Under the pieces are notes generated by a model, which saw only the letters and a program-made list of their open reading frames with translations, did not search any database and was not told the origin of the DNA. Shown piece after piece: positions 1 through 64,000 of a stretch of 64,000 nt of DNA. Origin of the DNA: an uncultured Geobacter sp. (GTDB lineage Bacteria; Desulfobacterota; Desulfuromonadia; Geobacterales; Geobacteraceae); NCBI GenBank assembly GCA_903915655.1, contig CAIWTU010000083.1, forward strand, positions 1-64,000. Direction: 5' to 3'. Within the stretch, counting starts at the first letter, position 1; each line of letters opens with the position of its first letter. Position numbers and translations under genes: made by a program.

Positions 1-3
1 CAA

Positions 4-29
4 ATGGGGTCAAACCTACGCATTTGACA
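4..29. repeat. Short direct repeat, left copy
   Basis: This stretch of about 26 bases recurs, with a few differences, at 1123-1150, so the two copies bracket the first Rpn-type gene. Both share the core CCTACGCATTTGACA preceded by a G-rich ATGGGG tract. The right copy overlaps the stop codon of the second Rpn-type gene. It could be an element end or scar, or the leftover 3' end of another copy of the second gene. Confidence 0.5.
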
Positions 30-152
30 AACCACTTTTCATAACGCCATTTTTCCGCAAACCATCAATCTCATCATCCGCCTTTAAAATCAATGTTGAA
101 TTATGGATTTTGAATTTTGAATTGGAAATTACAGTGTAAATTTAGGACTAAT

Positions 153-1058
153 TTATTGTGCCACTCTCAAACCTTCAATCTCATCATCCGTCAAACCGCT
201 ATACTTGCGGATCTTATCATTTGATTCGCCATCCCGTATCATCTCAATGGCAACTTTTTCAATCCCCTGCTCAATCCCCTTCTCAATCCCCTTTTCGATC
301 CCTTTTTCAATCCCCTTTTCATGCCCTTCAAGCCACGATGTTTCTATTGAACTCTCTGCTGAACGACAATCATCAAGATAGCGTTCGTATTTCTTGCGAT
401 CTGAATCTGAAAGTTTCATTACATCAAGCTCTTTTGCAGCTTTAGCCAAACCCTTGGCCTTGAAACCATCAGGAACTTCAGAGTTCTTAAGTACGTAGAT
501 CCACTCATCAAGTGTATCTACAGCATTGTTATCAAAATCGTTGACCTTTAAAATATAATATTCAGGAAAAATTTCTGCTACATGGGCGAGTTGGGGGAGA
601 TTCTTCTGCTGTAGCGCCGATAGCTTTAACAGGTCATTTTTATGTATACCCTTGAATTCAGTTTGCCCCTTGTAGATATAGTCAACACCCTGGCCAAGAT
701 CAAAATAGACTATATTGATTGATATTATCTTGCGCACTTCACGATATTTAGATCCAGATGCCATGTAATCGGTTATCAGTTTACTGGTGCCGAAAAGCAT
801 GCGGTGAAAATAATCAAACTGCCCTTCAACCTGAAGTTCAATCAGCAGAAGTTCGCCATCTTCCGCCAATGCCAGCAGGTCAACCCTGTTATATTTGTCG
901 GCATCAGTCTGTTTGTTGCTTTCACTCTCAAGAATGTTCTGAATGGTTATGTCACGATGCAATAACTCTGAAAAAAAACCTTCCAGTATGGAAAAGTTGG
1001 CTTTATTGCGAAGCAATTTTTTCATTGCCCAGTCAAATCTTACGAGTCGTTTTGGCAT
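153..1058 (-). CDS. Rpn family recombination-promoting nuclease / putative transposase
   Basis: A 301-residue protein of the Rpn/PD-(D/E)XK nuclease superfamily, whose members are DNA endonucleases linked to RecA-independent recombination. The fold core is visible as FDWAMKKLL near residue 8, then Asp60 in NRVDLLA and Glu74-Leu-Gln76 in LLIELQ, matching the D...ExQ active-site pattern. The C-terminus holds a run of GIEKGIEK repeats (about 246-266) ending in a short helical tail, as is common in this family. An AGGAG lies 6 bases before the ATG. It is bracketed by short direct repeats at 4-29 and 1123-1150. A decayed relative lies at 3859-4180. The family is clear; the role here is not known. 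Confidence 0.85.
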   Translation of the reverse strand: MPKRLVRFDWAMKKLLRNKANFSILEGFFSELLHRDITIQNILESESNKQTDADKYNRVDLLALAEDGELLLIELQVEGQFDYFHRMLFGTSKLITDYMASGSKYREVRKIISINIVYFDLGQGVDYIYKGQTEFKGIHKNDLLKLSALQQKNLPQLAHVAEIFPEYYILKVNDFDNNAVDTLDEWIYVLKNSEVPDGFKAKGLAKAAKELDVMKLSDSDRKKYERYLDDCRSAESSIETSWLEGHEKGIEKGIEKGIEKGIEQGIEKVAIEMIRDGESNDKIRKYSGLTDDEIEGLRVAQ

Positions 1059-1122
1059 TGCTTGCTCCTATCTACCGCAGCACATTTGGGGTCACAGCAC
1101 CTTTGGAACTTCTGTAGCGTAA

Positions 1123-1150
1123 AATGGGGGGTCATACCTACGCATTTGAC
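1123..1150. repeat. Short direct repeat, right copy
   Basis: Partner of the repeat at 4-29, sharing CCTACGCATTTGACA. It overlaps the last codons and stop of the next minus-strand gene, so one copy is partly coding. Confidence 0.5.
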
Positions 1151-2040
1151 ATATCAAGTTCTGCCAAACGTCTTTTCAGCTCGGCATTTTCCTCTGCTAT
1201 CCGGTCTTTCTCCTCTGCTATACGATCTTTCTCTTCTGAGATCATTTTTGTCTTCTGCTCCAGCGTCTCTATCGACCGCTGCATCTCTTTCAGGTCGTCT
1301 AACATCCCATCTTCAAAGTCCATTCGCTTTTTCATTTCGCCGTCAGAAACCGCCTTTTGCAGACGACGGATTAGATGGCTGTATTTCTTCGGGTAATCGT
1401 CTTCTTTGATGTTCAGAATATGATGATATGGCTCTACGCTGCTGCTCTGATCAAATACACTCAACAGTATCTCAAGTTCATTGCGACGCTTTTGGGTCAG
1501 TTTGGGTATCTGGATGATATAGCTGTCATGGGTGAGGCTTTCGATAAAGCTTTCCCGCGTCTTTATCGGTTTGCCGGTGATCATGTCTGTATAGCTCCGC
1601 TTAACGCCTATTACGCCGGCATCGGTGTGGTCAAGCTGGTGACCAAGAAAGTAGATGCTGATAACAGGTATACCGCTTTTCCGGAGAACATTGTTGATGC
1701 TTATTGTCTGCGTGTTATCCCCGTTTGCGTACTGTTCGCCAAGGTAACGACGAAAACGCATTATGTCGGTCGCAAATTTCGCTTTCTGTATCTCGATGAT
1801 TACGTTTTTTAACCCTTCCTTTGTCTTTATCGATGCCGTGAAATCTATACGGTAGACTGTCAGGATTCCAGGCTTGTTCGAAATGGTTTCCTTCTCTATT
1901 TCAGTTGTGAACTCCTGCGGTCGAAATTTCAGCCCTTCAATTTCTTCATTGATAATGGAAGAGATCAGCAACTTGGCCACTTTGGCGTCTTCCATCATGT
2001 ATTTGAAGACAACGTCATATATTGGATTGGCTATCTGCAT
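1138..2040 (-). CDS. PD-(D/E)XK nuclease family transposase-like protein
   Basis: A 300-residue protein of the same broad PD-(D/E)XK class as its neighbour but of a different subfamily. The start NPIYDVVFKYMMED is typical of these proteins. Asp66 (YRIDF) and Glu83-Ile-Gln85-Lys86 (IIEIQKAK) form the likely catalytic set. The last 50 residues are a strongly charged coiled coil built on SEEKDRIAEEKDRIAEE. It is not recognisably fused to a DNA-binding domain. The two distinct Rpn-type genes in tandem suggest an insertion hotspot beside the exopolysaccharide locus. Product class is confident; biological role is unknown. Confidence 0.75.
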   Translation of the reverse strand: MQIANPIYDVVFKYMMEDAKVAKLLISSIINEEIEGLKFRPQEFTTEIEKETISNKPGILTVYRIDFTASIKTKEGLKNVIIEIQKAKFATDIMRFRRYLGEQYANGDNTQTISINNVLRKSGIPVISIYFLGHQLDHTDAGVIGVKRSYTDMITGKPIKTRESFIESLTHDSYIIQIPKLTQKRRNELEILLSVFDQSSSVEPYHHILNIKEDDYPKKYSHLIRRLQKAVSDGEMKKRMDFEDGMLDDLKEMQRSIETLEQKTKMISEEKDRIAEEKDRIAEENAELKRRLAELDMSNA

Positions 2041-2130
2041 TTTGATTTATCCTCGTTACACTGAACCGCTAAATTTCAGCCGTAAAAAAGCATCCTATCC
2101 ATTTCGACGTTTTTATTACCTTATTTTATG

Positions 2131-2475
2131 CTACGAACTCTGCGTCTCTACGGTTTTTTGTAGCGCCTCAATCTCTGCTTTTAAGGCGGTGTATTCTTGT
2201 TGCTTCCGTTGTAAAAAGTTGGCGGTCAGGGCTAACTTTTCTGCCATGCCAGTGGGGGTCAATAAATACGCGTAGCCGAGCTTATTTTCATTTTCTTGGA
2301 AGTTATGCATTTTAACCAGACCCTTATCCACCAGGGCGCGTAAGCAGTAGTTCACCCCACCCAAGCTTACGCCCAGTGCTTTAGCCATCTCACGCTGATT
2401 GAGGTCGGGTTTGCTTTCAAGCAAGGTCAACACACGGAAGCGCGTATCTTCTTTCAACTGCTGTTGGCGGGTCAT
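2131..2475 (-). CDS. EPS-associated MarR family transcriptional regulator
   Basis: A 114-residue winged-helix protein. Residues about 1-70 contain the HTH (LNQREMAKALGVSLGGVNYCLRALVDKGLVK), followed by a wing and a C-terminal helix (FLQRKQQEYTALKAEIEALQ) likely for dimerisation. It matches the MarR-type regulators found in exopolysaccharide loci of proteobacteria. I place the start at MTRQQQLK. A longer reading from 2514 begins MAVACL, but those codons are read from the ops element at 2499-2517 and so are more likely untranslated leader. No clear Shine-Dalgarno sequence is visible at any candidate start. The short frame ATG AAA TGC CCA TGA ends in an ATGA overlap with the chosen start. Confidence 0.8.
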   Translation of the reverse strand: MTRQQQLKEDTRFRVLTLLESKPDLNQREMAKALGVSLGGVNYCLRALVDKGLVKMHNFQENENKLGYAYLLTPTGMAEKLALTANFLQRKQQEYTALKAEIEALQKTVETQSS

Positions 2476-2486
2476 GGGCATTTCAT

Positions 2487-2495
2487 GGGGGGGGG
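2487..2495. repeat. Nine-base poly-G/C tract in regulator leader
   Basis: Nine G on the plus strand (nine C in the transcript) sit between the ops element and the start of the EPS regulator. Tracts of this length can slip during replication. If translation starts at 2514, slippage would shift the frame; if at 2475, it would only change leader spacing. Confidence 0.4.
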
Positions 2496-2498
2496 TTA

Positions 2499-2517
2499 GG
2501 CACGCTACCGCCATACC
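2499..2517 (-). promoter_or_regulatory. ops-like element upstream of the EPS regulator
   Basis: The minus strand reads GGTATGGCGGTAGCGTGCC. It contains the exact 12-base ops core GGCGGTAGCGTG that recruits RfaH to a paused RNA polymerase in enterobacteria. It lies about 24 bases before the regulator start at 2475. A second copy differing at 2 of 19 positions is at 5649-5667, and an RfaH-like gene lies at 5805-6299. Confidence 0.75.
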
Positions 2518-2698
2518 GTGTTTCCATCAGTCGGGCGGTGCTTACATTCAATTTTGGTCTATCAGCTAATAATTCTGGTTTTCTATCATGTTCAACTTTG
2601 GACAACTATAGCATGCCGGTCGGTACTCGTCTAGGACTTTTGTGGGGGATTTGCTTTCCTATTCGAATTTCTGGATAGATTACAGGAGGCGGAGTCTG

Positions 2699-3769
2699 TT
2701 AATAATAAGGGAGTTGTTCGTCAAAACAACCCCCTTTATTCCTGTGCCATGCAACAACGTGCTTAACAGCCTCGATCGCCTTTTTCTGTGTGGCGATGTC
2801 GGAATTGAAACCTTGATGAGGCTGGACATAGACATTGGCGTTTCTCTCCATGGCCATGTTAATCAGCTTTGCGGCAGCCTCAAATTCAGTCCCTTGACAG
2901 ACGCGAGCATTTAACCGGGTTGAAAATTCTGATTCACTGGAGAATACATCAAGCCCTATACCAACTATCCTGCCGGAAAGATAATAATCAAGCAACAACT
3001 CCTCCGGGGCTATCTCGCCACGCGTCACATTGATGAATATCAGTTCCTTTCTGGTCCCTGAAAAAAACGCCCGCGAAAAATAGCCGACGTTATAATAGGG
3101 ACTTTCCTGATCTCTGGTCAGATTCATGGCGTTTACTATGATGTCGCTGGAAGCAATCGCCTCTTCCCTGGAGACAAAGCTGACCTGACCGTCGTAGAGC
3201 CTTGTCAACTCATCCTGTCTCAGATCCACCCCCTGGACAGTCAGTCCATTGGCTGCCGCAAGGTCATGGATACGCTTTCCGATCCGCCCGACACCAAATG
3301 TAGAGAGGATCCTCTGGCTCCCCAATTCGATAAAGGGGGCAGAACGTTTTCTGTCAAAGGTGAGCGAGTTCAACTGATAGTGGTTAAGCATGCCAGCCGT
3401 CGCATATATGAACTTCATGGCAGTCTGGGCAACCGCATTAACGCAGTATTCTCGCAGTGAAGCGATATTAACCCTGCCGACCAGATACTCCAGGTGATCG
3501 TACCCTGCACTTCTGGTAAGAATACTCTTCGGTTCTCCCGTCGGGTAATCAGCGGGTATTACGGAGTGGGTCTTGACAGAGAGGAGCCGTGGAAGAGTGA
3601 TATCCGGATTGTATTTTACATAAGCCTGGAGCGTATCAGGTGTGATCAGATATTGATGATCTTCCGGCAGCAATCCCTGCTGCACCGCTTTTTTGATTTC
3701 ATTATCAAGATGTTTTGATTCAGGACCCAAGGCCTCGCAATGGATAACATCGTATGTCGGCAAATCCAA
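2699..3769 (-). CDS. D-isomer-specific 2-hydroxyacid dehydrogenase family protein
   Basis: A 356-residue NAD(P)-dependent dehydrogenase-like protein. The Rossmann nucleotide site is FGVGRIGKRIHDLAAANG followed by Asp in VQGVDLR, the acidic residue that usually favours NAD. The catalytic triad is consistent with the Arg in INVTRGE, the Glu in DVFSSESE and the His in VQPHQGF. The N-terminal substrate region diverges from well-known family members, so the substrate cannot be named. The start codon is TTG with GGGTGAAG upstream. It lies between the EPS regulator and the wzz gene on the same strand, so a role in making an exopolysaccharide precursor is possible but unproven. Confidence 0.7.
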   Translation of the reverse strand: MDLPTYDVIHCEALGPESKHLDNEIKKAVQQGLLPEDHQYLITPDTLQAYVKYNPDITLPRLLSVKTHSVIPADYPTGEPKSILTRSAGYDHLEYLVGRVNIASLREYCVNAVAQTAMKFIYATAGMLNHYQLNSLTFDRKRSAPFIELGSQRILSTFGVGRIGKRIHDLAAANGLTVQGVDLRQDELTRLYDGQVSFVSREEAIASSDIIVNAMNLTRDQESPYYNVGYFSRAFFSGTRKELIFINVTRGEIAPEELLLDYYLSGRIVGIGLDVFSSESEFSTRLNARVCQGTEFEAAAKLINMAMERNANVYVQPHQGFNSDIATQKKAIEAVKHVVAWHRNKGGCFDEQLPYY

Positions 3770-3858
3770 ACTTCACCCCGGTTGAATGTCAAATGTAAAT
3801 CCGAGTTAAAAACCTTTATTTGGCCTCGGTATCTTTCTTGAGGATAAAGGGGACAGAA

Positions 3859-4180
3859 CTATTTTTCAGACCTCAATCTTTCAATCTCTTCTACCGTCAA
3901 ACCGGTATATTTCAAGATCTTATCATTCGATTCACTATCTTTTATCATCTCAATGGCAATTTCAATTTTACCTTCAATTTTACCCTCAACCTTCCTTCGA
4001 TCTTCCCTTCAATCCATGATGTTTTTACGGAACTCTCGGTAACGCGCCTATCTTCAATATAACTCTCATACTCGGCGCGATCTTTCTTGGAAAGCTTCAT
4101 TATGTCCAATACTACCGCCGCCTTGCAGATACCACTTCAGTTGTCCGGGATCGATGCAAGCATATTGAGCAATGGGTCGT
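3859..4180 (-). pseudogene. Decayed C-terminal fragment of an Rpn family gene
   Basis: Minus-strand translation gives pieces aligning with the C-terminal third of the gene at 153-1058: KAAVVLDIMKLSKKDRAEYE against KAAKELDVMKLSDSDRKKYE, then KTSWIEGK, then IAIEMIKDSESNDKILKYTG. The pieces are in two frames (a shift near 3995) and are interrupted by a TGA near 4142. The N-terminal nuclease core is missing. The stretch 3770-4303 holds no intact gene. At 3843-3866 and about 4185-4220 it also carries short sequences that resemble scars often seen beside REP-associated transposases; that last point is from memory and inference. Confidence 0.75.
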
Positions 4181-4303
4181 ATTTCATTTCTTGACCTGAC
4201 ACCTATTACTGTTTTACATTTTTTTTTGCTTTCCGAGGGGAGAGACGACTGCGGAACGGATCCAGACTTCACCCGCTCCTTCTCCATATCCCCGATGAAA
4301 GAG

Positions 4304-5578
4304 TCATAACCGCTCCGGTTTCCTTAAACGGCGCGGCAGAGGAAGTAGTCTTCGCAGCTCTTGCAACCGTTGCCGATCACCATCGTTAATCTTCTGGACG
4401 TATTCGTGGAGAAAGACGGCAAATATCATCAGAAAGAAAGTGGTGACGGCAGACAAGATCACAATCCGACTCCGCTTAGGCTTGCTCTTCCGTTCCGGTG
4501 TCTTGGCCTTCTGCAAAACCTGGAAGGGGGGATGCCCCTTGGCCTCGGAGAGTTTAGTCGACTCATACTGCTTGGCTAGTAATTCCACCAGGTATTCCTG
4601 AATTTTGAACTCTCGCATCAGACGCATGTATTCCTGTCCCAATTGCGGGATCGAGCCTACCCCAGGGATGGATCCCCCCGAAGAACTCCCTTCCATCCGG
4701 TCTATCTGTGAATTCAGGGCGCTGATTGCCGTCCTGGCCGATTTGACGGGCTGGCTCGCATCGGAGTACTGTTGCCTCAATGTTGCCAGACGGACCTCCT
4801 CGGCATTCAGGCGAGCCCGGAGAAGAGCCACGCTTTCAAGTGTCGATTTAGCCTGATCTGTGGCAGCCACCACTTTGTTTTTGGTCTGAAAAGATTTGAG
4901 AGAATCCTCTGCTGTGGCAAGATCGGCCCTTGACTTAGTCAGTTGCTCTTCCAGATAGAGCCGGTTCTTGCCTGCGCCAGTGACACTGAGCCTTACCAGA
5001 AGCTTACCTAACTCTTCTACGTAGGCATTTGCAAAGATCGCCGCCGTCTTCGGAGCTTTGTTATTCACTGCAATGGTAATGATTCCATCTTTTTTACCGG
5101 CAGTGATGATCACTGCGCGACCCAGGGAGGCATAAAGATCGGTACGGAACTTGGCCTTATAGAAGCTCATCAGATTGTAGCGATCTATGATCTGGTCTTT
5201 TACTGTCTCGCTTTTAAGGAGAGAGATGTAGAGCTCTGTCTTTGTTGGTGCGCCAAAGCCACCACCAGCAAGAGGCGCCAAGCCCCCCATCTGGGCTGCC
5301 ATTTGCGACATTAAACCCCCGGTTTGGTCCTCCGATGCGATAATCATCGCTTTTGCGGTATATATGTTCGGTATGGAGAGAGAATAAAGTGCAGAGATTA
5401 TCGCCACCGCACAGGGAACCGACACGATCAGCTTCCAGCGCCTGGCCAGTACAAGAAGATGGTCAAGAAGGTTGATTTCACTCTCTTCTGATAACGTATT
5501 GCTGTTTACCGGCGGATTGGTGGCGGAATTTTGCGGGTCAGCGTTTTTATCTGTCGGGTTTATTGGTCCTTGCGGCAT
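4304..5578 (-). CDS. Wzz-type polysaccharide chain-length determinant protein
   Basis: A 424-residue inner-membrane co-polymerase expected to set exopolysaccharide chain length. A proline-rich cytoplasmic start is followed by SEESEINLLDHLLVLARRWK, TM1 (LIVSVPCAVAIISALYSLSI), a long periplasmic region rich in coiled coil (about residues 190-290) and TM2 (IVILSAVTTFFLMIFAVFLH). The C-terminus is short and basic, with no Wzc-type kinase domain. I chose MPQGPINP as start because AGGAG sits 5 bases upstream; reading could extend to 5674 but would cross the ops element. An untranslated leader of about 135 bases carries the ops element at 5649-5667. It is downstream of the RfaH-like and SLBB genes. 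Confidence 0.85.
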   Translation of the reverse strand: MPQGPINPTDKNADPQNSATNPPVNSNTLSEESEINLLDHLLVLARRWKLIVSVPCAVAIISALYSLSIPNIYTAKAMIIASEDQTGGLMSQMAAQMGGLAPLAGGGFGAPTKTELYISLLKSETVKDQIIDRYNLMSFYKAKFRTDLYASLGRAVIITAGKKDGIITIAVNNKAPKTAAIFANAYVEELGKLLVRLSVTGAGKNRLYLEEQLTKSRADLATAEDSLKSFQTKNKVVAATDQAKSTLESVALLRARLNAEEVRLATLRQQYSDASQPVKSARTAISALNSQIDRMEGSSSGGSIPGVGSIPQLGQEYMRLMREFKIQEYLVELLAKQYESTKLSEAKGHPPFQVLQKAKTPERKSKPKRSRIVILSAVTTFFLMIFAVFLHEYVQKINDGDRQRLQELRRLLPLPRRLRKPERL

Positions 5579-5648
5579 TGGCGCTCCTGGAACATTTATA
5601 TAGTCTTGGATGAAAAATGAATAGCGGCTGGTCAACGGGGCTACGTCG

Positions 5649-5667
5649 GGCATGCTACCGCTATACC
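5649..5667 (-). promoter_or_regulatory. ops-like element in the wzz leader
   Basis: The minus strand reads GGTATAGCGGTAGCATGCC, differing at 2 of 19 positions from the element at 2499-2517. The part aligned with the ops core is AGCGGTAGCATG against GGCGGTAGCGTG. It lies 71 bases before the wzz start and about 50 bases after a likely transcription start, which is where an RfaH recruitment pause site should be. Confidence 0.75.
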
Positions 5668-5720
5668 ATCTCACACGCAGCGAGAATCTCTACGGGGGGG
5701 TGGATATGGAAAGCGACTTC

Positions 5721-5726
5721 ATTATA
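5721..5726 (-). promoter_or_regulatory. Likely wzz promoter, -10 box
   Basis: The minus strand has a perfect TATAAT here, preceded 17 bases upstream by a poor -35 (TAGCCT). Transcription would start near 5713, putting the ops element within the first 65 transcribed bases. The good -10 with weak -35 suggests an activator or extended contacts. Confidence 0.5.
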
Positions 5727-5804
5727 CTTCTTAAAGGGAATTCAGGCTACAGGAACCTTAACAGCTGCTCGGCGGAGAAGGGGTCTCCCTCCCGGATCCC
5801 CCCC

Positions 5805-6299
5805 TCACGCCCCCGTGATTTTTCTGATATTTGCCGGATCAACGTACAGCTCGACAGGCCTGTTTAACAGCTCGATGAGGACCATTATCCGTCTTTTACC
5901 GTCACGCTGCCGGTATATGGCCTCAACTCCGGCAAAAATCCCGTCGATTATCTCTACCGGTTCACCCGGAGTAAACAGCTGCATAGGTTCTTTGCAGGCC
6001 GAGTCACTCAAGGTACGCAACGCTTCGATCAGTTTTTCATCAACCCTCGCAGGCTCGGAGCCAAAGGTCACCATAGAAGTGACGCCTATGGTAGAGCGGA
6101 TGGTTATGAAGGATCTCTCCGGGTCGAGATTTACAAAGAGATATCGGGGGAAAAGCGGTTCTTCGTCTACCTTGAGCTCTCCCTTTCGCAACCTTTCAAC
6201 AGAAAGCATCGGGAGGTAACAGACGTAACCCTGTTTTTCAAGATTTATCAGGGCGCGTGCTTCTTGTCTCGGTTTTGTGTAGACGAGGTACCAATTCAT
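5805..6299 (-). CDS. rfaH: RfaH-like NusG paralogue, transcription antitermination factor
   Basis: A 164-residue NusG-family factor expected to bind RNA polymerase paused at ops sites and let it read through long operons. The NGN domain (1-95) has MNWYLVYTKPRQEARA, then EEPLFPRYLFVNLDPE and GVTSMVTFGSEPARV, which resemble E. coli RfaH (EPLFPNYLFV; GVSHFVRFGASPA) more than housekeeping NusG. A KOW domain follows (about 110-164: PGEPVEIIDGIFAGVEAIY). The start ATG follows AGAAGGGATT; an upstream in-frame start at 6353 lacks support. It sits between the SLBB and Wzz genes, and two ops-like sites lie downstream at 5649 and 2499, pointing to a locus-specific antiterminator. The housekeeping nusG would be elsewhere beside ribosomal genes. 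Confidence 0.85.
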   Translation of the reverse strand: MNWYLVYTKPRQEARALINLEKQGYVCYLPMLSVERLRKGELKVDEEPLFPRYLFVNLDPERSFITIRSTIGVTSMVTFGSEPARVDEKLIEALRTLSDSACKEPMQLFTPGEPVEIIDGIFAGVEAIYRQRDGKRRIMVLIELLNRPVELYVDPANIRKITGA

Positions 6300-6432
6300 A
6301 ATCCCTTCTGAAACAGAGCGAGCAGGAGATATCAGGAGCCGCCAGCGCGACAACTACATGATATCAGTGACTTACGGCAGGAGTCAAGTTATTCAGGTCG
6401 GAACAGGTCCTCTCCAGGGGAGAGCTACGCCT

Positions 6433-9258
6433 CTACTTCAACCCGAGCAAGATTGTCCCCGCCGTGAGCGCAACCTGCGCCAGAATGGTGGTGATATCCT
6501 TGATGTTCCGCATCCAGGCAGTCCGTTCGAAGCGCTGCGGCACCACAATGGTCGCTCCGGCCGTAAGCGGTTCCGAGTAGAACCCCCCACCGAAGAGCCA
6601 GGAGTACTGCTGCCTGCTGAAGATAGAGCCGTCGGCGCGGACGACGTACAGTTCGTCCTCATCGCTTTCCCTCGTGGTCCCTCCCGCCAGGTTGAGGTAG
6701 TCGTCTACCGTATAACCGTTAAGGGCAACGAAGTTGGTCGGATTGACCACCCGTCCCAGCACCGAGACGGTATTGGTACTCTGCGGCACCTCGAGTCCAT
6801 CGCCAGGGAGGAGCTCCAGGTCGTATACGGAACCGGTGAATTTGTCCAGGGTTTCCAGACGGGTAACGACTCGCCCCTCGGCACGGAGGGTCTTGAGTTG
6901 TTGCAGGCTCAGCTTGACCGCTTCCAGGGTCGCCTTGGCCGAAGCCAGCTCTTCCGGAGAAGAGGCAACGGATGAAAGTTCGGCATTCTTCCGGATGAGT
7001 TCCTGCTCTGACTTAAGGGAGAATTCGTCCATACGCTTTTGCTGGAGTTCGCGCACCAGTTCGCGGGTGAACCTGGCTGCGGGGAGGTAGGCGCGATCGG
7101 TAAAGCCGCCGGCGCGTCTGATGAGGGAGCTTATCCTCTCTCCCTTGAAGATCGGGTAGACGCCGGGGAAGACGAATTCTCCCCGGAGGGTTACATGGCG
7201 ATCGACTGCTTCAATCCAGCTCGGGATCTTGTGGACCACTAGTTCATCAAAGTTCTGGAGCGGGATGTTGTAGCGGGGGTCGCCGGCAAATGCCTTTGCA
7301 AGGTCGACGGTGATCGGGTGTGATGTGACCTGGCCGTCCTTGAAGGAGACCCGGGTCAGATCGGCGCTTTTCAGGTAGGCAGTCTGACGGGGGTTGCCCG
7401 CAGTGACCAGGAGGTCCCGCACCGTCATCTTCTGCAGGAGCCGGTAGGCGCCGGGACGCTGCACCTCACCGCTGATCCGGACGACCGGCATCTCCTCCAG
7501 CTCCCACCGGTTGTAGATCCGGAGTTCATCAAACTCCTGCAGTTGGTGATTCTGAACCGGATTCTCCGCCAGGGCGTCGTTGACGTTGAAGACGATCACC
7601 TCGGGGTGAAAATCGGGGGGGACGAGGCGGACTATCTGCCCGTATTCGGTATTGAATTCGGGGAGCAGATTATCCTGTTTGAGGAGGTCGGCCACGCGCA
7701 TCCCCGGTTTGAGGGCATAGTCGCCAGGCCGGAGAACATAACCGTTCAGCCGGACATAGCCGCGCGGTGTCCGATCGATCGGAAAGATCTTTACCAGGTC
7801 CTGGTCGCTCACTTCTATGGCCCCCAGGAGTTCGTTCAGCGATTTCCCCGCGTCACGCGGGTCGATGTTGCGATCCAGGACGTAGACCTTTTCGTTAGCC
7901 TTGACCCGGATAATCTGGATCCTCTGGAGATAGGTGGTAGGGAGGAGGCCGCCGGCTAGATCGATCAGACCCTTGAGGGTGGTACCCCCCTTCGTTTCGT
8001 AAATGGCCGGGCGGCGGATCGTGCCGACGATGCCTGCGACCGGGCCGATGGCGGGGACGAGGACCGTGTCCCCCCCCTGAAGGCGGACATCCCGGCTTTT
8101 GTCGCCATTCAGAAAGAAGTCGTAAAGGTCTACGGTGTCGACCAGGTGCCCGTTCCGCTTGATCTGGATGTTGCGGAGGCTGCCGTTGCGGGTCGGCCCC
8201 CCGGCTGCGGCAAGGGCGTTGATCAGGGTCGCCATGGAGCTTACGTTGTAGTCCCCCGGCGAACGGACCTCACCCACCAGATAGACCTTGATCTGACGGA
8301 GCCTCCCGATGTTGACCGCCAGCTTGAAATCCTTGTAAATTTTCGAAATATTGGCACGGAAGATGTCGGGAAGCTTGCTGAAGCGTGACCCTGCGACCTT
8401 GATGTTTCCGATGCTCGGGAGAGTTACCTCGCCGCTCCGGTTGACCTCCAGGTTATAGGTCCCGTCCTGGCTCCCCCAGATTGTCAGGACGATGCTGTCT
8501 CCCGGACCGACCACGTAGTCATCCCCCACCGGCACATCGGTCTGCGGGGCAAAGCCTTCCGGACGGAAGAAAGAGTAGCCGAACTGGGCAACCCCGCCGG
8601 CGGCAAACTTCTGGGGGGTCGATCTTTGAGCGTCATTCAGGGTTTCGCTGAAATTCTTTTCTATGGCAGACAGTTCGGGGAGCGCGTTGAGCTCCGCTTT
8701 CTGCCCCTCCCTGAGCGCCTCTCCGCCCGATCCCGGTCTGGTAGTATCTACACTCTCTCCGGACTGCAGTGCAGCCTGCTGACAAGCCTGCCGACAAGCC
8801 TGCTGACATGCCTCCTTGCCAGGCAATAGACAGGTCTGCTGACAGGCCTGCTGACAGGCCTGCTCGCCAGACAATTGGCCAGAGAACTGACCGGGCTGTT
8901 TGCCAGGGAGGCGCGTTGATGACTGGGGGAGAAACTGGCCAGTCTGTTGCCCGGGCTGCAGGTTCGAAGAGGTTCCTGTCTGCGGATAGGAACCAGATGA
9001 GGGCGCATACGTGGAAGCGCCCCCCAGGGGTGAGGTGGGGGAGAGCGGATTTAGAGGCGATGTCGGGGCGTTGTATGACGCCCCCCCCTCGACAACGGGG
9101 ACCGGAGATAAATTCGGCGCCTGGGCCGGAATGGCAGGTGCAGCAGCCTTGGGAGGGGGGGCTACGTAGAGTACAGCCCCCTCGACAACGACCGCGGTCA
9201 GGGAGAGAACCAGCGCCAATAGTGTTCGAAATATCAGACCGTTTAACATACGTTTCAT
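6433..9258 (-). CDS. SLBB-domain polysaccharide export protein
   Basis: A 941-residue exported protein of the Wza/poly-export class, expected to form or line the outer-membrane exit route for exopolysaccharide. A signal peptide (1-28) is followed by a Pro/Gly/Gln-rich stretch (35-130). Next come six Cys in two CxxxCxxxC groups at 135, 139, 143 and 151, 155, 159. The poly-export domain starts at DDYVVGPGDSIVLTIWG (about 247), followed by several SLBB repeats (VYLVGEVRSPGDYNV, AGIVGTIRRPAIYETKGG, YVRLNGYVLRPGDYALK, VRISGEVQRPGAYRLL, VTLRGEFVFPGVYPI, VSVLGRVVNPTNFVALNG). It ends in a hydrophobic helix (ILAQVALTAGTILLGL). It is longer than single-SLBB Wza proteins. AGGAG lies 7 bases before the ATG. 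First gene of the export block. Confidence 0.88.
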   Translation of the reverse strand: MKRMLNGLIFRTLLALVLSLTAVVVEGAVLYVAPPPKAAAPAIPAQAPNLSPVPVVEGGASYNAPTSPLNPLSPTSPLGGASTYAPSSGSYPQTGTSSNLQPGQQTGQFLPQSSTRLPGKQPGQFSGQLSGEQACQQACQQTCLLPGKEACQQACRQACQQAALQSGESVDTTRPGSGGEALREGQKAELNALPELSAIEKNFSETLNDAQRSTPQKFAAGGVAQFGYSFFRPEGFAPQTDVPVGDDYVVGPGDSIVLTIWGSQDGTYNLEVNRSGEVTLPSIGNIKVAGSRFSKLPDIFRANISKIYKDFKLAVNIGRLRQIKVYLVGEVRSPGDYNVSSMATLINALAAAGGPTRNGSLRNIQIKRNGHLVDTVDLYDFFLNGDKSRDVRLQGGDTVLVPAIGPVAGIVGTIRRPAIYETKGGTTLKGLIDLAGGLLPTTYLQRIQIIRVKANEKVYVLDRNIDPRDAGKSLNELLGAIEVSDQDLVKIFPIDRTPRGYVRLNGYVLRPGDYALKPGMRVADLLKQDNLLPEFNTEYGQIVRLVPPDFHPEVIVFNVNDALAENPVQNHQLQEFDELRIYNRWELEEMPVVRISGEVQRPGAYRLLQKMTVRDLLVTAGNPRQTAYLKSADLTRVSFKDGQVTSHPITVDLAKAFAGDPRYNIPLQNFDELVVHKIPSWIEAVDRHVTLRGEFVFPGVYPIFKGERISSLIRRAGGFTDRAYLPAARFTRELVRELQQKRMDEFSLKSEQELIRKNAELSSVASSPEELASAKATLEAVKLSLQQLKTLRAEGRVVTRLETLDKFTGSVYDLELLPGDGLEVPQSTNTVSVLGRVVNPTNFVALNGYTVDDYLNLAGGTTRESDEDELYVVRADGSIFSRQQYSWLFGGGFYSEPLTAGATIVVPQRFERTAWMRNIKDITTILAQVALTAGTILLGLK
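8770..8885. repeat. Imperfect tandem repeat encoding CxxxC units
   Basis: About ten imperfect 12-base units based on the plus-strand pattern GCCTGCTGACAG make up this stretch inside the SLBB export gene. They encode QACQ-type tetrapeptides. The unit length is a multiple of three, so gain or loss of units would keep the frame. Confidence 0.75.
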
Positions 9259-9366
9259 TTACCGTCTCCTGAATATAGCCGTAGCGAAAAAATGGGGCTC
9301 ATCCGCCAATAGTGTAGAATCATGGAAATTATCTCTGCAGCAGACAATTAATTATCTGAATTGGTG

Positions 9367-9396
9367 ATCGTACTCTAATCGTAAGGAGCAAGTCAA
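9367..9396 (-). promoter_or_regulatory. Sigma-70 type promoter for the polysaccharide export block
   Basis: On the minus strand TTGACT (9391-9396) and TACGAT (9367-9372) are separated by 18 bases. Transcription would start near 9360, leaving a leader of about 100 bases before the SLBB gene. No ops element was found in this leader. Confidence 0.55.
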
Positions 9397-9443
9397 GAAT
9401 AAACGTAGGAGCACTCAATCGGCGAAAGGGGGACGAACCCTTC

Positions 9444-10286
9444 TTACCAACTCCCCACCAGAGCAACGGAAGCGCTGTTGCCGGTGACCATCGGTGCGAG
9501 GGCAATCTTTCGATGGGAGGCGTGGTAACTGGTCACTATCCGGCCGCAGAGCTCGCCGATTGCGGCGCCCAGCAGCACATCGCTTGCCCAGTGCTTATCC
9601 TGGTAGATGCGGGAAAAGCCGACAAAGGCTGCAGCGGAATAGTAAAGCGCCTTGGTTAGAAGGCTCTCCGAGGTGGAGGCCATAACCGAGGCGAGGGCGA
9701 AAGAGCTGGCAGCATGCATGGAAGGCATCGAGTCGTAATCGGAGCGGAATCCGAACGGCTTGAAATTCCCCTTGTCGCCCGAAACGAATGGACGGCTTCT
9801 TCCGATCGATTCCTTGAGGATAAAACTTGCCGCGTCGGCCAGGATTGCGGCTTCACCGAGCATCTCCCCGGTCTCCCGCCATTTGGGGGAATCGGCCAGA
9901 ATCCCGCCGCAATAAACGAGACCGGCGACACCCAGATGGACAAAGGGGTTGCCGATAACCTCCCCGACGTCGGTGGCGGTGTCGAGGGTCCGCCCCTTCG
10001 TCCCCGCTACCTTTCCCCTGATATCGTTATCAAAGAGATAGGTAACCCCTACCCCCCCCGCAACCGCCAGGGTCGTGATCAGACCGTAATTCTGAATACC
10101 TATGGGGGCCTTGAGAACCTCCAGCCCCTCATCGCCGAGACGCTTCACCCCTTCTTTCAGGACAGTCGCACTGGTGAAGATATTATCCCCTGCCTCGGCG
10201 AAGCGGGGTGCGGAGAAAAGGATCAGGAGAATCAGGAGAAAAATGGGGAGAGCACTGTTTTTTTCATCAAAGAGCCGGATTGTCAT
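9444..10286 (-). CDS. PAP2 superfamily membrane-associated phosphatase
   Basis: A 280-residue exported acid phosphatase-like protein. A signal peptide (1-32, LPIFLLILLILFSAPRFAEA) is followed by hydrophobic segments and the three PAP2 motifs in order: KESIGRSRP, SMPSMHAAS and SRIYQDKHWASD, giving all the expected catalytic Lys, Arg, His and Asp residues. Family members remove phosphate from lipid phosphates such as phosphatidic acid or undecaprenyl pyrophosphate, the latter relevant to polysaccharide and cell-wall synthesis. The substrate cannot be told from the sequence. A GAGGAACAG lies directly before the ATG. It is 55 bases downstream of the CDF transporter gene on the same strand. Confidence 0.88.
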   Translation of the reverse strand: MTIRLFDEKNSALPIFLLILLILFSAPRFAEAGDNIFTSATVLKEGVKRLGDEGLEVLKAPIGIQNYGLITTLAVAGGVGVTYLFDNDIRGKVAGTKGRTLDTATDVGEVIGNPFVHLGVAGLVYCGGILADSPKWRETGEMLGEAAILADAASFILKESIGRSRPFVSGDKGNFKPFGFRSDYDSMPSMHAASSFALASVMASTSESLLTKALYYSAAAFVGFSRIYQDKHWASDVLLGAAIGELCGRIVTSYHASHRKIALAPMVTGNSASVALVGSW

Positions 10287-10341
10287 CTGTTCCTCACACC
10301 GAAATATTTTCAGGATCTCCCAGGCGCCTTCCCGCGACCCC

Positions 10342-11262
10342 TTAAAGCCTCGTCAAATCCCTGTGTTGTTCATCATGGGGATTTATATGGATCATCACAT
10401 CTCCCACATTGGGAAACCTTTTGAATATCAACCTCTTCGCCTCGGTCGATATATCGTGCGCCATCTTGACCGTCATCTCCGGATCCATTTCCAGTTTCAG
10501 GTCGACGATCAGGAACTGTCCGGAGCGGCGAGCCTTTATCTGATGGACATGTTCTACCCCCGCCACCCCCTCGGCGATGGTCGTTATGGCGCTGATCAGC
10601 TCTTCCGGCGGCTTGCCGTCCATCAGATCATGAGCCGCCGACCTGAAAGTCTGATAACCGATATGAAAGATGAAGAAAGCGGTCAGGGCGGCGGCAATCG
10701 GGTCCATCACCTGCAGGCCGAAAAATGCGGCGGTTACACCGATAAGGGTGGAGATGGAGGTAATGGCATCTTTGCGATGGTCTTTGGCAATGGCCAAAAC
10801 GGCCGGGCTCTCCAGCCTGCTCCCGACCCTGTTAGAGAAACGGAAGAGCCATTCCTTGATCGCTATGGTAGCTGCCGCGGCAACGACGGCAATAAAAGCT
10901 GGTGGTTGAGCCTTTGCTCCGAGTATGCTCTCGACTGCTTCGTAAAGGATACCGGCGCCGGCGGCGAAAATCACGAGGGAGACAAAAATAGCCGAAATAC
11001 TCTCAGCCCTTCCATGACCATAAGGGTGCTTTTTGTCCCCCGGCTGACGACCTATTCGGAGGGCAAAGAGGGTTGCCAGTATGGCGACAAAGTCGGAGGC
11101 GCTTTCCAGACCGTCGGCAAAGACGGCCTCGGATCTCCCATAATACCCCGCAGCCAGTTTTGCGGTCATCAGAACGGCATTTATCCAGAATCCGATCTTG
11201 ATAACCCGCTCTGCGCTGTCGAACCGCTCCTCCCTTTTACAAGCCAATTCCGGTTGTATCAT
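10342..11262 (-). CDS. Cation diffusion facilitator (CDF) family transporter
   Basis: A 306-residue inner-membrane divalent-metal/proton antiporter. Six membrane segments span about 20-205; the metal-site signature FADGLESASDF carries Asp50 and Asp57, and KHPYGHGRAE (78-87) gives the conserved loop. A cytoplasmic domain (210-295) has the usual His-containing pattern (GVEHVHQIKARRSGQFLIVDL). The metal (Zn, Fe, Mn or Co) cannot be assigned. The start lies one base after the recJ stop (TGAGATG), so the two are translationally linked, with AGGAGAAGG upstream inside recJ. Complete and ordinary in length. Confidence 0.88.
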   Translation of the reverse strand: MIQPELACKREERFDSAERVIKIGFWINAVLMTAKLAAGYYGRSEAVFADGLESASDFVAILATLFALRIGRQPGDKKHPYGHGRAESISAIFVSLVIFAAGAGILYEAVESILGAKAQPPAFIAVVAAAATIAIKEWLFRFSNRVGSRLESPAVLAIAKDHRKDAITSISTLIGVTAAFFGLQVMDPIAAALTAFFIFHIGYQTFRSAAHDLMDGKPPEELISAITTIAEGVAGVEHVHQIKARRSGQFLIVDLKLEMDPEMTVKMAHDISTEAKRLIFKRFPNVGDVMIHINPHDEQHRDLTRL

Positions 11263-11263
11263 C

Positions 11264-13021
11264 TCACCTTCTCCTGCCGCCGGAAGGATCGCTGGAGTGG
11301 AGATCGGTCGCCTCCCTTATGTCCCGAAGTTTTAGCTGAACACTTTTCTTCCCGTTCCAGCTATTGATATCGAGGGAGAAAGCGAGATCGACGACCCCGT
11401 CAAAGGTTCCGATATCTGCCATGTTAAAGCCTATAGCCTCATGATATTGCCCACCCATCTCCAGCTTCAGCTTGAGATGTCGCTCCTTCAGGATGCGTCT
11501 TTCGACGATACGGGCGCCACGTACGGCAAAAACCGGGGTCGGGTTCCCCATGCCGTACGGCTCAAGCGATCCGAGCATCTCAGTCATTTCCAGATCTATC
11601 TCCCCGGGCGAGAGAAAGGCATCGATCCTCAGTTGCGGGAGGAGTTCTTCCGGGGTAAGTAGTTGATCGGCCACGGCTTCGAACTGCGCGGCAAACGCCT
11701 CCAGGGCGGTTTCCTCAAGGGAAAGACCGGCGGCGTATCTATGCCCGCCAAATTTCAACAGCTCTCCGGAACAGGCCTTGAGGGCGTCAAGGAGATGGAA
11801 GCCGGGGATACTCCGCCCGGACCCCCGGCCGATTCCGTCCTGAAGGGCGATCAGGATGGTCGGTCGATGGTAAAGATCGACTACCCGCGAGGCAACGATT
11901 CCGATAACACCGGGGTGCCACCCTTCTGAAGCAAGGACGATGCTCTTTCTGTTGCGGAGCGGTTCCCCCTCTTTCAACCGGGCTATCACGTCACGGAGTA
12001 TCAGCTGTTCGATCTCCTGGCGCTCCTTATTGCTTGCATCGAGCTCGGCAGCAATAAGGGCCCCCTTTTCAGGATCGCTCCCAAGGAGAAGCTCAACCCC
12101 CAGCGTCGCATCCTCCAGCCTCCCTGCGGCATTCAGCCTTGGCCCGAGACGAAAACCGACCATGCCGCAGTCTACTGTTCCGGTCACTGCGGCAACCTTT
12201 TTAAGCTGTTGAACCCCTCCCCTTGCCGAATTTGTCAGCTCGCGCAGGCCGTAGGTGACATAGATCCTGTTTTCATGAACGAGGGGAACTATATCGGCTA
12301 TCGTACCGAGCGCCACAAGGTCGAGATACCCCCGCAGATTCGGCTCTGCTCTTCCGGTAAAGTGACCATTTTCTCGCAGTTTACTACGGAGAGCGATAAG
12401 GAGATTGAAGGCGACCCCGACCCCTGCCAGCGTTTTGCCCGGAAAGGGGCAGCCGGGCTGCAGCGGGTTCAATACCGCATGCGCGGCCGGCAGGATATCA
12501 CCCGGGGTATGGTGATCGGTGATAATAAGGTCGATGCCGAGAGAAGAACAGAGCTCCGCCTCTGCAATAGAGGTGATGCCGCAATCGACCGTGACAATTA
12601 CCGCCGCCTTCATACTCGCAACCCGCCGGACCCCTTCCTCTCCGAGGCCGTACCCTTCTTCGAGCCTGTTCGGTATGTAGTAGAAAGAGTCGAGGCCTAC
12701 TGCGCGGAAAAAGCTTATCAGCAGGGCAACAGCGGTGATTCCATCGACGTCGTAATCACCATAGACGGAGACCCGTTCTCCGTTGATTACGGCACGCGCG
12801 AGTCTCTCCGCTCCCCGCTCCATACCGAGCATCAGAAACGGGTCAGGGAGCGCCGAGAGGGAGGGGGCGAGAAAGAGGGGGACTTCTGCGGAACTGCCTA
12901 CCCCCCTGTTCAGCAGAAGCCGGGCAAGGAGCGGGGGGATCGCGCAATCGCACGACAGCCGGTTGATGTCGTCCGGATCGGCTTCCATCTCCTTCCAGCG
13001 CCGTTTCACTCTAGGTTCCAC
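11264..13021 (-). CDS. recJ: Single-stranded-DNA-specific 5'-3' exonuclease RecJ
   Basis: A 585-residue DHH-family nuclease acting in RecF-pathway recombination and mismatch repair. Motif I is VYGDYDVDG (Asp89, Asp91, Asp93); motif II includes VTVDCGIT; motif III is the eponymous DHH at 169-171; motif IV is LVALGTIADIVPL. The DHHA1 RNA/DNA-binding part has the KFGGHRYAAG motif, and a C-terminal OB-like domain follows. The start codon is GTG with GGAG 7 bases upstream. It follows secF by 25 bases, an order also seen in Geobacter relatives, and overlaps the control region of the CDF gene. Confidence 0.95.
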   Translation of the reverse strand: MEPRVKRRWKEMEADPDDINRLSCDCAIPPLLARLLLNRGVGSSAEVPLFLAPSLSALPDPFLMLGMERGAERLARAVINGERVSVYGDYDVDGITAVALLISFFRAVGLDSFYYIPNRLEEGYGLGEEGVRRVASMKAAVIVTVDCGITSIAEAELCSSLGIDLIITDHHTPGDILPAAHAVLNPLQPGCPFPGKTLAGVGVAFNLLIALRSKLRENGHFTGRAEPNLRGYLDLVALGTIADIVPLVHENRIYVTYGLRELTNSARGGVQQLKKVAAVTGTVDCGMVGFRLGPRLNAAGRLEDATLGVELLLGSDPEKGALIAAELDASNKERQEIEQLILRDVIARLKEGEPLRNRKSIVLASEGWHPGVIGIVASRVVDLYHRPTILIALQDGIGRGSGRSIPGFHLLDALKACSGELLKFGGHRYAAGLSLEETALEAFAAQFEAVADQLLTPEELLPQLRIDAFLSPGEIDLEMTEMLGSLEPYGMGNPTPVFAVRGARIVERRILKERHLKLKLEMGGQYHEAIGFNMADIGTFDGVVDLAFSLDINSWNGKKSVQLKLRDIREATDLHSSDPSGGRRR

Positions 13022-13046
13022 GATATTGCTCCGGTAAGAGGAGCAT

Positions 13047-13952
13047 CTACACGCTCCCCTTTTTTCCCCTGTTTTCCCAGACTACCGCCACAGGGCTGGC
13101 AACAAAGATAGACGAATAGGTCCCGACCACTACGCCGATAACAAGGGCAAGCGCGAAACTGTGAATCACCTCGCCTCCGAAAAGAAAGAGGGAAACAGCG
13201 GCCAGAAAGGTGGTCAGCGAGGTGATTATGGTTCTTGAGAGCACCTCGTTGATACTCTGGTTAAAGATCTTCGGCAGAGAATCCTTCTGATTCTTGTGCA
13301 TATTCTCCCGGATCCGGTCAAAGACAACCACGGTATCGGTAAGGGAGTAACCGGCAATGGTCAGGACGGCCGTAATGAAGAGAAGATCTATCTCCAGGTT
13401 GAAGACGTAGAAAACCGCAAACATCGCCAGTACATCGTGAAATGTGGCAATTGCTGCGGCAACGCCGAATTTGAAATCAAACCGCCAGGCTATATAGAGA
13501 ATAATCCCGAGCATGGCAATCAGTATGGCAATGAGCGTATCCTTGCGGAGCTTATCGCCGATGGAGGGGCCGATCTCCGTCGAACTCTCCACCACAAAGG
13601 TGTTGTCGGGGAATTCCTTCCTGAATATCTCCTGGACCGTGCCGGAAACCTTCCCCAAGGGGAGATTGGCCCTCCCTATTTTTATGAGAAGCTTGTTGCC
13701 GTCCGTTATCTCCTGAAGACCCGGCTCCAGGCCGTTTTTAAGCAGGGCCTTTCGGGCATTTTCCATCGGCATCGGTTTGGAAAATTTCATCTGGAGGGAG
13801 GTCCCCCCGGTAAAATCGATCCCCATGTTGGCCGCGCCACGGCCAACCTGAATAATACCGATAATGCCGATAATGGCAATAATCCCGGATATTATAAAGG
13901 AGATGTTCCTTTTCCCGATAAAATCTATGTTTGTTTTTCCGATTAACTCCAT
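13047..13952 (-). CDS. secF: Protein translocase subunit SecF
   Basis: A 301-residue inner-membrane component of the SecDF complex, which uses proton motive force to pull exported proteins across the membrane. TM1 (ISFIISGIIAIIGIIGII) is followed by the signature GIDFTGGTSLQMKF, a periplasmic P4 domain, and five C-terminal TM segments with the conserved VVVFDRIREN loop. I chose MELIGKTN because GGGGAGATTA lies directly before its ATG; the open frame to 14141 is not expected to be translated. Located 91 bases after secD. Confidence 0.95.
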   Translation of the reverse strand: MELIGKTNIDFIGKRNISFIISGIIAIIGIIGIIQVGRGAANMGIDFTGGTSLQMKFSKPMPMENARKALLKNGLEPGLQEITDGNKLLIKIGRANLPLGKVSGTVQEIFRKEFPDNTFVVESSTEIGPSIGDKLRKDTLIAILIAMLGIILYIAWRFDFKFGVAAAIATFHDVLAMFAVFYVFNLEIDLLFITAVLTIAGYSLTDTVVVFDRIRENMHKNQKDSLPKIFNQSINEVLSRTIITSLTTFLAAVSLFLFGGEVIHSFALALVIGVVVGTYSSIFVASPVAVVWENRGKKGSV

Positions 13953-14043
13953 TAATCTCCCCCCGTAAATCTCCCGATCCCGATAACGGGACAGGTGCGT
14001 TGACAAAGTTATTCCGTACCGAGAAACCGCAGAGAATAACTTG

Positions 14044-15645
14044 CTAAATGCTGATTTTTTTCGCCCGGCCCGAGCCGAGGAAAAAGTCGAAAACCACCTT
14101 GGTGCCGATAAGCGCCGTGAAGAGGTTGATAATGATACCAAGGCTCAATGAAACCGCAAACCCTTTGACCGGACCTGTACCGAACTGAAAGAGAACCGCA
14201 GCGGTAATGAGAGTGGTCACATGGGAGTCCATAATGGTCAGGAATGCCTTATCATAGCCGGAATCCAGCGCAGCCTTGGGAGTCTTCCCGAGGCGCAACT
14301 CCTCCCTTATCCTTTCAAAGATAAGGACATTGGAATCCACCGACATTCCGATCAAAAGGACGATAGCGGCGATGCCGGGGAGGGTAAGGGTGGCGCCAAG
14401 GGCGGCAAGAGCTCCCATCAGAAAGATTACGTTCAGGACCATCCCCGCGTTGGCGACAAGGCCCGACAGTCGGTAATAAAAAGCCATGAAGAGGACGACC
14501 AGGATAACCCCGACCAGCCCGGCTATCAAACCTTTATGGATCGAATCCTGACCAAGCGAAGGACCGACGGTGACATTCTGGATAATCTTGACCGGCGCGG
14601 GAAGCGCACCGGCGCGGAGTACGATCGCCAGATCTGCCGCCTCTCTCTCGTTGAAGGAACCGCTTATCTGTGCGCTTCCTCCGGAAATACGCTCCCTGAT
14701 CACCGGCGCCGAATAGATGTTGTTGTCGAGGACAATGGCAAAACGTTTCCCGACGTTGGCTGCGGTTATCTGGTCAAACAGCTTGGCGCCGAGGGAGTTG
14801 AATTCTATCGCCACGTACGGCTGGTTGAACTGTGAATCGATACGGACCTGGGCGTTGGTCAGCAGGTCGCCGGTTATCAGAACCTTCTTCTTCAGGACGA
14901 AGGGTATCTCCGTTACCCCGCCGGTCGTCTGATCGACCTTTTTCTCATTAAGGATCTCGTCATCCTCGGGAAGGGGGCCGGAAGCAGCCGCAGCAGGGGT
15001 CAGATTTTCATCGACCAGCTTGAATTCGAGCCTGGCTGTCTTGCCGATCAGTTCGATGGCGCGTTTGGGGTCCTTGACACCGGGAAGCTGGACGACAATA
15101 TGATTGATCCCTTCCCGCTGAATCACCGGTTCGGAAACGCCGAACTGGTCAATCCGGTTACGGATGGTCTCAAGCGCCTGCTGTACCGATTTATCCTTGA
15201 TGCTCTGCATCTCGCTCTCAGGCATCCGCATCTGCATGGTGATGAATCCCCCCTCTTCGGTCTGGGGAAGCATCTGCATGCGGGGATATTTGTCCTTTAC
15301 CAGTTTCTGCAGACTCTCGGCGCTCCCTTTATCGTACAGGGTCACGGCTACTCTGTCACTCCCTGCTCTGGCAACCCCCTTGAAACGGATGTTCTTGCCG
15401 TTCATGGTGTCTTCAAGATCGGTAGCGATAATGTCGAGAGAACCCTCAACCGCCTTTTCCGTCTCCACCTCCATGACCAGGTGGATCCCCCCCTGCAGGT
15501 CAAGGCCGAGATGGATCTTGTCCTTGGGCAAAAGTCCCTGCCACCAGGAGGGGAGTTTGGTAAAAAGGGTAGGGGTCAGATAGATTACCGATAAAAACAG
15601 AAATATGAAAATAAGGCTTATACGCCAGGTAAGGCCCTTGGACAT
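14044..15645 (-). CDS. secD: Protein translocase subunit SecD
   Basis: A 533-residue partner of SecF. It has TM1 near the start, the GLDLQGGIHLVMEV signature, a long periplasmic P1 region with base and head, and TM2-TM6 with GLVGVILVVLFMAFYYR and LIGMSVDSNVLIFERIREE, the conserved proton-path region. Start MSKGLTWR has AAAGGAG 9 bases upstream; a TTG 24 bases earlier is less likely. It is the second gene in yajC-secD-secF, the usual order for the accessory Sec complex. Confidence 0.95.
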   Translation of the reverse strand: MSKGLTWRISLIFIFLFLSVIYLTPTLFTKLPSWWQGLLPKDKIHLGLDLQGGIHLVMEVETEKAVEGSLDIIATDLEDTMNGKNIRFKGVARAGSDRVAVTLYDKGSAESLQKLVKDKYPRMQMLPQTEEGGFITMQMRMPESEMQSIKDKSVQQALETIRNRIDQFGVSEPVIQREGINHIVVQLPGVKDPKRAIELIGKTARLEFKLVDENLTPAAAASGPLPEDDEILNEKKVDQTTGGVTEIPFVLKKKVLITGDLLTNAQVRIDSQFNQPYVAIEFNSLGAKLFDQITAANVGKRFAIVLDNNIYSAPVIRERISGGSAQISGSFNEREAADLAIVLRAGALPAPVKIIQNVTVGPSLGQDSIHKGLIAGLVGVILVVLFMAFYYRLSGLVANAGMVLNVIFLMGALAALGATLTLPGIAAIVLLIGMSVDSNVLIFERIREELRLGKTPKAALDSGYDKAFLTIMDSHVTTLITAAVLFQFGTGPVKGFAVSLSLGIIINLFTALIGTKVVFDFFLGSGRAKKISI

Positions 15646-15737
15646 GGCTAGACGCTCCTTTCGCGGCAAATCGGTTCCGTTCGGAACAGTGCAGGAGATG
15701 CGTTATCCGCTCACACCTCCTGCAATACTCGCGGTTT

Positions 15738-16019
15738 TTAGTCTTTTTTTACAATAGTGGCAATAAACCCTTTATTGATCTTGATGTTAACGCCGGTTGC
15801 TATTTCAAGGGTAACCACCCCTTCATCAACAGCAACAACTTTACCATGCACCCCTCCGGCGGTGATCACCTGGTCACTTTTTTTCAGGGAATCGAGAAGG
15901 AGTTTGTGCTCCTTCGCCTTTTTCTGCTGAGGCCGAATGAGGAGAAGATAAAAAACTCCAAACATGAAAACGAGGGGAATAAAACTCGTCCAACCACTTG
16001 CTCCACCAGTACCAAACAT
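15738..16019 (-). CDS. yajC: Preprotein translocase subunit YajC
   Basis: A 93-residue single-pass membrane protein that associates with SecDF. One TM segment (SFIPLVFMFGVFYLLLIRPQ) is followed by the conserved RPQQKKAKEH and the small cytoplasmic domain (VITAGGVHGKVVAVDEGVVTLEI). GGAGG stands 7 bases before the ATG. It is 92 bases upstream of secD and 116 bases downstream of tgt. Confidence 0.95.
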   Translation of the reverse strand: MFGTGGASGWTSFIPLVFMFGVFYLLLIRPQQKKAKEHKLLLDSLKKSDQVITAGGVHGKVVAVDEGVVTLEIATGVNIKINKGFIATIVKKD

Positions 16020-16135
16020 TTTTGAACCTCCTGTAGATAGAATCTAATTTTTTCAAGACGTCTCTTATTATACCAATAAGCGTCCAGGGTGACCCCCTTG
16101 CCGCTTTTCGACCAGTCATCGATCAGAGGGTGCAA

Positions 16136-17296
<1,161 letters not shown>

Positions 17297-18328
17297 TTAA
17301 ACTATAAACATCGCGTCACCGTAACTGAAGAAACGGAATTGCCTCCGTACCGCCTCTGCGTAGGCCTCAAGCAGGTATTCCCGCCCGGCAAAGGCCGAAA
17401 CAAGCATCAAAAGCGTTGAGCAGGGGAGATGAAAATTTGTTACCAGCCCGTCCACCACCTTGAAGCTGTAGCCGGGATAAATGAAAATGTCGGCCTCCCC
17501 TTCTCCGGCAGGGAGAGAACCATCCGGCAACGACGCATGTTCCAGCGCCCTCGCGGTCGTGGTTCCAAGGGCGATCACCCTCCCCTTTCCTCTCTTCCTT
17601 GCATTGACAGCAGCGGCGCTCTCCGCCGGTATCGAATAATGTTCCCGGTGCATCCTGTGTTCCCGAAAGTCTTCGGCACGTATCGGCATGAAAGTGCCGA
17701 GACCCACATGGAGCGTGAGAGGGGCAATCTCCACACCCTTTGCGCGCAACGACCGGAGGAGTTGTTCCGTAAAGTGGAGCCCCGCCGTCGGAGCGGCAAC
17801 AGCCCCCCTGACCCTGGCAAATACGGTCTGGTAACGCTCCCGGTCCCCTGCGTGGGGGTTACGCCTGATATAGGGGGGCAACGGCATCTCTCCCCCCTGC
17901 TCCAGCCACTCCTCGAAGCCTGCCGCAGGGTCAAATGAAACCGTCCAGTTACCCTGGTCGTCACTGCCGACAAAGCTCGCCTTCATGCCAGATGAGAGCT
18001 CCACAATCTGGCCGGGGCGCGGCCTCTTCGAGCTCTTGACCAGGCAGTGCCAAAGTTGCCCCTCCGCTGCCACTCTTCGCGACAGGAAAATTTCTATCCG
18101 GCCACCGCTCTCCTTTTTGCCGATGAGCCTGGCGGGGATAACCCGGGTGTCGTTCAAGACCAGCAGGTCTCCCTCACGGAAGAGGTTGATTATATCCGAA
18201 AAAGGGGTCTCCGCAACGGTCCTGCTGCTTCGGTCAAGGATCATAAGACGTGATGCGTCTCTTCTATCAGCCGGCTTTTGCGCAATAAGCTCCGGGGGGA
18301 GCGTATAGCTAAAATCGGACAATCTCAT
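17297..18328 (-). CDS. queA: S-adenosylmethionine:tRNA ribosyltransferase-isomerase
   Basis: A 343-residue enzyme that transfers the ribosyl part of SAM to preQ1 in tRNA, giving epoxyqueuosine. Conserved stretches include [44 protein letters not shown] and [20 protein letters not shown]. The start ATG overlaps the stop of the upstream SpoIID-like gene as ATGA and has no strong ribosome site, so translational coupling is likely. A longer frame to 18430 has no support. Confidence 0.95.
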
Positions 18329-19542
18329 AAATCGGTATCGGTGATTTTTTCCAGCTTCGTTCCGGGATAGTAATAGAGGAGTATCTCCCGGTAGCTGAAG
18401 CCATCTTCCGCCCGTTTTTTCGCCCCCCATTGACAGAGACCAACTCCGTGCCCATAACCTGTTCCGAAGAAGACGATGCTCTCTCCGGAACTCCGGACGT
18501 CAAAACTGGTGCTTTTTATGACCCCATACCCGACAACCTTCCGAAGGGTAACCGCCGGCATATTGATGGCGCCGTGGTCAAAAAGAATGCTCAGATCATT
18601 GATCCTGCCGGTTTTATAGCGTGACAGCGGTATAACCCCGCGCAGTCCGGTGACCTTGTACCCGCCGGCTCGCAGTAACAATTCCAGCTTTTTGAGGGAA
18701 AGGGTCTGTTCCCATCCCCCCGAAGGGGAGAGCAGGCAGTATTTGCATGGGACCCCCTGGAGATAGGGGTGGGCAAAGGACCAGACATTTTCCACCGCTT
18801 CGGTATGCCCCCCGCAGTTGGAATGAAAAAAAGCCTGTATCAGTGCGCCATTGTAGGTCAGGACCTCACCGGCCGTCTCCCTGACCCCCGTGACGGCGCG
18901 CTGGTCTTCACCGTCAAAACCGGCGTACACCTGGTCCAGTACCGTTGATTCCAGGTGATACGGCATGTTCTTCCTCGCCTCCCGCTGAAAAACCGCGAAG
19001 GTGCGGGCGACCACCGCCTGGGCCTTTACCGCATCCATCGACCATTGCGAGGAAATTTCGGAGTTTATGATTCCGGCGATATAGTCCTCAAGGGGGAGTT
19101 CGTTAACTACCAGCAACCCTTTATCCGAAGAGGTTATTTCAACGGTATCGCGGAAACGCCTCCCGTTAACCTTCAGGGATTCCGGAGCCGATGCCCGCAG
19201 GGAGCGAACCGTCAGGCCTGCAACGTAGAGTCCTTCTTTATCTTTGGTTACCAAAGCGGGAAACGAGGGATACAACCGATTGCCATATCCATCGACAACT
19301 TCGATGCCGGAACCGTCAATCCTGACAGAGTTAACACCTTTCAACACCGCAACACGTATATCCCCTTTCTTTACAAAAACGGCTTCCCCGGCGAGAGGAA
19401 GGGCGAAAAGGAAGAGCGCTGTTATTATATATATCCTGAAAATAGGGGGTAGTTCCTTTCTCGAAACTTTTTGTAACTCCAGTCGTAAAATTACCCTTCC
19501 AGAGATCGTCCGGCGCCAGGTCGGTTTCCAGTCCGGAAGCAA
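18325..19542 (-). CDS. SpoIID/LytB domain protein
   Basis: A protein of up to 405 residues with a SpoIID domain (about 120-390), known in sporulating bacteria as a peptidoglycan lytic transglycosylase and present in many non-sporulating deltaproteobacteria. Visible motifs are [50 protein letters not shown] and [15 protein letters not shown] hydrophobic segment ([18 protein letters not shown]) looks like a signal peptide. The start is uncertain: the only standard candidate is TTG at 19542, which puts about 35 residues before the signal core, and no ribosome site is visible. It ends in an ATGA overlap with queA. Confidence 0.75.
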
Positions 19543-19845
19543 GTTAGTTTTGCATCATAGGTTGAGAGAGCCCCCTTGTCAAGTGTTTCAGGAAGTTAGC
19601 AGACAAGCAAACCGCACCCATAATTACGGGCAATGAGGAGCAATAAGCCAACTACCCGGCAATACATATATTACCGTAACCGGCTATCCGACCTCAAGGC
19701 TATTGACTTGCCCCATCGATGAAATCATGGTATAGAATAGACCCCATGCAGATCTCTTGTTATTCTGCAGATTATTGTATTGCAGCCGAAACTTTCCAAT
19801 GCAACTTACCACGAATGAGAGCCGTCTCTTCCATGGGAAAACCTT
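19543..19845. other. Divergent intergenic region between SpoIID-like and ABC ATPase genes
   Basis: About 300 bases without a convincing gene. It holds a plausible plus-strand promoter (see 19708-19736) and presumably a minus-strand promoter for the SpoIID-queA-tgt run that I could not place. Short frames here have no recognisable product. Confidence 0.5.
19708..19736 (+). promoter_or_regulatory. Putative promoter for the ABC ATPase pair
   Basis: TTGCCC (19708-19713) and TATAGA (19731-19736) are 17 bases apart, about 100 bases before the TTG start at 19846. Confidence 0.4.
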
Positions 19846-20811
19846 TTGAAAACTCTACTCGAAGTAAAAAATCTGACCACCCATTTCTTTTCCTCCCGGG
19901 GAGTCGTAAAGGCCGTTGACGGTGTCGATTTTTCCCTTGACGCAGGGGAGACCCTTGCAATTGTAGGTGAATCGGGGTGCGGCAAGAGCGTCACGGCCTA
20001 CTCGATAATGCGTCTCGTCTCCGCTCCGGGACGAACTATCGCCGGCCAGGTTTTCTTCGAAGGCAAGGATCTTCTTCTCCTCCCCGATGAAGAGATGCGC
20101 CGGGTGCGGGGCCACCAGATCTCGATGGTTTTCCAGGAGCCGATGACCTCGCTCAACCCTGTCTTCCGGGTAGGCGAGCAGATTGCGGAAGGGCTCGTAC
20201 TACACCTCGGACTTTCCACCGGGGAGGCCCGCAATGAAACGACCGAGCTCTTGAAGCTGGTCGGTATCCCCTCCCCTGCGGCTCGCAGCAAAGATTATCC
20301 GCATCAGCTGAGCGGCGGAATGCGGCAACGGATCATCATAGCGATGGCGCTGGCCTGTCGTCCGAAGCTCCTTATTGCCGACGAACCGACCACCGCCCTC
20401 GACGTGACTATTCAGGCACAAATCCTGGAACTGATCGACCGGCTCAAGGCCGAACGAAAGATGGGGCTGATACTTATCACCCATGATCTCGGGGTGGTGG
20501 CGGAGAGGGCGGACCGTACCGCCATCATGTACGCCGGCAGGATCGTCGAATACGCGGCCACTGCGGAGCTCTTCCGCAATCCGAGACACCCCTACACCGA
20601 AGGGTTGCTGGAGTCCCTTCCCCAACGCGCTCTACCGGGCAAACCGCTCCGCACCATACCAGGTTATGTTCCGGACTTGTTGGACGATCTACCCGGCTGC
20701 GGCTTTTGTAACCGCTGTCCGGAGAAAAGGGGGGAATGCAAGGGCAACACCCCTCTGATGAATGAAGTTGCCGCGGGTCACTTTGTCCGCTGCTGGAAAT
20801 TCTGCTCATGA
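19846..20811 (+). CDS. Oligopeptide/dipeptide ABC transporter ATP-binding protein (DppD/OppD type)
   Basis: A 321-residue ATPase subunit of a peptide- or nickel-type importer. Walker A is GESGCGKS (41-48), the signature LSGGMRQR and Walker B LLIADEPTTALD follow, and the C-terminal oligopeptide extension carries the Cys cluster GCGFCNRCPEKRGEC; such Cys motifs bind an Fe-S cluster in some DppD proteins. The start codon is TTG with GGGA upstream; no in-frame ATG is available nearby. It overlaps the next gene by ATGA. No permease or binding-protein gene is adjacent. Confidence 0.88.
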   Translation: MKTLLEVKNLTTHFFSSRGVVKAVDGVDFSLDAGETLAIVGESGCGKSVTAYSIMRLVSAPGRTIAGQVFFEGKDLLLLPDEEMRRVRGHQISMVFQEPMTSLNPVFRVGEQIAEGLVLHLGLSTGEARNETTELLKLVGIPSPAARSKDYPHQLSGGMRQRIIIAMALACRPKLLIADEPTTALDVTIQAQILELIDRLKAERKMGLILITHDLGVVAERADRTAIMYAGRIVEYAATAELFRNPRHPYTEGLLESLPQRALPGKPLRTIPGYVPDLLDDLPGCGFCNRCPEKRGECKGNTPLMNEVAAGHFVRCWKFCS

Positions 20812-21782
20812 CTCCTATTATCGAAGCGATCGAGATTAAAAAATATTTTTCCGTAAAATCGGGCGCCTTCGCCAGAGCTGAGACGCTCAAGGCTGTTGAC
20901 GGCATCGATCTCAGACTTTACGAAGGTGAAACGCTCGGTCTGGCAGGTGAATCAGGGTGCGGGAAATCAACCGTCGGCAAGATCCTGATGAACCTCCTGC
21001 AACCAGGAAGCGGCCGTATCAACTACCGGGGAACAGCTCTCACTCAACTCGATAAAAGAGAGCGCTCCAATTTCCGCAGAGAGGTCCAGATGATCTTTCA
21101 GGACCCCTACTCCTCCCTCAATCCAAGGATGAGGGTGGGGGAGATCATCGGTGAACCGCTGAAGATCCACGGGCTGACCACCCCGGCCAGCTATCGCGAC
21201 AGAGTGGTCGCCCTCATGAAGAAGGCAGGGCTCTCCGAAGATCATTTTCATCGCTATCCACATGAGTTTTCCGGCGGGCAGAGACAACGGATAGGGATCG
21301 CCCGTGCGCTTTGCGCCTCTCCACGGCTCATAATAGCCGACGAACCGGTCTCGGCCCTCGACCTTTCCATCCAGGCCCAGATCATCAATCTCCTGCAGCA
21401 GCTTAAAAGCGAATTTTCCCTCTCCTTTCTGATCATAGCCCATGATCTTTCGGTAATCCGGCATGTAAGCGACAAAATTGCCATCATGTATCTGGGTAAA
21501 ATAGTCGAGAGCGGAGGGAACGAAGCACTCTTCTCCCGCTATCTGCACCCCTATACCGAAGCGCTGATTTCTGCCATGCCGCAGATCGACCCTGCCGAAC
21601 GGAGAAAGAGGATTATCCTGCAGGGGGAGATACCCTCACCGCTGGCCCCCCCCTCCGGCTGTCCCTTTCATCCCCGCTGCCCCTACGGAGAGCAACTCTG
21701 CAGGGAGGTCCCACCCCTCCTGGAGGAAAAGGAACCGGGGCGCCTAGCTGCCTGCCATTTCAGCGCCAGGCTCTTCCGGTAG
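20808..21782 (+). CDS. Oligopeptide/dipeptide ABC transporter ATP-binding protein (DppF/OppF type)
   Basis: A 324-residue second ATPase of the heterodimer. Walker A is GESGCGKS (48-55), Q-loop MIFQDPYSSLNPRMRVGEII, signature FSGGQRQR and Walker B LIIADEPVSALD. The C-terminal oligopeptide domain has GCPFHPRCPYGEQLC. The start overlaps the previous stop as ATGA, so equal synthesis is expected. An odd point is that the permeases and solute-binding protein are missing from this window, so the pair must serve transporter parts encoded elsewhere. Confidence 0.88.
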   Translation: MTPIIEAIEIKKYFSVKSGAFARAETLKAVDGIDLRLYEGETLGLAGESGCGKSTVGKILMNLLQPGSGRINYRGTALTQLDKRERSNFRREVQMIFQDPYSSLNPRMRVGEIIGEPLKIHGLTTPASYRDRVVALMKKAGLSEDHFHRYPHEFSGGQRQRIGIARALCASPRLIIADEPVSALDLSIQAQIINLLQQLKSEFSLSFLIIAHDLSVIRHVSDKIAIMYLGKIVESGGNEALFSRYLHPYTEALISAMPQIDPAERRKRIILQGEIPSPLAPPSGCPFHPRCPYGEQLCREVPPLLEEKEPGRLAACHFSARLFR

Positions 21783-21837
21783 CCGGAAATAGTTGTTTTT
21801 TCGACATTCAGAACTCACACGGCAGCAGAAACAGGCC

Positions 21838-21884
21838 GTCAGGAGTGAACGGAGGATCCCATCAACTGCCGAATCCGGGATGAA
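21838..21884. repeat. Dispersed intergenic repeat, copy 1 of 3
   Basis: The core GTCAGGAGTGAACGGA is followed by a GATC-containing stretch and TCAACTGCC. Related copies are at 28230-28276 and 37585-37627. This copy lies between the ABC ATPase stop and the ArsR gene. Confidence 0.75.
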
Positions 21885-21953
21885 TCATGTTGACAGAGTA
21901 TTAATTTAACTATATAGATGTTCGGGTGTACCAATCTGAAAAAGGATGTGGCT

Positions 21954-22229
21954 ATGAAATTCAACAAAGACAAGGATTATTTGGCGGAATCTGAAATCCT
22001 TAAGGTCCTCGGACATCCGGTCAGACTGAAGATTGTCGCCGGCCTTTGTTCAAAGGAATGCAATGTCAAACATATATGGGAATGCCTCGAACTCCCACAG
22101 GCCACGGTCTCACAACACCTGGCGCTCTTGAAAAACAGGGGGATCATCTCCGGAAAGAGAGACGGTGTTGAGGTTCATTACAGTGTAATTCACCCGCTCG
22201 CAAAAAAGATTATCGATATCTTCACTTAG
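21954..22229 (+). CDS. ArsR/SmtB family transcriptional regulator
   Basis: A 91-residue winged-helix repressor-type protein. The HTH is ATVSQHLALLKNRGIISGKRDG, with the family signature ILKVLGHPVRLKIVAGL before it. Three Cys lie just before and in the HTH (LCSKECNVKHIWECLEL), placed like the CxC metal site of ArsR/SmtB proteins but with wider spacing, so the signal could be a metal, a persulfide or redox state. The start MKFNKDKD has AAGGA 7 bases upstream; the frame to 21918 is less likely. It stands alone, with a terminator downstream. Confidence 0.85.
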   Translation: MKFNKDKDYLAESEILKVLGHPVRLKIVAGLCSKECNVKHIWECLELPQATVSQHLALLKNRGIISGKRDGVEVHYSVIHPLAKKIIDIFT

Positions 22230-22309
22230 CCCGGTTTAGATTTACATCTGTGGCTAAAAAAAGGTTTCAGCTTCAGGATCACCCGGTATCCCGCCGACTC
22301 TACCCGACA

Positions 22310-22340
22310 GAATCCCCTCCAGAGAGGGGATTCTTATTTG
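22310..22340 (+). terminator. Rho-independent terminator
   Basis: A perfect 10-bp stem GAATCCCCTC / GAGGGGATTC with loop CAGA, followed by TTATTTG. It ends the ArsR transcript and lies just before the methyltransferase gene. Confidence 0.75.
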
Positions 22341-22364
22341 TGTACACTAAGGAAACTTACAATC

Positions 22365-23552
22365 ATGCTAACTATAAAATTGGGCCGCGGCGCAGATAAA
22401 AGGATCCGGAACGGACATCCCTGGATCTTCAGCAATGAAATTTCAAGAATCGATGGTGAGGGAACTGCCGGTTCGACCTCAGATATTTACTCGGCGGGGG
22501 GGGATTATCTCGGAAGGGGTTACCATAACCCCTCTTCGCTGATAGCCGTTCGCCTCCTGACAAGAAACCGCGAAGATATTGACACCGCAACTTTTTACAG
22601 GGAGAGGATTACCCGGGCAGTTCAGTATCGTCAGACCCTTTATCCCGGGGTGGAAACCTTCCGGGCAGTCTACGGTGAAGGGGATTTTCTTCCCGGTCTG
22701 GTCGTCGATAAATATGGCGATTATCTCTCTCTGCAACTGCTGACCGCCGGCATCGAGGCCCGAAAAGAGCTTATCATTCCCGCCCTCCACTATCTCTTCG
22801 CTCCTAAAGGGATCGTTGCCCGTAATGATGTTGCGGTTCGGGGGCTCGAGGGTCTGACCATGCAGACGGAGGTTCTGTACGGAGATATTCCGGATCAGGT
22901 GGAGATAGAGGAGCATGGGCTCCGCTTCGGTGTAAGCCTCCTTACCGGGCAAAAGACCGGCCACTTCCTGGACCAGAAAGAAAATCATCTCCTCTTGAAA
23001 GAGATCAGCGTAGGGAAGGAGGTCCTTGACTGTTTCTCATACTCGGGGAGTTGGGGAATTCACGCCGCGGCATATGGAGCAACCTCCGTAACCGCCATAG
23101 ACAGCTCGGAAAAGGCCGTTTCCCTCGGGAAGGAGAATGCCGCACGGAACGGATTTTCATCCATTATCCGCTTTGAGACGGGGGATGCCTTTGAACGCCT
23201 GAGAGGTCTGAAGAGCGAAGGACGTCGCTTTGATCTGATTGTACTCGATCCTCCCGCCTTCATAAAAAGCAGGAAGCTCATCCAGGAGGGGTTAAAGGGA
23301 TATCTGACCATAAACCGACGTTGCATGGAACTCCTGAATCCGGGTGGGCGCCTCCTGACCTGCTCATGCTCCCACCATCTTGACAGGGGGATGTTTCAGG
23401 AACTGCTGCTGAAAGCCGCGGTACAGTCGGGGCGCGAAATGCGCCTCCTCGGCATTCACTCCCAGTCGCCGGACCATCCGGTGCTCCTGGCCGTTCCTGA
23501 AACCGAATACCTGAAGTGCTTTATCCTGCAGGCATCGGATTTTGTCCAATGA
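22365..23552 (+). CDS. rlmI: Class I SAM-dependent rRNA methyltransferase (RlmI/YccW type)
   Basis: A 395-residue protein matching RlmI, which makes m5C in 23S rRNA (C1962 in E. coli). An N-terminal PUA domain (KRIRNGHPWIFSNEI) precedes an EEHGLRFGV domain and a Rossmann methyltransferase: LDCFSYSGSWGIHAAAYGA binds SAM and LDPPAFIKSRK is motif IV; the catalytic Cys is likely in LLTCSCSHHL. I start at MLTIKLGRG with AAGGAAAC upstream; a start at 22338 would lie within the terminator. Specificity is inferred from family resemblance. Confidence 0.85.
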   Translation: MLTIKLGRGADKRIRNGHPWIFSNEISRIDGEGTAGSTSDIYSAGGDYLGRGYHNPSSLIAVRLLTRNREDIDTATFYRERITRAVQYRQTLYPGVETFRAVYGEGDFLPGLVVDKYGDYLSLQLLTAGIEARKELIIPALHYLFAPKGIVARNDVAVRGLEGLTMQTEVLYGDIPDQVEIEEHGLRFGVSLLTGQKTGHFLDQKENHLLLKEISVGKEVLDCFSYSGSWGIHAAAYGATSVTAIDSSEKAVSLGKENAARNGFSSIIRFETGDAFERLRGLKSEGRRFDLIVLDPPAFIKSRKLIQEGLKGYLTINRRCMELLNPGGRLLTCSCSHHLDRGMFQELLLKAAVQSGREMRLLGIHSQSPDHPVLLAVPETEYLKCFILQASDFVQ

Positions 23553-23648
23553 ATCAGAGGTGATACCGGAGATCGGTTCAGCTCCGATATAATCAGGTAA
23601 TTTCAAGATATCTATTCCTCGCAATCTCTCCCCTTTGAGAGAGAGCCT

Positions 23649-23677
23649 TTGAAATTGGTTGATAAGCGAAATATTCT
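23649..23677 (+). promoter_or_regulatory. Putative sdhCAB promoter
   Basis: TTGAAA (23649-23654) and TATTCT (23672-23677) with a 17-base spacer, about 50 bases before the sdhC start. Confidence 0.45.
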
Positions 23678-23730
23678 GTGTTATTTTCTGATGTTTCTGT
23701 CGTGCGAACTTTATCAGGGGAATCTCGTTT

Positions 23731-24399
23731 ATGCATTGGTACAAAACCTCATTGGGCAAGAAGTACATTATGGCTGTCACCGGGCTCACCATGGTCGCTT
23801 TCTTAATCGTCCACATGCTCGGCAATCTCTCCGTCTACATCGGCCCTGGCGCACTCAACCTGTACGCGGCCAAACTGCACGAACTGACGCCGCTGCTCTG
23901 GAGTTTCCGGGCAGTGATGCTGGCTTTGGCGCTGCTCCACATCTGTACCGGGAGCGCACTATACCTGCAGAACCGGAAGGCTCGTCCAGTCGGTTACGCC
24001 CGTAAAAATAGCGTCAAGAGCTCGTTCGCTGCCGAAAACATGGTCTGGACCGGCCTTCTGCTCGGGGCGTTTATCATATACCATCTCCTTCATTTCACCC
24101 TGCGCGTAGTCAATCCTGAGATCTCCCATTTCATAGACGCAGTCGGCCGCCCGGATATCTTCCGCATGGTCGCCTCAAGCTTTCAAAAAACCGGGATTTC
24201 AATCACCTACCTGATTGCGATGGGCATTCTTCTTTTGCATCTTTACCACGGCATTCAGAGTTTCTTTCAATCACTCGGATGGAGCAACGGGAAAACTCTG
24301 CCGATTATCGAGATCTGCGGCAGAACAGTGGCGTTTCTGCTCCTTTTTGGTTTTGCGTCCATTCCGCTTACCATTCTCATTGGCATTTTGAACAAGTAG
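23731..24399 (+). CDS. sdhC: Succinate dehydrogenase/fumarate reductase cytochrome b subunit
   Basis: A 222-residue membrane anchor with five TM segments, of the single-subunit di-heme type found in Wolinella, Bacillus and Geobacter rather than the two-subunit SdhCD type. Candidate heme ligands are His28 (IVHMLG), His70 (LLHICTG), His118/His121 (YHLLHF) and His170/His173 (LHLYHG). It passes electrons between menaquinone and the SdhAB dimer. First gene of a three-gene operon; AGGGGAA lies before the ATG. In Geobacter sulfurreducens the similar enzyme works in both directions, so direction here cannot be assigned. Confidence 0.93.
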
Positions 24400-24409
24400 G
24401 GGGATTCGC

Positions 24410-26322
<1,913 letters not shown>

Positions 26323-26323
<1 letters not shown>

Positions 26324-27072
26324 TGAACCTGACACTCTACGTCTGGCGACAGAAAAATCCCGGCGAAAAGGGGAGGATGAACTGTTACGACGCCGGCAAT
26401 ATAACTGCTGATATGTCTTTCCTCGAAATGCTCGACGTCGTTAATGAAGAGCTGGTCAAAAAACGTATTGAGCCGATCGCCTTCGACCATGACTGCCGCG
26501 AGGGGATCTGCGGCGCCTGCTCCCAGGTAATCAACGGCATCGCCCATGGCCCCGAAGCGGCAACAACCGTTTGCCAGCTCCATATGCGGCGCTTTACCGA
26601 TGGCGATGCAATTTACATCGAACCATGGCGGTCGAGAGCCTTCCCTGTCATCAAAGATCTGATCGTCGACCGGAGCGCCCTCGACCGTCTGATCCAGGCA
26701 GGAGGCTATGTCTCGGTCTCTACCGGGGGAGCTCCCGAAGCCAACGCTACCCTTCTCCCGAAGGAAGAGGCGGAAGAGGCGATGGACGCTGCCGAATGCA
26801 TAGGGTGCGGCGCCTGCGTAGCTGCCTGCCCCAACAGCTCTGCCATGCTCTTCGTCTCGGCAAAGATTGCCCACCTGGCCAGCCTCCCCCAAGGGAGGGT
26901 GGAATCGGCCAGTCGCGTCCGTTCGATGGTGGAGGCGATGGATCGACAAGGCTTCGGCAGCTGCAGCAACCACTACGAATGTCAGGCTGTCTGCCCAAAG
27001 GGGGTAGACGTAAAGAACATTGCCAGGATGAACAGGGAATATATGAAGGCGTTGTTCAAGGCAATGGGTTAG
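26323..27072 (+). CDS. sdhB: Succinate dehydrogenase/fumarate reductase iron-sulfur subunit
   Basis: A 249-residue electron-transfer subunit with three clusters. The 2Fe-2S ligands are Cys58, Cys63, Cys66 and Cys84; the first ferredoxin motif has Cys159, Cys162, Cys165 and Cys169; the second has Cys214, Cys220 and Cys224. It links the flavin of SdhA to the hemes of SdhC. Start and stop are clear; the ATG overlaps the sdhA stop. Confidence 0.94.
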
Positions 27073-27094
27073 ATGACGGAAAAGGGGATGGCGG

Positions 27095-28108
27095 TTACCG
27101 CCAGACGCCGTCCAGGCCGAAAAAGCAGGATGGACATCTCCCATCTTCCATCCGGTTCGACTCGATATGGAATCCGAAGCGCCGGATGAGAAGCTTACCA
27201 CAGTTGGGGCAACAGGTATTTTCTCCCCCTTTGCCCGGCAGATTCCCCTCGTAGACGTAACGGAGGCCGGCATCCAGTCCTGACTCCCTGGCACGACGCA
27301 TCGTAGCAAGCGGGGTACGCGGTTGATCGGTCAGTCTGTAGGCAGGATGAAATTGAGTCACGTGCCAAGGTGTTTCCACCCCGACCTCTTCAGCGATAAA
27401 CCTGGCTATTCCCCGTAATTCGTCAGCCGAATCGTTATGATTCGGAATAATGAGGGTCGTCAACTCGACCCAGATCCCGAGCTTTTTATACTCCAGGATG
27501 GAATCGAGCACCTCTTCAACTCTGGCCTGAACCACTTCGCGGTAAAATTTATCGGAATACCCCTTGAGGTCAATATTTGCCGCATCTAGATATGGCCTGA
27601 TCTGCGCCAGCGCCCCGGGCGTTATATACCCGTTGGTAACAAATATATTCTTGAGCCCTGCATTCCGGGCAAGGAGCGCGGTCTCATAGGCGTACTCATA
27701 ATAGACGGTCGGTTCCGTATAGGTGTAGGAGATAGAGCGGCACCCCGAGGCAAGGGCTTTTCGTACAATCTCTTCAGGCGCCAGCTCCATCCCGTCAACA
27801 TGCAGCCTGCGCCGCGGCGCCTGGGAAAGTTGGTGATTCTGGCAATGCAGGCAGCGAAAATTGCACCCTGCCGCCGCCACCGAGTAGGATTTGCTTCCGG
27901 GGAGAAAGTGAAAAAGCGGTTTTTTCTCGACAGGATCGACCTGTTCGGCAATGGCCTTGCCATACACGATGGTATAAAGAAGACCGCCCCGGTTTTCCCG
28001 GACCCCGCAGATCCCCCGCTGACCGCAGACAATCAGACAACGGAACCGGCAGAGACCACATCGCACTTTTCCGTCTGCCAGTTTTTCGTAAAACATCGCC
28101 TCTTTCAT
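27095..28108 (-). CDS. amrS: AmmeMemoRadiSam system radical SAM enzyme
   Basis: A 337-residue radical SAM protein. The cluster motif is CNFRCLHC (Cys82, Cys86, Cys89), preceded by a Cys-rich N-terminus (Cys17, Cys20, Cys24, Cys28, Cys34) typical of AmrS and pyruvate formate-lyase activating-like proteins. The C-terminus has another zinc-like pair pattern (CCPNCGKLLIRR...CPSC). AmrS is usually encoded near Memo and AMMECR1 domain proteins, but neither is nearby here. It converges on sdhB, stops being 22 bases apart. GAGGAAAAGCG precedes the ATG. The reaction is unknown. Confidence 0.88.
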   Translation of the reverse strand: MKEAMFYEKLADGKVRCGLCRFRCLIVCGQRGICGVRENRGGLLYTIVYGKAIAEQVDPVEKKPLFHFLPGSKSYSVAAAGCNFRCLHCQNHQLSQAPRRRLHVDGMELAPEEIVRKALASGCRSISYTYTEPTVYYEYAYETALLARNAGLKNIFVTNGYITPGALAQIRPYLDAANIDLKGYSDKFYREVVQARVEEVLDSILEYKKLGIWVELTTLIIPNHNDSADELRGIARFIAEEVGVETPWHVTQFHPAYRLTDQPRTPLATMRRARESGLDAGLRYVYEGNLPGKGGENTCCPNCGKLLIRRFGFHIESNRMEDGRCPSCFFGLDGVWR

Positions 28109-28229
28109 CGCTTTTCCTCAAGTCCCGGAAGTATACCACCCGACGTACGGAGGAGCAAGGTTGATAAAGCTGTAAGCGGCAGTTGGAGGGGTCCGTATCG
28201 AAATAAGCTTAGAGGAGCAGAAAGGGGGG

Positions 28230-28276
28230 GTCAGGAGTGAACGGACGATCACTTCAACTGCCAAATCCAGGATAAA
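28230..28276. repeat. Dispersed intergenic repeat, copy 2 of 3
   Basis: The same 16-base core as at 21838, with GCAGAAA a few bases before it as in copy 1. It lies in the divergent region between amrS and dusB, just upstream of the dusB promoter. Confidence 0.75.
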
Positions 28277-28294
28277 GGTTGTAATATTTAATTC

Positions 28295-28322
28295 TTGCCT
28301 TTTTGACCCCCTGTGATAATAT
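28295..28322 (+). promoter_or_regulatory. dusB operon promoter
   Basis: TTGCCT (28295-28300) and TAATAT (28317-28322) are 16 bases apart. The -10 box runs into the inverted repeat at 28321-28339. Confidence 0.55.
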
Positions 28323-28339
28323 GCCTAAAAAATAGGCAT
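28321..28339. promoter_or_regulatory. Inverted repeat overlapping the dusB promoter start point
   Basis: ATGCCTA-AAAAA-TAGGCAT is a perfect 7-bp palindrome with a 5-base spacer, spanning the expected transcription start. It may be an operator or a hairpin at the transcript's 5' end. Confidence 0.45.
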
Positions 28340-28367
28340 TAACCAGAGAAGGGGTGATCCAATTCGA

Positions 28368-29351
28368 ATGCTCAATAAAATCACCATCGGTAAATTAACC
28401 CTTCCCAACAACCTGATGCTTGCACCGATGGCGGGGCTGACCAATTTGCCCCTCCGTCTCCTGGCCAGGGAATTCGGCGCACCACTCTGCTTTACCGAAA
28501 TGGTAAGCGTCCACGGACTGGTTCGGGACGGAAAGAAGACCTTTGAACTTTTACGGAGCACCCCGGAAGACCGGCCGCTCGGGGTACAGCTCTTCGGCGA
28601 TGACCCGGAACTGCTCGCTGAAGGGGCCAGGCGGGTGGAAGAATTTGCAGATCTGATCGACATCAACATGGGGTGTCCGGTGAGGAAGGTCGTTAACAGT
28701 GGATCCGGAAGCGCCCTTCTGCGCGACCCTGCAAAGGTAAAAGCAATTGTCGGGAGAGTGAGAAAGGCGACCTCTCTCCCGCTTACCATAAAAATCCGCA
28801 CCGGCTGGAATGCACAGGAGCAGACCTTTCTGGAAATTGCCCGCATTGCAGAGGGGGAGGGGTGCGATGCGGTTACCCTGCACCCCCGGAACCGTTCAGA
28901 GATGTTCGGCAATAAAGCCGACTGGAGCAGGATAGCAGAATTAAAGGGGACCCTGCTGATCCCGGTCATCGGCAGCGGCGACCTCTTTGCTGCCGGGGAT
29001 ATCGTCCGGATGCTTGAACTGACCGGTTGTGACGGGGTTATGGTGGCCCGCGGCGCCCTCGGAAATCCATGGATTTTTGCCCAGGCGCTGGCGCTCCTGT
29101 CAGGGGAGGAAGCGGAAGAGCCCTCTCCCGCGGAGCGGCTCAGGGTGGCATTACGCCAACTGGAGCTGTTCATCTCCCTGACAGGAGAAGCTGTGGCAGT
29201 GCGAGAAATGCGAAAACAGCTCGCCTGGTACAGCAGAGGTCTCCCCGGGGCGTCGCTGTTACGGAACTCAATCAACCGGATTGAAGGAAAAGAGCCCCTT
29301 CTGGCGACCCTTCACGCCTTTTTCAGACAGGAAACCGATGAGAAAAAGTAA
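28368..29351 (+). CDS. dusB: tRNA dihydrouridine synthase
   Basis: A 327-residue FMN enzyme reducing uridine to dihydrouridine in tRNA. Motifs are MLAPMAGLTNLPLRLLA, the active Cys in INMGCPVRKV, IRTGWNAQ, VTLHPRNR, and IGSGDLFAAGD with GVMVARGALGNPWIF. It resembles DusB rather than DusA or DusC. It overlaps the sensor kinase gene by 14 bases and so is probably co-transcribed with it, similar to the E. coli dusB-fis arrangement in being linked to a regulator. Confidence 0.92.
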   Translation: MLNKITIGKLTLPNNLMLAPMAGLTNLPLRLLAREFGAPLCFTEMVSVHGLVRDGKKTFELLRSTPEDRPLGVQLFGDDPELLAEGARRVEEFADLIDINMGCPVRKVVNSGSGSALLRDPAKVKAIVGRVRKATSLPLTIKIRTGWNAQEQTFLEIARIAEGEGCDAVTLHPRNRSEMFGNKADWSRIAELKGTLLIPVIGSGDLFAAGDIVRMLELTGCDGVMVARGALGNPWIFAQALALLSGEEAEEPSPAERLRVALRQLELFISLTGEAVAVREMRKQLAWYSRGLPGASLLRNSINRIEGKEPLLATLHAFFRQETDEKK

Positions 29352-30441
29352 TGTCATCTTAAAAGAATATTTTGCCAATGTTATCGACAGCGTTGGTGAC
29401 GGGGTTATTGTCCTTGACAAAGGCGGATTGGTCACCCTGATGAACCCTGCCGCTGAAGAGATTACCGGGATCTCCCGGAAACAGGCACAGGGGAATCCCT
29501 TCACCGCTTATTTTGGCGAACAGGAAATCCTCCTGGAAATGGTCGACAAGAGCGCCACTACCGGCATGAGCATATCCGATCACGAGAATCTTGTACTCAA
29601 GAAAGGTTCCCGTATAACACCTGTAAGCGCTTCGACTTCACCCCTCTTAATGGCCAGTGGAGAGAATATCGGCATTATCCTTGTTCTCCGGGACCTCACC
29701 AATATCAGGGAGCTGGAGGAAGCCGTCCGACAGGCCGACATGCTTTCGGCCCTGGGGACACTGGCAGCCGGCCTGGCCCACGAGATCAAGAATCCGCTCG
29801 GGGGAATCAAGGGGGCGGCCCAGCTCCTGGAACGCGAACTGCCGACCGGAAGTGAACTGGGCGAATATATCGCAGTAATGCTGAAAGAGGTAGGCCGGGT
29901 GAACAAGATTGTGGAAGAACTGCTCGACCTGACATCCCCCAGAAAGCTCCGCCTCGACAAGATCAGTCTCCAGAGGATACTGGGTGACATAATCCTGCTG
30001 CAAAAGCGGGTGGGGAAAAGGGATACCATTACCTTTCAGCAGAACTTTGATCTGAGCATTCCACCTTTTCTGGCCGACGGAGAACTCTTGACCCAGCTTT
30101 TTCTGAACCTGGTAAAGAATGCGGTCGAAGCTGTCGAGACAGCCAAAGCTTCAGGTTCGGTAAAAATCACCACCAGGGTGGTTTCCGACTACAGCATGAC
30201 AAAAAAAGGTGAACGTCCTTCCCGCGTTGTCGCGATAGAGGTGAGCGACAATGGACCCGGCATGGACCATGAACAGCTTGAACACATTTTTACCCCTTTT
30301 TTCACTACGAAATCAAAAGGGACCGGACTGGGGCTGGCAATCTGCAACAAGATAGTCTCCGAACACCGGGGGATGATCAAGGTAGAGTCCGAACCGGGGA
30401 AAGGTACAACCTTTACCGTAATGCTCCCGTTACTGCTTTAG
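29338..30441 (+). CDS. NtrB-like PAS sensor histidine kinase
   Basis: A 367-residue cytoplasmic kinase. A PAS domain (about 10-120, VIDSVGDGVIVLDKGGLVTLMNPAAEEITG) is followed by the HisKA phospho-acceptor LAAGLAHEIKNPLGG and a HATPase domain with NLVKNAVEAVE, SDNGPGMDHEQ and TKSKGTGLGLAICNK. No TM segment. It is most similar to NtrB-type kinases and its response regulator gene follows 128 bases later. The start MRKSNVIL overlaps the dusB end; the open frame from 29281 lies inside dusB. The signal is unknown. Confidence 0.88.
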   Translation: MRKSNVILKEYFANVIDSVGDGVIVLDKGGLVTLMNPAAEEITGISRKQAQGNPFTAYFGEQEILLEMVDKSATTGMSISDHENLVLKKGSRITPVSASTSPLLMASGENIGIILVLRDLTNIRELEEAVRQADMLSALGTLAAGLAHEIKNPLGGIKGAAQLLERELPTGSELGEYIAVMLKEVGRVNKIVEELLDLTSPRKLRLDKISLQRILGDIILLQKRVGKRDTITFQQNFDLSIPPFLADGELLTQLFLNLVKNAVEAVETAKASGSVKITTRVVSDYSMTKKGERPSRVVAIEVSDNGPGMDHEQLEHIFTPFFTTKSKGTGLGLAICNKIVSEHRGMIKVESEPGKGTTFTVMLPLLL

Positions 30442-30569
30442 ACGCTTATCCTGTTTCTCGAGGTCCGGATCTCTCCGGCAGGGAGTCATACCAGATCCGG
30501 CTCGCCGGATCACCCTGCCGACAGGCTCTCCGTCCGCCAGAAGCCACTATCAATAAAGAGGATTAATCG

Positions 30570-32009
30570 ATGCCACTGAACAAAATAATTGTCGCTGATG
30601 ATGAAGAAAGTATGCGCTGGGTCCTTTCCAAGGCCCTGAAGAGAAAAGGGTTCTCGGTTGATCTGGCCAAAGATGGAGAAGAGGCGCTCAGTTTGATCCA
30701 GGCCAATTCTTACGATCTTGCCATTCTTGACATAAAAATGCCCGGACTGTCGGGTCTGGAACTCCTGGGTAAAGTCAAGGAATTGAAAAACGATCTGCTG
30801 GTGGTAATCATGACTGCGGAAGCAAGCATGAAGAATGCTATCGAGGCGATGAAAAAGGGGGCTTATGACTATATCACCAAGCCTTTTGACCTGGATGTCA
30901 TTGACGCCATTATCGAGAAAATCGACAAGGCGCGGGAGATGACCTCGCAGGTAACCCTCCTCAAGGAAGAACTTAAAGATCGCTACCAGCTCGAAAAGAC
31001 CATCATCGGCAACTCTCCGGCCATGAGCGCGGTCTATAAAACCATCGGTAAAGTAGCGCCGAGTGACATCACGATATTGATCCAGGGTGAATCAGGTACC
31101 GGAAAAGAACTTATCGCTAAGGCGATTCATTTCAACTCCAAGCGGTTGGGAAAACCGTTCATAGCTCTCAACTGCGCCGCAATCCCGAAGGAACTGCTGG
31201 AAAGCGAGCTCTTCGGCTTCGAAAAAGGGGCATTCACAGGCGCCTTCGAACGGAAGCTGGGGAAATTTGAACAGGCCAATGGCGGCACCATTTTCCTCGA
31301 TGAAATAGGTGACATGCCTCTCGATCTACAGGCAAAAATTCTTCGGGTTCTGCAGGAAAAGGAGATAACCAGGACCGGCGGCAGCCAGAGCATTCCGGTT
31401 GACACGCGAATTGTCGCTGCGACTAACCAGGAGCTTGAGGAGAGAGTCCGTGAAAAGGCTTTCCGTGGAGATCTCTATTACCGTCTGAATGTAGTCCCCA
31501 TTCACCTCGCGCCGCTCAGGGAGAGGAGAGAAGATATACCTCTTCTGTTCGATTATTTTCTGAAAAGCTCCTGCGCGGAGATGGAGATTGCCACCAAACA
31601 GTGCTCGGCCGAAGCGCTCCAGCTACTTCTTCAACACGACTGGCCAGGCAACGTTCGCGAACTTGAAAACACCATCAAGAGAGCTGTCATCCTTTCTGCC
31701 GACCCCCTGCTGACAACGGCCGATTTTCCAGGGCTTACCAGCCAGAAGCCGGGTCTCTTACGAAATGAAGAGTGTTCGCTTGAGGCCCTGGTGGAGACCA
31801 AGCTCAGGTCAAGCCTCGACAATCTGGAGAAGATGGAAACAGGGGATATCTACTGCATGGTTCTGGAACAGGTGGAAAGGCCCCTCATCCGCTTTGTCCT
31901 GGAAAAAACCAGAAATAACCAGGTCAAGGCGGCGGATATTCTCGGGATAAACCGGAACACACTACGGAAAAAAATACAGGACCTTGGGATAGAGCTGCGG
32001 AAGGATTGA
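30570..32009 (+). CDS. NtrC-family sigma-54-dependent response regulator
   Basis: A 479-residue activator in three domains. The receiver (1-120) has phospho-acceptor Asp54 (LAILDIKMPG) and KPFDLD. The AAA+ domain (145-385) has Walker A GESGTGKE, the sigma-54 contact loop GAFTGA, Walker B GGTIFLDEIGDMP and R-finger region. A Fis-type HTH ends the protein (VKAADILGINRNTLRKKIQ). An extension of about 60 residues between AAA+ and HTH is longer than in classical NtrC. It forms a pair with the kinase upstream. Targets are unknown. Confidence 0.92.
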   Translation: MPLNKIIVADDEESMRWVLSKALKRKGFSVDLAKDGEEALSLIQANSYDLAILDIKMPGLSGLELLGKVKELKNDLLVVIMTAEASMKNAIEAMKKGAYDYITKPFDLDVIDAIIEKIDKAREMTSQVTLLKEELKDRYQLEKTIIGNSPAMSAVYKTIGKVAPSDITILIQGESGTGKELIAKAIHFNSKRLGKPFIALNCAAIPKELLESELFGFEKGAFTGAFERKLGKFEQANGGTIFLDEIGDMPLDLQAKILRVLQEKEITRTGGSQSIPVDTRIVAATNQELEERVREKAFRGDLYYRLNVVPIHLAPLRERREDIPLLFDYFLKSSCAEMEIATKQCSAEALQLLLQHDWPGNVRELENTIKRAVILSADPLLTTADFPGLTSQKPGLLRNEECSLEALVETKLRSSLDNLEKMETGDIYCMVLEQVERPLIRFVLEKTRNNQVKAADILGINRNTLRKKIQDLGIELRKD

Positions 32010-32068
32010 AATTCACCCGATTGAAACCCAAAAAATCTGTGACCTAAAAATACCGGGGGAGCATAACT

Positions 32069-32632
32069 ATGAGCGTTTCAGAAAAATTTTTTCTCGACAG
32101 AAAAGCTGCTGTACTGGTGGTAATCGATGTACAGGAAAAGTTGTGCAAGGCAATGGATTCAACTATCCTGGATACACTGCTTGACAACATTTCTCTTCTC
32201 CTGGAAACCGCCTTGACATTGGAGATACCGGTAATAGCAACCGAGCAGTACACCCGCGGCCTGGGAGAAACCGTCTCGATGCTACGGGAAAAACTACCCG
32301 ATCCGGCTATAGAAAAGATGAGCTTCAGCTGCTGTGGTAACCAGGCTTTCCTTGAAAAGCTGAGCAGCCTGGGGCGACGGCAGGTCATCATAACCGGCAT
32401 GGAAGCCCATGTCTGCGTGCTGCAGACAGTAGTTGAACTGCTGGACAACGGTTTCCATGTCCATCTAGTCAACGACGCTGTTATCAGCAGGAAAAAGGAT
32501 AACCGGAAGGGAGGAGTGGCGATGGCTGCGGCGGCCGGAGCTGTGATAACCAGTACGGAAGCTGCCATGTTTCAGTTATTGCGAGTTGCCGGAACGGATG
32601 AATTCAAAAAACTTTCCAAGCTGGTGCGTTAA
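32069..32632 (+). CDS. Isochorismatase family cysteine hydrolase
   Basis: A 187-residue hydrolase of the isochorismatase/nicotinamidase fold. The catalytic triad is Asp20 (VVIDVQEKL), Lys83 (IEKMSFSC) and Cys116 (GMEAHVCVLQT). Proteins this size usually act on small amides or isochorismate-like compounds; the substrate is not clear. GGGGGAG lies 7 bases before the ATG. It is convergent with the next gene. Confidence 0.88.
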   Translation: MSVSEKFFLDRKAAVLVVIDVQEKLCKAMDSTILDTLLDNISLLLETALTLEIPVIATEQYTRGLGETVSMLREKLPDPAIEKMSFSCCGNQAFLEKLSSLGRRQVIITGMEAHVCVLQTVVELLDNGFHVHLVNDAVISRKKDNRKGGVAMAAAAGAVITSTEAAMFQLLRVAGTDEFKKLSKLVR

Positions 32633-32677
32633 ATGGAGCCTCTGCAACGGAGGATGGTCAGAACTGCGGAAAATGGG

Positions 32678-33370
32678 TTAAAACTGTGGAATCTGAGCCG
32701 GCAAGTATCCTGACAGAGAGAGCCATTCATTGGTTGAGCAGGCCATTACCGACGGATTACGGCAATATGCTTCAAGATCGGCAGCAGTATCGATATCCTG
32801 CCTCCCTGCAAGCAGCTTCACCCGCAGTCCGGCTTCATCAAATCTCTTGAGAGTCCTCTGCAGCACCCGATCCGTACTCCATTCTATCTCCTGAAAGATC
32901 CGGTTGCAATAACTCTTCTTACTCAAGGCAAGAAGGCAATACCCCCCATCAACGGCCGGCGCAATTGCTGCGTCATCTGATTCGAGGGCCTGAAACGCCT
33001 CCAGGAGGAGTTGAGAGTCGAGCCCGGGGATATCGCTGCCAATCAATGCAACCCGCTGCAGATTTTGCGAGAAGAGGAGATCGAATGCGGCAGCCATCCT
33101 CTCACCTATGGAGTCCCCCTGTTGCGCCACAACGGCGTGCGCCGCCCCAATCCATTCTCGAGGTAATCCGCTGGAATTAATACCGTCATGGAAAAGATAG
33201 AGAGGGAGGTTGGTCGATGCTACGCTGCTCAAAATGTCTTTTACCATTTCTTTATAGAAGCAGCACGCATTCTCGTCACCTATATCACGGGCCAAACGGG
33301 TTTTGACCCTCCCCGGCACCGGATTTCTGACAAATAGCGCCACTGCACTGCATTTTGAACCGGTCATCAT
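32678..33370 (-). CDS. TIGR04282 / DUF2064 glycosyltransferase-like protein
   Basis: A 230-residue GT-A fold protein. Signatures are VPGRVKTRLARDIG near the start, ALIGSDIPGLDSQLL (the DxP metal/nucleotide site) and APAVDGGYCLLAL. The family is annotated as arsenosugar-related glycosyltransferases in cyanobacteria, but members are widespread and that function should not be assumed here. Two adjacent ATGs are possible starts. Alone on its strand between the isochorismatase-like and TusA-like genes. Confidence 0.8.
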   Translation of the reverse strand: MMTGSKCSAVALFVRNPVPGRVKTRLARDIGDENACCFYKEMVKDILSSVASTNLPLYLFHDGINSSGLPREWIGAAHAVVAQQGDSIGERMAAAFDLLFSQNLQRVALIGSDIPGLDSQLLLEAFQALESDDAAIAPAVDGGYCLLALSKKSYCNRIFQEIEWSTDRVLQRTLKRFDEAGLRVKLLAGRQDIDTAADLEAYCRNPSVMACSTNEWLSLSGYLPAQIPQF

Positions 33371-33576
33371 CTCTCTTATCTCAAGTTTGCCGAAAATAAT
33401 GATTCCCTGACATCTTTTGCCGATACCATTCCGAAACCGGACGGGTAAAGGAGGGAGGCGAAGGCAAATGCTGCCACAAAATTGTATTCATTGTACAGGA
33501 TCTCGACTCAAGAGGCAATTGCGGAATGGTTCTGCTCATTTCAAGCTCCTTTCAATAAATTTTTCTGTTTTGAATG

Positions 33577-33798
33577 CTACACCGCTTTTTCAAGGCGCAG
33601 AAGGTAGTAGTTCTCTCTCTCCACGAGGTCAAGCAGCTTCTCCCCCTCGGCCTTGAAACTCCGCGATACATTTTTGATCGGTTCACCATCATCCAGAAGA
33701 AACTCTATGACCTCCCCGGAATCGATCAGTTCGAGGGGAAGCCTGGCTTTTACGAAATTTGTCGGGCAGGGGACGCCGCGAAGATCTATTACCTCCAT
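33577..33798 (-). CDS. TusA-type sulfurtransferase / SirA-like protein
   Basis: A 73-residue sulfur-carrier protein. The family motif is DLRGVPCPTNFVKARLPLE with the persulfide-bearing Cys11; the C-terminal half is the usual small alpha/beta fold. Such proteins pass persulfide sulfur to tRNA thiolation, molybdenum cofactor or sulfur metabolism enzymes. The start MEVIDLRG follows GGGGGAAAG directly; an upstream ATG at 33849 has no ribosome site. The partner enzyme is not nearby. Confidence 0.85.
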   Translation of the reverse strand: MEVIDLRGVPCPTNFVKARLPLELIDSGEVIEFLLDDGEPIKNVSRSFKAEGEKLLDLVERENYYLLRLEKAV

Positions 33799-34087
33799 CT
33801 TTCCCCCTTCTCTACTCACCAGGTGAGCCGTTACAAAAGTAACCTGCATGCAGGTACGGAAAATGTTGCCGGGATAGTCGCCCTTGGAAAGGCTTGCGAG
33901 ATCCCAATGTCAAGCAGTTGCGCTATGGGAAGAAATTCTTGAAAAAGTTAGTTCACCTTCTCGGGAGGGGTCGAAAGCTCCTGGTGGACTACTTCGGAGA
34001 GACAACGGGAATAACTTGAAAACTTCGTTTATGAGGTGACCTGTATCGATCCAGCCAACGGTAGAGGCAATTTTAACCCCCGCCGCT

Positions 34088-34405
34088 TTAGCTGATAAAT
34101 GAACAGCAGTAATCGGTCAAGCTTTTTACCCTGAGTCTGAAAAGCGAATTGCCTGGGACATCAAAAGAGTCGCCGCCTGCTACCGCCTGCCATTCATTCT
34201 TTCCGGGGAGGAGCAGATCAAGCTCTCCGGAGAGTATCTCCATAAGTTCGGGGGCAGCTGTATTGAACTCGTATTCCCCCGGAAGCATGATACCGAGAGT
34301 TTTTCTGCAACCGCCGTCAAACAGAATCGTCCTGCTTGTCACCTTGCCGTCAAAATAAACGTTTGCCTCTTTAATTACAGTTACATTCTTGAATTCCGAC
34401 ATCAT
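34088..34405 (-). CDS. ppnP: Pyrimidine/purine nucleoside phosphorylase (DUF1255)
   Basis: A 105-residue cupin matching the PpnP family, which splits nucleosides with phosphate to base and ribose 1-phosphate. Conserved features are [30 protein letters not shown], and [13 protein letters not shown]...[15 protein letters not shown]. Full length. AGGAG stands 5 bases before the first of two ATGs. The 237 bases between it and the TusA-like gene hold a possible broken reading frame. Confidence 0.88.
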
Positions 34406-34663
34406 TCCGTCTCCTTTCAGGTTCTATTTTCAAAGGCTGCATATATTTAAGAACAGAGCTGTAATTCTGTCAAGACTGAAATAGAAGAGAAACTTGCCAT
34501 TCATCTTGAAAATGATGTAAAGTAAAAAAGAGGAAGAGTCCAGAATCCCATTTTACCTTCCCATCAGGTCAACTGCTCGACAGCTCTCTAATTTTATCAA
34601 TCACCGAACCACCCGGCCATATAAACATATTTTATCGAATCAGAGATTGGACCTTCTATAGTT

Positions 34664-34966
34664 ATGGATAAAATCGGAAGTGACCCTGAGAAGTGGGAAT
34701 CTCTCTGCAATCAATGCGGCACATGCTGCTTTGAGAAGATCGAGAATGATAACGGTACGATTTTTTTTACCCAGACACCCTGCCGCTACCTGGACGTTGT
34801 TACCAGGAGCTGTCGAATTTACAGTCGCAGATCCGAAATTAACCCTGACTGTATCCAGTTGACAGAGAGCCTGGTAAGGGAACTTTCCTGGCTCCATAAC
34901 GACTGTGCCTACAAAAAAGCTTTTGGATCAACAAACGGTGTCGGTAAGACGCGACAGACCAAATGA
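34664..34966 (+). CDS. YkgJ family cysteine cluster protein
   Basis: A 100-residue protein with the zinc or iron chelator pattern of the YkgJ/UPF0153 family: Cys15, Cys18, Cys21, Cys22, Cys40, Cys50, Cys63 and Cys81, including NQCGTCC and PCRYLD. The function of the family is not established. The ribosome site is poor. The DUF6178 gene follows 24 bases later and the two probably form a transcription unit. Confidence 0.82.
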   Translation: MDKIGSDPEKWESLCNQCGTCCFEKIENDNGTIFFTQTPCRYLDVVTRSCRIYSRRSEINPDCIQLTESLVRELSWLHNDCAYKKAFGSTNGVGKTRQTK

Positions 34967-34990
34967 AGGAGTAAACAGGAGTTAGAAACT

Positions 34991-36289
34991 ATGGTTGAGA
35001 AGAATAGCAGTATAGAGTGCCCTCCCGATATAGCGCCAGGCATACGCTCCGCAAACAAGGTTTCACCCCTCACCGTCGCAGAGAAGATAATCTCCCTCAG
35101 GAGCTTGGATAATAAAACAAGGATGGACAGGATAGTTGCAGATCCGGACGCGAAGTCCATTTTCAGGGCATTCGAACCGCTGGAACTGTACTGGATGGTC
35201 AAAATTATTGGTGAAAATGATGTCAGCGAATTACTGGAACTTTGCGCACCGGAGCAGATCGAGTTTTTCCTTGACATGGAATGCTGGCAGAAGGGGGAGT
35301 TTTCCGAAGAGAATTTTATCAAATGGCTTGGTTACCTCCTTGACACGGGAGAAAAGAGAATCATCGAGCTGGTCCCCCACCTTGAGCTCGAATTTCTGGT
35401 CCTTTCCTTGATGAAAGAAATTGTAGTGGGCGGCGGAATCGGTGATATGACTGCAGAATCAGAGAGGGAACATAACTGGGACCACACCTTTGACGGCTGC
35501 TACATGATAAGCTTCAAAAACAGCAACAACGCCCCGATTATCGGTAGATTCATCGATATTATCTACAGAAATTATAACCATCTTTATCTCACTCTGATGG
35601 AAGGGATTCGCACCGAAACGATCGGAGAGATAGAGGAACTGTCTTATCAATTCAGATCCGCCAGACTAGCCGACTGGGGCTTTCCTGAACTCGAAGACGC
35701 CCTCTCCATCTATATCTCTCTTGACCCTGACTCCTACACTCCTTCAAATGACAAAGTTGCTTCTTCTGCAGATTGGGCGAGACACGACCCCCTTCCCCTC
35801 CCGATAAACGAGGCTTCATTCCTGAAAAAGGCCCTTTTATCGGTCAAAACGGAAGGTCCTCTGACGGAATTACACTATCTGATAAATAATGCCATTGTGG
35901 CGGAAGGTATCTCTTTTTCGGAGAGGGAAGAGATGCAGGCTGTTTTGCAGCGTCTCTACGGTTACCTCAATATTGCACTCGAATACCTCTGCGGTAATGA
36001 CGAGGTCAAGGCGGGAGTAGTTATCGAGACAGAACATCTAAAAACACTTTTTCAGCTCGGGAGGGGGATCATCGCACCGCTCAGGATATCTGCCGGAGAG
36101 CTCCAAAAGTCAGGGGATGATCTCACCTATGCCACAAACAAGGCGCTTCTCGGGCTCAAAGCTCTCCACCCGAAATTCTACAGGGGGCTGGATCCGGATA
36201 CCATCGATGGCTATCGGGAATTTAACTGCATGGATGACATACAACTGATTACAATATTTCTCGACAACCTGCGAAAAAGACTGATATAA
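34991..36289 (+). CDS. DUF6178 family protein
   Basis: A 432-residue, largely helical, acidic cytoplasmic protein matching the DUF6178 family known mostly from deltaproteobacteria. It begins with a stretch (VSPLTVAEKIISLRSLDNK) followed by repeats that feel like armadillo or contact-helix segments (FEPLELYWMVKIIGENDVSELLELC). No catalytic motif is recognised. AGGAG lies 9 bases before the ATG. No function can be named. Confidence 0.7.
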   Translation: MVEKNSSIECPPDIAPGIRSANKVSPLTVAEKIISLRSLDNKTRMDRIVADPDAKSIFRAFEPLELYWMVKIIGENDVSELLELCAPEQIEFFLDMECWQKGEFSEENFIKWLGYLLDTGEKRIIELVPHLELEFLVLSLMKEIVVGGGIGDMTAESEREHNWDHTFDGCYMISFKNSNNAPIIGRFIDIIYRNYNHLYLTLMEGIRTETIGEIEELSYQFRSARLADWGFPELEDALSIYISLDPDSYTPSNDKVASSADWARHDPLPLPINEASFLKKALLSVKTEGPLTELHYLINNAIVAEGISFSEREEMQAVLQRLYGYLNIALEYLCGNDEVKAGVVIETEHLKTLFQLGRGIIAPLRISAGELQKSGDDLTYATNKALLGLKALHPKFYRGLDPDTIDGYREFNCMDDIQLITIFLDNLRKRLI

Positions 36290-36467
36290 TTCTCCGATGG
36301 TAGGTTCGCCCTATTCTTGGCGGTAAGCGCCGGACAAAATGTTTTTAATGGCAATATTCAATTTTAGGGGCCCATACAGTGGGTCTGCTTCAAATCTATT
36401 GAGGTTGTCGCTCCCATTGCGTCCAAGTTATTAAATTCATGACCAAGGCTAACAGGGTATTGTACAG

Positions 36468-37571
36468 ATGAGCTCGGAACCAGAGAACATTATACTTGTG
36501 GTTGATGATGACCCCTATGTGCTTGAATCAGTAACTGCATTGCTCAGGCAGAACGGTTGTATCGTAGTTCCATGCCGTAATGCCGATGAAGCAATTACCA
36601 GACTGCAGGCGGGCGGGATTAACACAGTCCTGACTGACATCAAAATGCCAGTCTTTACCGGGATTCAGCTCCTTCAAATAATCCGCCGCCTTAATCCCGA
36701 CATCCCGGTTATCCTGATGACCGCCTACGCAGACCTTGATGTCGCTGTGGAAGCATTGAAAAAGGGGGCCTTTGATTTTATAATCAAACCCTACAAACCA
36801 GATCACCTCATTCACTCAATAGAAAAGAGCCTGAAATATAACCAACTTATTAATTTCGAAAAAAATTATAAGTCTTTACTCGAAGATACCGTGGAGAAAA
36901 GAACCGGAGACTTGGCCAAGGCACTCTCAATGGTAACGAATATAAGTTTAGAAATAATTGGGAGATTAACCGCCGTAGCAGAATTCAGGGACACCGACAC
37001 AGGTTCGCACATCTCCAGGATTGGTCAGTATACAAATAAAATTGCACGTTCACTGCAACTGAGCGACGGTTTTATCGAAAACATAACTTTTTCCAGTCCG
37101 ATGCATGACCTGGGGAAGATCGGGATATCCGACAAAATTCTTCTCAAACCGGCCCCTCTCAACAGAGAAGAATTTGAGTCTATGAAGACCCATACCACCA
37201 TAGGGGAAAAGATGCTTTCCGGTTCTGCCTATCCCGTTCTTCAAATGGCGAGCTCGATAGCGTTGAATCATCACGAAAGATGGGATGGATCAGGTTATCC
37301 GAGAGGGCTTAAAGGAGAGGAGACCCCTGTTGAAGGGAGGATCGTTATGCTGGTGGACCAGTATGACGCACTGAGAAGCAAACGACCGTACAAAGCCTCG
37401 AAAGATCACGACACGGCGGTAAAAATAATTACCGAAGGGGATGGGCGGACAAAACCGGAACATTTCGATCCAGCTATTCTGTCTGTTTTCAAACAAAATA
37501 GTGCGGAATTCGAAGAAATATTCAACACTCACAAGGACACGGAACCTTTGAATGACGATCAGAAAGATTAA
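36468..37571 (+). CDS. Response regulator with HD-GYP phosphodiesterase domain
   Basis: A 367-residue RpfG-type protein. The receiver (1-120) has Asp57 ([10 protein letters not shown]) and KPYKPDH; a linker coiled coil (125-160) leads to the HD-GYP domain with His213-Asp214 (MHDLGKIGI), HH at 268-269 and GSGYPRG (GYP 276-278). Such enzymes hydrolyse cyclic di-GMP to pGpG or GMP; some Geobacter relatives act on related dinucleotides. No cognate kinase is adjacent. Repeat copy 3 follows the stop codon. Confidence 0.9.
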
Positions 37572-37584
37572 TCCCCCTCCGGTC

Positions 37585-37627
37585 GTCAGGAGTGAACGGA
37601 GGATCCCTTCAACTGCCGGATCTGGGA
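37585..37627. repeat. Dispersed intergenic repeat, copy 3 of 3
   Basis: Begins with the same 16-base core as copies at 21838 and 28230 and keeps TCAACTGCC. It lies 14 bases after the HD-GYP gene stop and before the convergent terminator. Confidence 0.75.
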
Positions 37628-37653
37628 CAACCTGTTCTCCATTAAGATGGTGC

Positions 37654-37690
37654 AAAAAGACCGGCCTTTGAATAGCTTCAAAAGCCGGTC
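37654..37690 (-). terminator. Rho-independent terminator of the LysM-NlpC/P60 gene
   Basis: On the minus strand a stem of GACCGGC paired with GCCGGTC, extended by TTTTGAA/TTCAAAG, is followed by TTTTTGC. It lies 26 bases past the stop at 37716. Confidence 0.8.
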
Positions 37691-37715
37691 ATAACCGTTG
37701 CCTGAAATGGCAAAA

Positions 37716-38744
37716 TCAGTTATTAAGGCTCAGACCAAGTGTGTCATTCTTTATGACATCCTCTTCCTTCTCTTCCTCAACAGCGGAACCGGCAATGAGA
37801 TCATCAAGCTTGATCAGTTCAGGATTCAGTTTGGCCAGACGCTTGGCTCCAAGAAAGCGGGATCGATAATAGCTGGTAAGTGGAGAGATCACGACCCTCC
37901 GTTCAGCCGATGAAGCGTGTATCATCTTGTTACCTCCCAAATAGATACCTACATGGGAAGGATAGGACGCATAGGTGCGAAAGAAGAGAAGGTCGCCCTT
38001 CTGGATATCATAAGGGGTTACTTTTGCCCCCACCCAGTACTGCTCGCGGGCTGTCCGGGGGAGATCAACGGCCAGTTCACGGAAAACATGCTGCACAAAG
38101 CTGGAACAGTCGATCCCCTTCCTGCTGGTACCCCCAAAAACGTAGCGTGTACCGAGAAAACTGTAGGCGGTCTTATTGAGCCTCTTTTTTACATCAAGAG
38201 AGAGGTCCACGTCTTTATTCAAATCGACAGCTTTTTCAGGGTCAAACTCGGCAAGCTCAACCAGGCTCTGATCCTGTTCGATGATCTCGGAGAGATCGCC
38301 GGTCCTTAAGGCAGTATCCTTCTGCCTCGCCGGTTCCAGAGCAGAGTCGGCTTCGCGCAAAACCAGAACGGTTCCCGGTTTCACCCTGCTGTTTCTCAGT
38401 CCGTTAAGCCGCTTCAACTCTCTGACCGACACCCCGGTTTTATGGGCAATCCTAGGGAGATTATCACCCTTGCCGGCCCTGTATGTAGCCGTTGCAACTT
38501 TTCCCTGCTCTTCACCTCTTACAAGATTAACCCTTGAAGGAATTATCAGAACGTCGCCACTCTTTATATGCCTGTTCGTGAGATTGTTCGCCGTCTTGAT
38601 ATACTCTACAGATGTGTGATATTTTTTGGCGAGGGCATAAAGTGAATCACTTTTTTTGACTTTGTGAGTTTTAGCAGCTAAGGCAAGGGCTGGGAAGATT
38701 AAAACGAAAATGGATAAAAACAGAAACTTTATGCCATTTTTCAT
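37716..38744 (-). CDS. LysM and NlpC/P60 domain cell-wall hydrolase
   Basis: A 342-residue exported endopeptidase. A signal peptide (1-24) is followed by two LysM domains (about 26-70 and 86-131: HKVKKSDSLYALAKKYHT; YRAGKGDNLPRIAHKTG) that bind peptidoglycan, a linker, and an NlpC/P60 catalytic domain with Cys213 (GIDCSSF), His264 (SHVGIYLG) and His276 (MIHASS). It is expected to cut the stem peptide between D-Glu and the third residue. A terminator lies downstream and its leader is A/T-rich. Confidence 0.9.
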   Translation of the reverse strand: MKNGIKFLFLSIFVLIFPALALAAKTHKVKKSDSLYALAKKYHTSVEYIKTANNLTNRHIKSGDVLIIPSRVNLVRGEEQGKVATATYRAGKGDNLPRIAHKTGVSVRELKRLNGLRNSRVKPGTVLVLREADSALEPARQKDTALRTGDLSEIIEQDQSLVELAEFDPEKAVDLNKDVDLSLDVKKRLNKTAYSFLGTRYVFGGTSRKGIDCSSFVQHVFRELAVDLPRTAREQYWVGAKVTPYDIQKGDLLFFRTYASYPSHVGIYLGGNKMIHASSAERRVVISPLTSYYRSRFLGAKRLAKLNPELIKLDDLIAGSAVEEEKEEDVIKNDTLGLSLNN

Positions 38745-38839
38745 ATGTCCTCCTGAAATAATTACAATAAATATATAAATTTTTCGGCACTGTACCCTGA
38801 AAGAATGTCAATTGTCAACCAATTATGTTACGGGTCAGG

Positions 38840-40255
38840 CTATCTATTCGTATTTACGTGTATTTTTACATTTCCATCCCGAATGATTCTGAGCTGCGCG
38901 GCTGGTGAAACAACCCTTCTCTCAATTGTTGAGTTTTGGTGTATTCCTGACAGGTCAATTTCCTCCGTCCCGATCTCCTCCAGCCGCGACAATATATTTT
39001 CAGATCCCTCAACCAGCACTGAAGAGGGTTCTACAGTAATCTTCCATATCTTGGACTTCCCTGCTAAACTTCCGATAATTTTTGGTTCAACTCTTAACCA
39101 TTTGCGAGCTTTCTTTGCAATGTTTACACGCAGCGTAGAAGGCCTGACACGGGAAACGACTACTCCGGGCGGAAGTTTTACGTCCTCCTTCCTGATTGTT
39201 ATGACGTTATTCCCTTCTTTAACCATCGAAAGATCGATATCCGCAGCTATTTCATTTTCTTTTGGCGCGGGAATCAGGCTTGAAAACGACCTGATCTGTA
39301 CTTCGATTTCATCGTTTGAGCTATTGGTCAACAGAAAATCGTTGGAAAGATTATAAAACTTGACTGGCACATTTGCGTTTGTTATCTCACCTTCGCGTGC
39401 GTTAATAATCAACCAGCTAATGATAACCAGCAGCACCGTTATCAATTTTGACCAAAAATTCCTGCGCAGACGTTCCCACCATGACGATCTGCCGGCTTCC
39501 GGGATCGGAGAAGCCAGAAGCTCATTGAGTTGGCTGCAAAGTCTGTCGGGGTTCTCGACCGGCCTCAACTCTCCGGAAAGGGCCAGTGAGACCTCCCCTC
39601 GCTCCTCTGAGACGATCAGCACCACCGCATCTGAACGTTCAGTCAAACCGAGGGCTGCCCGGTGTCTCGTTCCATAGTACTGAGGAATCTCTGAATTGAT
39701 GGATAACGGTAGATGGGCCGATGCCTGCGCTATCCTCCCGTGTTTTATTATTATCGCTCCGTCGTGGAGTGGTGTCCCATCCATGAAAATGCTGCCGATC
39801 AACTGTCCGCTTACGGCACTATCAAGCAATATCCCATGCAGCAGATATTCATCGACCGGCTCCTTTCGTTGGAAAACAATAATGGCGCCGGTTTTCATTG
39901 CAGCAAGAGAAAAGATTGAGTCAGATAATTCAATCAGGTCAAGAAGCTGTCCGCTCTCTTGCCGACCGAACAGATTACGTAAAGGACTGAAGCGGTAAAG
40001 TGCATGACGAATCTCTGCCTGGAAAATAACTATTATCAGAACAAAAATAACGGTACCAAGCTCCTGGAGTATCCAACTGGTCATGAAAAAGCCGAAATTC
40101 CTGGTTATCAGATAGACAACGCACAATGAACCAAGCCCGATAACGACCTGAAAGGCCTTTGTATTCTTAAACCAGCCGTATAGCTGGTAGACAAGAAAAC
40201 TCATAATAAGAATATCTACAACATCCTGCCAACGAATAAAATAGGGCAACGGCAA
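38840..40255 (-). CDS. cdaA: Fused CdaA-CdaR: diadenylate cyclase with YbbR repeats
   Basis: A 471-residue membrane protein joining two proteins that are separate in Firmicutes. Residues 1-90 have three TM segments as in CdaA; 100-245 is the DisA_N cyclase domain with the catalytic DGA at 165-167 (TPLHDGAIII) and GTRHRA at 195-200. A fourth TM (269-284) then leads to an extracytoplasmic tail (290-471) with YbbR/CdaR-like repeats (ANVPVKFYNL; LPPGVVVSRVRPSTLRV; WKITVEPSSVLVEGS). CdaA makes cyclic di-AMP and CdaR normally regulates it. The fusion looks genuine: one uninterrupted frame across the junction. Its upstream region holds a MITE-like element. Confidence 0.88.
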   Translation of the reverse strand: MPLPYFIRWQDVVDILIMSFLVYQLYGWFKNTKAFQVVIGLGSLCVVYLITRNFGFFMTSWILQELGTVIFVLIIVIFQAEIRHALYRFSPLRNLFGRQESGQLLDLIELSDSIFSLAAMKTGAIIVFQRKEPVDEYLLHGILLDSAVSGQLIGSIFMDGTPLHDGAIIIKHGRIAQASAHLPLSINSEIPQYYGTRHRAALGLTERSDAVVLIVSEERGEVSLALSGELRPVENPDRLCSQLNELLASPIPEAGRSSWWERLRRNFWSKLITVLLVIISWLIINAREGEITNANVPVKFYNLSNDFLLTNSSNDEIEVQIRSFSSLIPAPKENEIAADIDLSMVKEGNNVITIRKEDVKLPPGVVVSRVRPSTLRVNIAKKARKWLRVEPKIIGSLAGKSKIWKITVEPSSVLVEGSENILSRLEEIGTEEIDLSGIHQNSTIERRVVSPAAQLRIIRDGNVKIHVNTNR

Positions 40256-40667
40256 CCTCCTTGCAACTTTCCGCGCTTCGCAGGGACCGGCAGATATCAG
40301 CCAGCCCGGTTAACTATTTCAGAAGATTTTAAAACGCTTTCGCTAATCCAAATTTCGGTTATTTTATACAGAGGTAGGCTCTTGCAAAATGATTGTCATC
40401 CCCGAAGGCCTTTATCGGGGATCCAGTCTTTTCAGTCAGTTAAAATCCGGATTCCGGCTAGAAGCCTGCCGAAATGACAATTATTCCGACTTTTGCAAGA
40501 GGCTCGGAGGGACTTCATCAAAAATCGATGGGTAGAGATCGCCTACGGGAGAGCTGCCATGTCCGGCATTCAGTATGATCCGATTTCAGTACAATCCACC
40601 ATTTTTTGATATATAGTATCGATCCAGACTGTTTTTTATCATTTCAAGAGTAAAAAGGACAGAATAA
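40256..40667. other. Divergent intergenic region between cdaA and ubiE
   Basis: About 410 bases without a gene. Its middle is the MITE-like element at 40376-40504. The remaining 120 and 160 bases should hold the promoters of cdaA (minus) and ubiE (plus), which I could not place with confidence. Confidence 0.5.
40376..40504. mobile_element. MITE-like element, copy A
   Basis: A 129-bp element with inverted ends: CTCTTGCAAAA on the left against TTTTGCAAGAG on the right, and inner ATTGTCAT against ATGACAAT. Inner short palindromes (CCCCGA...TCGGGG; CCGGATTCCGG) add structure. A related copy is at 43442-43571. It carries no coding capacity and no clear target duplication was seen. Confidence 0.7.
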
Positions 40668-41375
40668 ATGTTCAGATTATCACGCAAAGGTGAAAGGATT
40701 CGGGAAATGTTCAGCTCTATTGCCTCCCGATACGACTTGTTGAACGGACTACTGAGTTTCGGCATTGCCGCTCGTTGGAGGCGCTATGCCGTCAGGCTGA
40801 TATCATCCAGCGAAGACGGGCGCATCCTCGACATCGCTACAGGTACCGGCGATATGAGTTTCGAGATAGCTGCTACGACGCCACCCACTGTTACCGTTGT
40901 CGGGATGGATTTTTGTGAAGAGATGATCGAACTGGCCGCAGCAAAATTGGGGAAATCGATCTACCGCGAGCGAATCACCTATGTCATTGCCCCCTGCGAG
41001 GCAATCCCTTTCCCTGAAGGGTCCTTCGACTCCGTCACCATCGCCTTCGGCATCAGAAATCTTGACGACAGGGATCAAGGCCTGCAGGAAATTTACCGGA
41101 TTCTCAAATCGGGCGGGAGGATCATCATCCTGGAATTCTCAACCCCCGATTCCAAATTTATCAGAACCATCTACCACTGGTACTTTTGCCGGCTGTTACC
41201 GGTTATTGGCGGTTTAATCTCCAGATCAGACGCTTATAAATATCTGCCGGAATCGGTCCTTGAATTCCCGACCCAGAAAAAATTCAAGGAAATCATGGCC
41301 AGAGCCGGATTCGATAATATAGTTCACTACACCCGGACATTCGGTATCGTGACAATATATGTCGGGGTGAAATAA
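40668..41375 (+). CDS. ubiE: Demethylmenaquinone/ubiquinone C-methyltransferase
   Basis: A 235-residue SAM-dependent enzyme of the UbiE/MenG family; in menaquinone users it methylates demethylmenaquinone, in line with the menaquinone-type SdhC in this window. Motifs are IASRYDLLNGLLSFG, ILDIATGTGDMSFEIA (SAM), FDSVTIAFGIRNLDDRDQGL and GGRIIILEFSTPDS. AAAAGGACAG lies before the ATG. Monocistronic; convergent with the small HTH gene. Confidence 0.93.
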   Translation: MFRLSRKGERIREMFSSIASRYDLLNGLLSFGIAARWRRYAVRLISSSEDGRILDIATGTGDMSFEIAATTPPTVTVVGMDFCEEMIELAAAKLGKSIYRERITYVIAPCEAIPFPEGSFDSVTIAFGIRNLDDRDQGLQEIYRILKSGGRIIILEFSTPDSKFIRTIYHWYFCRLLPVIGGLISRSDAYKYLPESVLEFPTQKKFKEIMARAGFDNIVHYTRTFGIVTIYVGVK

Positions 41376-41412
41376 GCGCTGGAGTGTATATGGCGCTATC
41401 TGAGAAGGTTAT

Positions 41413-41595
41413 TCAATTCCTCGGATTTTCTTCAGATTTCAGCTTAAGGTCATCGATATTTATCCGGACTATCTTTCCATCCAACTCCTCACAGCGAATC
41501 AGGCCATCCTCAACCCATTTCAGGATAATGCTCTTTCTGATTCCATACCTAGATTCAGCTTCTTCAGCTGTACACCAGCTTTTTCCCAGGGACAT
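41413..41595 (-). CDS. Small helix-turn-helix (MerR/excisionase-like) DNA-binding protein
   Basis: A 60-residue protein with a single winged-helix HTH (SWCTAEEAESRYGIRKSIILKWVEDGLIRCEELDG), resembling excisionase or BldC-type domains. The start MSLGKSWC has AAAGGAG 6 bases upstream; a longer frame to 41685 lacks a ribosome site. No integrase or phage gene is near. Function unknown. Confidence 0.75.
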   Translation of the reverse strand: MSLGKSWCTAEEAESRYGIRKSIILKWVEDGLIRCEELDGKIVRINIDDLKLKSEENPRN

Positions 41596-41806
41596 TTTTG
41601 ACTCCTTTCTTGGTGGCAGATACCATCCAGTATACCTCCTTCGACTTACTTCTTCAATGAAGGAGCGCAAATATCTCTGCGGCAACAGGGAACCGGGCCG
41701 GAAGCTTCACCCCTCTTTAGCACCATACCTGGTACCGGCAAACTTGACATATACCGCCACTTTCTGTATAAATGTGCAGACTTGATCGAATCATAACGGA
41801 GGCCGC

Positions 41807-42124
41807 ATGTTCGTCCTGGCCAATTTTTTGTATGCAACAGCCCATCTACTCGAATTTCTCCTCAACATATACATGTATATTGTTATCGCCAGGGCCATCA
41901 TATCCTGGGTCAATGCCGATCCGTACAATCCGATTGTCCGATTTCTTTACCGTGCAACCGAACCGCTACTGGGGCGTATCCGCAGAATCCTCCCTGATCT
42001 TGGCGGATTGGACCTTTCACCCCTGCTAGTCCTTCTGGCCATTATATTCATGCAGAAATTTGTAATCAATTCTATCTTTGAGATGGTTACCAGAATGAAA
42101 ATCGGAGGGGGAATACTACAATGA
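41807..42124 (+). CDS. YggT family membrane protein
   Basis: A 105-residue membrane protein with two TM segments (LLEFLLNIYMYIVIARAIIS; LSPLLVLLAIIFMQKFVIN) around the family signature DPYNPIVRFLYRATEPLLGRIRR. Linked to osmotic shock or cell division in other bacteria. GGAGG lies 4 bases before the ATG. Its stop overlaps the divIVA start as ATGA; yggT-divIVA-yggU is a conserved set. Confidence 0.9.
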   Translation: MFVLANFLYATAHLLEFLLNIYMYIVIARAIISWVNADPYNPIVRFLYRATEPLLGRIRRILPDLGGLDLSPLLVLLAIIFMQKFVINSIFEMVTRMKIGGGILQ

Positions 42125-42570
42125 AAATAAGCCCTATAGATATCCAGCAGCAGCAGTTTAAAGGAAAAATGTTCGGAGGTCTCAGCCCGGAGGATGTAGA
42201 TGCGTTCCTTCAACTCGTGGCACGGGAAATGGAAGACCTGATCCGCGAAAACAGTGATATCAAAGAACAGCACAGCAAAGCGGTCGCCAATGAGGAAGAG
42301 GTTGCCCAAAGGGAAAGAGACCTGCGCGAAACCCTCCTCGCTGCACAGAAAATAATCGAGGAAATGAAGTCCAACGCCCAGAAAGAGGCAACACTCCTGA
42401 TTGCCGAGGCCGAGATCAACGCGGAAAAACTTCTTTTCAGCGCCGAGAACAGGTTGGCAGAGACAAAAAATGAAATTCAGGAACTGCGCAGGCAGAAGCT
42501 CCAATTTGAATCTTCGTTCAAATCTCTCCTCGACAGCTCCTACAAGATGCTTTCCCTTGATGGAGAGTGA
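42121..42570 (+). CDS. DivIVA domain-containing protein
   Basis: A 149-residue coiled-coil protein. The N-terminal DivIVA signature is ISPIDIQQQQFKGKMFGGLSPEDVDAFLQLV, with coiled coil over 30-135. It would sit at curved membranes or the division site, but no role for it is known in deltaproteobacteria. Translationally coupled to yggT and overlapping the DUF167 gene by 11 bases. Confidence 0.88.
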   Translation: MKISPIDIQQQQFKGKMFGGLSPEDVDAFLQLVAREMEDLIRENSDIKEQHSKAVANEEEVAQRERDLRETLLAAQKIIEEMKSNAQKEATLLIAEAEINAEKLLFSAENRLAETKNEIQELRRQKLQFESSFKSLLDSSYKMLSLDGE

Positions 42571-42871
42571 AATCCATAAGGATCTGCCGAATATCACCGA
42601 AACAGTGGACGGCGTGATATTTACACTCTACGTGCAGCCAAGGGCATCCCGTAATGAGTTGTCTGGACTCTGCGGTAACGAAATCAAGCTGCGTCTGACA
42701 TCTCCGCCGGTAGAGGGATCCGCCAATAAGCTTTGCATAGAATTTCTTGCCGATCTACTCGGAATATCGAGGTCGCGGGTCAAAATCATGCGTGGTGAAA
42801 AATCCCGCCACAAGACGATAAAGGTCCACGATATAAAGAAGGATGCGATAGTAGCCTTACTAAACAAGTAG
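42560..42871 (+). CDS. DUF167 / YggU family protein
   Basis: A 103-residue protein with the YggU fold: FTLYVQPRASRNELSGLCGNEIKLRLTSPPVEGSANK, the typical PVEGxAN signature, then IMRGEKSRHKTIKV. Function unknown. The start MESEIHKD lies inside the end of divIVA. No terminator was seen before the next gene 50 bases on. Confidence 0.85.
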   Translation: MESEIHKDLPNITETVDGVIFTLYVQPRASRNELSGLCGNEIKLRLTSPPVEGSANKLCIEFLADLLGISRSRVKIMRGEKSRHKTIKVHDIKKDAIVALLNK

Positions 42872-42921
42872 CCAGCTTCTCTTCACCCTTTCCGAATTGG
42901 AAATTATTTAATGGAGTCCCA

Positions 42922-43386
42922 ATGAAAGCAGTAGAAATAATGGTCTCCGCTCTCCCCACCATCTCCAGGAAAGCCTCCATCAAAGAGGCCGTCCTTATGA
43001 TGAAAACCAATATCGGAAACGAAGATTTTCTGAATTCTGCCCCCAACCTTATCGTGGTGAACGAAAATGGCGACCTTGCCGGGATACTGACCCCTCTCAC
43101 CCTTATTTCAGCTTTAATTGATACTACCGAAAACAAAAAAATCCCGATTCCAAAAACACCAGGGGTTTTTAATTCGCTCTCCAAAAACATCATGAACATG
43201 CTGGTTGAGGATATTATGGAAAGACAGCCTATTTCCATAACCGAAGATGCTCTCCTTCCGGATGTATCCGAATTGTTCGTTCAGCATAAATTCCAGATGA
43301 TTCCGGTAGTGAAGGACAAAAAAGTTGTAGGGATCGTCTATCACGCTCCGCTTCTTTTTTACATGGCAGATAGTTTTTTTAATTGA
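42922..43386 (+). CDS. CBS domain pair protein
   Basis: A 154-residue protein made of two CBS motifs: residues about 3-65 (AVEIMVSALPTISRKASIKEAVLMM) and 90-150 (LVEDIMERQPISITEDALLPDVSELF). CBS pairs bind adenine nucleotides. No catalytic domain is attached, so it probably acts as a stand-alone sensor. GGAG precedes the ATG. The MITE-like copy B begins 56 bases after its stop. Confidence 0.85.
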   Translation: MKAVEIMVSALPTISRKASIKEAVLMMKTNIGNEDFLNSAPNLIVVNENGDLAGILTPLTLISALIDTTENKKIPIPKTPGVFNSLSKNIMNMLVEDIMERQPISITEDALLPDVSELFVQHKFQMIPVVKDKKVVGIVYHAPLLFYMADSFFN

Positions 43387-43441
43387 CGGATCGGGCTTAA
43401 GATGGTTGACAAATATCCCTTTAAGTCATTATATTTGAAGT

Positions 43442-43571
43442 GAGGCTCTTGCAAAAAGATTGTCATACCCGGATACTTCTATCGGGTACCCGCTCTTTTC
43501 AGTCATTTACAATCTGGATCCAGGCTTGGAACCTGCCGGAATGACAGCTATTTTAACTTTTGCAAGGGGTT
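43442..43571. mobile_element. MITE-like element, copy B
   Basis: A 130-bp relative of copy A at 40376-40504, in the same orientation. It keeps GAGGCTCTTGCAAAA on the left, the inner ATTGTCAT/ATGACA, TCTTTTCAGTCA in the middle and TTTTGCAAGG on the right. It diverges most in the inner palindromes. It lies between the CBS and FmdB genes. Confidence 0.7.
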
Positions 43572-43603
43572 CGAATAAGAAGAATTTTGGGAGGAATTAG
43601 ATA

Positions 43604-43849
43604 GTGCCACTTTACGAATATCGCTGTGATAGTTGCGGAAACCAGTTTGAACTCAGACAAAAATTCTCCGATAAGCCGGCCGTGGAGTGCCTGAAATGTG
43701 GCGGCCGGATCAGCAAACTCATTTCCCAAAGTGCATTTGCTCTTAAAGGAAGTGGATGGTATGCCGAGGGGTACAACAAGGGAACTGATTCTAAACCGCA
43801 GCCCTGCCCTTCTGGCGGCAACTGCGCCTCATGTCCATCGGCCGCTTAG
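43604..43849 (+). CDS. FmdB family zinc ribbon protein
   Basis: An 81-residue putative regulatory protein. The zinc ribbon is CDSCGNQFE...CLKCGG (residues 8-34); a second Cys-rich tail PCPSGGNCASCPSAA follows. The start codon is GTG with GGGAGGA upstream. The family occurs across many bacteria without a known role. Confidence 0.85.
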   Translation: MPLYEYRCDSCGNQFELRQKFSDKPAVECLKCGGRISKLISQSAFALKGSGWYAEGYNKGTDSKPQPCPSGGNCASCPSAA

Positions 43850-44055
43850 GCCACCGCACCGATACCTCTTCACGCAAGAGGCTATCTGTGCAAAGTTTAT
43901 CTCTTGCTCTATTTACGGTCTGTCTACCATTCGACTCCACCCGTGTGAGAAAAATGCGCTCAATGAGTAGAAGAGCGTTTTGCCTCTTCTGACAGATCTT
44001 ACTCTCAGAAAAAGCGTCGTTTGACCTGCGTGGGAAGCAAACAGGAATTTTCATA

Positions 44056-44949
44056 ATGGCAATTCTTATAGATGGCAAGGCAATCGCTGCCAAGATACGC
44101 GGCGGGATAGCCGTAGAAGTGAACCGGCTGGAATCAAAGGGGGTCAGACCCGGACTGGCGGTTATACTGGTCGGGGATAATTCTGCCAGCAGGGTTTATG
44201 TCAGTATGAAGGAAAAGGCCTGTCGTGACGTCGGCATTTTTTCCGAAGAGTACAAGCTCCCTTCCGAGACCGATGAACCGGCTCTCTTGTCACGGATTGA
44301 GAGCCTGAACAGGAATCCGAATATCCACGGGATTCTTGTCCAGTTGCCACTACCGAAACATATCAATGAGGCAGCTGTTATGGAGGCAATTTCTCCCCTC
44401 AAGGATGTGGATGGTTTCCACCCCTACAATGTCGGCAGGCTGGTAACCGGCAAACCGCTCTTTCAGCCCTGCACCCCACATGGAATCATGGTAATGCTAA
44501 AGGAATCCGGGATTGATATTACCGGGAAGGAAGTTGTAATAGTCGGCCGCTCCAATATCGTTGGGAAACCGGTTGCTTTTATGTGTCTGCAGCAAAACGC
44601 CACGGTCACCCTCTGTCACACAAAAACCGTCAACCTCGAAAAAAAGGTAAAAATGGCCGACGTCCTCATAGCGGCAGTTGGCAAACCGGAGATGATTAAA
44701 GGTAGTTGGATAAAAGAGGGCGCGGTCGTAATTGATGTCGGGGTGAATCGTATCGATGGCAACAAGCTAGTTGGAGACGTTGAATTTGCTGTCGCATCCG
44801 CTCGTGCCTCGTATATTACCCCTGTCCCTGGTGGAGTCGGCCCGATGACAATCACCATGCTTCTTTATAATACCCTGCAGTCTGCAAAGAGGTCTGTACG
44901 TACAGAGGGTGCTCTCGCGGAAAGTCGGCATGGTCTTTCCCTGATTTAG
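44056..44949 (+). CDS. folD: Bifunctional methylenetetrahydrofolate dehydrogenase/cyclohydrolase
   Basis: A 297-residue enzyme interconverting methylene-, methenyl- and formyl-tetrahydrofolate. Signatures are VYVSMKEKACRDVGI with the catalytic Lys, GILVQLPLPKHI, CTPHGIMVMLKE, VVIVGRSNIVGKPVAF (NADP) and TPVPGGVGPMTITMLL. Complete. AGGAA precedes the ATG. Confidence 0.96.
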   Translation: MAILIDGKAIAAKIRGGIAVEVNRLESKGVRPGLAVILVGDNSASRVYVSMKEKACRDVGIFSEEYKLPSETDEPALLSRIESLNRNPNIHGILVQLPLPKHINEAAVMEAISPLKDVDGFHPYNVGRLVTGKPLFQPCTPHGIMVMLKESGIDITGKEVVIVGRSNIVGKPVAFMCLQQNATVTLCHTKTVNLEKKVKMADVLIAAVGKPEMIKGSWIKEGAVVIDVGVNRIDGNKLVGDVEFAVASARASYITPVPGGVGPMTITMLLYNTLQSAKRSVRTEGALAESRHGLSLI

Positions 44950-45003
44950 CACCGCTCGCGGGTCATCCATCAACATCGCAATTCTGCGGGAAACGAGTAA
45001 AAA

Positions 45004-45870
45004 ATGACCGTAAAAAAAGCCATATTTCCGGTAGCAGGTTTAGGAACCCGATTTCTTCCTGCAACAAAGGCCTCCCCGAAAGAAATGTTATCCCTCATAG
45101 ACAAACCTCTGGTTCAATATGTAGTGGAAGAGGCAGTAGCCTCCGGAATTGAACAGATCCTCTTCATTACAGGAAGAAGCAAGCGGGCAATAGAAGACCA
45201 CTTTGACATTTCTTTCGAACTGGAATCATCGCTGAGGGAAAAGGGTAAAGTAGATTTATTGCATGAGGTTCGCCATATTGCTGAAATGGTCAATATCTTT
45301 TACGTCCGGCAGAAAGAGGCATTGGGACTGGGACACGCTATTCTATGCGCAAAAGAGTTTGTGGGTAACGAACCTTTCGCTGTCTTGCTCGGAGATGACA
45401 TCATAGACGCTGACAAGCCATGCATGGCACAGCTCCTGGAGGTATACCGCAAGTATCGGAGACCGGTCCTGGCTCTGGAACAGGTACCGATGGAGAACAT
45501 CTCCTCTTACGGCTGCGTTCGCGCCAACAAAATTTCTGACAACATCTTCGAAATCGTCGACATGCTGGAAAAACCAAAGAGAGAAGAAGCCCCATCTGAT
45601 CTGGCTATAATAGGGCGTTACGTGCTGACACCTGACATTTTCCCTATCCTGGAAAAACAGACCCCTGGAAAGGGGGGAGAAATTCAGCTCACGGACGCTA
45701 TTCGCAAGCTCGCCAATGAAGAAGCGGTATATGGATGTAAATTTGAGGGAGTGCGCTACGACTGCGGCGATAAACTCGGGTTTTTAAAAGCGACTGTTGA
45801 CATGGCCATGAAAAGGGAAGACCTCAAGTCAGATTTTGAGGCGTTTATAAAGTCAAAATTCTGTCCCTGA
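45004..45870 (+). CDS. galU: UTP-glucose-1-phosphate uridylyltransferase
   Basis: A 288-residue enzyme making UDP-glucose, a precursor of surface polysaccharides. The nucleotide motif FPVAGLGTRFLPATKASPKEML is near the start; VVEEAVASGIEQILFITGR, AVLLGDDII, GGEIQLTDAI and YDCGDKLGF follow. It probably feeds exopolysaccharide or lipopolysaccharide synthesis. It converges on the TonB-like gene with only three bases between stops. Confidence 0.96.
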   Translation: MTVKKAIFPVAGLGTRFLPATKASPKEMLSLIDKPLVQYVVEEAVASGIEQILFITGRSKRAIEDHFDISFELESSLREKGKVDLLHEVRHIAEMVNIFYVRQKEALGLGHAILCAKEFVGNEPFAVLLGDDIIDADKPCMAQLLEVYRKYRRPVLALEQVPMENISSYGCVRANKISDNIFEIVDMLEKPKREEAPSDLAIIGRYVLTPDIFPILEKQTPGKGGEIQLTDAIRKLANEEAVYGCKFEGVRYDCGDKLGFLKATVDMAMKREDLKSDFEAFIKSKFCP

Positions 45871-45873
45871 ATA

Positions 45874-46737
45874 TCAACGAAGCATTCCTTTGCTTGTACC
45901 CCTGATAATGCCATACTGAAAAAAAGCGATCAAATAGAATTTATCCTTGTCGAACCCCTTCGGGAAAGATCCGACAGGCCCAAGTTTGGCCAAGGTTCTA
46001 AACACCTCACCATCAAGTATTCTGCTCCCTGAAGACTCCAGGAGCTGGACACCATCTCCCATAATCTCCCCTTTCCGGTTGAAGGTAATCTTAACCGCCG
46101 TTACACCCTCGATCCCCATTCGTGCAGCATCAACAGGATATTTCCAGAGGCCATAAACAGCCGTCTCAAATCGACGGAGGAAAGAACCGAAAAGAATATC
46201 GTCGGTATTAAGAAATTTGGTTTCTCCATCTTCGACTTCGGGACCATATTTTTTCCGATAGCTCTCTTCCAGCCTTTCCATCTTGCCGGCATCCGGGAAG
46301 AGTTGCGCCAGATCGGGCAAATTTTTCTTCGGTTTCAGTAGATCCTTTCCTGAAGGTACATTTATTTCGACCCGCTTCCCTGTCTCATTTCTGGCTCGCC
46401 GATCGACAACATGTTGTTGCGGCCTTGCAGGAGATGGAGTGCCCCTGGTACGAGGAGGGGCGATCCTCTCGCGCCGCATTTCTCCTTTAGGCGCCGTTTC
46501 CCTGCTCACACGATGCCTTCTTACGTCGTGCCGGCGCAAATCTTTCTCGGTCTTTACCACGGGGCTCTTTAGTCGTGGCATATCCTCAAGTTCAACCATA
46601 ACCGGCTTCTCCCTTGCTACCGGCTTCTTCTCAGGGAAAAGAATAACAAAAGCAAAAATAGCTATATGGGCCAATAGCGAAAGGAGAAGAACGTAGAGGA
46701 ACGCCTTCTCTATATATTGATCTGACATTGATCTCAT
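45874..46737 (-). CDS. TonB-like energy transducer protein
   Basis: A 287-residue inner-membrane protein with one TM segment near the start (FLYVLLLSLLAHIAIFAFVILF), a proline- and Arg-rich periplasmic spacer, and a TonB C-terminal domain (YGLWKYPVDAARMGIEGVTAVKITFNRKGEI...GSRILDGEVFRTLAKLGP). No ExbB/ExbD is nearby. A start at the second Met (46728) is possible. It may serve a specific outer-membrane receptor. Confidence 0.75.
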   Translation of the reverse strand: MRSMSDQYIEKAFLYVLLLSLLAHIAIFAFVILFPEKKPVAREKPVMVELEDMPRLKSPVVKTEKDLRRHDVRRHRVSRETAPKGEMRRERIAPPRTRGTPSPARPQQHVVDRRARNETGKRVEINVPSGKDLLKPKKNLPDLAQLFPDAGKMERLEESYRKKYGPEVEDGETKFLNTDDILFGSFLRRFETAVYGLWKYPVDAARMGIEGVTAVKITFNRKGEIMGDGVQLLESSGSRILDGEVFRTLAKLGPVGSFPKGFDKDKFYLIAFFQYGIIRGTSKGMLR

Positions 46738-46802
46738 AGGTATATTTTTATCTTATTCCGATATGAATGAAATTTCTCAAGACAGAGCAAGCGTCTCAAG
46801 AG

Positions 46803-48119
46803 CTAGTCTTGCGCATTTTTGATGATTCTGACTTTTACAATCGATGTTTTCTTAACCTCTTCACAGATAACGACAAAATCGTCCAGCAGGAGTCTCTCCC
46901 CTTTCTCGGGGAATCGGCCAAGCCTGTCCAGAATCAGACCGGCCAAGGTATCATACTGCAGGTCTTCACCAAGTCTTATCCCAAGAAGATCTTCTATATC
47001 AGAGATAGAGAGGAGTGCATCAACAATGAGGCTGCCATCCGCAAGCTTCAATATTCTTCCCGGTTCTCCTACATCGTGTTCATCTTCGATCTCCCCCACC
47101 AACTCCTCCAGCAGGTCCTCCGTGGTTACAAGGCCGCTTATCCCTCCATATTCATCAACTACAAGCGCCATATGGACGCGCTTCCTCTGCATTTCTTTTA
47201 AAAGTTCGTTAACCTTTTTCCCCTCCGGAACATAATAGGGAGGACGAACTATCGCATTCAGATCAAATTCAGGTTCCGATACAATCCTGCCCAGGAGATC
47301 TTTACCATGTATGAAACCGGCTATATTTTCGATAGAACCGTGGAAAACAGGGTAACGGGAGTACATATTATCCAGAACAGCCTTAACAATTTTTCCCCTG
47401 GCAAGTTCCAGATCCAACCCCACTATCCTGGTACGAGGAACCATCACCTCACGGACAGACGTATGAGTAAAATCGAAGATATTCTGTATAAATTCATGTT
47501 CGATAGAGCTGAATACCCCTGCCTTTTCTCCCTCGGCAACGATATGTCGAACCTCGTCCTTTGTTACAAAGGCCTCCATCCCTTCCCGCCTGACCCCGAA
47601 CATTGCAAGTACTGCCTTGCTGGAAAGGGTCAATAAGCCTATGGCAAAAACTCCGGCATAAGCAAGACAATTGATAGGCTTTGCGACCGACAGAGAGATG
47701 GCATCCGCACGCTGTAAGCCGAGCGTCTTCGGGACGAGCTCACCCAGTACGAGGAGCAGATATGAAACAAGGATAACCGCGATTGTCAACGACAGCGGGG
47801 CGGCAGCATCTCTTACGAACCTGAATGGGGCAACCCGGAGGGAGGGTTGCAGAAACTCGACCGCAACGGCGCCACCAAGGGCCGACGCGGTCGATCCCAC
47901 CAGGGTCATGCCGACCTGTACGGTAGCCAGAAAGCGATGGGGATCGTTCTGCAGCTGCTGGACAATAGCGGCCTTGGCGTTCCCGATGGAAACCAGTTGT
48001 GCTATCTTGCTTTTTCTCGCAGAAATAATTGCAAGTTCGGAACAGGCAAAAAAACCATTTGCAAGAACGAGTAATAAAATAAAAATGAAATCGAGCCAAA
48101 TTGACAAAACTTCCTCCAC
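46803..48119 (-). CDS. CNNM/CorC family transporter-associated protein (HlyC/CorC)
   Basis: A 438-residue protein in the order DUF21/CNNM membrane domain (10-170, three TM segments, SELAIISARKSKI), a CBS pair (about 215-335, VREVMVPRTRIVGLD; VVDEYGGISGLVTTEDLLEEL) and a CorC_HlyC transporter-associated domain (350-435). Related proteins export or modulate Mg or Co. The start is GTG, or more likely TTG at 48107, which has GGAGG 5 bases upstream. It is transcribed with or just before the TonB-like gene. Confidence 0.86.
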   Translation of the reverse strand: MEEVLSIWLDFIFILLLVLANGFFACSELAIISARKSKIAQLVSIGNAKAAIVQQLQNDPHRFLATVQVGMTLVGSTASALGGAVAVEFLQPSLRVAPFRFVRDAAAPLSLTIAVILVSYLLLVLGELVPKTLGLQRADAISLSVAKPINCLAYAGVFAIGLLTLSSKAVLAMFGVRREGMEAFVTKDEVRHIVAEGEKAGVFSSIEHEFIQNIFDFTHTSVREVMVPRTRIVGLDLELARGKIVKAVLDNMYSRYPVFHGSIENIAGFIHGKDLLGRIVSEPEFDLNAIVRPPYYVPEGKKVNELLKEMQRKRVHMALVVDEYGGISGLVTTEDLLEELVGEIEDEHDVGEPGRILKLADGSLIVDALLSISDIEDLLGIRLGEDLQYDTLAGLILDRLGRFPEKGERLLLDDFVVICEEVKKTSIVKVRIIKNAQD

Positions 48120-48213
48120 GGCAGCGAACTCTTTTTTCAGCTGTTATTTATGAAAGGAGCTCTCTTCACGGCCTTCCATTCATCATTTTCAGGAGAGCCT
48201 CAGCATTTACCTC

Positions 48214-49020
48214 TTATTTTGTCTGACCGCAATTTGATTCGGTGCCATCGATAGGACCCGATCCGCTGTTGCTCAACTTCCCGATGATCCCTTCAATCAA
48301 GGGAACGTTTGCTCCATTCACAAACTTGCCGTTAACCCAGAAAGAGGGTGTCCCATCAACCTTCAGCTTGTCAACCACGGCTTTCTGCCCCCCCAGGAGG
48401 CCTTTGTCGTCATAGACCTTGTCCAGGAGCGCCCTGTTGTTATCAAGTTTCCCGCAGTATACTGTGTGTAGAGCCTTCAACCTGTCATCGGAAGCGAGTA
48501 TATATTTGACCTTTTTCATGGCATCCGGATGCATATCGAGCGGTTTGAAAAAAATGTAGCGGGTGATATCTGTGCGCATCCCCCAGTAACTGTGCATCTT
48601 CCTGCAGTACGGACAGTCGGGATCTGTCACTTCTACCACCACATTTTTCCCGTTGCCGATCTTTATCCCCTTATTCAGATCGTCGGGGGTGAGAAGCTTG
48701 TACGCTTCCTCTGACAATTTGCCCTGTTCCTCAGCCATCCTTTCCCTGGTAAGGCTTTTCCCCTGCCTGTCGACAATGTCACCGAAGAAAAGATATTCGG
48801 CCTTTGGATGGAAATAGACTATCTTCCCGCCCGCTGCCACTACTTCATAAAGCCCATCGATACCGGTTTTTGACACTTTCGAAAAAGCAAGTTTGGGAAA
48901 CAACTTACGCAGAACTTCTTCCGGAGTCAAGGTCTCTGAAGCTGAGCAGGCAACCGCCACGCAAGCCAGGCAAAACAGAAGCGAAAGCCCAAAAACCAGT
49001 TTTAAACGGAACTTATCCAT
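48214..49020 (-). CDS. DsbC-like periplasmic thioredoxin-fold protein
   Basis: A 268-residue exported protein. A signal peptide (1-28, ending CVAVACSASE) is followed by an N-terminal domain like the DsbC dimerisation region and a thioredoxin fold with the active CPYC at 136-139 and GTPSFWVNG containing the cis-Pro. It would isomerise or reduce disulfides, as DsbC/DsbG do. The start MDKFRLKL has GGGGGTGAG upstream; a start at 49035 is less likely. The Cys of the ACS motif could also be lipidated, but the lipobox is weak. Confidence 0.85.
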   Translation of the reverse strand: MDKFRLKLVFGLSLLFCLACVAVACSASETLTPEEVLRKLFPKLAFSKVSKTGIDGLYEVVAAGGKIVYFHPKAEYLFFGDIVDRQGKSLTRERMAEEQGKLSEEAYKLLTPDDLNKGIKIGNGKNVVVEVTDPDCPYCRKMHSYWGMRTDITRYIFFKPLDMHPDAMKKVKYILASDDRLKALHTVYCGKLDNNRALLDKVYDDKGLLGGQKAVVDKLKVDGTPSFWVNGKFVNGANVPLIEGIIGKLSNSGSGPIDGTESNCGQTK

Positions 49021-49096
49021 TTCACTCACCCCCAAAAAGTATTTTGTTTCTATCCGGAAACTCCGGACAGAAACTATTTAAATTCAAACATTACAA

Positions 49097-49594
49097 TCAG
49101 AGTATCTCCAGCAGTTCGACTTCAAAGGTAAGGTCTTCTCCGGCAAGGGGGTGGTTGGAGTCGAAGGTAATACTTTTATCGCTCAATTCGACTACAACAA
49201 CATCTAATTCCTCATCGTCTTCGCTTGAAAGCACAAGTTCATCACCCACGGCCGGATTCAAATCATCCGGCACATCCGCTCTGGAAACCGTAAACACCTT
49301 TTCCTCGTCATACTCGCCGAACGCATCTTCAGCGGGGATTATCACCGTTTTTATTTCACCAGGGACCATCCCTACGAGTATTTCGTCGATCTGAGTGAAC
49401 AGTTCCTCCTCGCCAACGGTCAATTCCATCGGTCCGCTTTCACACCCGCACCCAGATCCCTCTGAGCTATCATTGGTGGAGCAGTCATCGGATTCACACC
49501 CGGCACCTCCGATGTTGGAATCGAAGATTGTTCCGTCCTCAAGTTTACCGGTGTAGTTAATTTTGACCCTGTCGCCCTTCTTTGCCTCTGCCAT
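49097..49594 (-). CDS. FKBP-type peptidyl-prolyl isomerase with Cys-rich insertion
   Basis: A 165-residue SlyD-like protein. It begins AKKGDRVKINYTGKLEDGTIFDSN (FKBP core), but then has a 27-residue acidic, Cys-rich insertion (27-54) with Cys33, Cys38, Cys49 and Cys51 before the FKBP strand GPMELTVGEEEL; relatives have only a short loop there. The rest is the IF-domain region (AEDAFGEYDEEKVFTVSRADVP) and the closing FKBP strand (DSNHPLAGEDLTFEVELLEI). It may bind metal at the insertion. The start follows GGTAATG; a start at 49603 is equally open. Confidence 0.86.
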   Translation of the reverse strand: MAEAKKGDRVKINYTGKLEDGTIFDSNIGGAGCESDDCSTNDSSEGSGCGCESGPMELTVGEEELFTQIDEILVGMVPGEIKTVIIPAEDAFGEYDEEKVFTVSRADVPDDLNPAVGDELVLSSEDDEELDVVVVELSDKSITFDSNHPLAGEDLTFEVELLEIL

Positions 49595-49699
49595 TACCGC
49601 CACCCCCCTCTTTTTGTTCCGGCTTCTCAGCCATCTTCTATTTGAGTCCCATGATACGAGCGAACGCTATCATCAGTCTAGTAAAATCTTCGGCCTGAT

Positions 49700-52600
49700 T
49701 TATATCGGCGCATTTTCCGCCGGCTCCAATGCCGTCCGCTCCCTGGCATGATCGGTCGCCAGGAGCAGGTAGATGGCAGGGACAACGAACAGGGTAAAAA
49801 GTGTGCCGATAGAAATACCGGTCATGATAACCAGACCTATATTGAAGCGACCGGCGGCGCCTGCCCCTGAGGCGGTAACGAGTGGCAGCACACCCAGGGC
49901 CATAGCCGCAGTGGTCATAAGGATCGGCCGCAAACGTATAGCTGCAGCCATTTCTACCGACTCACGCTTCCCCTTACCCTCTTTTTGGAGGTCGTTGGCA
50001 AACTGGACTATCAGGATGCCATGCTTGCTGATAAGACCGATAAGGGTCACGAGGCCGACCTCGGTATAGATGTTAAGGCTTGCGCCGCCTACACCGAGGC
50101 TGATAAAGAGCATCGCTCCGCATATCGACATCGGCACGCTCACCAGCACGATCAGCGGGTCGCGGAAGCTTTCGAACAGTGCAGCCAGAGCAAGGAAAAT
50201 GATGATCAAGGCGAAGAAGAAAGTACTCAGCAATGCGCTGGATTCCTGGACGTACTGCCTTGAGGGGCCTGAATAGTCGACAGTGTAACCTTGAGGAAGA
50301 GAACCTTTAGCCAGGGAGTTAAGGGTTTCCAGCGCCTCGCCCAGAGTAACGCCGGTGAGAGGCACCGCTGAGATAGTCGCAGAGTTCAGTTGTTGGAACC
50401 GGTTGAGGGACTCAGGGACTACTACCGTCTTCAAACTGCTTACAGTTGATACAGGAACCGACGCGCCGTTCGCTATGTTCATGTAGTAGTTCTGCAGCTG
50501 ATCGGCATTCAGCCTGTCACTTTGCATGACCTGTGGAATAACCTTGTAAGAACGTCCCGAGATACTGAAATAATTGACATATCCACCCCCCAGCATCGAC
50601 CCGAGTGCACCACCGACGTCGCGCATCGTCATCCCAAGCTGCGCCGTTTTGTCCCGGTCAATCTCTACCGATACCTGTGGCTTATCTATCTTGAGATCGT
50701 TGTCCATATAGGCAAACATGCCGCTCGCACGCGCCTTGTCCATAAAAACCTGAGAAACCTCATCCAACCGGCTATAGGAATCGGTGGTGCCGATGACAAA
50801 CTGCACCGGCAGTCCATCGCCGCCACCAGGGAGTGGTGACGGGAGAAATGCAACCGCCCGGACCCCGGCAATCTCCCCCAGCTTCATCTGCACTTCCGGC
50901 TGTAGCTGCATCGAGCTCCGATCCCTCTCGTCCCAGGGTTTCATAACCATTCCGGCAAATCCACTATTTAGTCCGGGTGTGCCGTCCAGTTGAAAGACAT
51001 GCTCGGTTTCCGGGTATGCTGCAAAGATCTTGTAAGCCTGGCGAGAAGAAAGTTGAGTCTGCTCAAGCGAGGCGTTGGGGGCCGCCGTCAGCAGCGAAAA
51101 GATGATCCCCATATCCTCCTGTGGCGCCAGTTCGCTCTTGGAGGTCGTGTAAAGGAAGTAGATGCTGACCAGTATAATTGCAGCAAAAACGACCGTTACC
51201 GACAGGGTGTTGAGTGAAGCGTGAAGTATCCCTTCATAGACTTTACGGAGGCGTGCGAACTGGGCGTCAATAAAATCTACAAAACGGTGCCTGCTGTCAG
51301 GGGTGTGAGCTTTGAGAAGCTTTGAACACATCATAGGCGAAAGAGTAAGAGCAATAACCGCTGATACGGTAACCGCCCCGGCCAGTGTATAGACAAACTC
51401 GGTAAAGAGAGCCCCCGTAAGACCACCCATAAAGCCGATCGGCAGATAGACGGCAATCAACACGACCGTTATGGCAATGATAGGCCCTCCCAGTTCCCGA
51501 GCCCCCCTGAGCGCCGCCTGCAGCGGCTTCATCCCATCTTCCATGTGCCGATGCACATTTTCGACAACAATAATCGCATCATCAACAACAAGGCCTATGG
51601 CCAGCACAAGGGCGAGCAGTGTCAGCAGATTTATTGTGTAACCAAGCGCCAGCATTATAAAAAATACCCCGATCAAAGAGAGTGGCATGGCAATGATTGG
51701 AATGACAACCGACCTGAACGAACCGAGGAAGAGGAAGATCACTACTGTTACGATCGCAAACGCTTCGAGCAAAGTAATGATCACCTCTTTGATCGAACTG
51801 TTCACATACTTGGTTGCATCGTAGACAATACGTGCGCTGAGCCCTTCTGGGAGCTGCTGCTCTACCGAGGGAAAGACCTTGCGGACGCTACCTATAACCG
51901 TAAGGAGATTGGCAGTCGGAGCTACTTTGATCCCTACAAAAACGGCGCTCTCGCCGTCAAAGGTTACCGATGTATCGTAATCTTCGGAGCCGAGCGAAAC
52001 CGTAGCTACATCATCTAGGCGGACTATGGCGCCGTTTTTCGACTTTATCACCAGCTCACTGAACTCTTCGACAGAGTGCAGTCCGGTGGAAGCGGTAAGA
52101 TCTACTGTTACCATTTGCCCTTTGGTGCGCCCCACGGCAGAGATGTAGTCGTTGGCGGCAAGTGCGTTGCTGACATCCGTCGCTGTAATCTTATAGGCAG
52201 CAAGCTTGGCGGGGTCGAGCCAGGCCCGCAGCGCAAACTGACGCTTCCCCAGTATCTCGGCGGTCTGCACACCATCAACAGCCTGCAGCTTCGGCTGCAC
52301 CACCCGGATCAGATAGTCGGTAATCTTGTTGGTAGGTATATCCTTGCTGTAAAAACCGATATACATGGAATCCGTAGTATCACCCACAGCAACTGAGATG
52401 TTAGGTTGTTGCGAGTCCTTGGGGAGTTGGTTGAGCACCGCGTTGACCTTGGTGTTTATCTCGGTAAGTGCCTTGTTCGGGTCGTAGTTCAGGCGCAGGT
52501 TCGCCTGTATAGTGCTTATACCCTGCGTACTCGACGAGGTGAGGTAGTCTATTCCGTTGGATTGTGCGATCGAATTTTCCAGAGGAGTGGTAATGAAGCC

Positions 52601-52780
52601 GGATACAAGCGCAGGATCCGCGCCTGTATACACCGTGGAGACTGTCACCACAGCGTTCCGGGTCTCCGGATATTCACGTACAGGCAAATGGCTCATCGAA
52701 CGAAGTCCAAGCACCAGAATCACAAGGCTGACTACGGTGGCCAGCACCGGGCGGCGAACGAAAAGATCAGTGTAGTTCAT
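49700..52780 (-). CDS. RND multidrug efflux permease
   Basis: A 1026-residue inner-membrane antiporter of the AcrB/MexB class. TM1 (PVLATVVSLVILVLGL), two large periplasmic loops and the central TM4 proton-relay Asp pair in GLVVDDAIIVVENVHRHMEDG are seen; the TM10 Lys/Thr region is in LVTLIGLISKHGILIVQFAN. It pumps drugs or detergents out with the adaptor and outer-membrane proteins encoded just upstream. Ends near 49.7 kb, close to the FKBP gene. The substrate range cannot be read from sequence. Confidence 0.93.
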   Translation of the reverse strand: MNYTDLFVRRPVLATVVSLVILVLGLRSMSHLPVREYPETRNAVVTVSTVYTGADPALVSGFITTPLENSIAQSNGIDYLTSSSTQGISTIQANLRLNYDPNKALTEINTKVNAVLNQLPKDSQQPNISVAVGDTTDSMYIGFYSKDIPTNKITDYLIRVVQPKLQAVDGVQTAEILGKRQFALRAWLDPAKLAAYKITATDVSNALAANDYISAVGRTKGQMVTVDLTASTGLHSVEEFSELVIKSKNGAIVRLDDVATVSLGSEDYDTSVTFDGESAVFVGIKVAPTANLLTVIGSVRKVFPSVEQQLPEGLSARIVYDATKYVNSSIKEVIITLLEAFAIVTVVIFLFLGSFRSVVIPIIAMPLSLIGVFFIMLALGYTINLLTLLALVLAIGLVVDDAIIVVENVHRHMEDGMKPLQAALRGARELGGPIIAITVVLIAVYLPIGFMGGLTGALFTEFVYTLAGAVTVSAVIALTLSPMMCSKLLKAHTPDSRHRFVDFIDAQFARLRKVYEGILHASLNTLSVTVVFAAIILVSIYFLYTTSKSELAPQEDMGIIFSLLTAAPNASLEQTQLSSRQAYKIFAAYPETEHVFQLDGTPGLNSGFAGMVMKPWDERDRSSMQLQPEVQMKLGEIAGVRAVAFLPSPLPGGGDGLPVQFVIGTTDSYSRLDEVSQVFMDKARASGMFAYMDNDLKIDKPQVSVEIDRDKTAQLGMTMRDVGGALGSMLGGGYVNYFSISGRSYKVIPQVMQSDRLNADQLQNYYMNIANGASVPVSTVSSLKTVVVPESLNRFQQLNSATISAVPLTGVTLGEALETLNSLAKGSLPQGYTVDYSGPSRQYVQESSALLSTFFFALIIIFLALAALFESFRDPLIVLVSVPMSICGAMLFISLGVGGASLNIYTEVGLVTLIGLISKHGILIVQFANDLQKEGKGKRESVEMAAAIRLRPILMTTAAMALGVLPLVTASGAGAAGRFNIGLVIMTGISIGTLFTLFVVPAIYLLLATDHARERTALEPAENAPI

Positions 52781-52828
52781 AGTGGCGCCTTACTCCTGAA
52801 AATAAATTTGATAACAGAGCTCACCGGC

Positions 52829-53959
52829 TCACTGTTCAACCGGTCTGGGCGCAACCTCGTTGCTCGGCAGGACCTTGTTATTAATGATAACGGTAGCGCC
52901 ATTCTTGAGCTTAAGCTGGCCACTTGAGACTACAATGTCCCCTTCCTTAATTCCCTTCAGAATCGCCACCTGGTCGCCTCGTTTAGCTCCGACGGTTACA
53001 AAAGTCTGCTTGGCGATTAAAACCGGCTTTCCGTCCGGACCTTTGCCCCCTTTCTGGACCGTGAAGATCGTCTCGCCATACGGGTTGTAGGTGATTACAG
53101 TCTGGGGCAAGGTGAGATAAGGTTTTTCACCACCGGTCTGCAGGAACGCGGAGGAGTACATCCCTGGAAGCAATTTATGCCCGGGATTGGCAATCAACGC
53201 TTCAACCTGTACGTTCCTTGTCTCCGGGTCGACCTTGGGACTGATAGTGGTAATCTTTCCGGTAAAGGTGAGGCCGGGGTAGGTGTCAGAGGCGGTTAGC
53301 ACCCTCTGTCCACGCGATATTCGTGACAATTCCTGCTGTGGCAGATAAAAATCTATGTAAATAGAGTCGAGCAACTGCAGCGTGACGATTTTGTCTCCAG
53401 GATTAAGGTATTGACCCGGATTGATGGTCGTGATGCCAAGACGACCGGCAAATGGCGCCCTGATGCTCTTCTTTTCGACCAGGGCCGCCTGTTGTGCAAC
53501 GAGTGCCCGTTTCCCCTTCAGATCTGCAGCGTCTGCGTCGAGGGTTGCCTGGCTTATAGCCTGTACCGCCAACTGCTTCTTATCCCTTTCATATACGGTC
53601 TTGGCCAATTCAGAGGCAGCCTCAAGAGAGTGAAGCTGCGCAATATCGGAGTCTGCGTTAAGCTGGACTAACAGCTGCCCCCCCTTGACCTGGTCGCCGG
53701 ATTTGAAATGGAGGGTACGTACCAGACCGGCTATTTCGCTGGCCACATCGACACCACGTACGGCACGAAGAGTGCCAACCGCCTTCAGTTGAGGCTGCCA
53801 GGGGTGCAACTCGGCCTTGATCGTGCTGACTGTTACGGGTGGCGATTTTTGAGCGGCCATCGATTTCATCATCATCTTGTTCCGGAATGCATGAAAGCCG
53901 AAAACTCCACCAAATAAAAGTCCTACGGTTACCAGCATAATTATCATGCGCTTGGTCAT
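52829..53959 (-). CDS. RND efflux periplasmic adaptor (membrane fusion protein)
   Basis: A 376-residue adaptor linking the RND pump to the outer membrane channel. An N-terminal TM (MIIMLVTVGLLFGGVFGF), a lipoyl half-motif around VASEIAGLVRTLHFKSGDQVKGGQLL, a short coiled-coil hairpin, the second lipoyl half (IRAPFAGRLGITTINPGQYLNPGD) and beta-barrel/MP domains are seen. I prefer MTKRMIIM because GGAG sits 9 bases before it; a start at 53974 is possible. It lies between the outer-membrane and permease genes. Confidence 0.9.
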   Translation of the reverse strand: MTKRMIIMLVTVGLLFGGVFGFHAFRNKMMMKSMAAQKSPPVTVSTIKAELHPWQPQLKAVGTLRAVRGVDVASEIAGLVRTLHFKSGDQVKGGQLLVQLNADSDIAQLHSLEAASELAKTVYERDKKQLAVQAISQATLDADAADLKGKRALVAQQAALVEKKSIRAPFAGRLGITTINPGQYLNPGDKIVTLQLLDSIYIDFYLPQQELSRISRGQRVLTASDTYPGLTFTGKITTISPKVDPETRNVQVEALIANPGHKLLPGMYSSAFLQTGGEKPYLTLPQTVITYNPYGETIFTVQKGGKGPDGKPVLIAKQTFVTVGAKRGDQVAILKGIKEGDIVVSSGQLKLKNGATVIINNKVLPSNEVAPRPVEQ

Positions 53960-53983
53960 CGGATTTTTCTCCATTACAAGGTA

Positions 53984-55507
53984 TTATTTTCCCCTCAATT
54001 CTGCTACCGCTTCTGCCGTGGACATTGAAGTCCGGTTCCACCAGCCACCTCCGAGCGCCTGAAAAAGGACCGCAGTATCGGCAAAACGAGCCGCCCTGGA
54101 CTGCTCCAGTTTGATGCGCGCCAGTAGATATAGACGCTGGGCATCGAGCAGGAGGAGATAGTTCACAGCGCCTAGCTGAAGCTGAGCCTGAATAAGGTCA
54201 AGTGCTTCCCTGGCCGCCACTTCCGCAGCAGACTGAGCCTTGAGCGTCAGTGCATCCTGATCAATTGAACGGAGCGCGTCTGCCACATTCTGAAACGCCT
54301 GCAACACGGTCTCACGATACTGCGCAGCCGCCTGATCGTAGGCGGCAACAGCTGCGCGGCGCCTGGCAGTCAACTCCCCGCCATGAAAGAGAGGTTGCAG
54401 AATACCCGCGCCGAGACTCCAGAGGGATGTTCCGCTTGAAAAGAGGTCCTGGATCCTGGTGGAGTTGGACCCGAGGCTCCCTGTCAGGTTAATCTGCGGG
54501 TAAAGGTTCGCCGTAGCCACTCCGACCTGCGCAGACGCGGCATGTAGGAGTCCTTCCGCAGCCCTGATATCGGGACGTTGGCGGACCAGTGAAGAGGGGA
54601 CGCTCACCGGGAGTTCCTCTGGCAGGTGGAGGCTCTCCAGGGTGAACTCGGGCAGATCCGCTTCGCTTGGAAGCCCCCCCGCGTACAGAGCCAAGCGATG
54701 CCGAGTGAGTGCCAGCTGTTTTTCGAGTGGCGGCAGGGTTGCCTCTGTTTGCGCCAGTTGCGCCCTCTGAGCGAGGAGAATTGAACGTGAGACCCCTCCA
54801 AGATTGAACTGCTGTTCGGTCAGGGCAAGATACTTCCCCTCCAACGCCACAATATCCCGTACCTCCCTGATTTCGGCACGCAGTGAAGCCTCGTGAACTG
54901 CGGTGGTAACAATATTGGAGGTGAGGGTCAGATAGGCCCCTTCGAGCTGAAAATTGTGATACTCTACCCGCGAGGCCAATGACTCGAGTTCGCGCCGTCC
55001 TCCACCAAAGAGGTCGAAGAGGTATGTCACTCGCACCGAGGCGTTGTAAAGGTCGAAAGCTCCGCCACCAGCAGGCTGCCCGGAAGAAGCTCCCGATATT
55101 TTCTGACGTGCGGCAGAGAAGTTGGCATCCAGACCCGGATAGTAAATCGCACCGGTTCTGGCGCGGAGGTTTTCCTCCGCCTCCCTGAGCCTGGCCTGTG
55201 CAGCCGAAAGGGTCGGGCTCTCCGCAAGCGCCTGTCGCACCAGTTTGTCAAGAGGGGGGGAACGAAACAGCGTCCACCACTGTTCAGGGATCTCCTCCCC
55301 CTGAACGAAGCGCTGTGACGCTCCACCCGCGCCAGTCGCAGAAGCAGTCTCAGTGGCAACCGGTCTCTTGGTGTAGCTCTTCGTTCCGGGGAGAGCAGGT
55401 GCGCGGAAATCAGGGCCGACAGCGCATCCCCCTAAAGTAAAACTTGCAATTAAGAAAAGAACCAAATTTATCAAACAGACTATCCGGGTCACTTCCATAC
55501 GCTCCAT
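53984..55507 (-). CDS. RND efflux outer membrane lipoprotein (NodT/OprM type)
   Basis: A 507-residue TolC-like channel. The lipobox LGGC ends the signal peptide at about residue 28, so the N-terminus is lipidated. Two OEP repeats follow (PLDKLVRQALAESPTLSAAQARL...; RRAAVAAYDQAAAQYRETVLQAFQNVADALRSID). It forms the tripartite exit duct with the two downstream gene products. First gene of the efflux operon; two ATGs 9 bases apart are possible starts. No linked regulator is seen. Confidence 0.92.
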   Translation of the reverse strand: MERMEVTRIVCLINLVLFLIASFTLGGCAVGPDFRAPALPGTKSYTKRPVATETASATGAGGASQRFVQGEEIPEQWWTLFRSPPLDKLVRQALAESPTLSAAQARLREAEENLRARTGAIYYPGLDANFSAARQKISGASSGQPAGGGAFDLYNASVRVTYLFDLFGGGRRELESLASRVEYHNFQLEGAYLTLTSNIVTTAVHEASLRAEIREVRDIVALEGKYLALTEQQFNLGGVSRSILLAQRAQLAQTEATLPPLEKQLALTRHRLALYAGGLPSEADLPEFTLESLHLPEELPVSVPSSLVRQRPDIRAAEGLLHAASAQVGVATANLYPQINLTGSLGSNSTRIQDLFSSGTSLWSLGAGILQPLFHGGELTARRRAAVAAYDQAAAQYRETVLQAFQNVADALRSIDQDALTLKAQSAAEVAAREALDLIQAQLQLGAVNYLLLLDAQRLYLLARIKLEQSRAARFADTAVLFQALGGGWWNRTSMSTAEAVAELRGK

Positions 55508-55900
55508 GGTTGGTTCCCATCCTCAAACTCGGGACGAAACGAGGGTAAATGCTCAAAAAAGGCAACAGAGTGGAAAGAGCTCAGAATTGGATTGGGTGGT
55601 GTCATTTTGAAAGCTGAAGAAGCGGCAACAGCTCCAATCACCAGGCGAAGGGCACACTAAATGCGTTCGCACCTTTTCCTACAGTTTTCGGTGATACATA
55701 TCGAAGCAGAAAAACGGATTTACTTCCGGGGGTGCGGTAGCTGCAGGAAATTACGGTTGATCACGATAAAACGCTTTTCAGGCGATTTCTGAATATCATT
55801 CGCCCATTTTGTACAGGAAGGAGACACCATTAACCCAAGGTTCATGAAAAGCAAGGCTCCCACGATAATCGGGGGAGCCGATAAAATCCGGAAAGAGTGA
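55508..55900. other. Intergenic region upstream of the efflux operon
   Basis: About 390 bases between the OMF gene start and the HU gene stop. It holds the HU terminator at 55845-55879 and presumably the efflux operon promoter, which I could not identify. No gene is seen here. GCGGTAGC at about 55735 resembles an ops core but is likely chance. Confidence 0.45.
55845..55879 (-). terminator. Rho-independent terminator of the HU gene
   Basis: On the minus strand GGCTCCC (complement of 55873-55879) pairs with GGGAGCC (55855-55861) across an 11-base loop, followed by TTGCTTTT. It lies 22 bases past the HU stop. Confidence 0.7.
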
Positions 55901-56200
55901 TTATTTTTTCTTACCCTTCTTTATTTTTTCCTGAACGGCTTCCTTCAGCCCTTTGCCAACGGAGAATGTTACGGCCTTTCTTGCCGGAATTTTTATCTCT
56001 GCGCCAGTCTGCGGGTTGCGGCCGATCCTTGCCTTACGGTCTGCGACTGCAAAAGTACCGAAGCCAACAAAGGTCACCTTGTCCCCGGATTTGAGACCTT
56101 CTGTCACACCGTCCAGAAAAGCGTTTGCGGCCAATTCTGCTTTAGCCTTGCTGATCTCGGTGGCCAGTGCAATCTTTTCTACAATTTCTGCCTTCGTCAT
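55901..56200 (-). CDS. HU family DNA-binding protein
   Basis: A 99-residue nucleoid protein. It starts MTKAEIVEKIALATEISKAKAE, has the DNA-binding arm GFGTFAVADRKARIGRNPQTG with the intercalating Pro, and ends in a Lys-rich tail. Full length, with the usual HU rather than IHF features. A C7 tract precedes its start. Confidence 0.93.
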   Translation of the reverse strand: MTKAEIVEKIALATEISKAKAELAANAFLDGVTEGLKSGDKVTFVGFGTFAVADRKARIGRNPQTGAEIKIPARKAVTFSVGKGLKEAVQEKIKKGKKK

Positions 56201-56585
56201 GTTGTTACCCCCCCTTTATTATTTTGAAGCAGGTTTCCCATTAATTGCCTGGGCTAATTGTAAACAGCTTAAATTCGGGTCACCCTATTTAGATGGTTTA
56301 GTCAAACAATTAACGGTCCAGTTTTCGTGATAACTATAAATAACTGCTCTCTTATATTGCCTATTTGCGCGCTTAGCAAGCAAAAAATCGTCTTTTGTAA
56401 AAAATTTTCACCGGAAGTAAAGGCTTTAACACTTTTGAGAAGCATTTTGATAGATATGGATTTGCAAAAAGCGACTCAACAAACAGATTTGCGGGTATCT
56501 GAAGCTTTAAAACAGGATAGTGACTCTTCCAGGCGCAGGAGGTCGGCAGGCACGGATTGCCGGAGTGACTGAAGAAAAAGGGAGA
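56201..56585. other. Region upstream of HU and around 56.4 kb
   Basis: About 385 bases without a convincing gene. The left part should contain the HU promoter, A/T-rich with a TTGACT near 56300; the right part is the downstream flank of the small secreted protein gene. No hairpin terminator was clear for that gene. Confidence 0.4.
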
Positions 56586-56933
56586 TCATTTGCCATCATC
56601 AAGTAACCCGCTAAAACTGCGTTTCCTGAGACAGTTGGGATTAGCGGCGGTTCCCACCCCCAATAGCATTCGCAGCCCTTCCATAAAAGACTTGTCCTCA
56701 GGGAGAACATCCCGTGGATTCGCTTGTTTCTTATATCGTTGAGGCGCGTCAATAGGGAATTGGGTATATCCACGATATTTATCGGGGCTTTCTCCTCCAC
56801 CCCCGCTTGAAGCAGGTGGGGTCGCCCCACAATCAGCGCCCTTAGAAGAAGTAGCGTAAGGCTCTTCGGCCAATGCTGCAGAAATGAAGGGAGCAAAGGC
56901 CATTATTAACATAACAGACTTTATAACTCTCAT
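56586..56933 (-). CDS. Small secreted protein of unknown function
   Basis: A 115-residue exported protein. A signal peptide (MRVIKSVMLIMAFAPFISAALA) is followed by a low-complexity stretch with a Gly run (PASSGGGGESPDKY) and a segment (YRGYTQFPIDAPQRYKKQANPRDVLPED) with no recognised domain. Two Cys remain after the signal. The start has GGGAG 4 bases upstream; a longer frame to 56984 has no support. I do not recognise the family. Confidence 0.55.
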   Translation of the reverse strand: MRVIKSVMLIMAFAPFISAALAEEPYATSSKGADCGATPPASSGGGGESPDKYRGYTQFPIDAPQRYKKQANPRDVLPEDKSFMEGLRMLLGVGTAANPNCLRKRSFSGLLDDGK

Positions 56934-57319
56934 GTAACTCCCACCTGCCCGACATATCCAGTATAGCGTCGGGCCATCCATCAATAGAGGGATTGTCTCT
57001 TTTCGACAGGAGCCTCTTTAGTTTTCATCCGGAATTTTTAGCATTACCGCAATGATTCTACCACAAACAATCGATACAATGAGCCATGATTTATATTTAT
57101 TTTTTGAGCCTGATCCAGTCCGCCTGTACGGTAGAGGTTATCTGTTTGGCCTCTATCCGATAACAGATCCATAATTCTCCCTTCGTCTCCGCTTTCCTGA
57201 TCGAAACAATATGAAATTTAACGGAAAAAGGATTGATGGTTAAAGAAAATTGGTGATATATTGGAGGATAATAGAACCGCGGGAACAACTGCGGTTTTTT
57301 ATTTTACCGAGGTCAGCAA
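56934..57319. other. Intergenic region with a stem-loop and a plus-strand terminator
   Basis: About 385 bases lacking a recognised gene. On the minus strand a stem GCCCGAC/GTCGGGC (near 56947-56976) lies just before the ribosome site of the secreted-protein gene. On the plus strand a terminator-like hairpin (57275-57303) lies before the DUF3820 gene. The 63-codon frame at 57097-57288 on the minus strand shows no support. Confidence 0.45.
57275..57303 (+). terminator. Terminator-like hairpin upstream of DUF3820
   Basis: ACCGC and GCGGT form a 5-bp stem with a loop of about 9 bases, followed by TTTTTTATTTT. No plus-strand gene ends here, so it may act as an attenuator for the gene starting at 57320. 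Confidence 0.5.
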
Positions 57320-57568
57320 ATGATGACTCCAGTTCGGACCGAACTTAACCGTGACCATGCTTTTCTGATGAGGTTGGCTCGAACCCGAATGCCGTTCGGC
57401 AGGTATTCCGGGCGACTCCTGATTAATCTGCCGGAACCTTACGTTGTCTGGTTCCGACAGCAAGGTTTTCCTGGAGGAGAGTTGGGAGAGATGCTTTCGC
57501 TACTTTACGAAATCAAAACTAACGGGCTGGAATATCTTTTCAAACCCTTACAGGAAGCTTCTTCGTGA
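57320..57568 (+). CDS. DUF3820 family protein
   Basis: An 82-residue protein matching DUF3820: MPFGRYSGRLLINLPEPYVVWFRQQGFPGGELGEML is the usual core. The family has been called a quorum-sensing-regulated virulence factor, but the function is not known. It is 25 bases ahead of the GIY-YIG gene on the same strand. Confidence 0.82.
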   Translation: MMTPVRTELNRDHAFLMRLARTRMPFGRYSGRLLINLPEPYVVWFRQQGFPGGELGEMLSLLYEIKTNGLEYLFKPLQEASS

Positions 57569-57593
57569 ATACTCCTTCCGGAGAAGAGAGACA

Positions 57594-57980
57594 ATGACCT
57601 GGTTCGTATATATTATACTCTGTTCCGACAACTCCCTTTATACCGGGATTACCACTGATATAGCAAGGCGATTTGGTCAACACTTCAACGGGCGGGGAGC
57701 GAAATATTTTCGAGGTCGGAAGCCTGAAAAACTGTTCTATCTTGAAGGCGGCCATAACCGGAGTACGGCAGGAAAAAGAGAGGCCTTAATAAAACGGTTG
57801 AAAACCTCCGACAAATACAGCCTTGTTTGCTCGGTCAACAACAGCGCATCTTCCTTTCCACGGCTACCGGATCTATACCGAGCAATATCTTCCGATATTA
57901 CACCGAAAAACCGACTGCTGCTGGCGGAACCAGATATTTCCGACGAAAACAACCATAACAACCACCTGTCAGGCCGATAA
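57594..57980 (+). CDS. GIY-YIG nuclease family protein
   Basis: A 128-residue protein with a GIY-YIG domain: WFVYIILCSDNSLYTGITTDIARRFGQHFNGRGAKYFRGR, and EALIKRLK with the expected Glu/Lys. It belongs to the YhbQ/UPF0213-like group of small GIY-YIG proteins. After residue about 85 there is an extension of 40 residues without known homology. The start MTWFVYII is preceded by GGAGAAGAGA; the frame upstream is not used. It ends 13 bases before the radical SAM gene. Confidence 0.85.
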   Translation: MTWFVYIILCSDNSLYTGITTDIARRFGQHFNGRGAKYFRGRKPEKLFYLEGGHNRSTAGKREALIKRLKTSDKYSLVCSVNNSASSFPRLPDLYRAISSDITPKNRLLLAEPDISDENNHNNHLSGR

Positions 57981-57993
57981 AAAGAGATCCCCG

Positions 57994-59874
57994 ATGCGCA
58001 TAACATTAGTTGCCATTCACCCCTATCCTTCTCCCCAGGCGGTCCCCCTGGCAAATGCCTTTTTACAGAGCTCGCTCGACAATTCCAAGTTTGAAATTGC
58101 CCTCGAAGATTTTTTTATCGATCAGGAAATCGTCGAATGCGTCGAAAAAATTGTTGCGCTAAACCCTGCAGCAGTTGGCCTCTCGATGTACGTCTGGAAC
58201 CGGGCGACCTGCCTGAAACTTGCACGCAGCCTCAAACAGTTGATCCCCGCGCTCTCCCTCTTTGCCGGGGGTCCGGAGGCAACAGCCGACCCGGATGGGG
58301 TAATGGCCGGCGCCCCCTTCGACTTTCTGATTGTCGGCGAGGGAGAGTCTCCTTTTGCTGCAGCGTGCGAACGCCTAAGAACCGGTAAAAACCTGCAAGA
58401 TATAAAAGGGATCGCCATGCGGAGTAGAGGGGGGATCATTCTGACTCCTAATGAACCGCTCAGCGAGCTGGACAGCATCCCCTCTCCCTACCTGACCGGT
58501 ATCCTCGATACAACCCGTTACCAGGGTATTCTCTGGCAATTATCCCGGGGATGCCCCTTTTCCTGTGATTTCTGTTTCGATTCCCGTGACCGCCACGGAG
58601 TTAGACGCTTTTCCCTTGAGAGGGTTGAGGCAGAACTCCGGCACTTTGCAGCAAAAGGGGTTTCTCAGGTCTTCGTACTTGACTCCACATTCAACCAGGA
58701 TATTAAGCGCGCCAAAACGATCCTGCGCCTCATCAAAAAGATTGCTCCTCGCATACATTTTCATTTCGAAGTCCGAAGCGAGTTTATTGACCCGGATATG
58801 GCACGCCTCTTTGCGAGTATAACCTGTTCGCTGCAGATCGGGCTGCAGAGCTCGGACCCACTGGTCTTGAAGGGAATCGGCAGGAGTTTCAACCGTGACT
58901 CTTTTGCGACAAAAATCGGCTTTTTGAACGCAAGCGGCGCCGTTTTCGGACTTGACCTTATCTACGGTCTCCCTGACGACACCCCGGAGGGGTTTGCCAA
59001 GAGTCTGGATTTTGCACTCGGTCTCTACCCTAACCAACTTGACATTTTTCCCCTGGCGGTTCTTCCCGGCACCCGGCTCGCCACCCGGAGCGGCGCCATC
59101 GGCCTGGTATACCTTCCAGACCCTCCATACACTCTTATCTCTTCGACCACTTACTCATCGGAGGATCTCTGCCGGACAAAGACCCTGGCAACTGCTTGCG
59201 ACATATTTTACACACGTGGCAAGGCAGTTGCGTGGTTCAATGGAGTTATTAAAGCGCTGAGGCTGAAACCCTCTCTCTTTATGAAAAAATTCGCGGAGTG
59301 GCTGGCTGCCGAAAAAAGTTCGTCAATCGACGAAGCAAGTCTGGACGATCGCGAAATTCGGCAACTGCAGCGGGACTTCCTGACCAGAATGTTCTCTCGT
59401 AAAACTCTTCGCCGTTTTCTTCCCGCCGTCCTTGACCTGGTTGATTACCATTACCACTACGCAGCTGCCATTCTGACCCCGCAAGCCCCCCTCCTCCCGG
59501 ATCGGAAAAGTGACAAGAAAGGAGCGCTTGAGCAGGCGTTCGTCCTTGCCACTTCGACCCGCCTGGTAACTTTCCATTATGGGATTTATGACCTTCTAGA
59601 TGCGGGAGAGCCCGATTTCAGGGAAATCGCCGACAACTTCGAACCAACCGGTTCATGGGTGGCCATCTATCCGCACGCAGGTGAAATCCATACCGAATCT
59701 TTCGATGAACCTTATTTTCGCCTGCTGGAACAGCTGGACTACCGCACGCCGACCTGCCAGATTGCTGCCAGACTGCATATCCCTGCCGACGACGCTCGAT
59801 CTTTTCTGGAATTTGCCATTGCAGAGGGAATAATCCTGCAAGGTCGCACTCCTCCCCCCACAAATTCCGAGTGA
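57994..59874 (+). CDS. B12-binding domain radical SAM protein (DUF4080 type)
   Basis: A 626-residue enzyme. The N-terminal B12-binding-like domain (1-130) is followed by the radical SAM motif LSRGCPFSCDFCFD (Cys about 181, 185, 188) and a TIM barrel (FVLDSTFNQDIKRAKTILR; LQIGLQSSDPLVLKG). The C-terminal DUF4080 region (about 430-590) follows. DUF4080 proteins are widespread in deltaproteobacteria with unknown reaction. The start MRITLVAI has only a weak ribosome site. The longer frame to 57823 runs inside the GIY-YIG gene. Confidence 0.85.
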   Translation: MRITLVAIHPYPSPQAVPLANAFLQSSLDNSKFEIALEDFFIDQEIVECVEKIVALNPAAVGLSMYVWNRATCLKLARSLKQLIPALSLFAGGPEATADPDGVMAGAPFDFLIVGEGESPFAAACERLRTGKNLQDIKGIAMRSRGGIILTPNEPLSELDSIPSPYLTGILDTTRYQGILWQLSRGCPFSCDFCFDSRDRHGVRRFSLERVEAELRHFAAKGVSQVFVLDSTFNQDIKRAKTILRLIKKIAPRIHFHFEVRSEFIDPDMARLFASITCSLQIGLQSSDPLVLKGIGRSFNRDSFATKIGFLNASGAVFGLDLIYGLPDDTPEGFAKSLDFALGLYPNQLDIFPLAVLPGTRLATRSGAIGLVYLPDPPYTLISSTTYSSEDLCRTKTLATACDIFYTRGKAVAWFNGVIKALRLKPSLFMKKFAEWLAAEKSSSIDEASLDDREIRQLQRDFLTRMFSRKTLRRFLPAVLDLVDYHYHYAAAILTPQAPLLPDRKSDKKGALEQAFVLATSTRLVTFHYGIYDLLDAGEPDFREIADNFEPTGSWVAIYPHAGEIHTESFDEPYFRLLEQLDYRTPTCQIAARLHIPADDARSFLEFAIAEGIILQGRTPPPTNSE

Positions 59875-59920
59875 AGCGTAAAAGAACTCTCTTTTCGGGG
59901 GTGTGAACTTCCACCGCACC

Positions 59921-59948
59921 TTGACAATCCGGCGGAACATGGGATAAC
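59921..59948 (+). promoter_or_regulatory. Promoter upstream of the AI-2E family gene
   Basis: TTGACA and GATAAC are separated by 16 bases, 185 bases before the start at 60134. A second TTGACA near 60092 lacks a good -10. The long leader shows no obvious structure. Confidence 0.45.
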
Positions 59949-60133
59949 TTCAACAATAGAAGCTCAGGGAGACCGGTAAGGAGAGCATAAAAAACAGGAT
60001 TACGGCAGGTAACGAAATAGTTAACCCCGATTTGTTCATCGGCCCCGAAAAATTTGTCGTCGGAGTGAGTGGATGGGGCATATTTTCCTGTTGACACATT
60101 TTGCCTGCCGCCTGCCAGCTACGAAGGAGAACC

Positions 60134-61213
60134 ATGAGAGGACCGAATTATAAAGATGTTACACACACGACACTGACCGTTTTGCTGATTGCCATTCTCA
60201 TCGTCGCTGTTTTCGGGGTACTTCGACCCTTCCTCGCCTCATTGGTCTGGGCAACCATGATCGTTGTAACAACCTGGCCGGTCATGTTACGCGTTCAGGC
60301 CCGGCTCTGGGGGAAACGAGGCCTCGCCGCCATGGTGATGACCGTGGCGCTTGTACTCGTTTTACTGATACCATTCTGGTTCGGCTTGACGGCCATTACA
60401 GATCATTCCCGGCAGATCGATAACCTGGCGGAAACTTTTCGTACAGGTACCGTACCATCGCCTCCTTCCTGGGTTCGGAAGGTACCGATGATAGGTCCCA
60501 GAGTTTCGCTATCATGGCAGGAGGTCTCGACTGCCGGTCCGGGAGGGATCCTTTCACGGATCAAACCATACTCAGGAAAGGCGGTCAAATGGTTTGTTGA
60601 CCAGGTCGGCAATCTGGGCAAAATATTCGTACAGCTTCTACTGACCGTCATCATCTCCGCAATCCTCTATACTACGGGCGACGCCGCCGCAGCGGGGGTA
60701 CAGCGCTTCGCAAGGCGCCTGGGGGGTGACCGTGGTCAAGAGGTCACCATCCTCGCCGGAAAGGCAATCCGGGGCGTTGCCCTCGGTGTGCTGGTTACGG
60801 CCATGGCACAGTCACTACTGGGGGGCATCGGTCTTGCGGTAACCGGCGTGCCAATGGCTACCGTCCTCACAACCGCCATGTTCATCCTTTGCCTGGCGCA
60901 GCTCGGACCGGGGTTAGTGCTGATTCCCTCTATCATCTGGCTCTTCTGGAGCAACGACAATGTCTCTGGTTCGGTACTGCTCGTCTGGACGATACTTGTT
61001 ATCTGCATTGAAAATGTGCTCCGTCCCGTGCTTATCAAGAAAGGTGCAGACCTTCCGCTCCTGCTGATCTTTGCCGGTGTCATGGGAGGTCTTGTCTCTT
61101 TCGGTATCGTAGGGATATTTATTGGACCGGTGGTGCTGGCTGTAGCTTTCACTCTTCTTAAAGCCTGGGTCGAAGAAGAAGGGGCTGATCTGCGGGAAGA
61201 AACAGTGCTCTGA
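60134..61213 (+). CDS. AI-2E family transporter
   Basis: A 359-residue permease with about eight TM segments in the PerM/AI-2E fold. Recognisable are the first segments (LLIAILIVAVFGVLRPFLASLVWATMIVVTTW), the long soluble stretch (about 85-180), and the paired C-terminal segments (GLVSFGIVGIFIGPVVLAVAF). Family members export autoinducer 2, Na+ or other compounds; the substrate is not evident. The start MRGPNYKD has AGGAG 4 bases upstream. Confidence 0.85.
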   Translation: MRGPNYKDVTHTTLTVLLIAILIVAVFGVLRPFLASLVWATMIVVTTWPVMLRVQARLWGKRGLAAMVMTVALVLVLLIPFWFGLTAITDHSRQIDNLAETFRTGTVPSPPSWVRKVPMIGPRVSLSWQEVSTAGPGGILSRIKPYSGKAVKWFVDQVGNLGKIFVQLLLTVIISAILYTTGDAAAAGVQRFARRLGGDRGQEVTILAGKAIRGVALGVLVTAMAQSLLGGIGLAVTGVPMATVLTTAMFILCLAQLGPGLVLIPSIIWLFWSNDNVSGSVLLVWTILVICIENVLRPVLIKKGADLPLLLIFAGVMGGLVSFGIVGIFIGPVVLAVAFTLLKAWVEEEGADLREETVL

Positions 61214-61274
61214 CGGGCGCCGGCACCCCTTTCTGACAGGGGAAAAAACCACCATAACAGAAAGTTTATTCACT

Positions 61275-63116
61275 ATGTCCTCCCTATGGATTGTAATTTG
61301 CAGTCTGGCAGCTTTTGCAATATCTTATCGCTATTACGGAGCTTTTCTGGCAGCCAGGGTTTTTGTCTTGGATACAAACCGGCCCACCCCTGCCTATACC
61401 AACCAGGATGGAGTCGATTACCATCCGACCAACAAGTGGGTGCTTTTCGGCCACCATTTTGCGGCTATCTCCGGCGCCGGTCCGTTGATCGGACCTGTGC
61501 TGGCGGCCCAGTGGGGATTTCTGCCGGGCCTTTCCTGGATACTGGTCGGTTCCTGCCTTGGGGGCGCTGTGCATGACCTGGTTGTGTTGACCATGTCCGT
61601 GAGGCAGAACGGTGTTTCTCTCCCGGAACTGGCCAAGTTGCACCTTGGTCCAAGCGGACATGTAGCTGCATCGATTGCCACTCTCTTTGCTTTGATAGCG
61701 GTGCTTGCCAGCACTGCGGTAGTCGTGGTCAACTCTCTGGCGCACAGCGCTTGGAGCGTTTTCACAATCCTAGTTACCATAGTGGCAGCTTTGCTGACCG
61801 CCCTCTGGATGTATCGCTTGCGACCTGGAAAGATAGTCGAAGCAACCCTGGCAGGGGTGGTCCTGGTGCTTCTCGGAGTCTTTTCAGGGGCTCCTTTTGC
61901 CGCATCTGTCTGGGGCAGTTCGCTGGTTTTCACCAAACCGGCGCTTTCTATCCTCTTGCCGGTTTATACCCTGCTCGCATCAATCCTGCCGGTATGGTTG
62001 TTGATGTGCCCACGAGATTATCTCAGTTCGTACATGAAGATCGGCGTGATGCTCGTGCTGGCGGTCGGGATCTTGCTTGTCAACCCAGAGTTGCGCATGC
62101 CGGCGATCACCCCTTTCCTCTCTGGCGGAACGATCATCAAGGGATCTGTCTGGCCTTTTCTTTTCATAACTATCATGTGCGGCGCCGTTTCCGGATGGCA
62201 TTCCCTTGTTTCTTCCGGCACAACGCCAAAGATGTTGAACCGGGAGACCGATGCTCTCTTCATCGGCTATGGAGCTATGCTGACTGAAGGATTTGTAGCC
62301 GTTCTGGTGCTCGTCGCCGCCTGCGCCTTGCATCCAGGAGACTATTTCGCAATAAACATGCCCAGGGACAATGCGGGACAGAGAGCGACCTACATGAAAT
62401 TCGTGGAGCAGCACTCCTCTTCCCCCGCCTTTGATCCCCGTCCCCGTGACCTTGATCTCCTCCAGACCGAAATAAAGGAAAACCTCGTCGGGCGCACCGG
62501 CGGTGGGGTAACACTCGCTGTGGGAGTGGCCGACATTTTCTCGCGTCTTCCCGGGATGCGCACCATGGCGTCGTACTGGTATCATTTCATCATCATGTTC
62601 GAGGTACTGTTCATTTTGACCCTTCTTGAGACCGGAACGAGGGTCGGTCGCTATATTGTGCATGATATGATACGGATCGTCCGACCAAGCAAAAACCCCA
62701 CGGGCAGATATGACTGGACCATGAACATTGTTACCAGCACGATTGTCTGTCTCTGCTGGGGATACCTCCTATACACCGGTACGCTCGATTCATTATGGGT
62801 TCTGTTCGGCATTGCAAATCAATTACTTGCCGCTATCGCTTTGGCAGTTGGAACCGGCTGGATTCTCGATAAAGCGCCCAGAAAAATTTACGCGCTGACT
62901 ACGGCATTACCCTTCGGGTTTCTTATTATCACCGCCTCTACAGCAACGGTAGAGCGCATATTTGACTGGGCAGCCGTAATCCCCGCAATTCCCGCTGAAG
63001 AACCTGCTCGACTGATTCTGCAGTATCTGCTGATCATAATGAGCGTGGTTCTGATCAGTTCCACCCTCTGGATAACGGGGCTACTCTTCCTCCGATGGCG
63101 AAAGGGAATGCTTTGA
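61275..63116 (+). CDS. cstA: CstA family carbon starvation/peptide or pyruvate transporter
   Basis: A 613-residue membrane protein with more than 14 TM segments. The N-terminal signature is TNQDGVDYHPTNKWVLFGHHFAAISGAGPLIGP, followed by GFLPGLSWILVGSCLGGAVHD. E. coli CstA and BtsT import pyruvate. The gene begins 61 bases after the AI-2E gene and may be co-transcribed. The ribosome site is poor. Confidence 0.9.
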   Translation: MSSLWIVICSLAAFAISYRYYGAFLAARVFVLDTNRPTPAYTNQDGVDYHPTNKWVLFGHHFAAISGAGPLIGPVLAAQWGFLPGLSWILVGSCLGGAVHDLVVLTMSVRQNGVSLPELAKLHLGPSGHVAASIATLFALIAVLASTAVVVVNSLAHSAWSVFTILVTIVAALLTALWMYRLRPGKIVEATLAGVVLVLLGVFSGAPFAASVWGSSLVFTKPALSILLPVYTLLASILPVWLLMCPRDYLSSYMKIGVMLVLAVGILLVNPELRMPAITPFLSGGTIIKGSVWPFLFITIMCGAVSGWHSLVSSGTTPKMLNRETDALFIGYGAMLTEGFVAVLVLVAACALHPGDYFAINMPRDNAGQRATYMKFVEQHSSSPAFDPRPRDLDLLQTEIKENLVGRTGGGVTLAVGVADIFSRLPGMRTMASYWYHFIIMFEVLFILTLLETGTRVGRYIVHDMIRIVRPSKNPTGRYDWTMNIVTSTIVCLCWGYLLYTGTLDSLWVLFGIANQLLAAIALAVGTGWILDKAPRKIYALTTALPFGFLIITASTATVERIFDWAAVIPAIPAEEPARLILQYLLIIMSVVLISSTLWITGLLFLRWRKGML

Positions 63117-63207
63117 AGCTTTTACAAGGTCACCCAGGGAGATCCTTTCCCTATTTCCCATCAGGAACGCTCGAATATACAATTAAAACAGCTGATCAAG
63201 GAGAGGT

Positions 63208-63900
63208 ATGATCTATTCGTCAGAGGTGGAACAGATGACCTGTGTAGCCAAAGGGCCGAATCACGGCCCTGCACCGATCCCGCAGGAAGGTCGTTGGGTA
63301 CAGGCAAAAGATGTCAGCGATATCGCCGGACTGACCCACGGCGTAGGGTGGTGCGCTCCCCAGCAAGGGGCCTGCAAGCTGACCCTCAACATTAAGGAGG
63401 GGCTCATTCAGGAGGCGCTGGTAGAGACCATCGGTTGCTCAGGCATGACCCACTCAGCGGCTATGGCAGCAGAGATCCTGCCGGGCAAGACCATTCTGGA
63501 GGCACTTAACACCGACCTGGTCTGCGACGCCATCAACACCGCCATGCGGGAGCTGTTTCTGCAGATTGTCTATGGCCGATCCCAGACCGCTTTTTCCGAG
63601 GGAGGACTTCCGATCGGCGCCGGTCTTGAGGACCTGGGGAAGGGGATGCGCAGTCAGGTTGGCACCATGTACGGTACGCTGGCCAAGGGGGTGCGTTACC
63701 TGGAGATGGCTGAAGGGTATGTGACGAGACTTGCATTGGACGACAACAGTGAGGTGATCGGCTATGAGTTCGTCCAGATGGGGAGGATGATGGAGATGAT
63801 TCAGAAAGGGATGGATGCCAATGAAGCCCTTAAAAATGCAACTGCCTGTTATGGCCGTTTCGACGAAGCGGTCCGAACCATCAATCCGCGGCACGAATAG
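63208..63900 (+). CDS. NifU-like iron-sulfur scaffold protein, partner of GGGtGRT protein
   Basis: A 230-residue protein of the IscU-like group found directly before GGGtGRT genes. It has HGVGWCAPQQGACKLTL and VETIGCSGMTHS, with Cys at three IscU-like positions (about 49, 56 and 76), and a C-terminal extension (KGVRYLEMAEGYVTRLALD). AAGGAGAGG lies before the ATG. The partner gene begins 17 bases after its stop. A cluster-related role is inferred from family context only. Confidence 0.82.
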   Translation: MIYSSEVEQMTCVAKGPNHGPAPIPQEGRWVQAKDVSDIAGLTHGVGWCAPQQGACKLTLNIKEGLIQEALVETIGCSGMTHSAAMAAEILPGKTILEALNTDLVCDAINTAMRELFLQIVYGRSQTAFSEGGLPIGAGLEDLGKGMRSQVGTMYGTLAKGVRYLEMAEGYVTRLALDDNSEVIGYEFVQMGRMMEMIQKGMDANEALKNATACYGRFDEAVRTINPRHE

Positions 63901-63917
63901 AGAGGGGGGAACCGGTT

Positions 63918-64000
63918 ATGGCGCTGTTTGAAGGATATGAACGAAGAATTGAAAAGATTTCGGCTCTGTTGAACGAGTACGGTATCTCCTCTCTGGAGCA
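63918..64000 (+). CDS. GGGtGRT protein (partial, cut by window end)
   Basis: The first 27 codons read ALFEGYERRIEKISALLNEY after the start Met, then GISSLEE. This matches the start of the GGGtGRT protein family, whose name comes from a later GGGxGRT motif not in this window. AGAGGGGGGAACC lies before the ATG. Function is unknown; it usually follows the NifU-like gene, as here. Confidence 0.8.
   Translation, partial: MALFEGYERRIEKISALLNEYGISSLE

Follow-up and report, generated by a model that had tools for sequence, protein, structure and literature searches.

INTRODUCTION

SlyD connects protein folding with nickel supply, and HypB is its partner. The Cys/His C-terminal tail is variable among SlyDs and is not strictly defining. 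Among other thiol-rich proteins, metallothioneins are small stand-alone metal-thiolate proteins, and Hsp33 is a redox switch with a zinc-bound CXC/CXXC centre. The available portion of one report (PMC7055735) describes the CXXCGC segment of Escherichia coli HypB as a subpicomolar nickel site, nickel is stated there and in the available portion of a second report (PMC7840056) to inhibit the isomerase activity of SlyD, and the latter adds that Helicobacter pylori SlyD without its tail is still inhibited by nickel.

Here we analysed a stretch of 64,000 nt of an uncultured Geobacter sp. (contig CAIWTU010000083.1), hereafter the window, which encodes an FKBP-type protein with four Cys in an acidic insertion. 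With the SlyDs of E. coli, H. pylori and Thermus thermophilus (TtSlyD) it shares the FKBP domain, the IF chaperone domain in the flap and metal-type residues on an isomerase. Unlike in those proteins, the metal-type residues lie in the loop equivalent to Asp37-Phe46 and not in the tail, they are mostly Cys and acidic residues with few His, and Tyr63 is replaced by Phe. On balance we think it probable that this is a SlyD-like isomerase-chaperone with a putative thiolate metal-binding arm at the rim of the pocket rather than at the C-terminus.

RESULTS

A SlyD-like isomerase gene and its surroundings

The original prediction of an FKBP-type isomerase rested on an open reading frame that proved to be real and to lie on the minus strand (Table 1). 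Its start codon is the ATG at 49594; initiation at an in-frame GTG (49603) would lengthen the protein by three residues. Pfam FKBP_C (PF00254) matches the protein at 1.7e-15 (57.5 bits, cut-off 21.1). In the AlphaFold2 model, whose core is mostly above pLDDT 70, an IF domain stands in place of the flap loop as in the SlyD fold, and the best Foldseek matches were SlyD and SlpA, the nearest being TtSlyD (4odm, E 1.9e-13), with E. coli SlpA and SlyD also near. By sequence, the best PDB match was the archaeal short-type FKBP 1ix5 (2.2e-17), which likewise carries additional residues at this position together with an IF domain, but its extra loop is shorter and Cys-free in the aligned stretch; thus the site is known as variable, and it is the content that differs here. 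Since the protein falls below the curated NCBIfam cut-offs of the SlyD / FkpB models (PRK10737, 36.3 of 174 bits; PRK15095, 71.6 of 125 bits), we call it SlyD-like and not a named equivalog. The genome yielded two FKBP_C matches only, the window gene and one within a 442-residue open frame, which is probably trigger factor, judged by its length.

Table 1. Features of the SlyD-like gene in the window
Feature	Position in window	Strand	Basis or remark
SlyD-like FKBP-type peptidyl-prolyl isomerase gene, 165 aa (P0001)	49097..49594	-	Pfam FKBP_C, fold search
Segment	49154..49300	-	Alignment to TtSlyD, borders according to the available part of PMC5034536
Phe92 at the pocket Tyr site (TtSlyD Tyr63)	49319..49321	-	Orthologue/paralogue comparison
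Met56, equivalent of TtSlyD Leu27, first pocket residue past the insertion	49427..49429	-	PDB alignment and pocket list in the available part of PMC5034536
Acidic Cys-rich insertion, residues 27-54	49433..49516	-	Between the FKBP12 Asp37- and Phe46-equivalent residues
CGC (Cys49-Gly-Cys51), closing motif of the family rule	49442..49450	-	CGC in 124/145 insertions
CESDDC (Cys33-x4-Cys38), one Cx4C step of the family rule	49481..49498	-
Asp25, last active-site residue ahead of the insertion	49520..49522	-	Alignment

When the open reading frames flanking 122 orthologue and 23 paralogue loci were clustered, no conserved metal-related neighbour was recognised. A downstream gene, tRNA-dihydrouridine synthase-like by eye, was common to 29 of the 122 orthologue loci, and none of the window's own neighbours fell among the 25 largest clusters. 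One of these neighbours, a gene for a DsbC-like disulfide isomerase (48214-49035, minus strand; Pfam DsbC_N), follows the SlyD-like gene in the same orientation, 61 bases downstream; because it is not conserved across loci, it gives no evidence for a redox role. Also on the minus strand are a gene for a CNNM/CorC-HlyC transporter-type protein with a CBS domain (46803-48119) and a full tripartite RND efflux set (49700-55507) of an outer membrane efflux protein, a HlyD/CusB-type membrane-fusion protein and an AcrB-type pump.

An acidic loop at the rim of the pocket

Between DGTIFDSN and GPMELTVGE, an acidic insertion of about 27 extra residues with Cys33, Cys38, Cys49 and Cys51 had been predicted; these borders and Cys positions agree with ours, and we measured 28 residues, among them six Asp/Glu and no Lys or Arg. 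These four are all the Cys of the protein. From the alignment and FKBP12 numbering, we take Asp25 to be the equivalent of FKBP12 Asp37, and the position of Met56 and TtSlyD Leu27 presumably corresponds to FKBP12 Phe46. In the PDB alignment, window residues 56, 58, 65, 66, 69, 92, 148, 155 and 157 match TtSlyD positions 27, 29, 36, 37, 40, 63, 119, 126 and 128, which are given as pocket or pocket-flanking positions in the available part of the TtSlyD study (PMC5034536). Because the insertion directly connects two active-site residues, it is predicted to form a rim loop of the isomerase pocket.

AlphaFold2 left the insertion disordered in the window protein (pLDDT <50 at 30-37, 39-42 and 45-51) and likewise in a minimal relative, with no ordered site in either model; such predicted disorder neither supports nor opposes folding induced by metal. 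No tandem repeats were found in the DNA.

Spread of the loop and absence of the tail

We collected 201 loci encoding 184 distinct proteins and called an insertion at ≥10 residues. It was present in 145 of the 184, all from genomes of the window's class, Desulfuromonadia (Geobacter, Geotalea and Desulfuromonadales by record titles). The 39 proteins without it comprise 15 from the genome-contig scan, including the class paralogue L054, and 24 from the rest of the phylum; none of the 24 loci that a phylum search fetched from other classes had the insertion. The genome-contig scan was a single one with patterns derived from the window protein, which similar loops in distant phyla could escape. A search of the open-access literature, beyond which subscription journals lie, found no paper on the insertion.

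The insertions are 13-38 residues long, with an average net negative charge of 9, and carry 0 to 8 Cys, six being commonest and 140 of 145 having 3-8; exactly three occur in 29, and odd totals (3, 5, 7) are frequent. The number of Cys rises with length (r 0.86). His makes up 2.9% of insertion residues, so that the insertion is His-poor in contrast to the known nickel tails.

In a tree of the protein core, insertion-bearing proteins formed two separate groups, one of 122 orthologues and one of 23 paralogues, requiring three trait changes, of which at least two were forced by supported branches, the bootstrap being not settled. On this topology the loop may have had two origins, have been lost from the lineages in between, or have passed from one paralogue to another.

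The absence of the His/Cys tail of SlyD, also predicted, was borne out: the window protein stops 13 residues after PLAG, as do 123 of the 145 insertion-bearing proteins, and all 142 that could be parsed end within 13-17 residues. Two SlyD-like relatives outside the class (L094 and L100), which belong to a different family of the phylum, lack the insertion and have CGC-rich C-terminal tails. A CGC-type segment at either of two places would fit a movable metal arm.

Purifying selection on the insertion cysteines

Across the 145 proteins, Cys accounts for 721 of 3718 residues inside the insertion (19.4%), compared with 13 of 19935 elsewhere (0.07%). To count retention, we used 18 close and independent pairs whose insertions had equal length and whose cores were 85-99.5% identical, pairs of unequal insertion length being excluded from all retention counts. 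Unchanged were 202 of 205 Cys, 302 of 393 Asp/Glu and 292 of 416 other residues (594 of 809 non-Cys together), and pN/pS was 0.02 for Cys codons, 0.33 for Asp/Glu and 0.54 for other insertion codons. With a less strict limit (31 pairs, identity 72% or higher), the corresponding values were 0.15, 0.31 and 0.63. From 54 pairs collected earlier, the 24 with matching insertion lengths could be counted, and in these 246 of 258 Cys were unchanged versus 752 of 1028 others (Fisher p 1.7e-17). A first synonymous/replacement ratio test found no difference (p 0.26); its 32 pairs took in distant ones of equal length whose insertions had been compared unaligned. Purifying selection on the insertion Cys is strong.

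According to the original prediction, a lack of Cys conservation in close homologues would suggest a neutral linker; within the insertion, Cys were instead more conserved than any other type of residue. A neutral linker with incidental Cys would be in keeping with the wide length range, the disorder in the models and the loss of most Cys in some lineages, but it is scarcely credible given the pN/pS of 0.02 at Cys codons, the spacing rule described below and the wide spread in the class.

A spacing rule and the reduced copy in the window

Among 183 distinct insertions, neighbouring Cys were spaced as Cx4C (spacing 5) 275 times versus 58 expected from shuffles, and as CxC (spacing 2), mostly CGC, 226 times versus 126, whereas CxxC (spacing 3) was seen 9 times versus 99, although these scores are inflated by relatedness of the sequences. 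The rule holds in 31 orthologues below 65% core identity (Cx4C 30 versus 7.7 expected, CxC 36 versus 16.7, CxxC 3 versus 13.3), and its Cx4C part holds in seven divergent paralogues (8 versus 1.6). Frequent steps are CEDDDC, CGDDDC, CDDDDC and similar. The family rule thus combines Cx4C steps and a closing CGC, avoids CxxC and mostly involves 3-8 Cys.

The window copy keeps both ends of this rule, the Cx4C step and CGC, and lacks the middle Cys; the gap of 11 from Cys38 to Cys49 occurs between neighbouring Cys once in the 183 insertions. With four Cys, fewer than the commonest six, and this rare gap, it appears to be a partly reduced form, a minimal motif whose halves would be separated by a Cys-free stretch. 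A relative of the same genus (L103) shows the minimal form ECDSDDCGCESGP. A DNA pattern for Cx4CGC matched the window's own genome 20 times versus 10 for the control, and no similar acidic module was seen at L260 and L263, the two loci read.

Several strongly conserved Cys close to an active site, and a CXC motif in 134 of 145 insertions, would also suit a redox switch, in which oxidation would join the Cys in disulfides and so alter isomerase or chaperone activity. However, CxxC, the usual fast dithiol, is the spacing that is avoided, the Cys number ranges between 0 and 8, with odd values frequent, and the abundant acidic neighbours would raise the thiol pKa; nor is the CXC plus CXXC zinc centre of Hsp33 matched, with CxxC at 9 versus 99 expected. 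The class is largely anaerobic, which is neutral for this reading. We regard a redox switch as unlikely, and less likely than a metal arm. The metal arm is favoured over disulfide chemistry by the spacing rule, the odd and variable Cys numbers, the avoidance of CxxC, the acidic setting and the exchange with the tail.

An iron-sulfur cluster or other metallocluster site, in place of a metal-ion buffer, would be compatible with thiolate-only ligands in a mostly anaerobic group and with the occurrence of Cx4C in ferredoxins. It is nevertheless very improbable, as 29 of 145 insertions have exactly three Cys, no fixed fourth ligand was seen and the total varies widely. Of the two readings in the original prediction, a new metal-binding module and a redox switch, the first would best fit the Cys pattern; the predicted four-Cys set is present in the window protein and, by the spacing count in the 183 insertions, is not the rule of the family.

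A remodelled pocket

At the position of TtSlyD Tyr63, Phe was found in 168 of 178 orthologues, versus Tyr in all 23 insertion-bearing paralogues and in 38 of the 39 proteins without insertion; orthologue positions 65 and 66 mostly have Phe in place of Val and Ile. As the paralogues have the loop together with Tyr, loop and Phe change are not obligatorily linked. TtSlyD Y63F kept 76% of activity and bound peptide 1.7 times tighter according to the available part of the study (PMC5034536), so by analogy the isomerase activity of the Phe92 protein is probably retained.

This remodelling in the same orthologues, and the strongly negative charge, would also agree with an acidic client-binding or solubility arm whose Cys have a non-metal, non-redox use, e.g. 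capture of thiol clients as mixed disulfides. But Asp/Glu are far less strictly kept than Cys (302/393 versus 202/205 in the close pairs), hence selection does not act mainly on charge, and we consider such an arm improbable.

Cysteine number and nickel genes

The window's own genome has hypA and hypB, and the N-terminus of its HypB, MCTTCGCGAEDQHHH, begins with MCTTCGC, which is of CXXCGC form. The hypA-hypB pair lies at L204 1026-2151, and this HypB also has a His-rich stretch.

We scored the presence of hypB, cooS and nifH in 277 genomes of the class (60 without hypB, with G239 filled in; 71 with cooS; 80 without nifH) and crossed it with Cys number for the 158 with a parsed orthologue, after 4 of 162 orthologue rows (L208, L209, L218 and L246) were dropped on account of an unrecognised insertion border. 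Two Cys or fewer were found in 15 of 30 genomes without hypB versus 5 of 128 with hypB (raw p 3.9e-9; 9e-9 with the four dropped rows added by eye). After correction for kinship by PGLS, p was 0.19 for hypB, 0.58 for nifH and 0.048 for hypB or cooS, the last being one of four single-trait tests and uncorrected. Independent pairs, which were too few, gave no significant relation of Cys number to hypB or cooS, and the nifH control also associated with Cys number in raw counts (p 5.8e-4). The hypB-Cys association is mostly shared descent.

Three or more Cys were kept in 11 of 26 genomes lacking hypB as well as cooS, and two or fewer were found in 5 of the 132 that have at least one of these genes. 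Family f10 has lost nearly all loop Cys, with 0 or 1 in each of the eight orthologues read (L194, L199, L220, L229 and L235-L238); seven of their genomes have no hypB, and the eighth, rated 8% contaminated, has it. L221 (G234) is a counterexample to the nickel link, with the Cys-free loop TVSDSPADEEG though its genome has hypB and cooS. Nickel is the leading candidate metal.

DISCUSSION

In the explanation that we favour, the protein would be a cytoplasmic, SlyD-like prolyl isomerase-chaperone with a metal arm built into the loop at the pocket rim. Cys in Cx4C steps and CGC, aided by Asp/Glu, would bind soft or borderline ions (Ni(II), Zn(II) or Cu(I)); without metal the loop would be disordered, folding upon binding, and longer loops with more Cys would hold more ions. 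More tentatively, metal beside the pocket might alter isomerase activity or client access and so couple folding to metal supply, and in the window's own genome, which has hypA-hypB, the most likely use might be nickel for [NiFe]-hydrogenase maturation.

Compared with the nickel site of HypB, the loop also has a short thiolate segment ending in CGC, but that of HypB is an N-terminal CXXCGC, whereas here Cx4C and CGC lie in an internal loop of a separate protein. Metallothioneins are similarly Cys-dense, with few aromatics, frequent CXC and Cys numbers that grow with length; unlike them, the insertion is a segment of a 165-aa FKBP, avoids CxxC, is strongly acidic and has almost no Lys.

Gating of the pocket by metal would be a reasonable step from the predicted position of the loop. 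The full claim, possible at present but doubtful, would be a metal-gated prolyl isomerase in which a new (C-x4)n-CGC motif sits in an acidic loop at the entrance to the active site and bound metal opens or closes the pocket, the motif being kept across much of the class, in two paralogous FKBP clades with at least two trait changes, and taking the place of the tail that other SlyD-like proteins carry at their C-terminus.

What is new, as far as sequences can tell, is that the presumed metal arm of a SlyD-like FKBP lies in a new place and follows its own Cys rule. The (C-x4)n-CGC rule is a simple motif by which such arms may be recognised. Natural variants with 3-Cys, 8-Cys and Cys-free loops make the coupling of metal and isomerase directly testable, and with its presumed ligands in the rim loop of the pocket, the family would be a natural test case for metal control of such isomerases.
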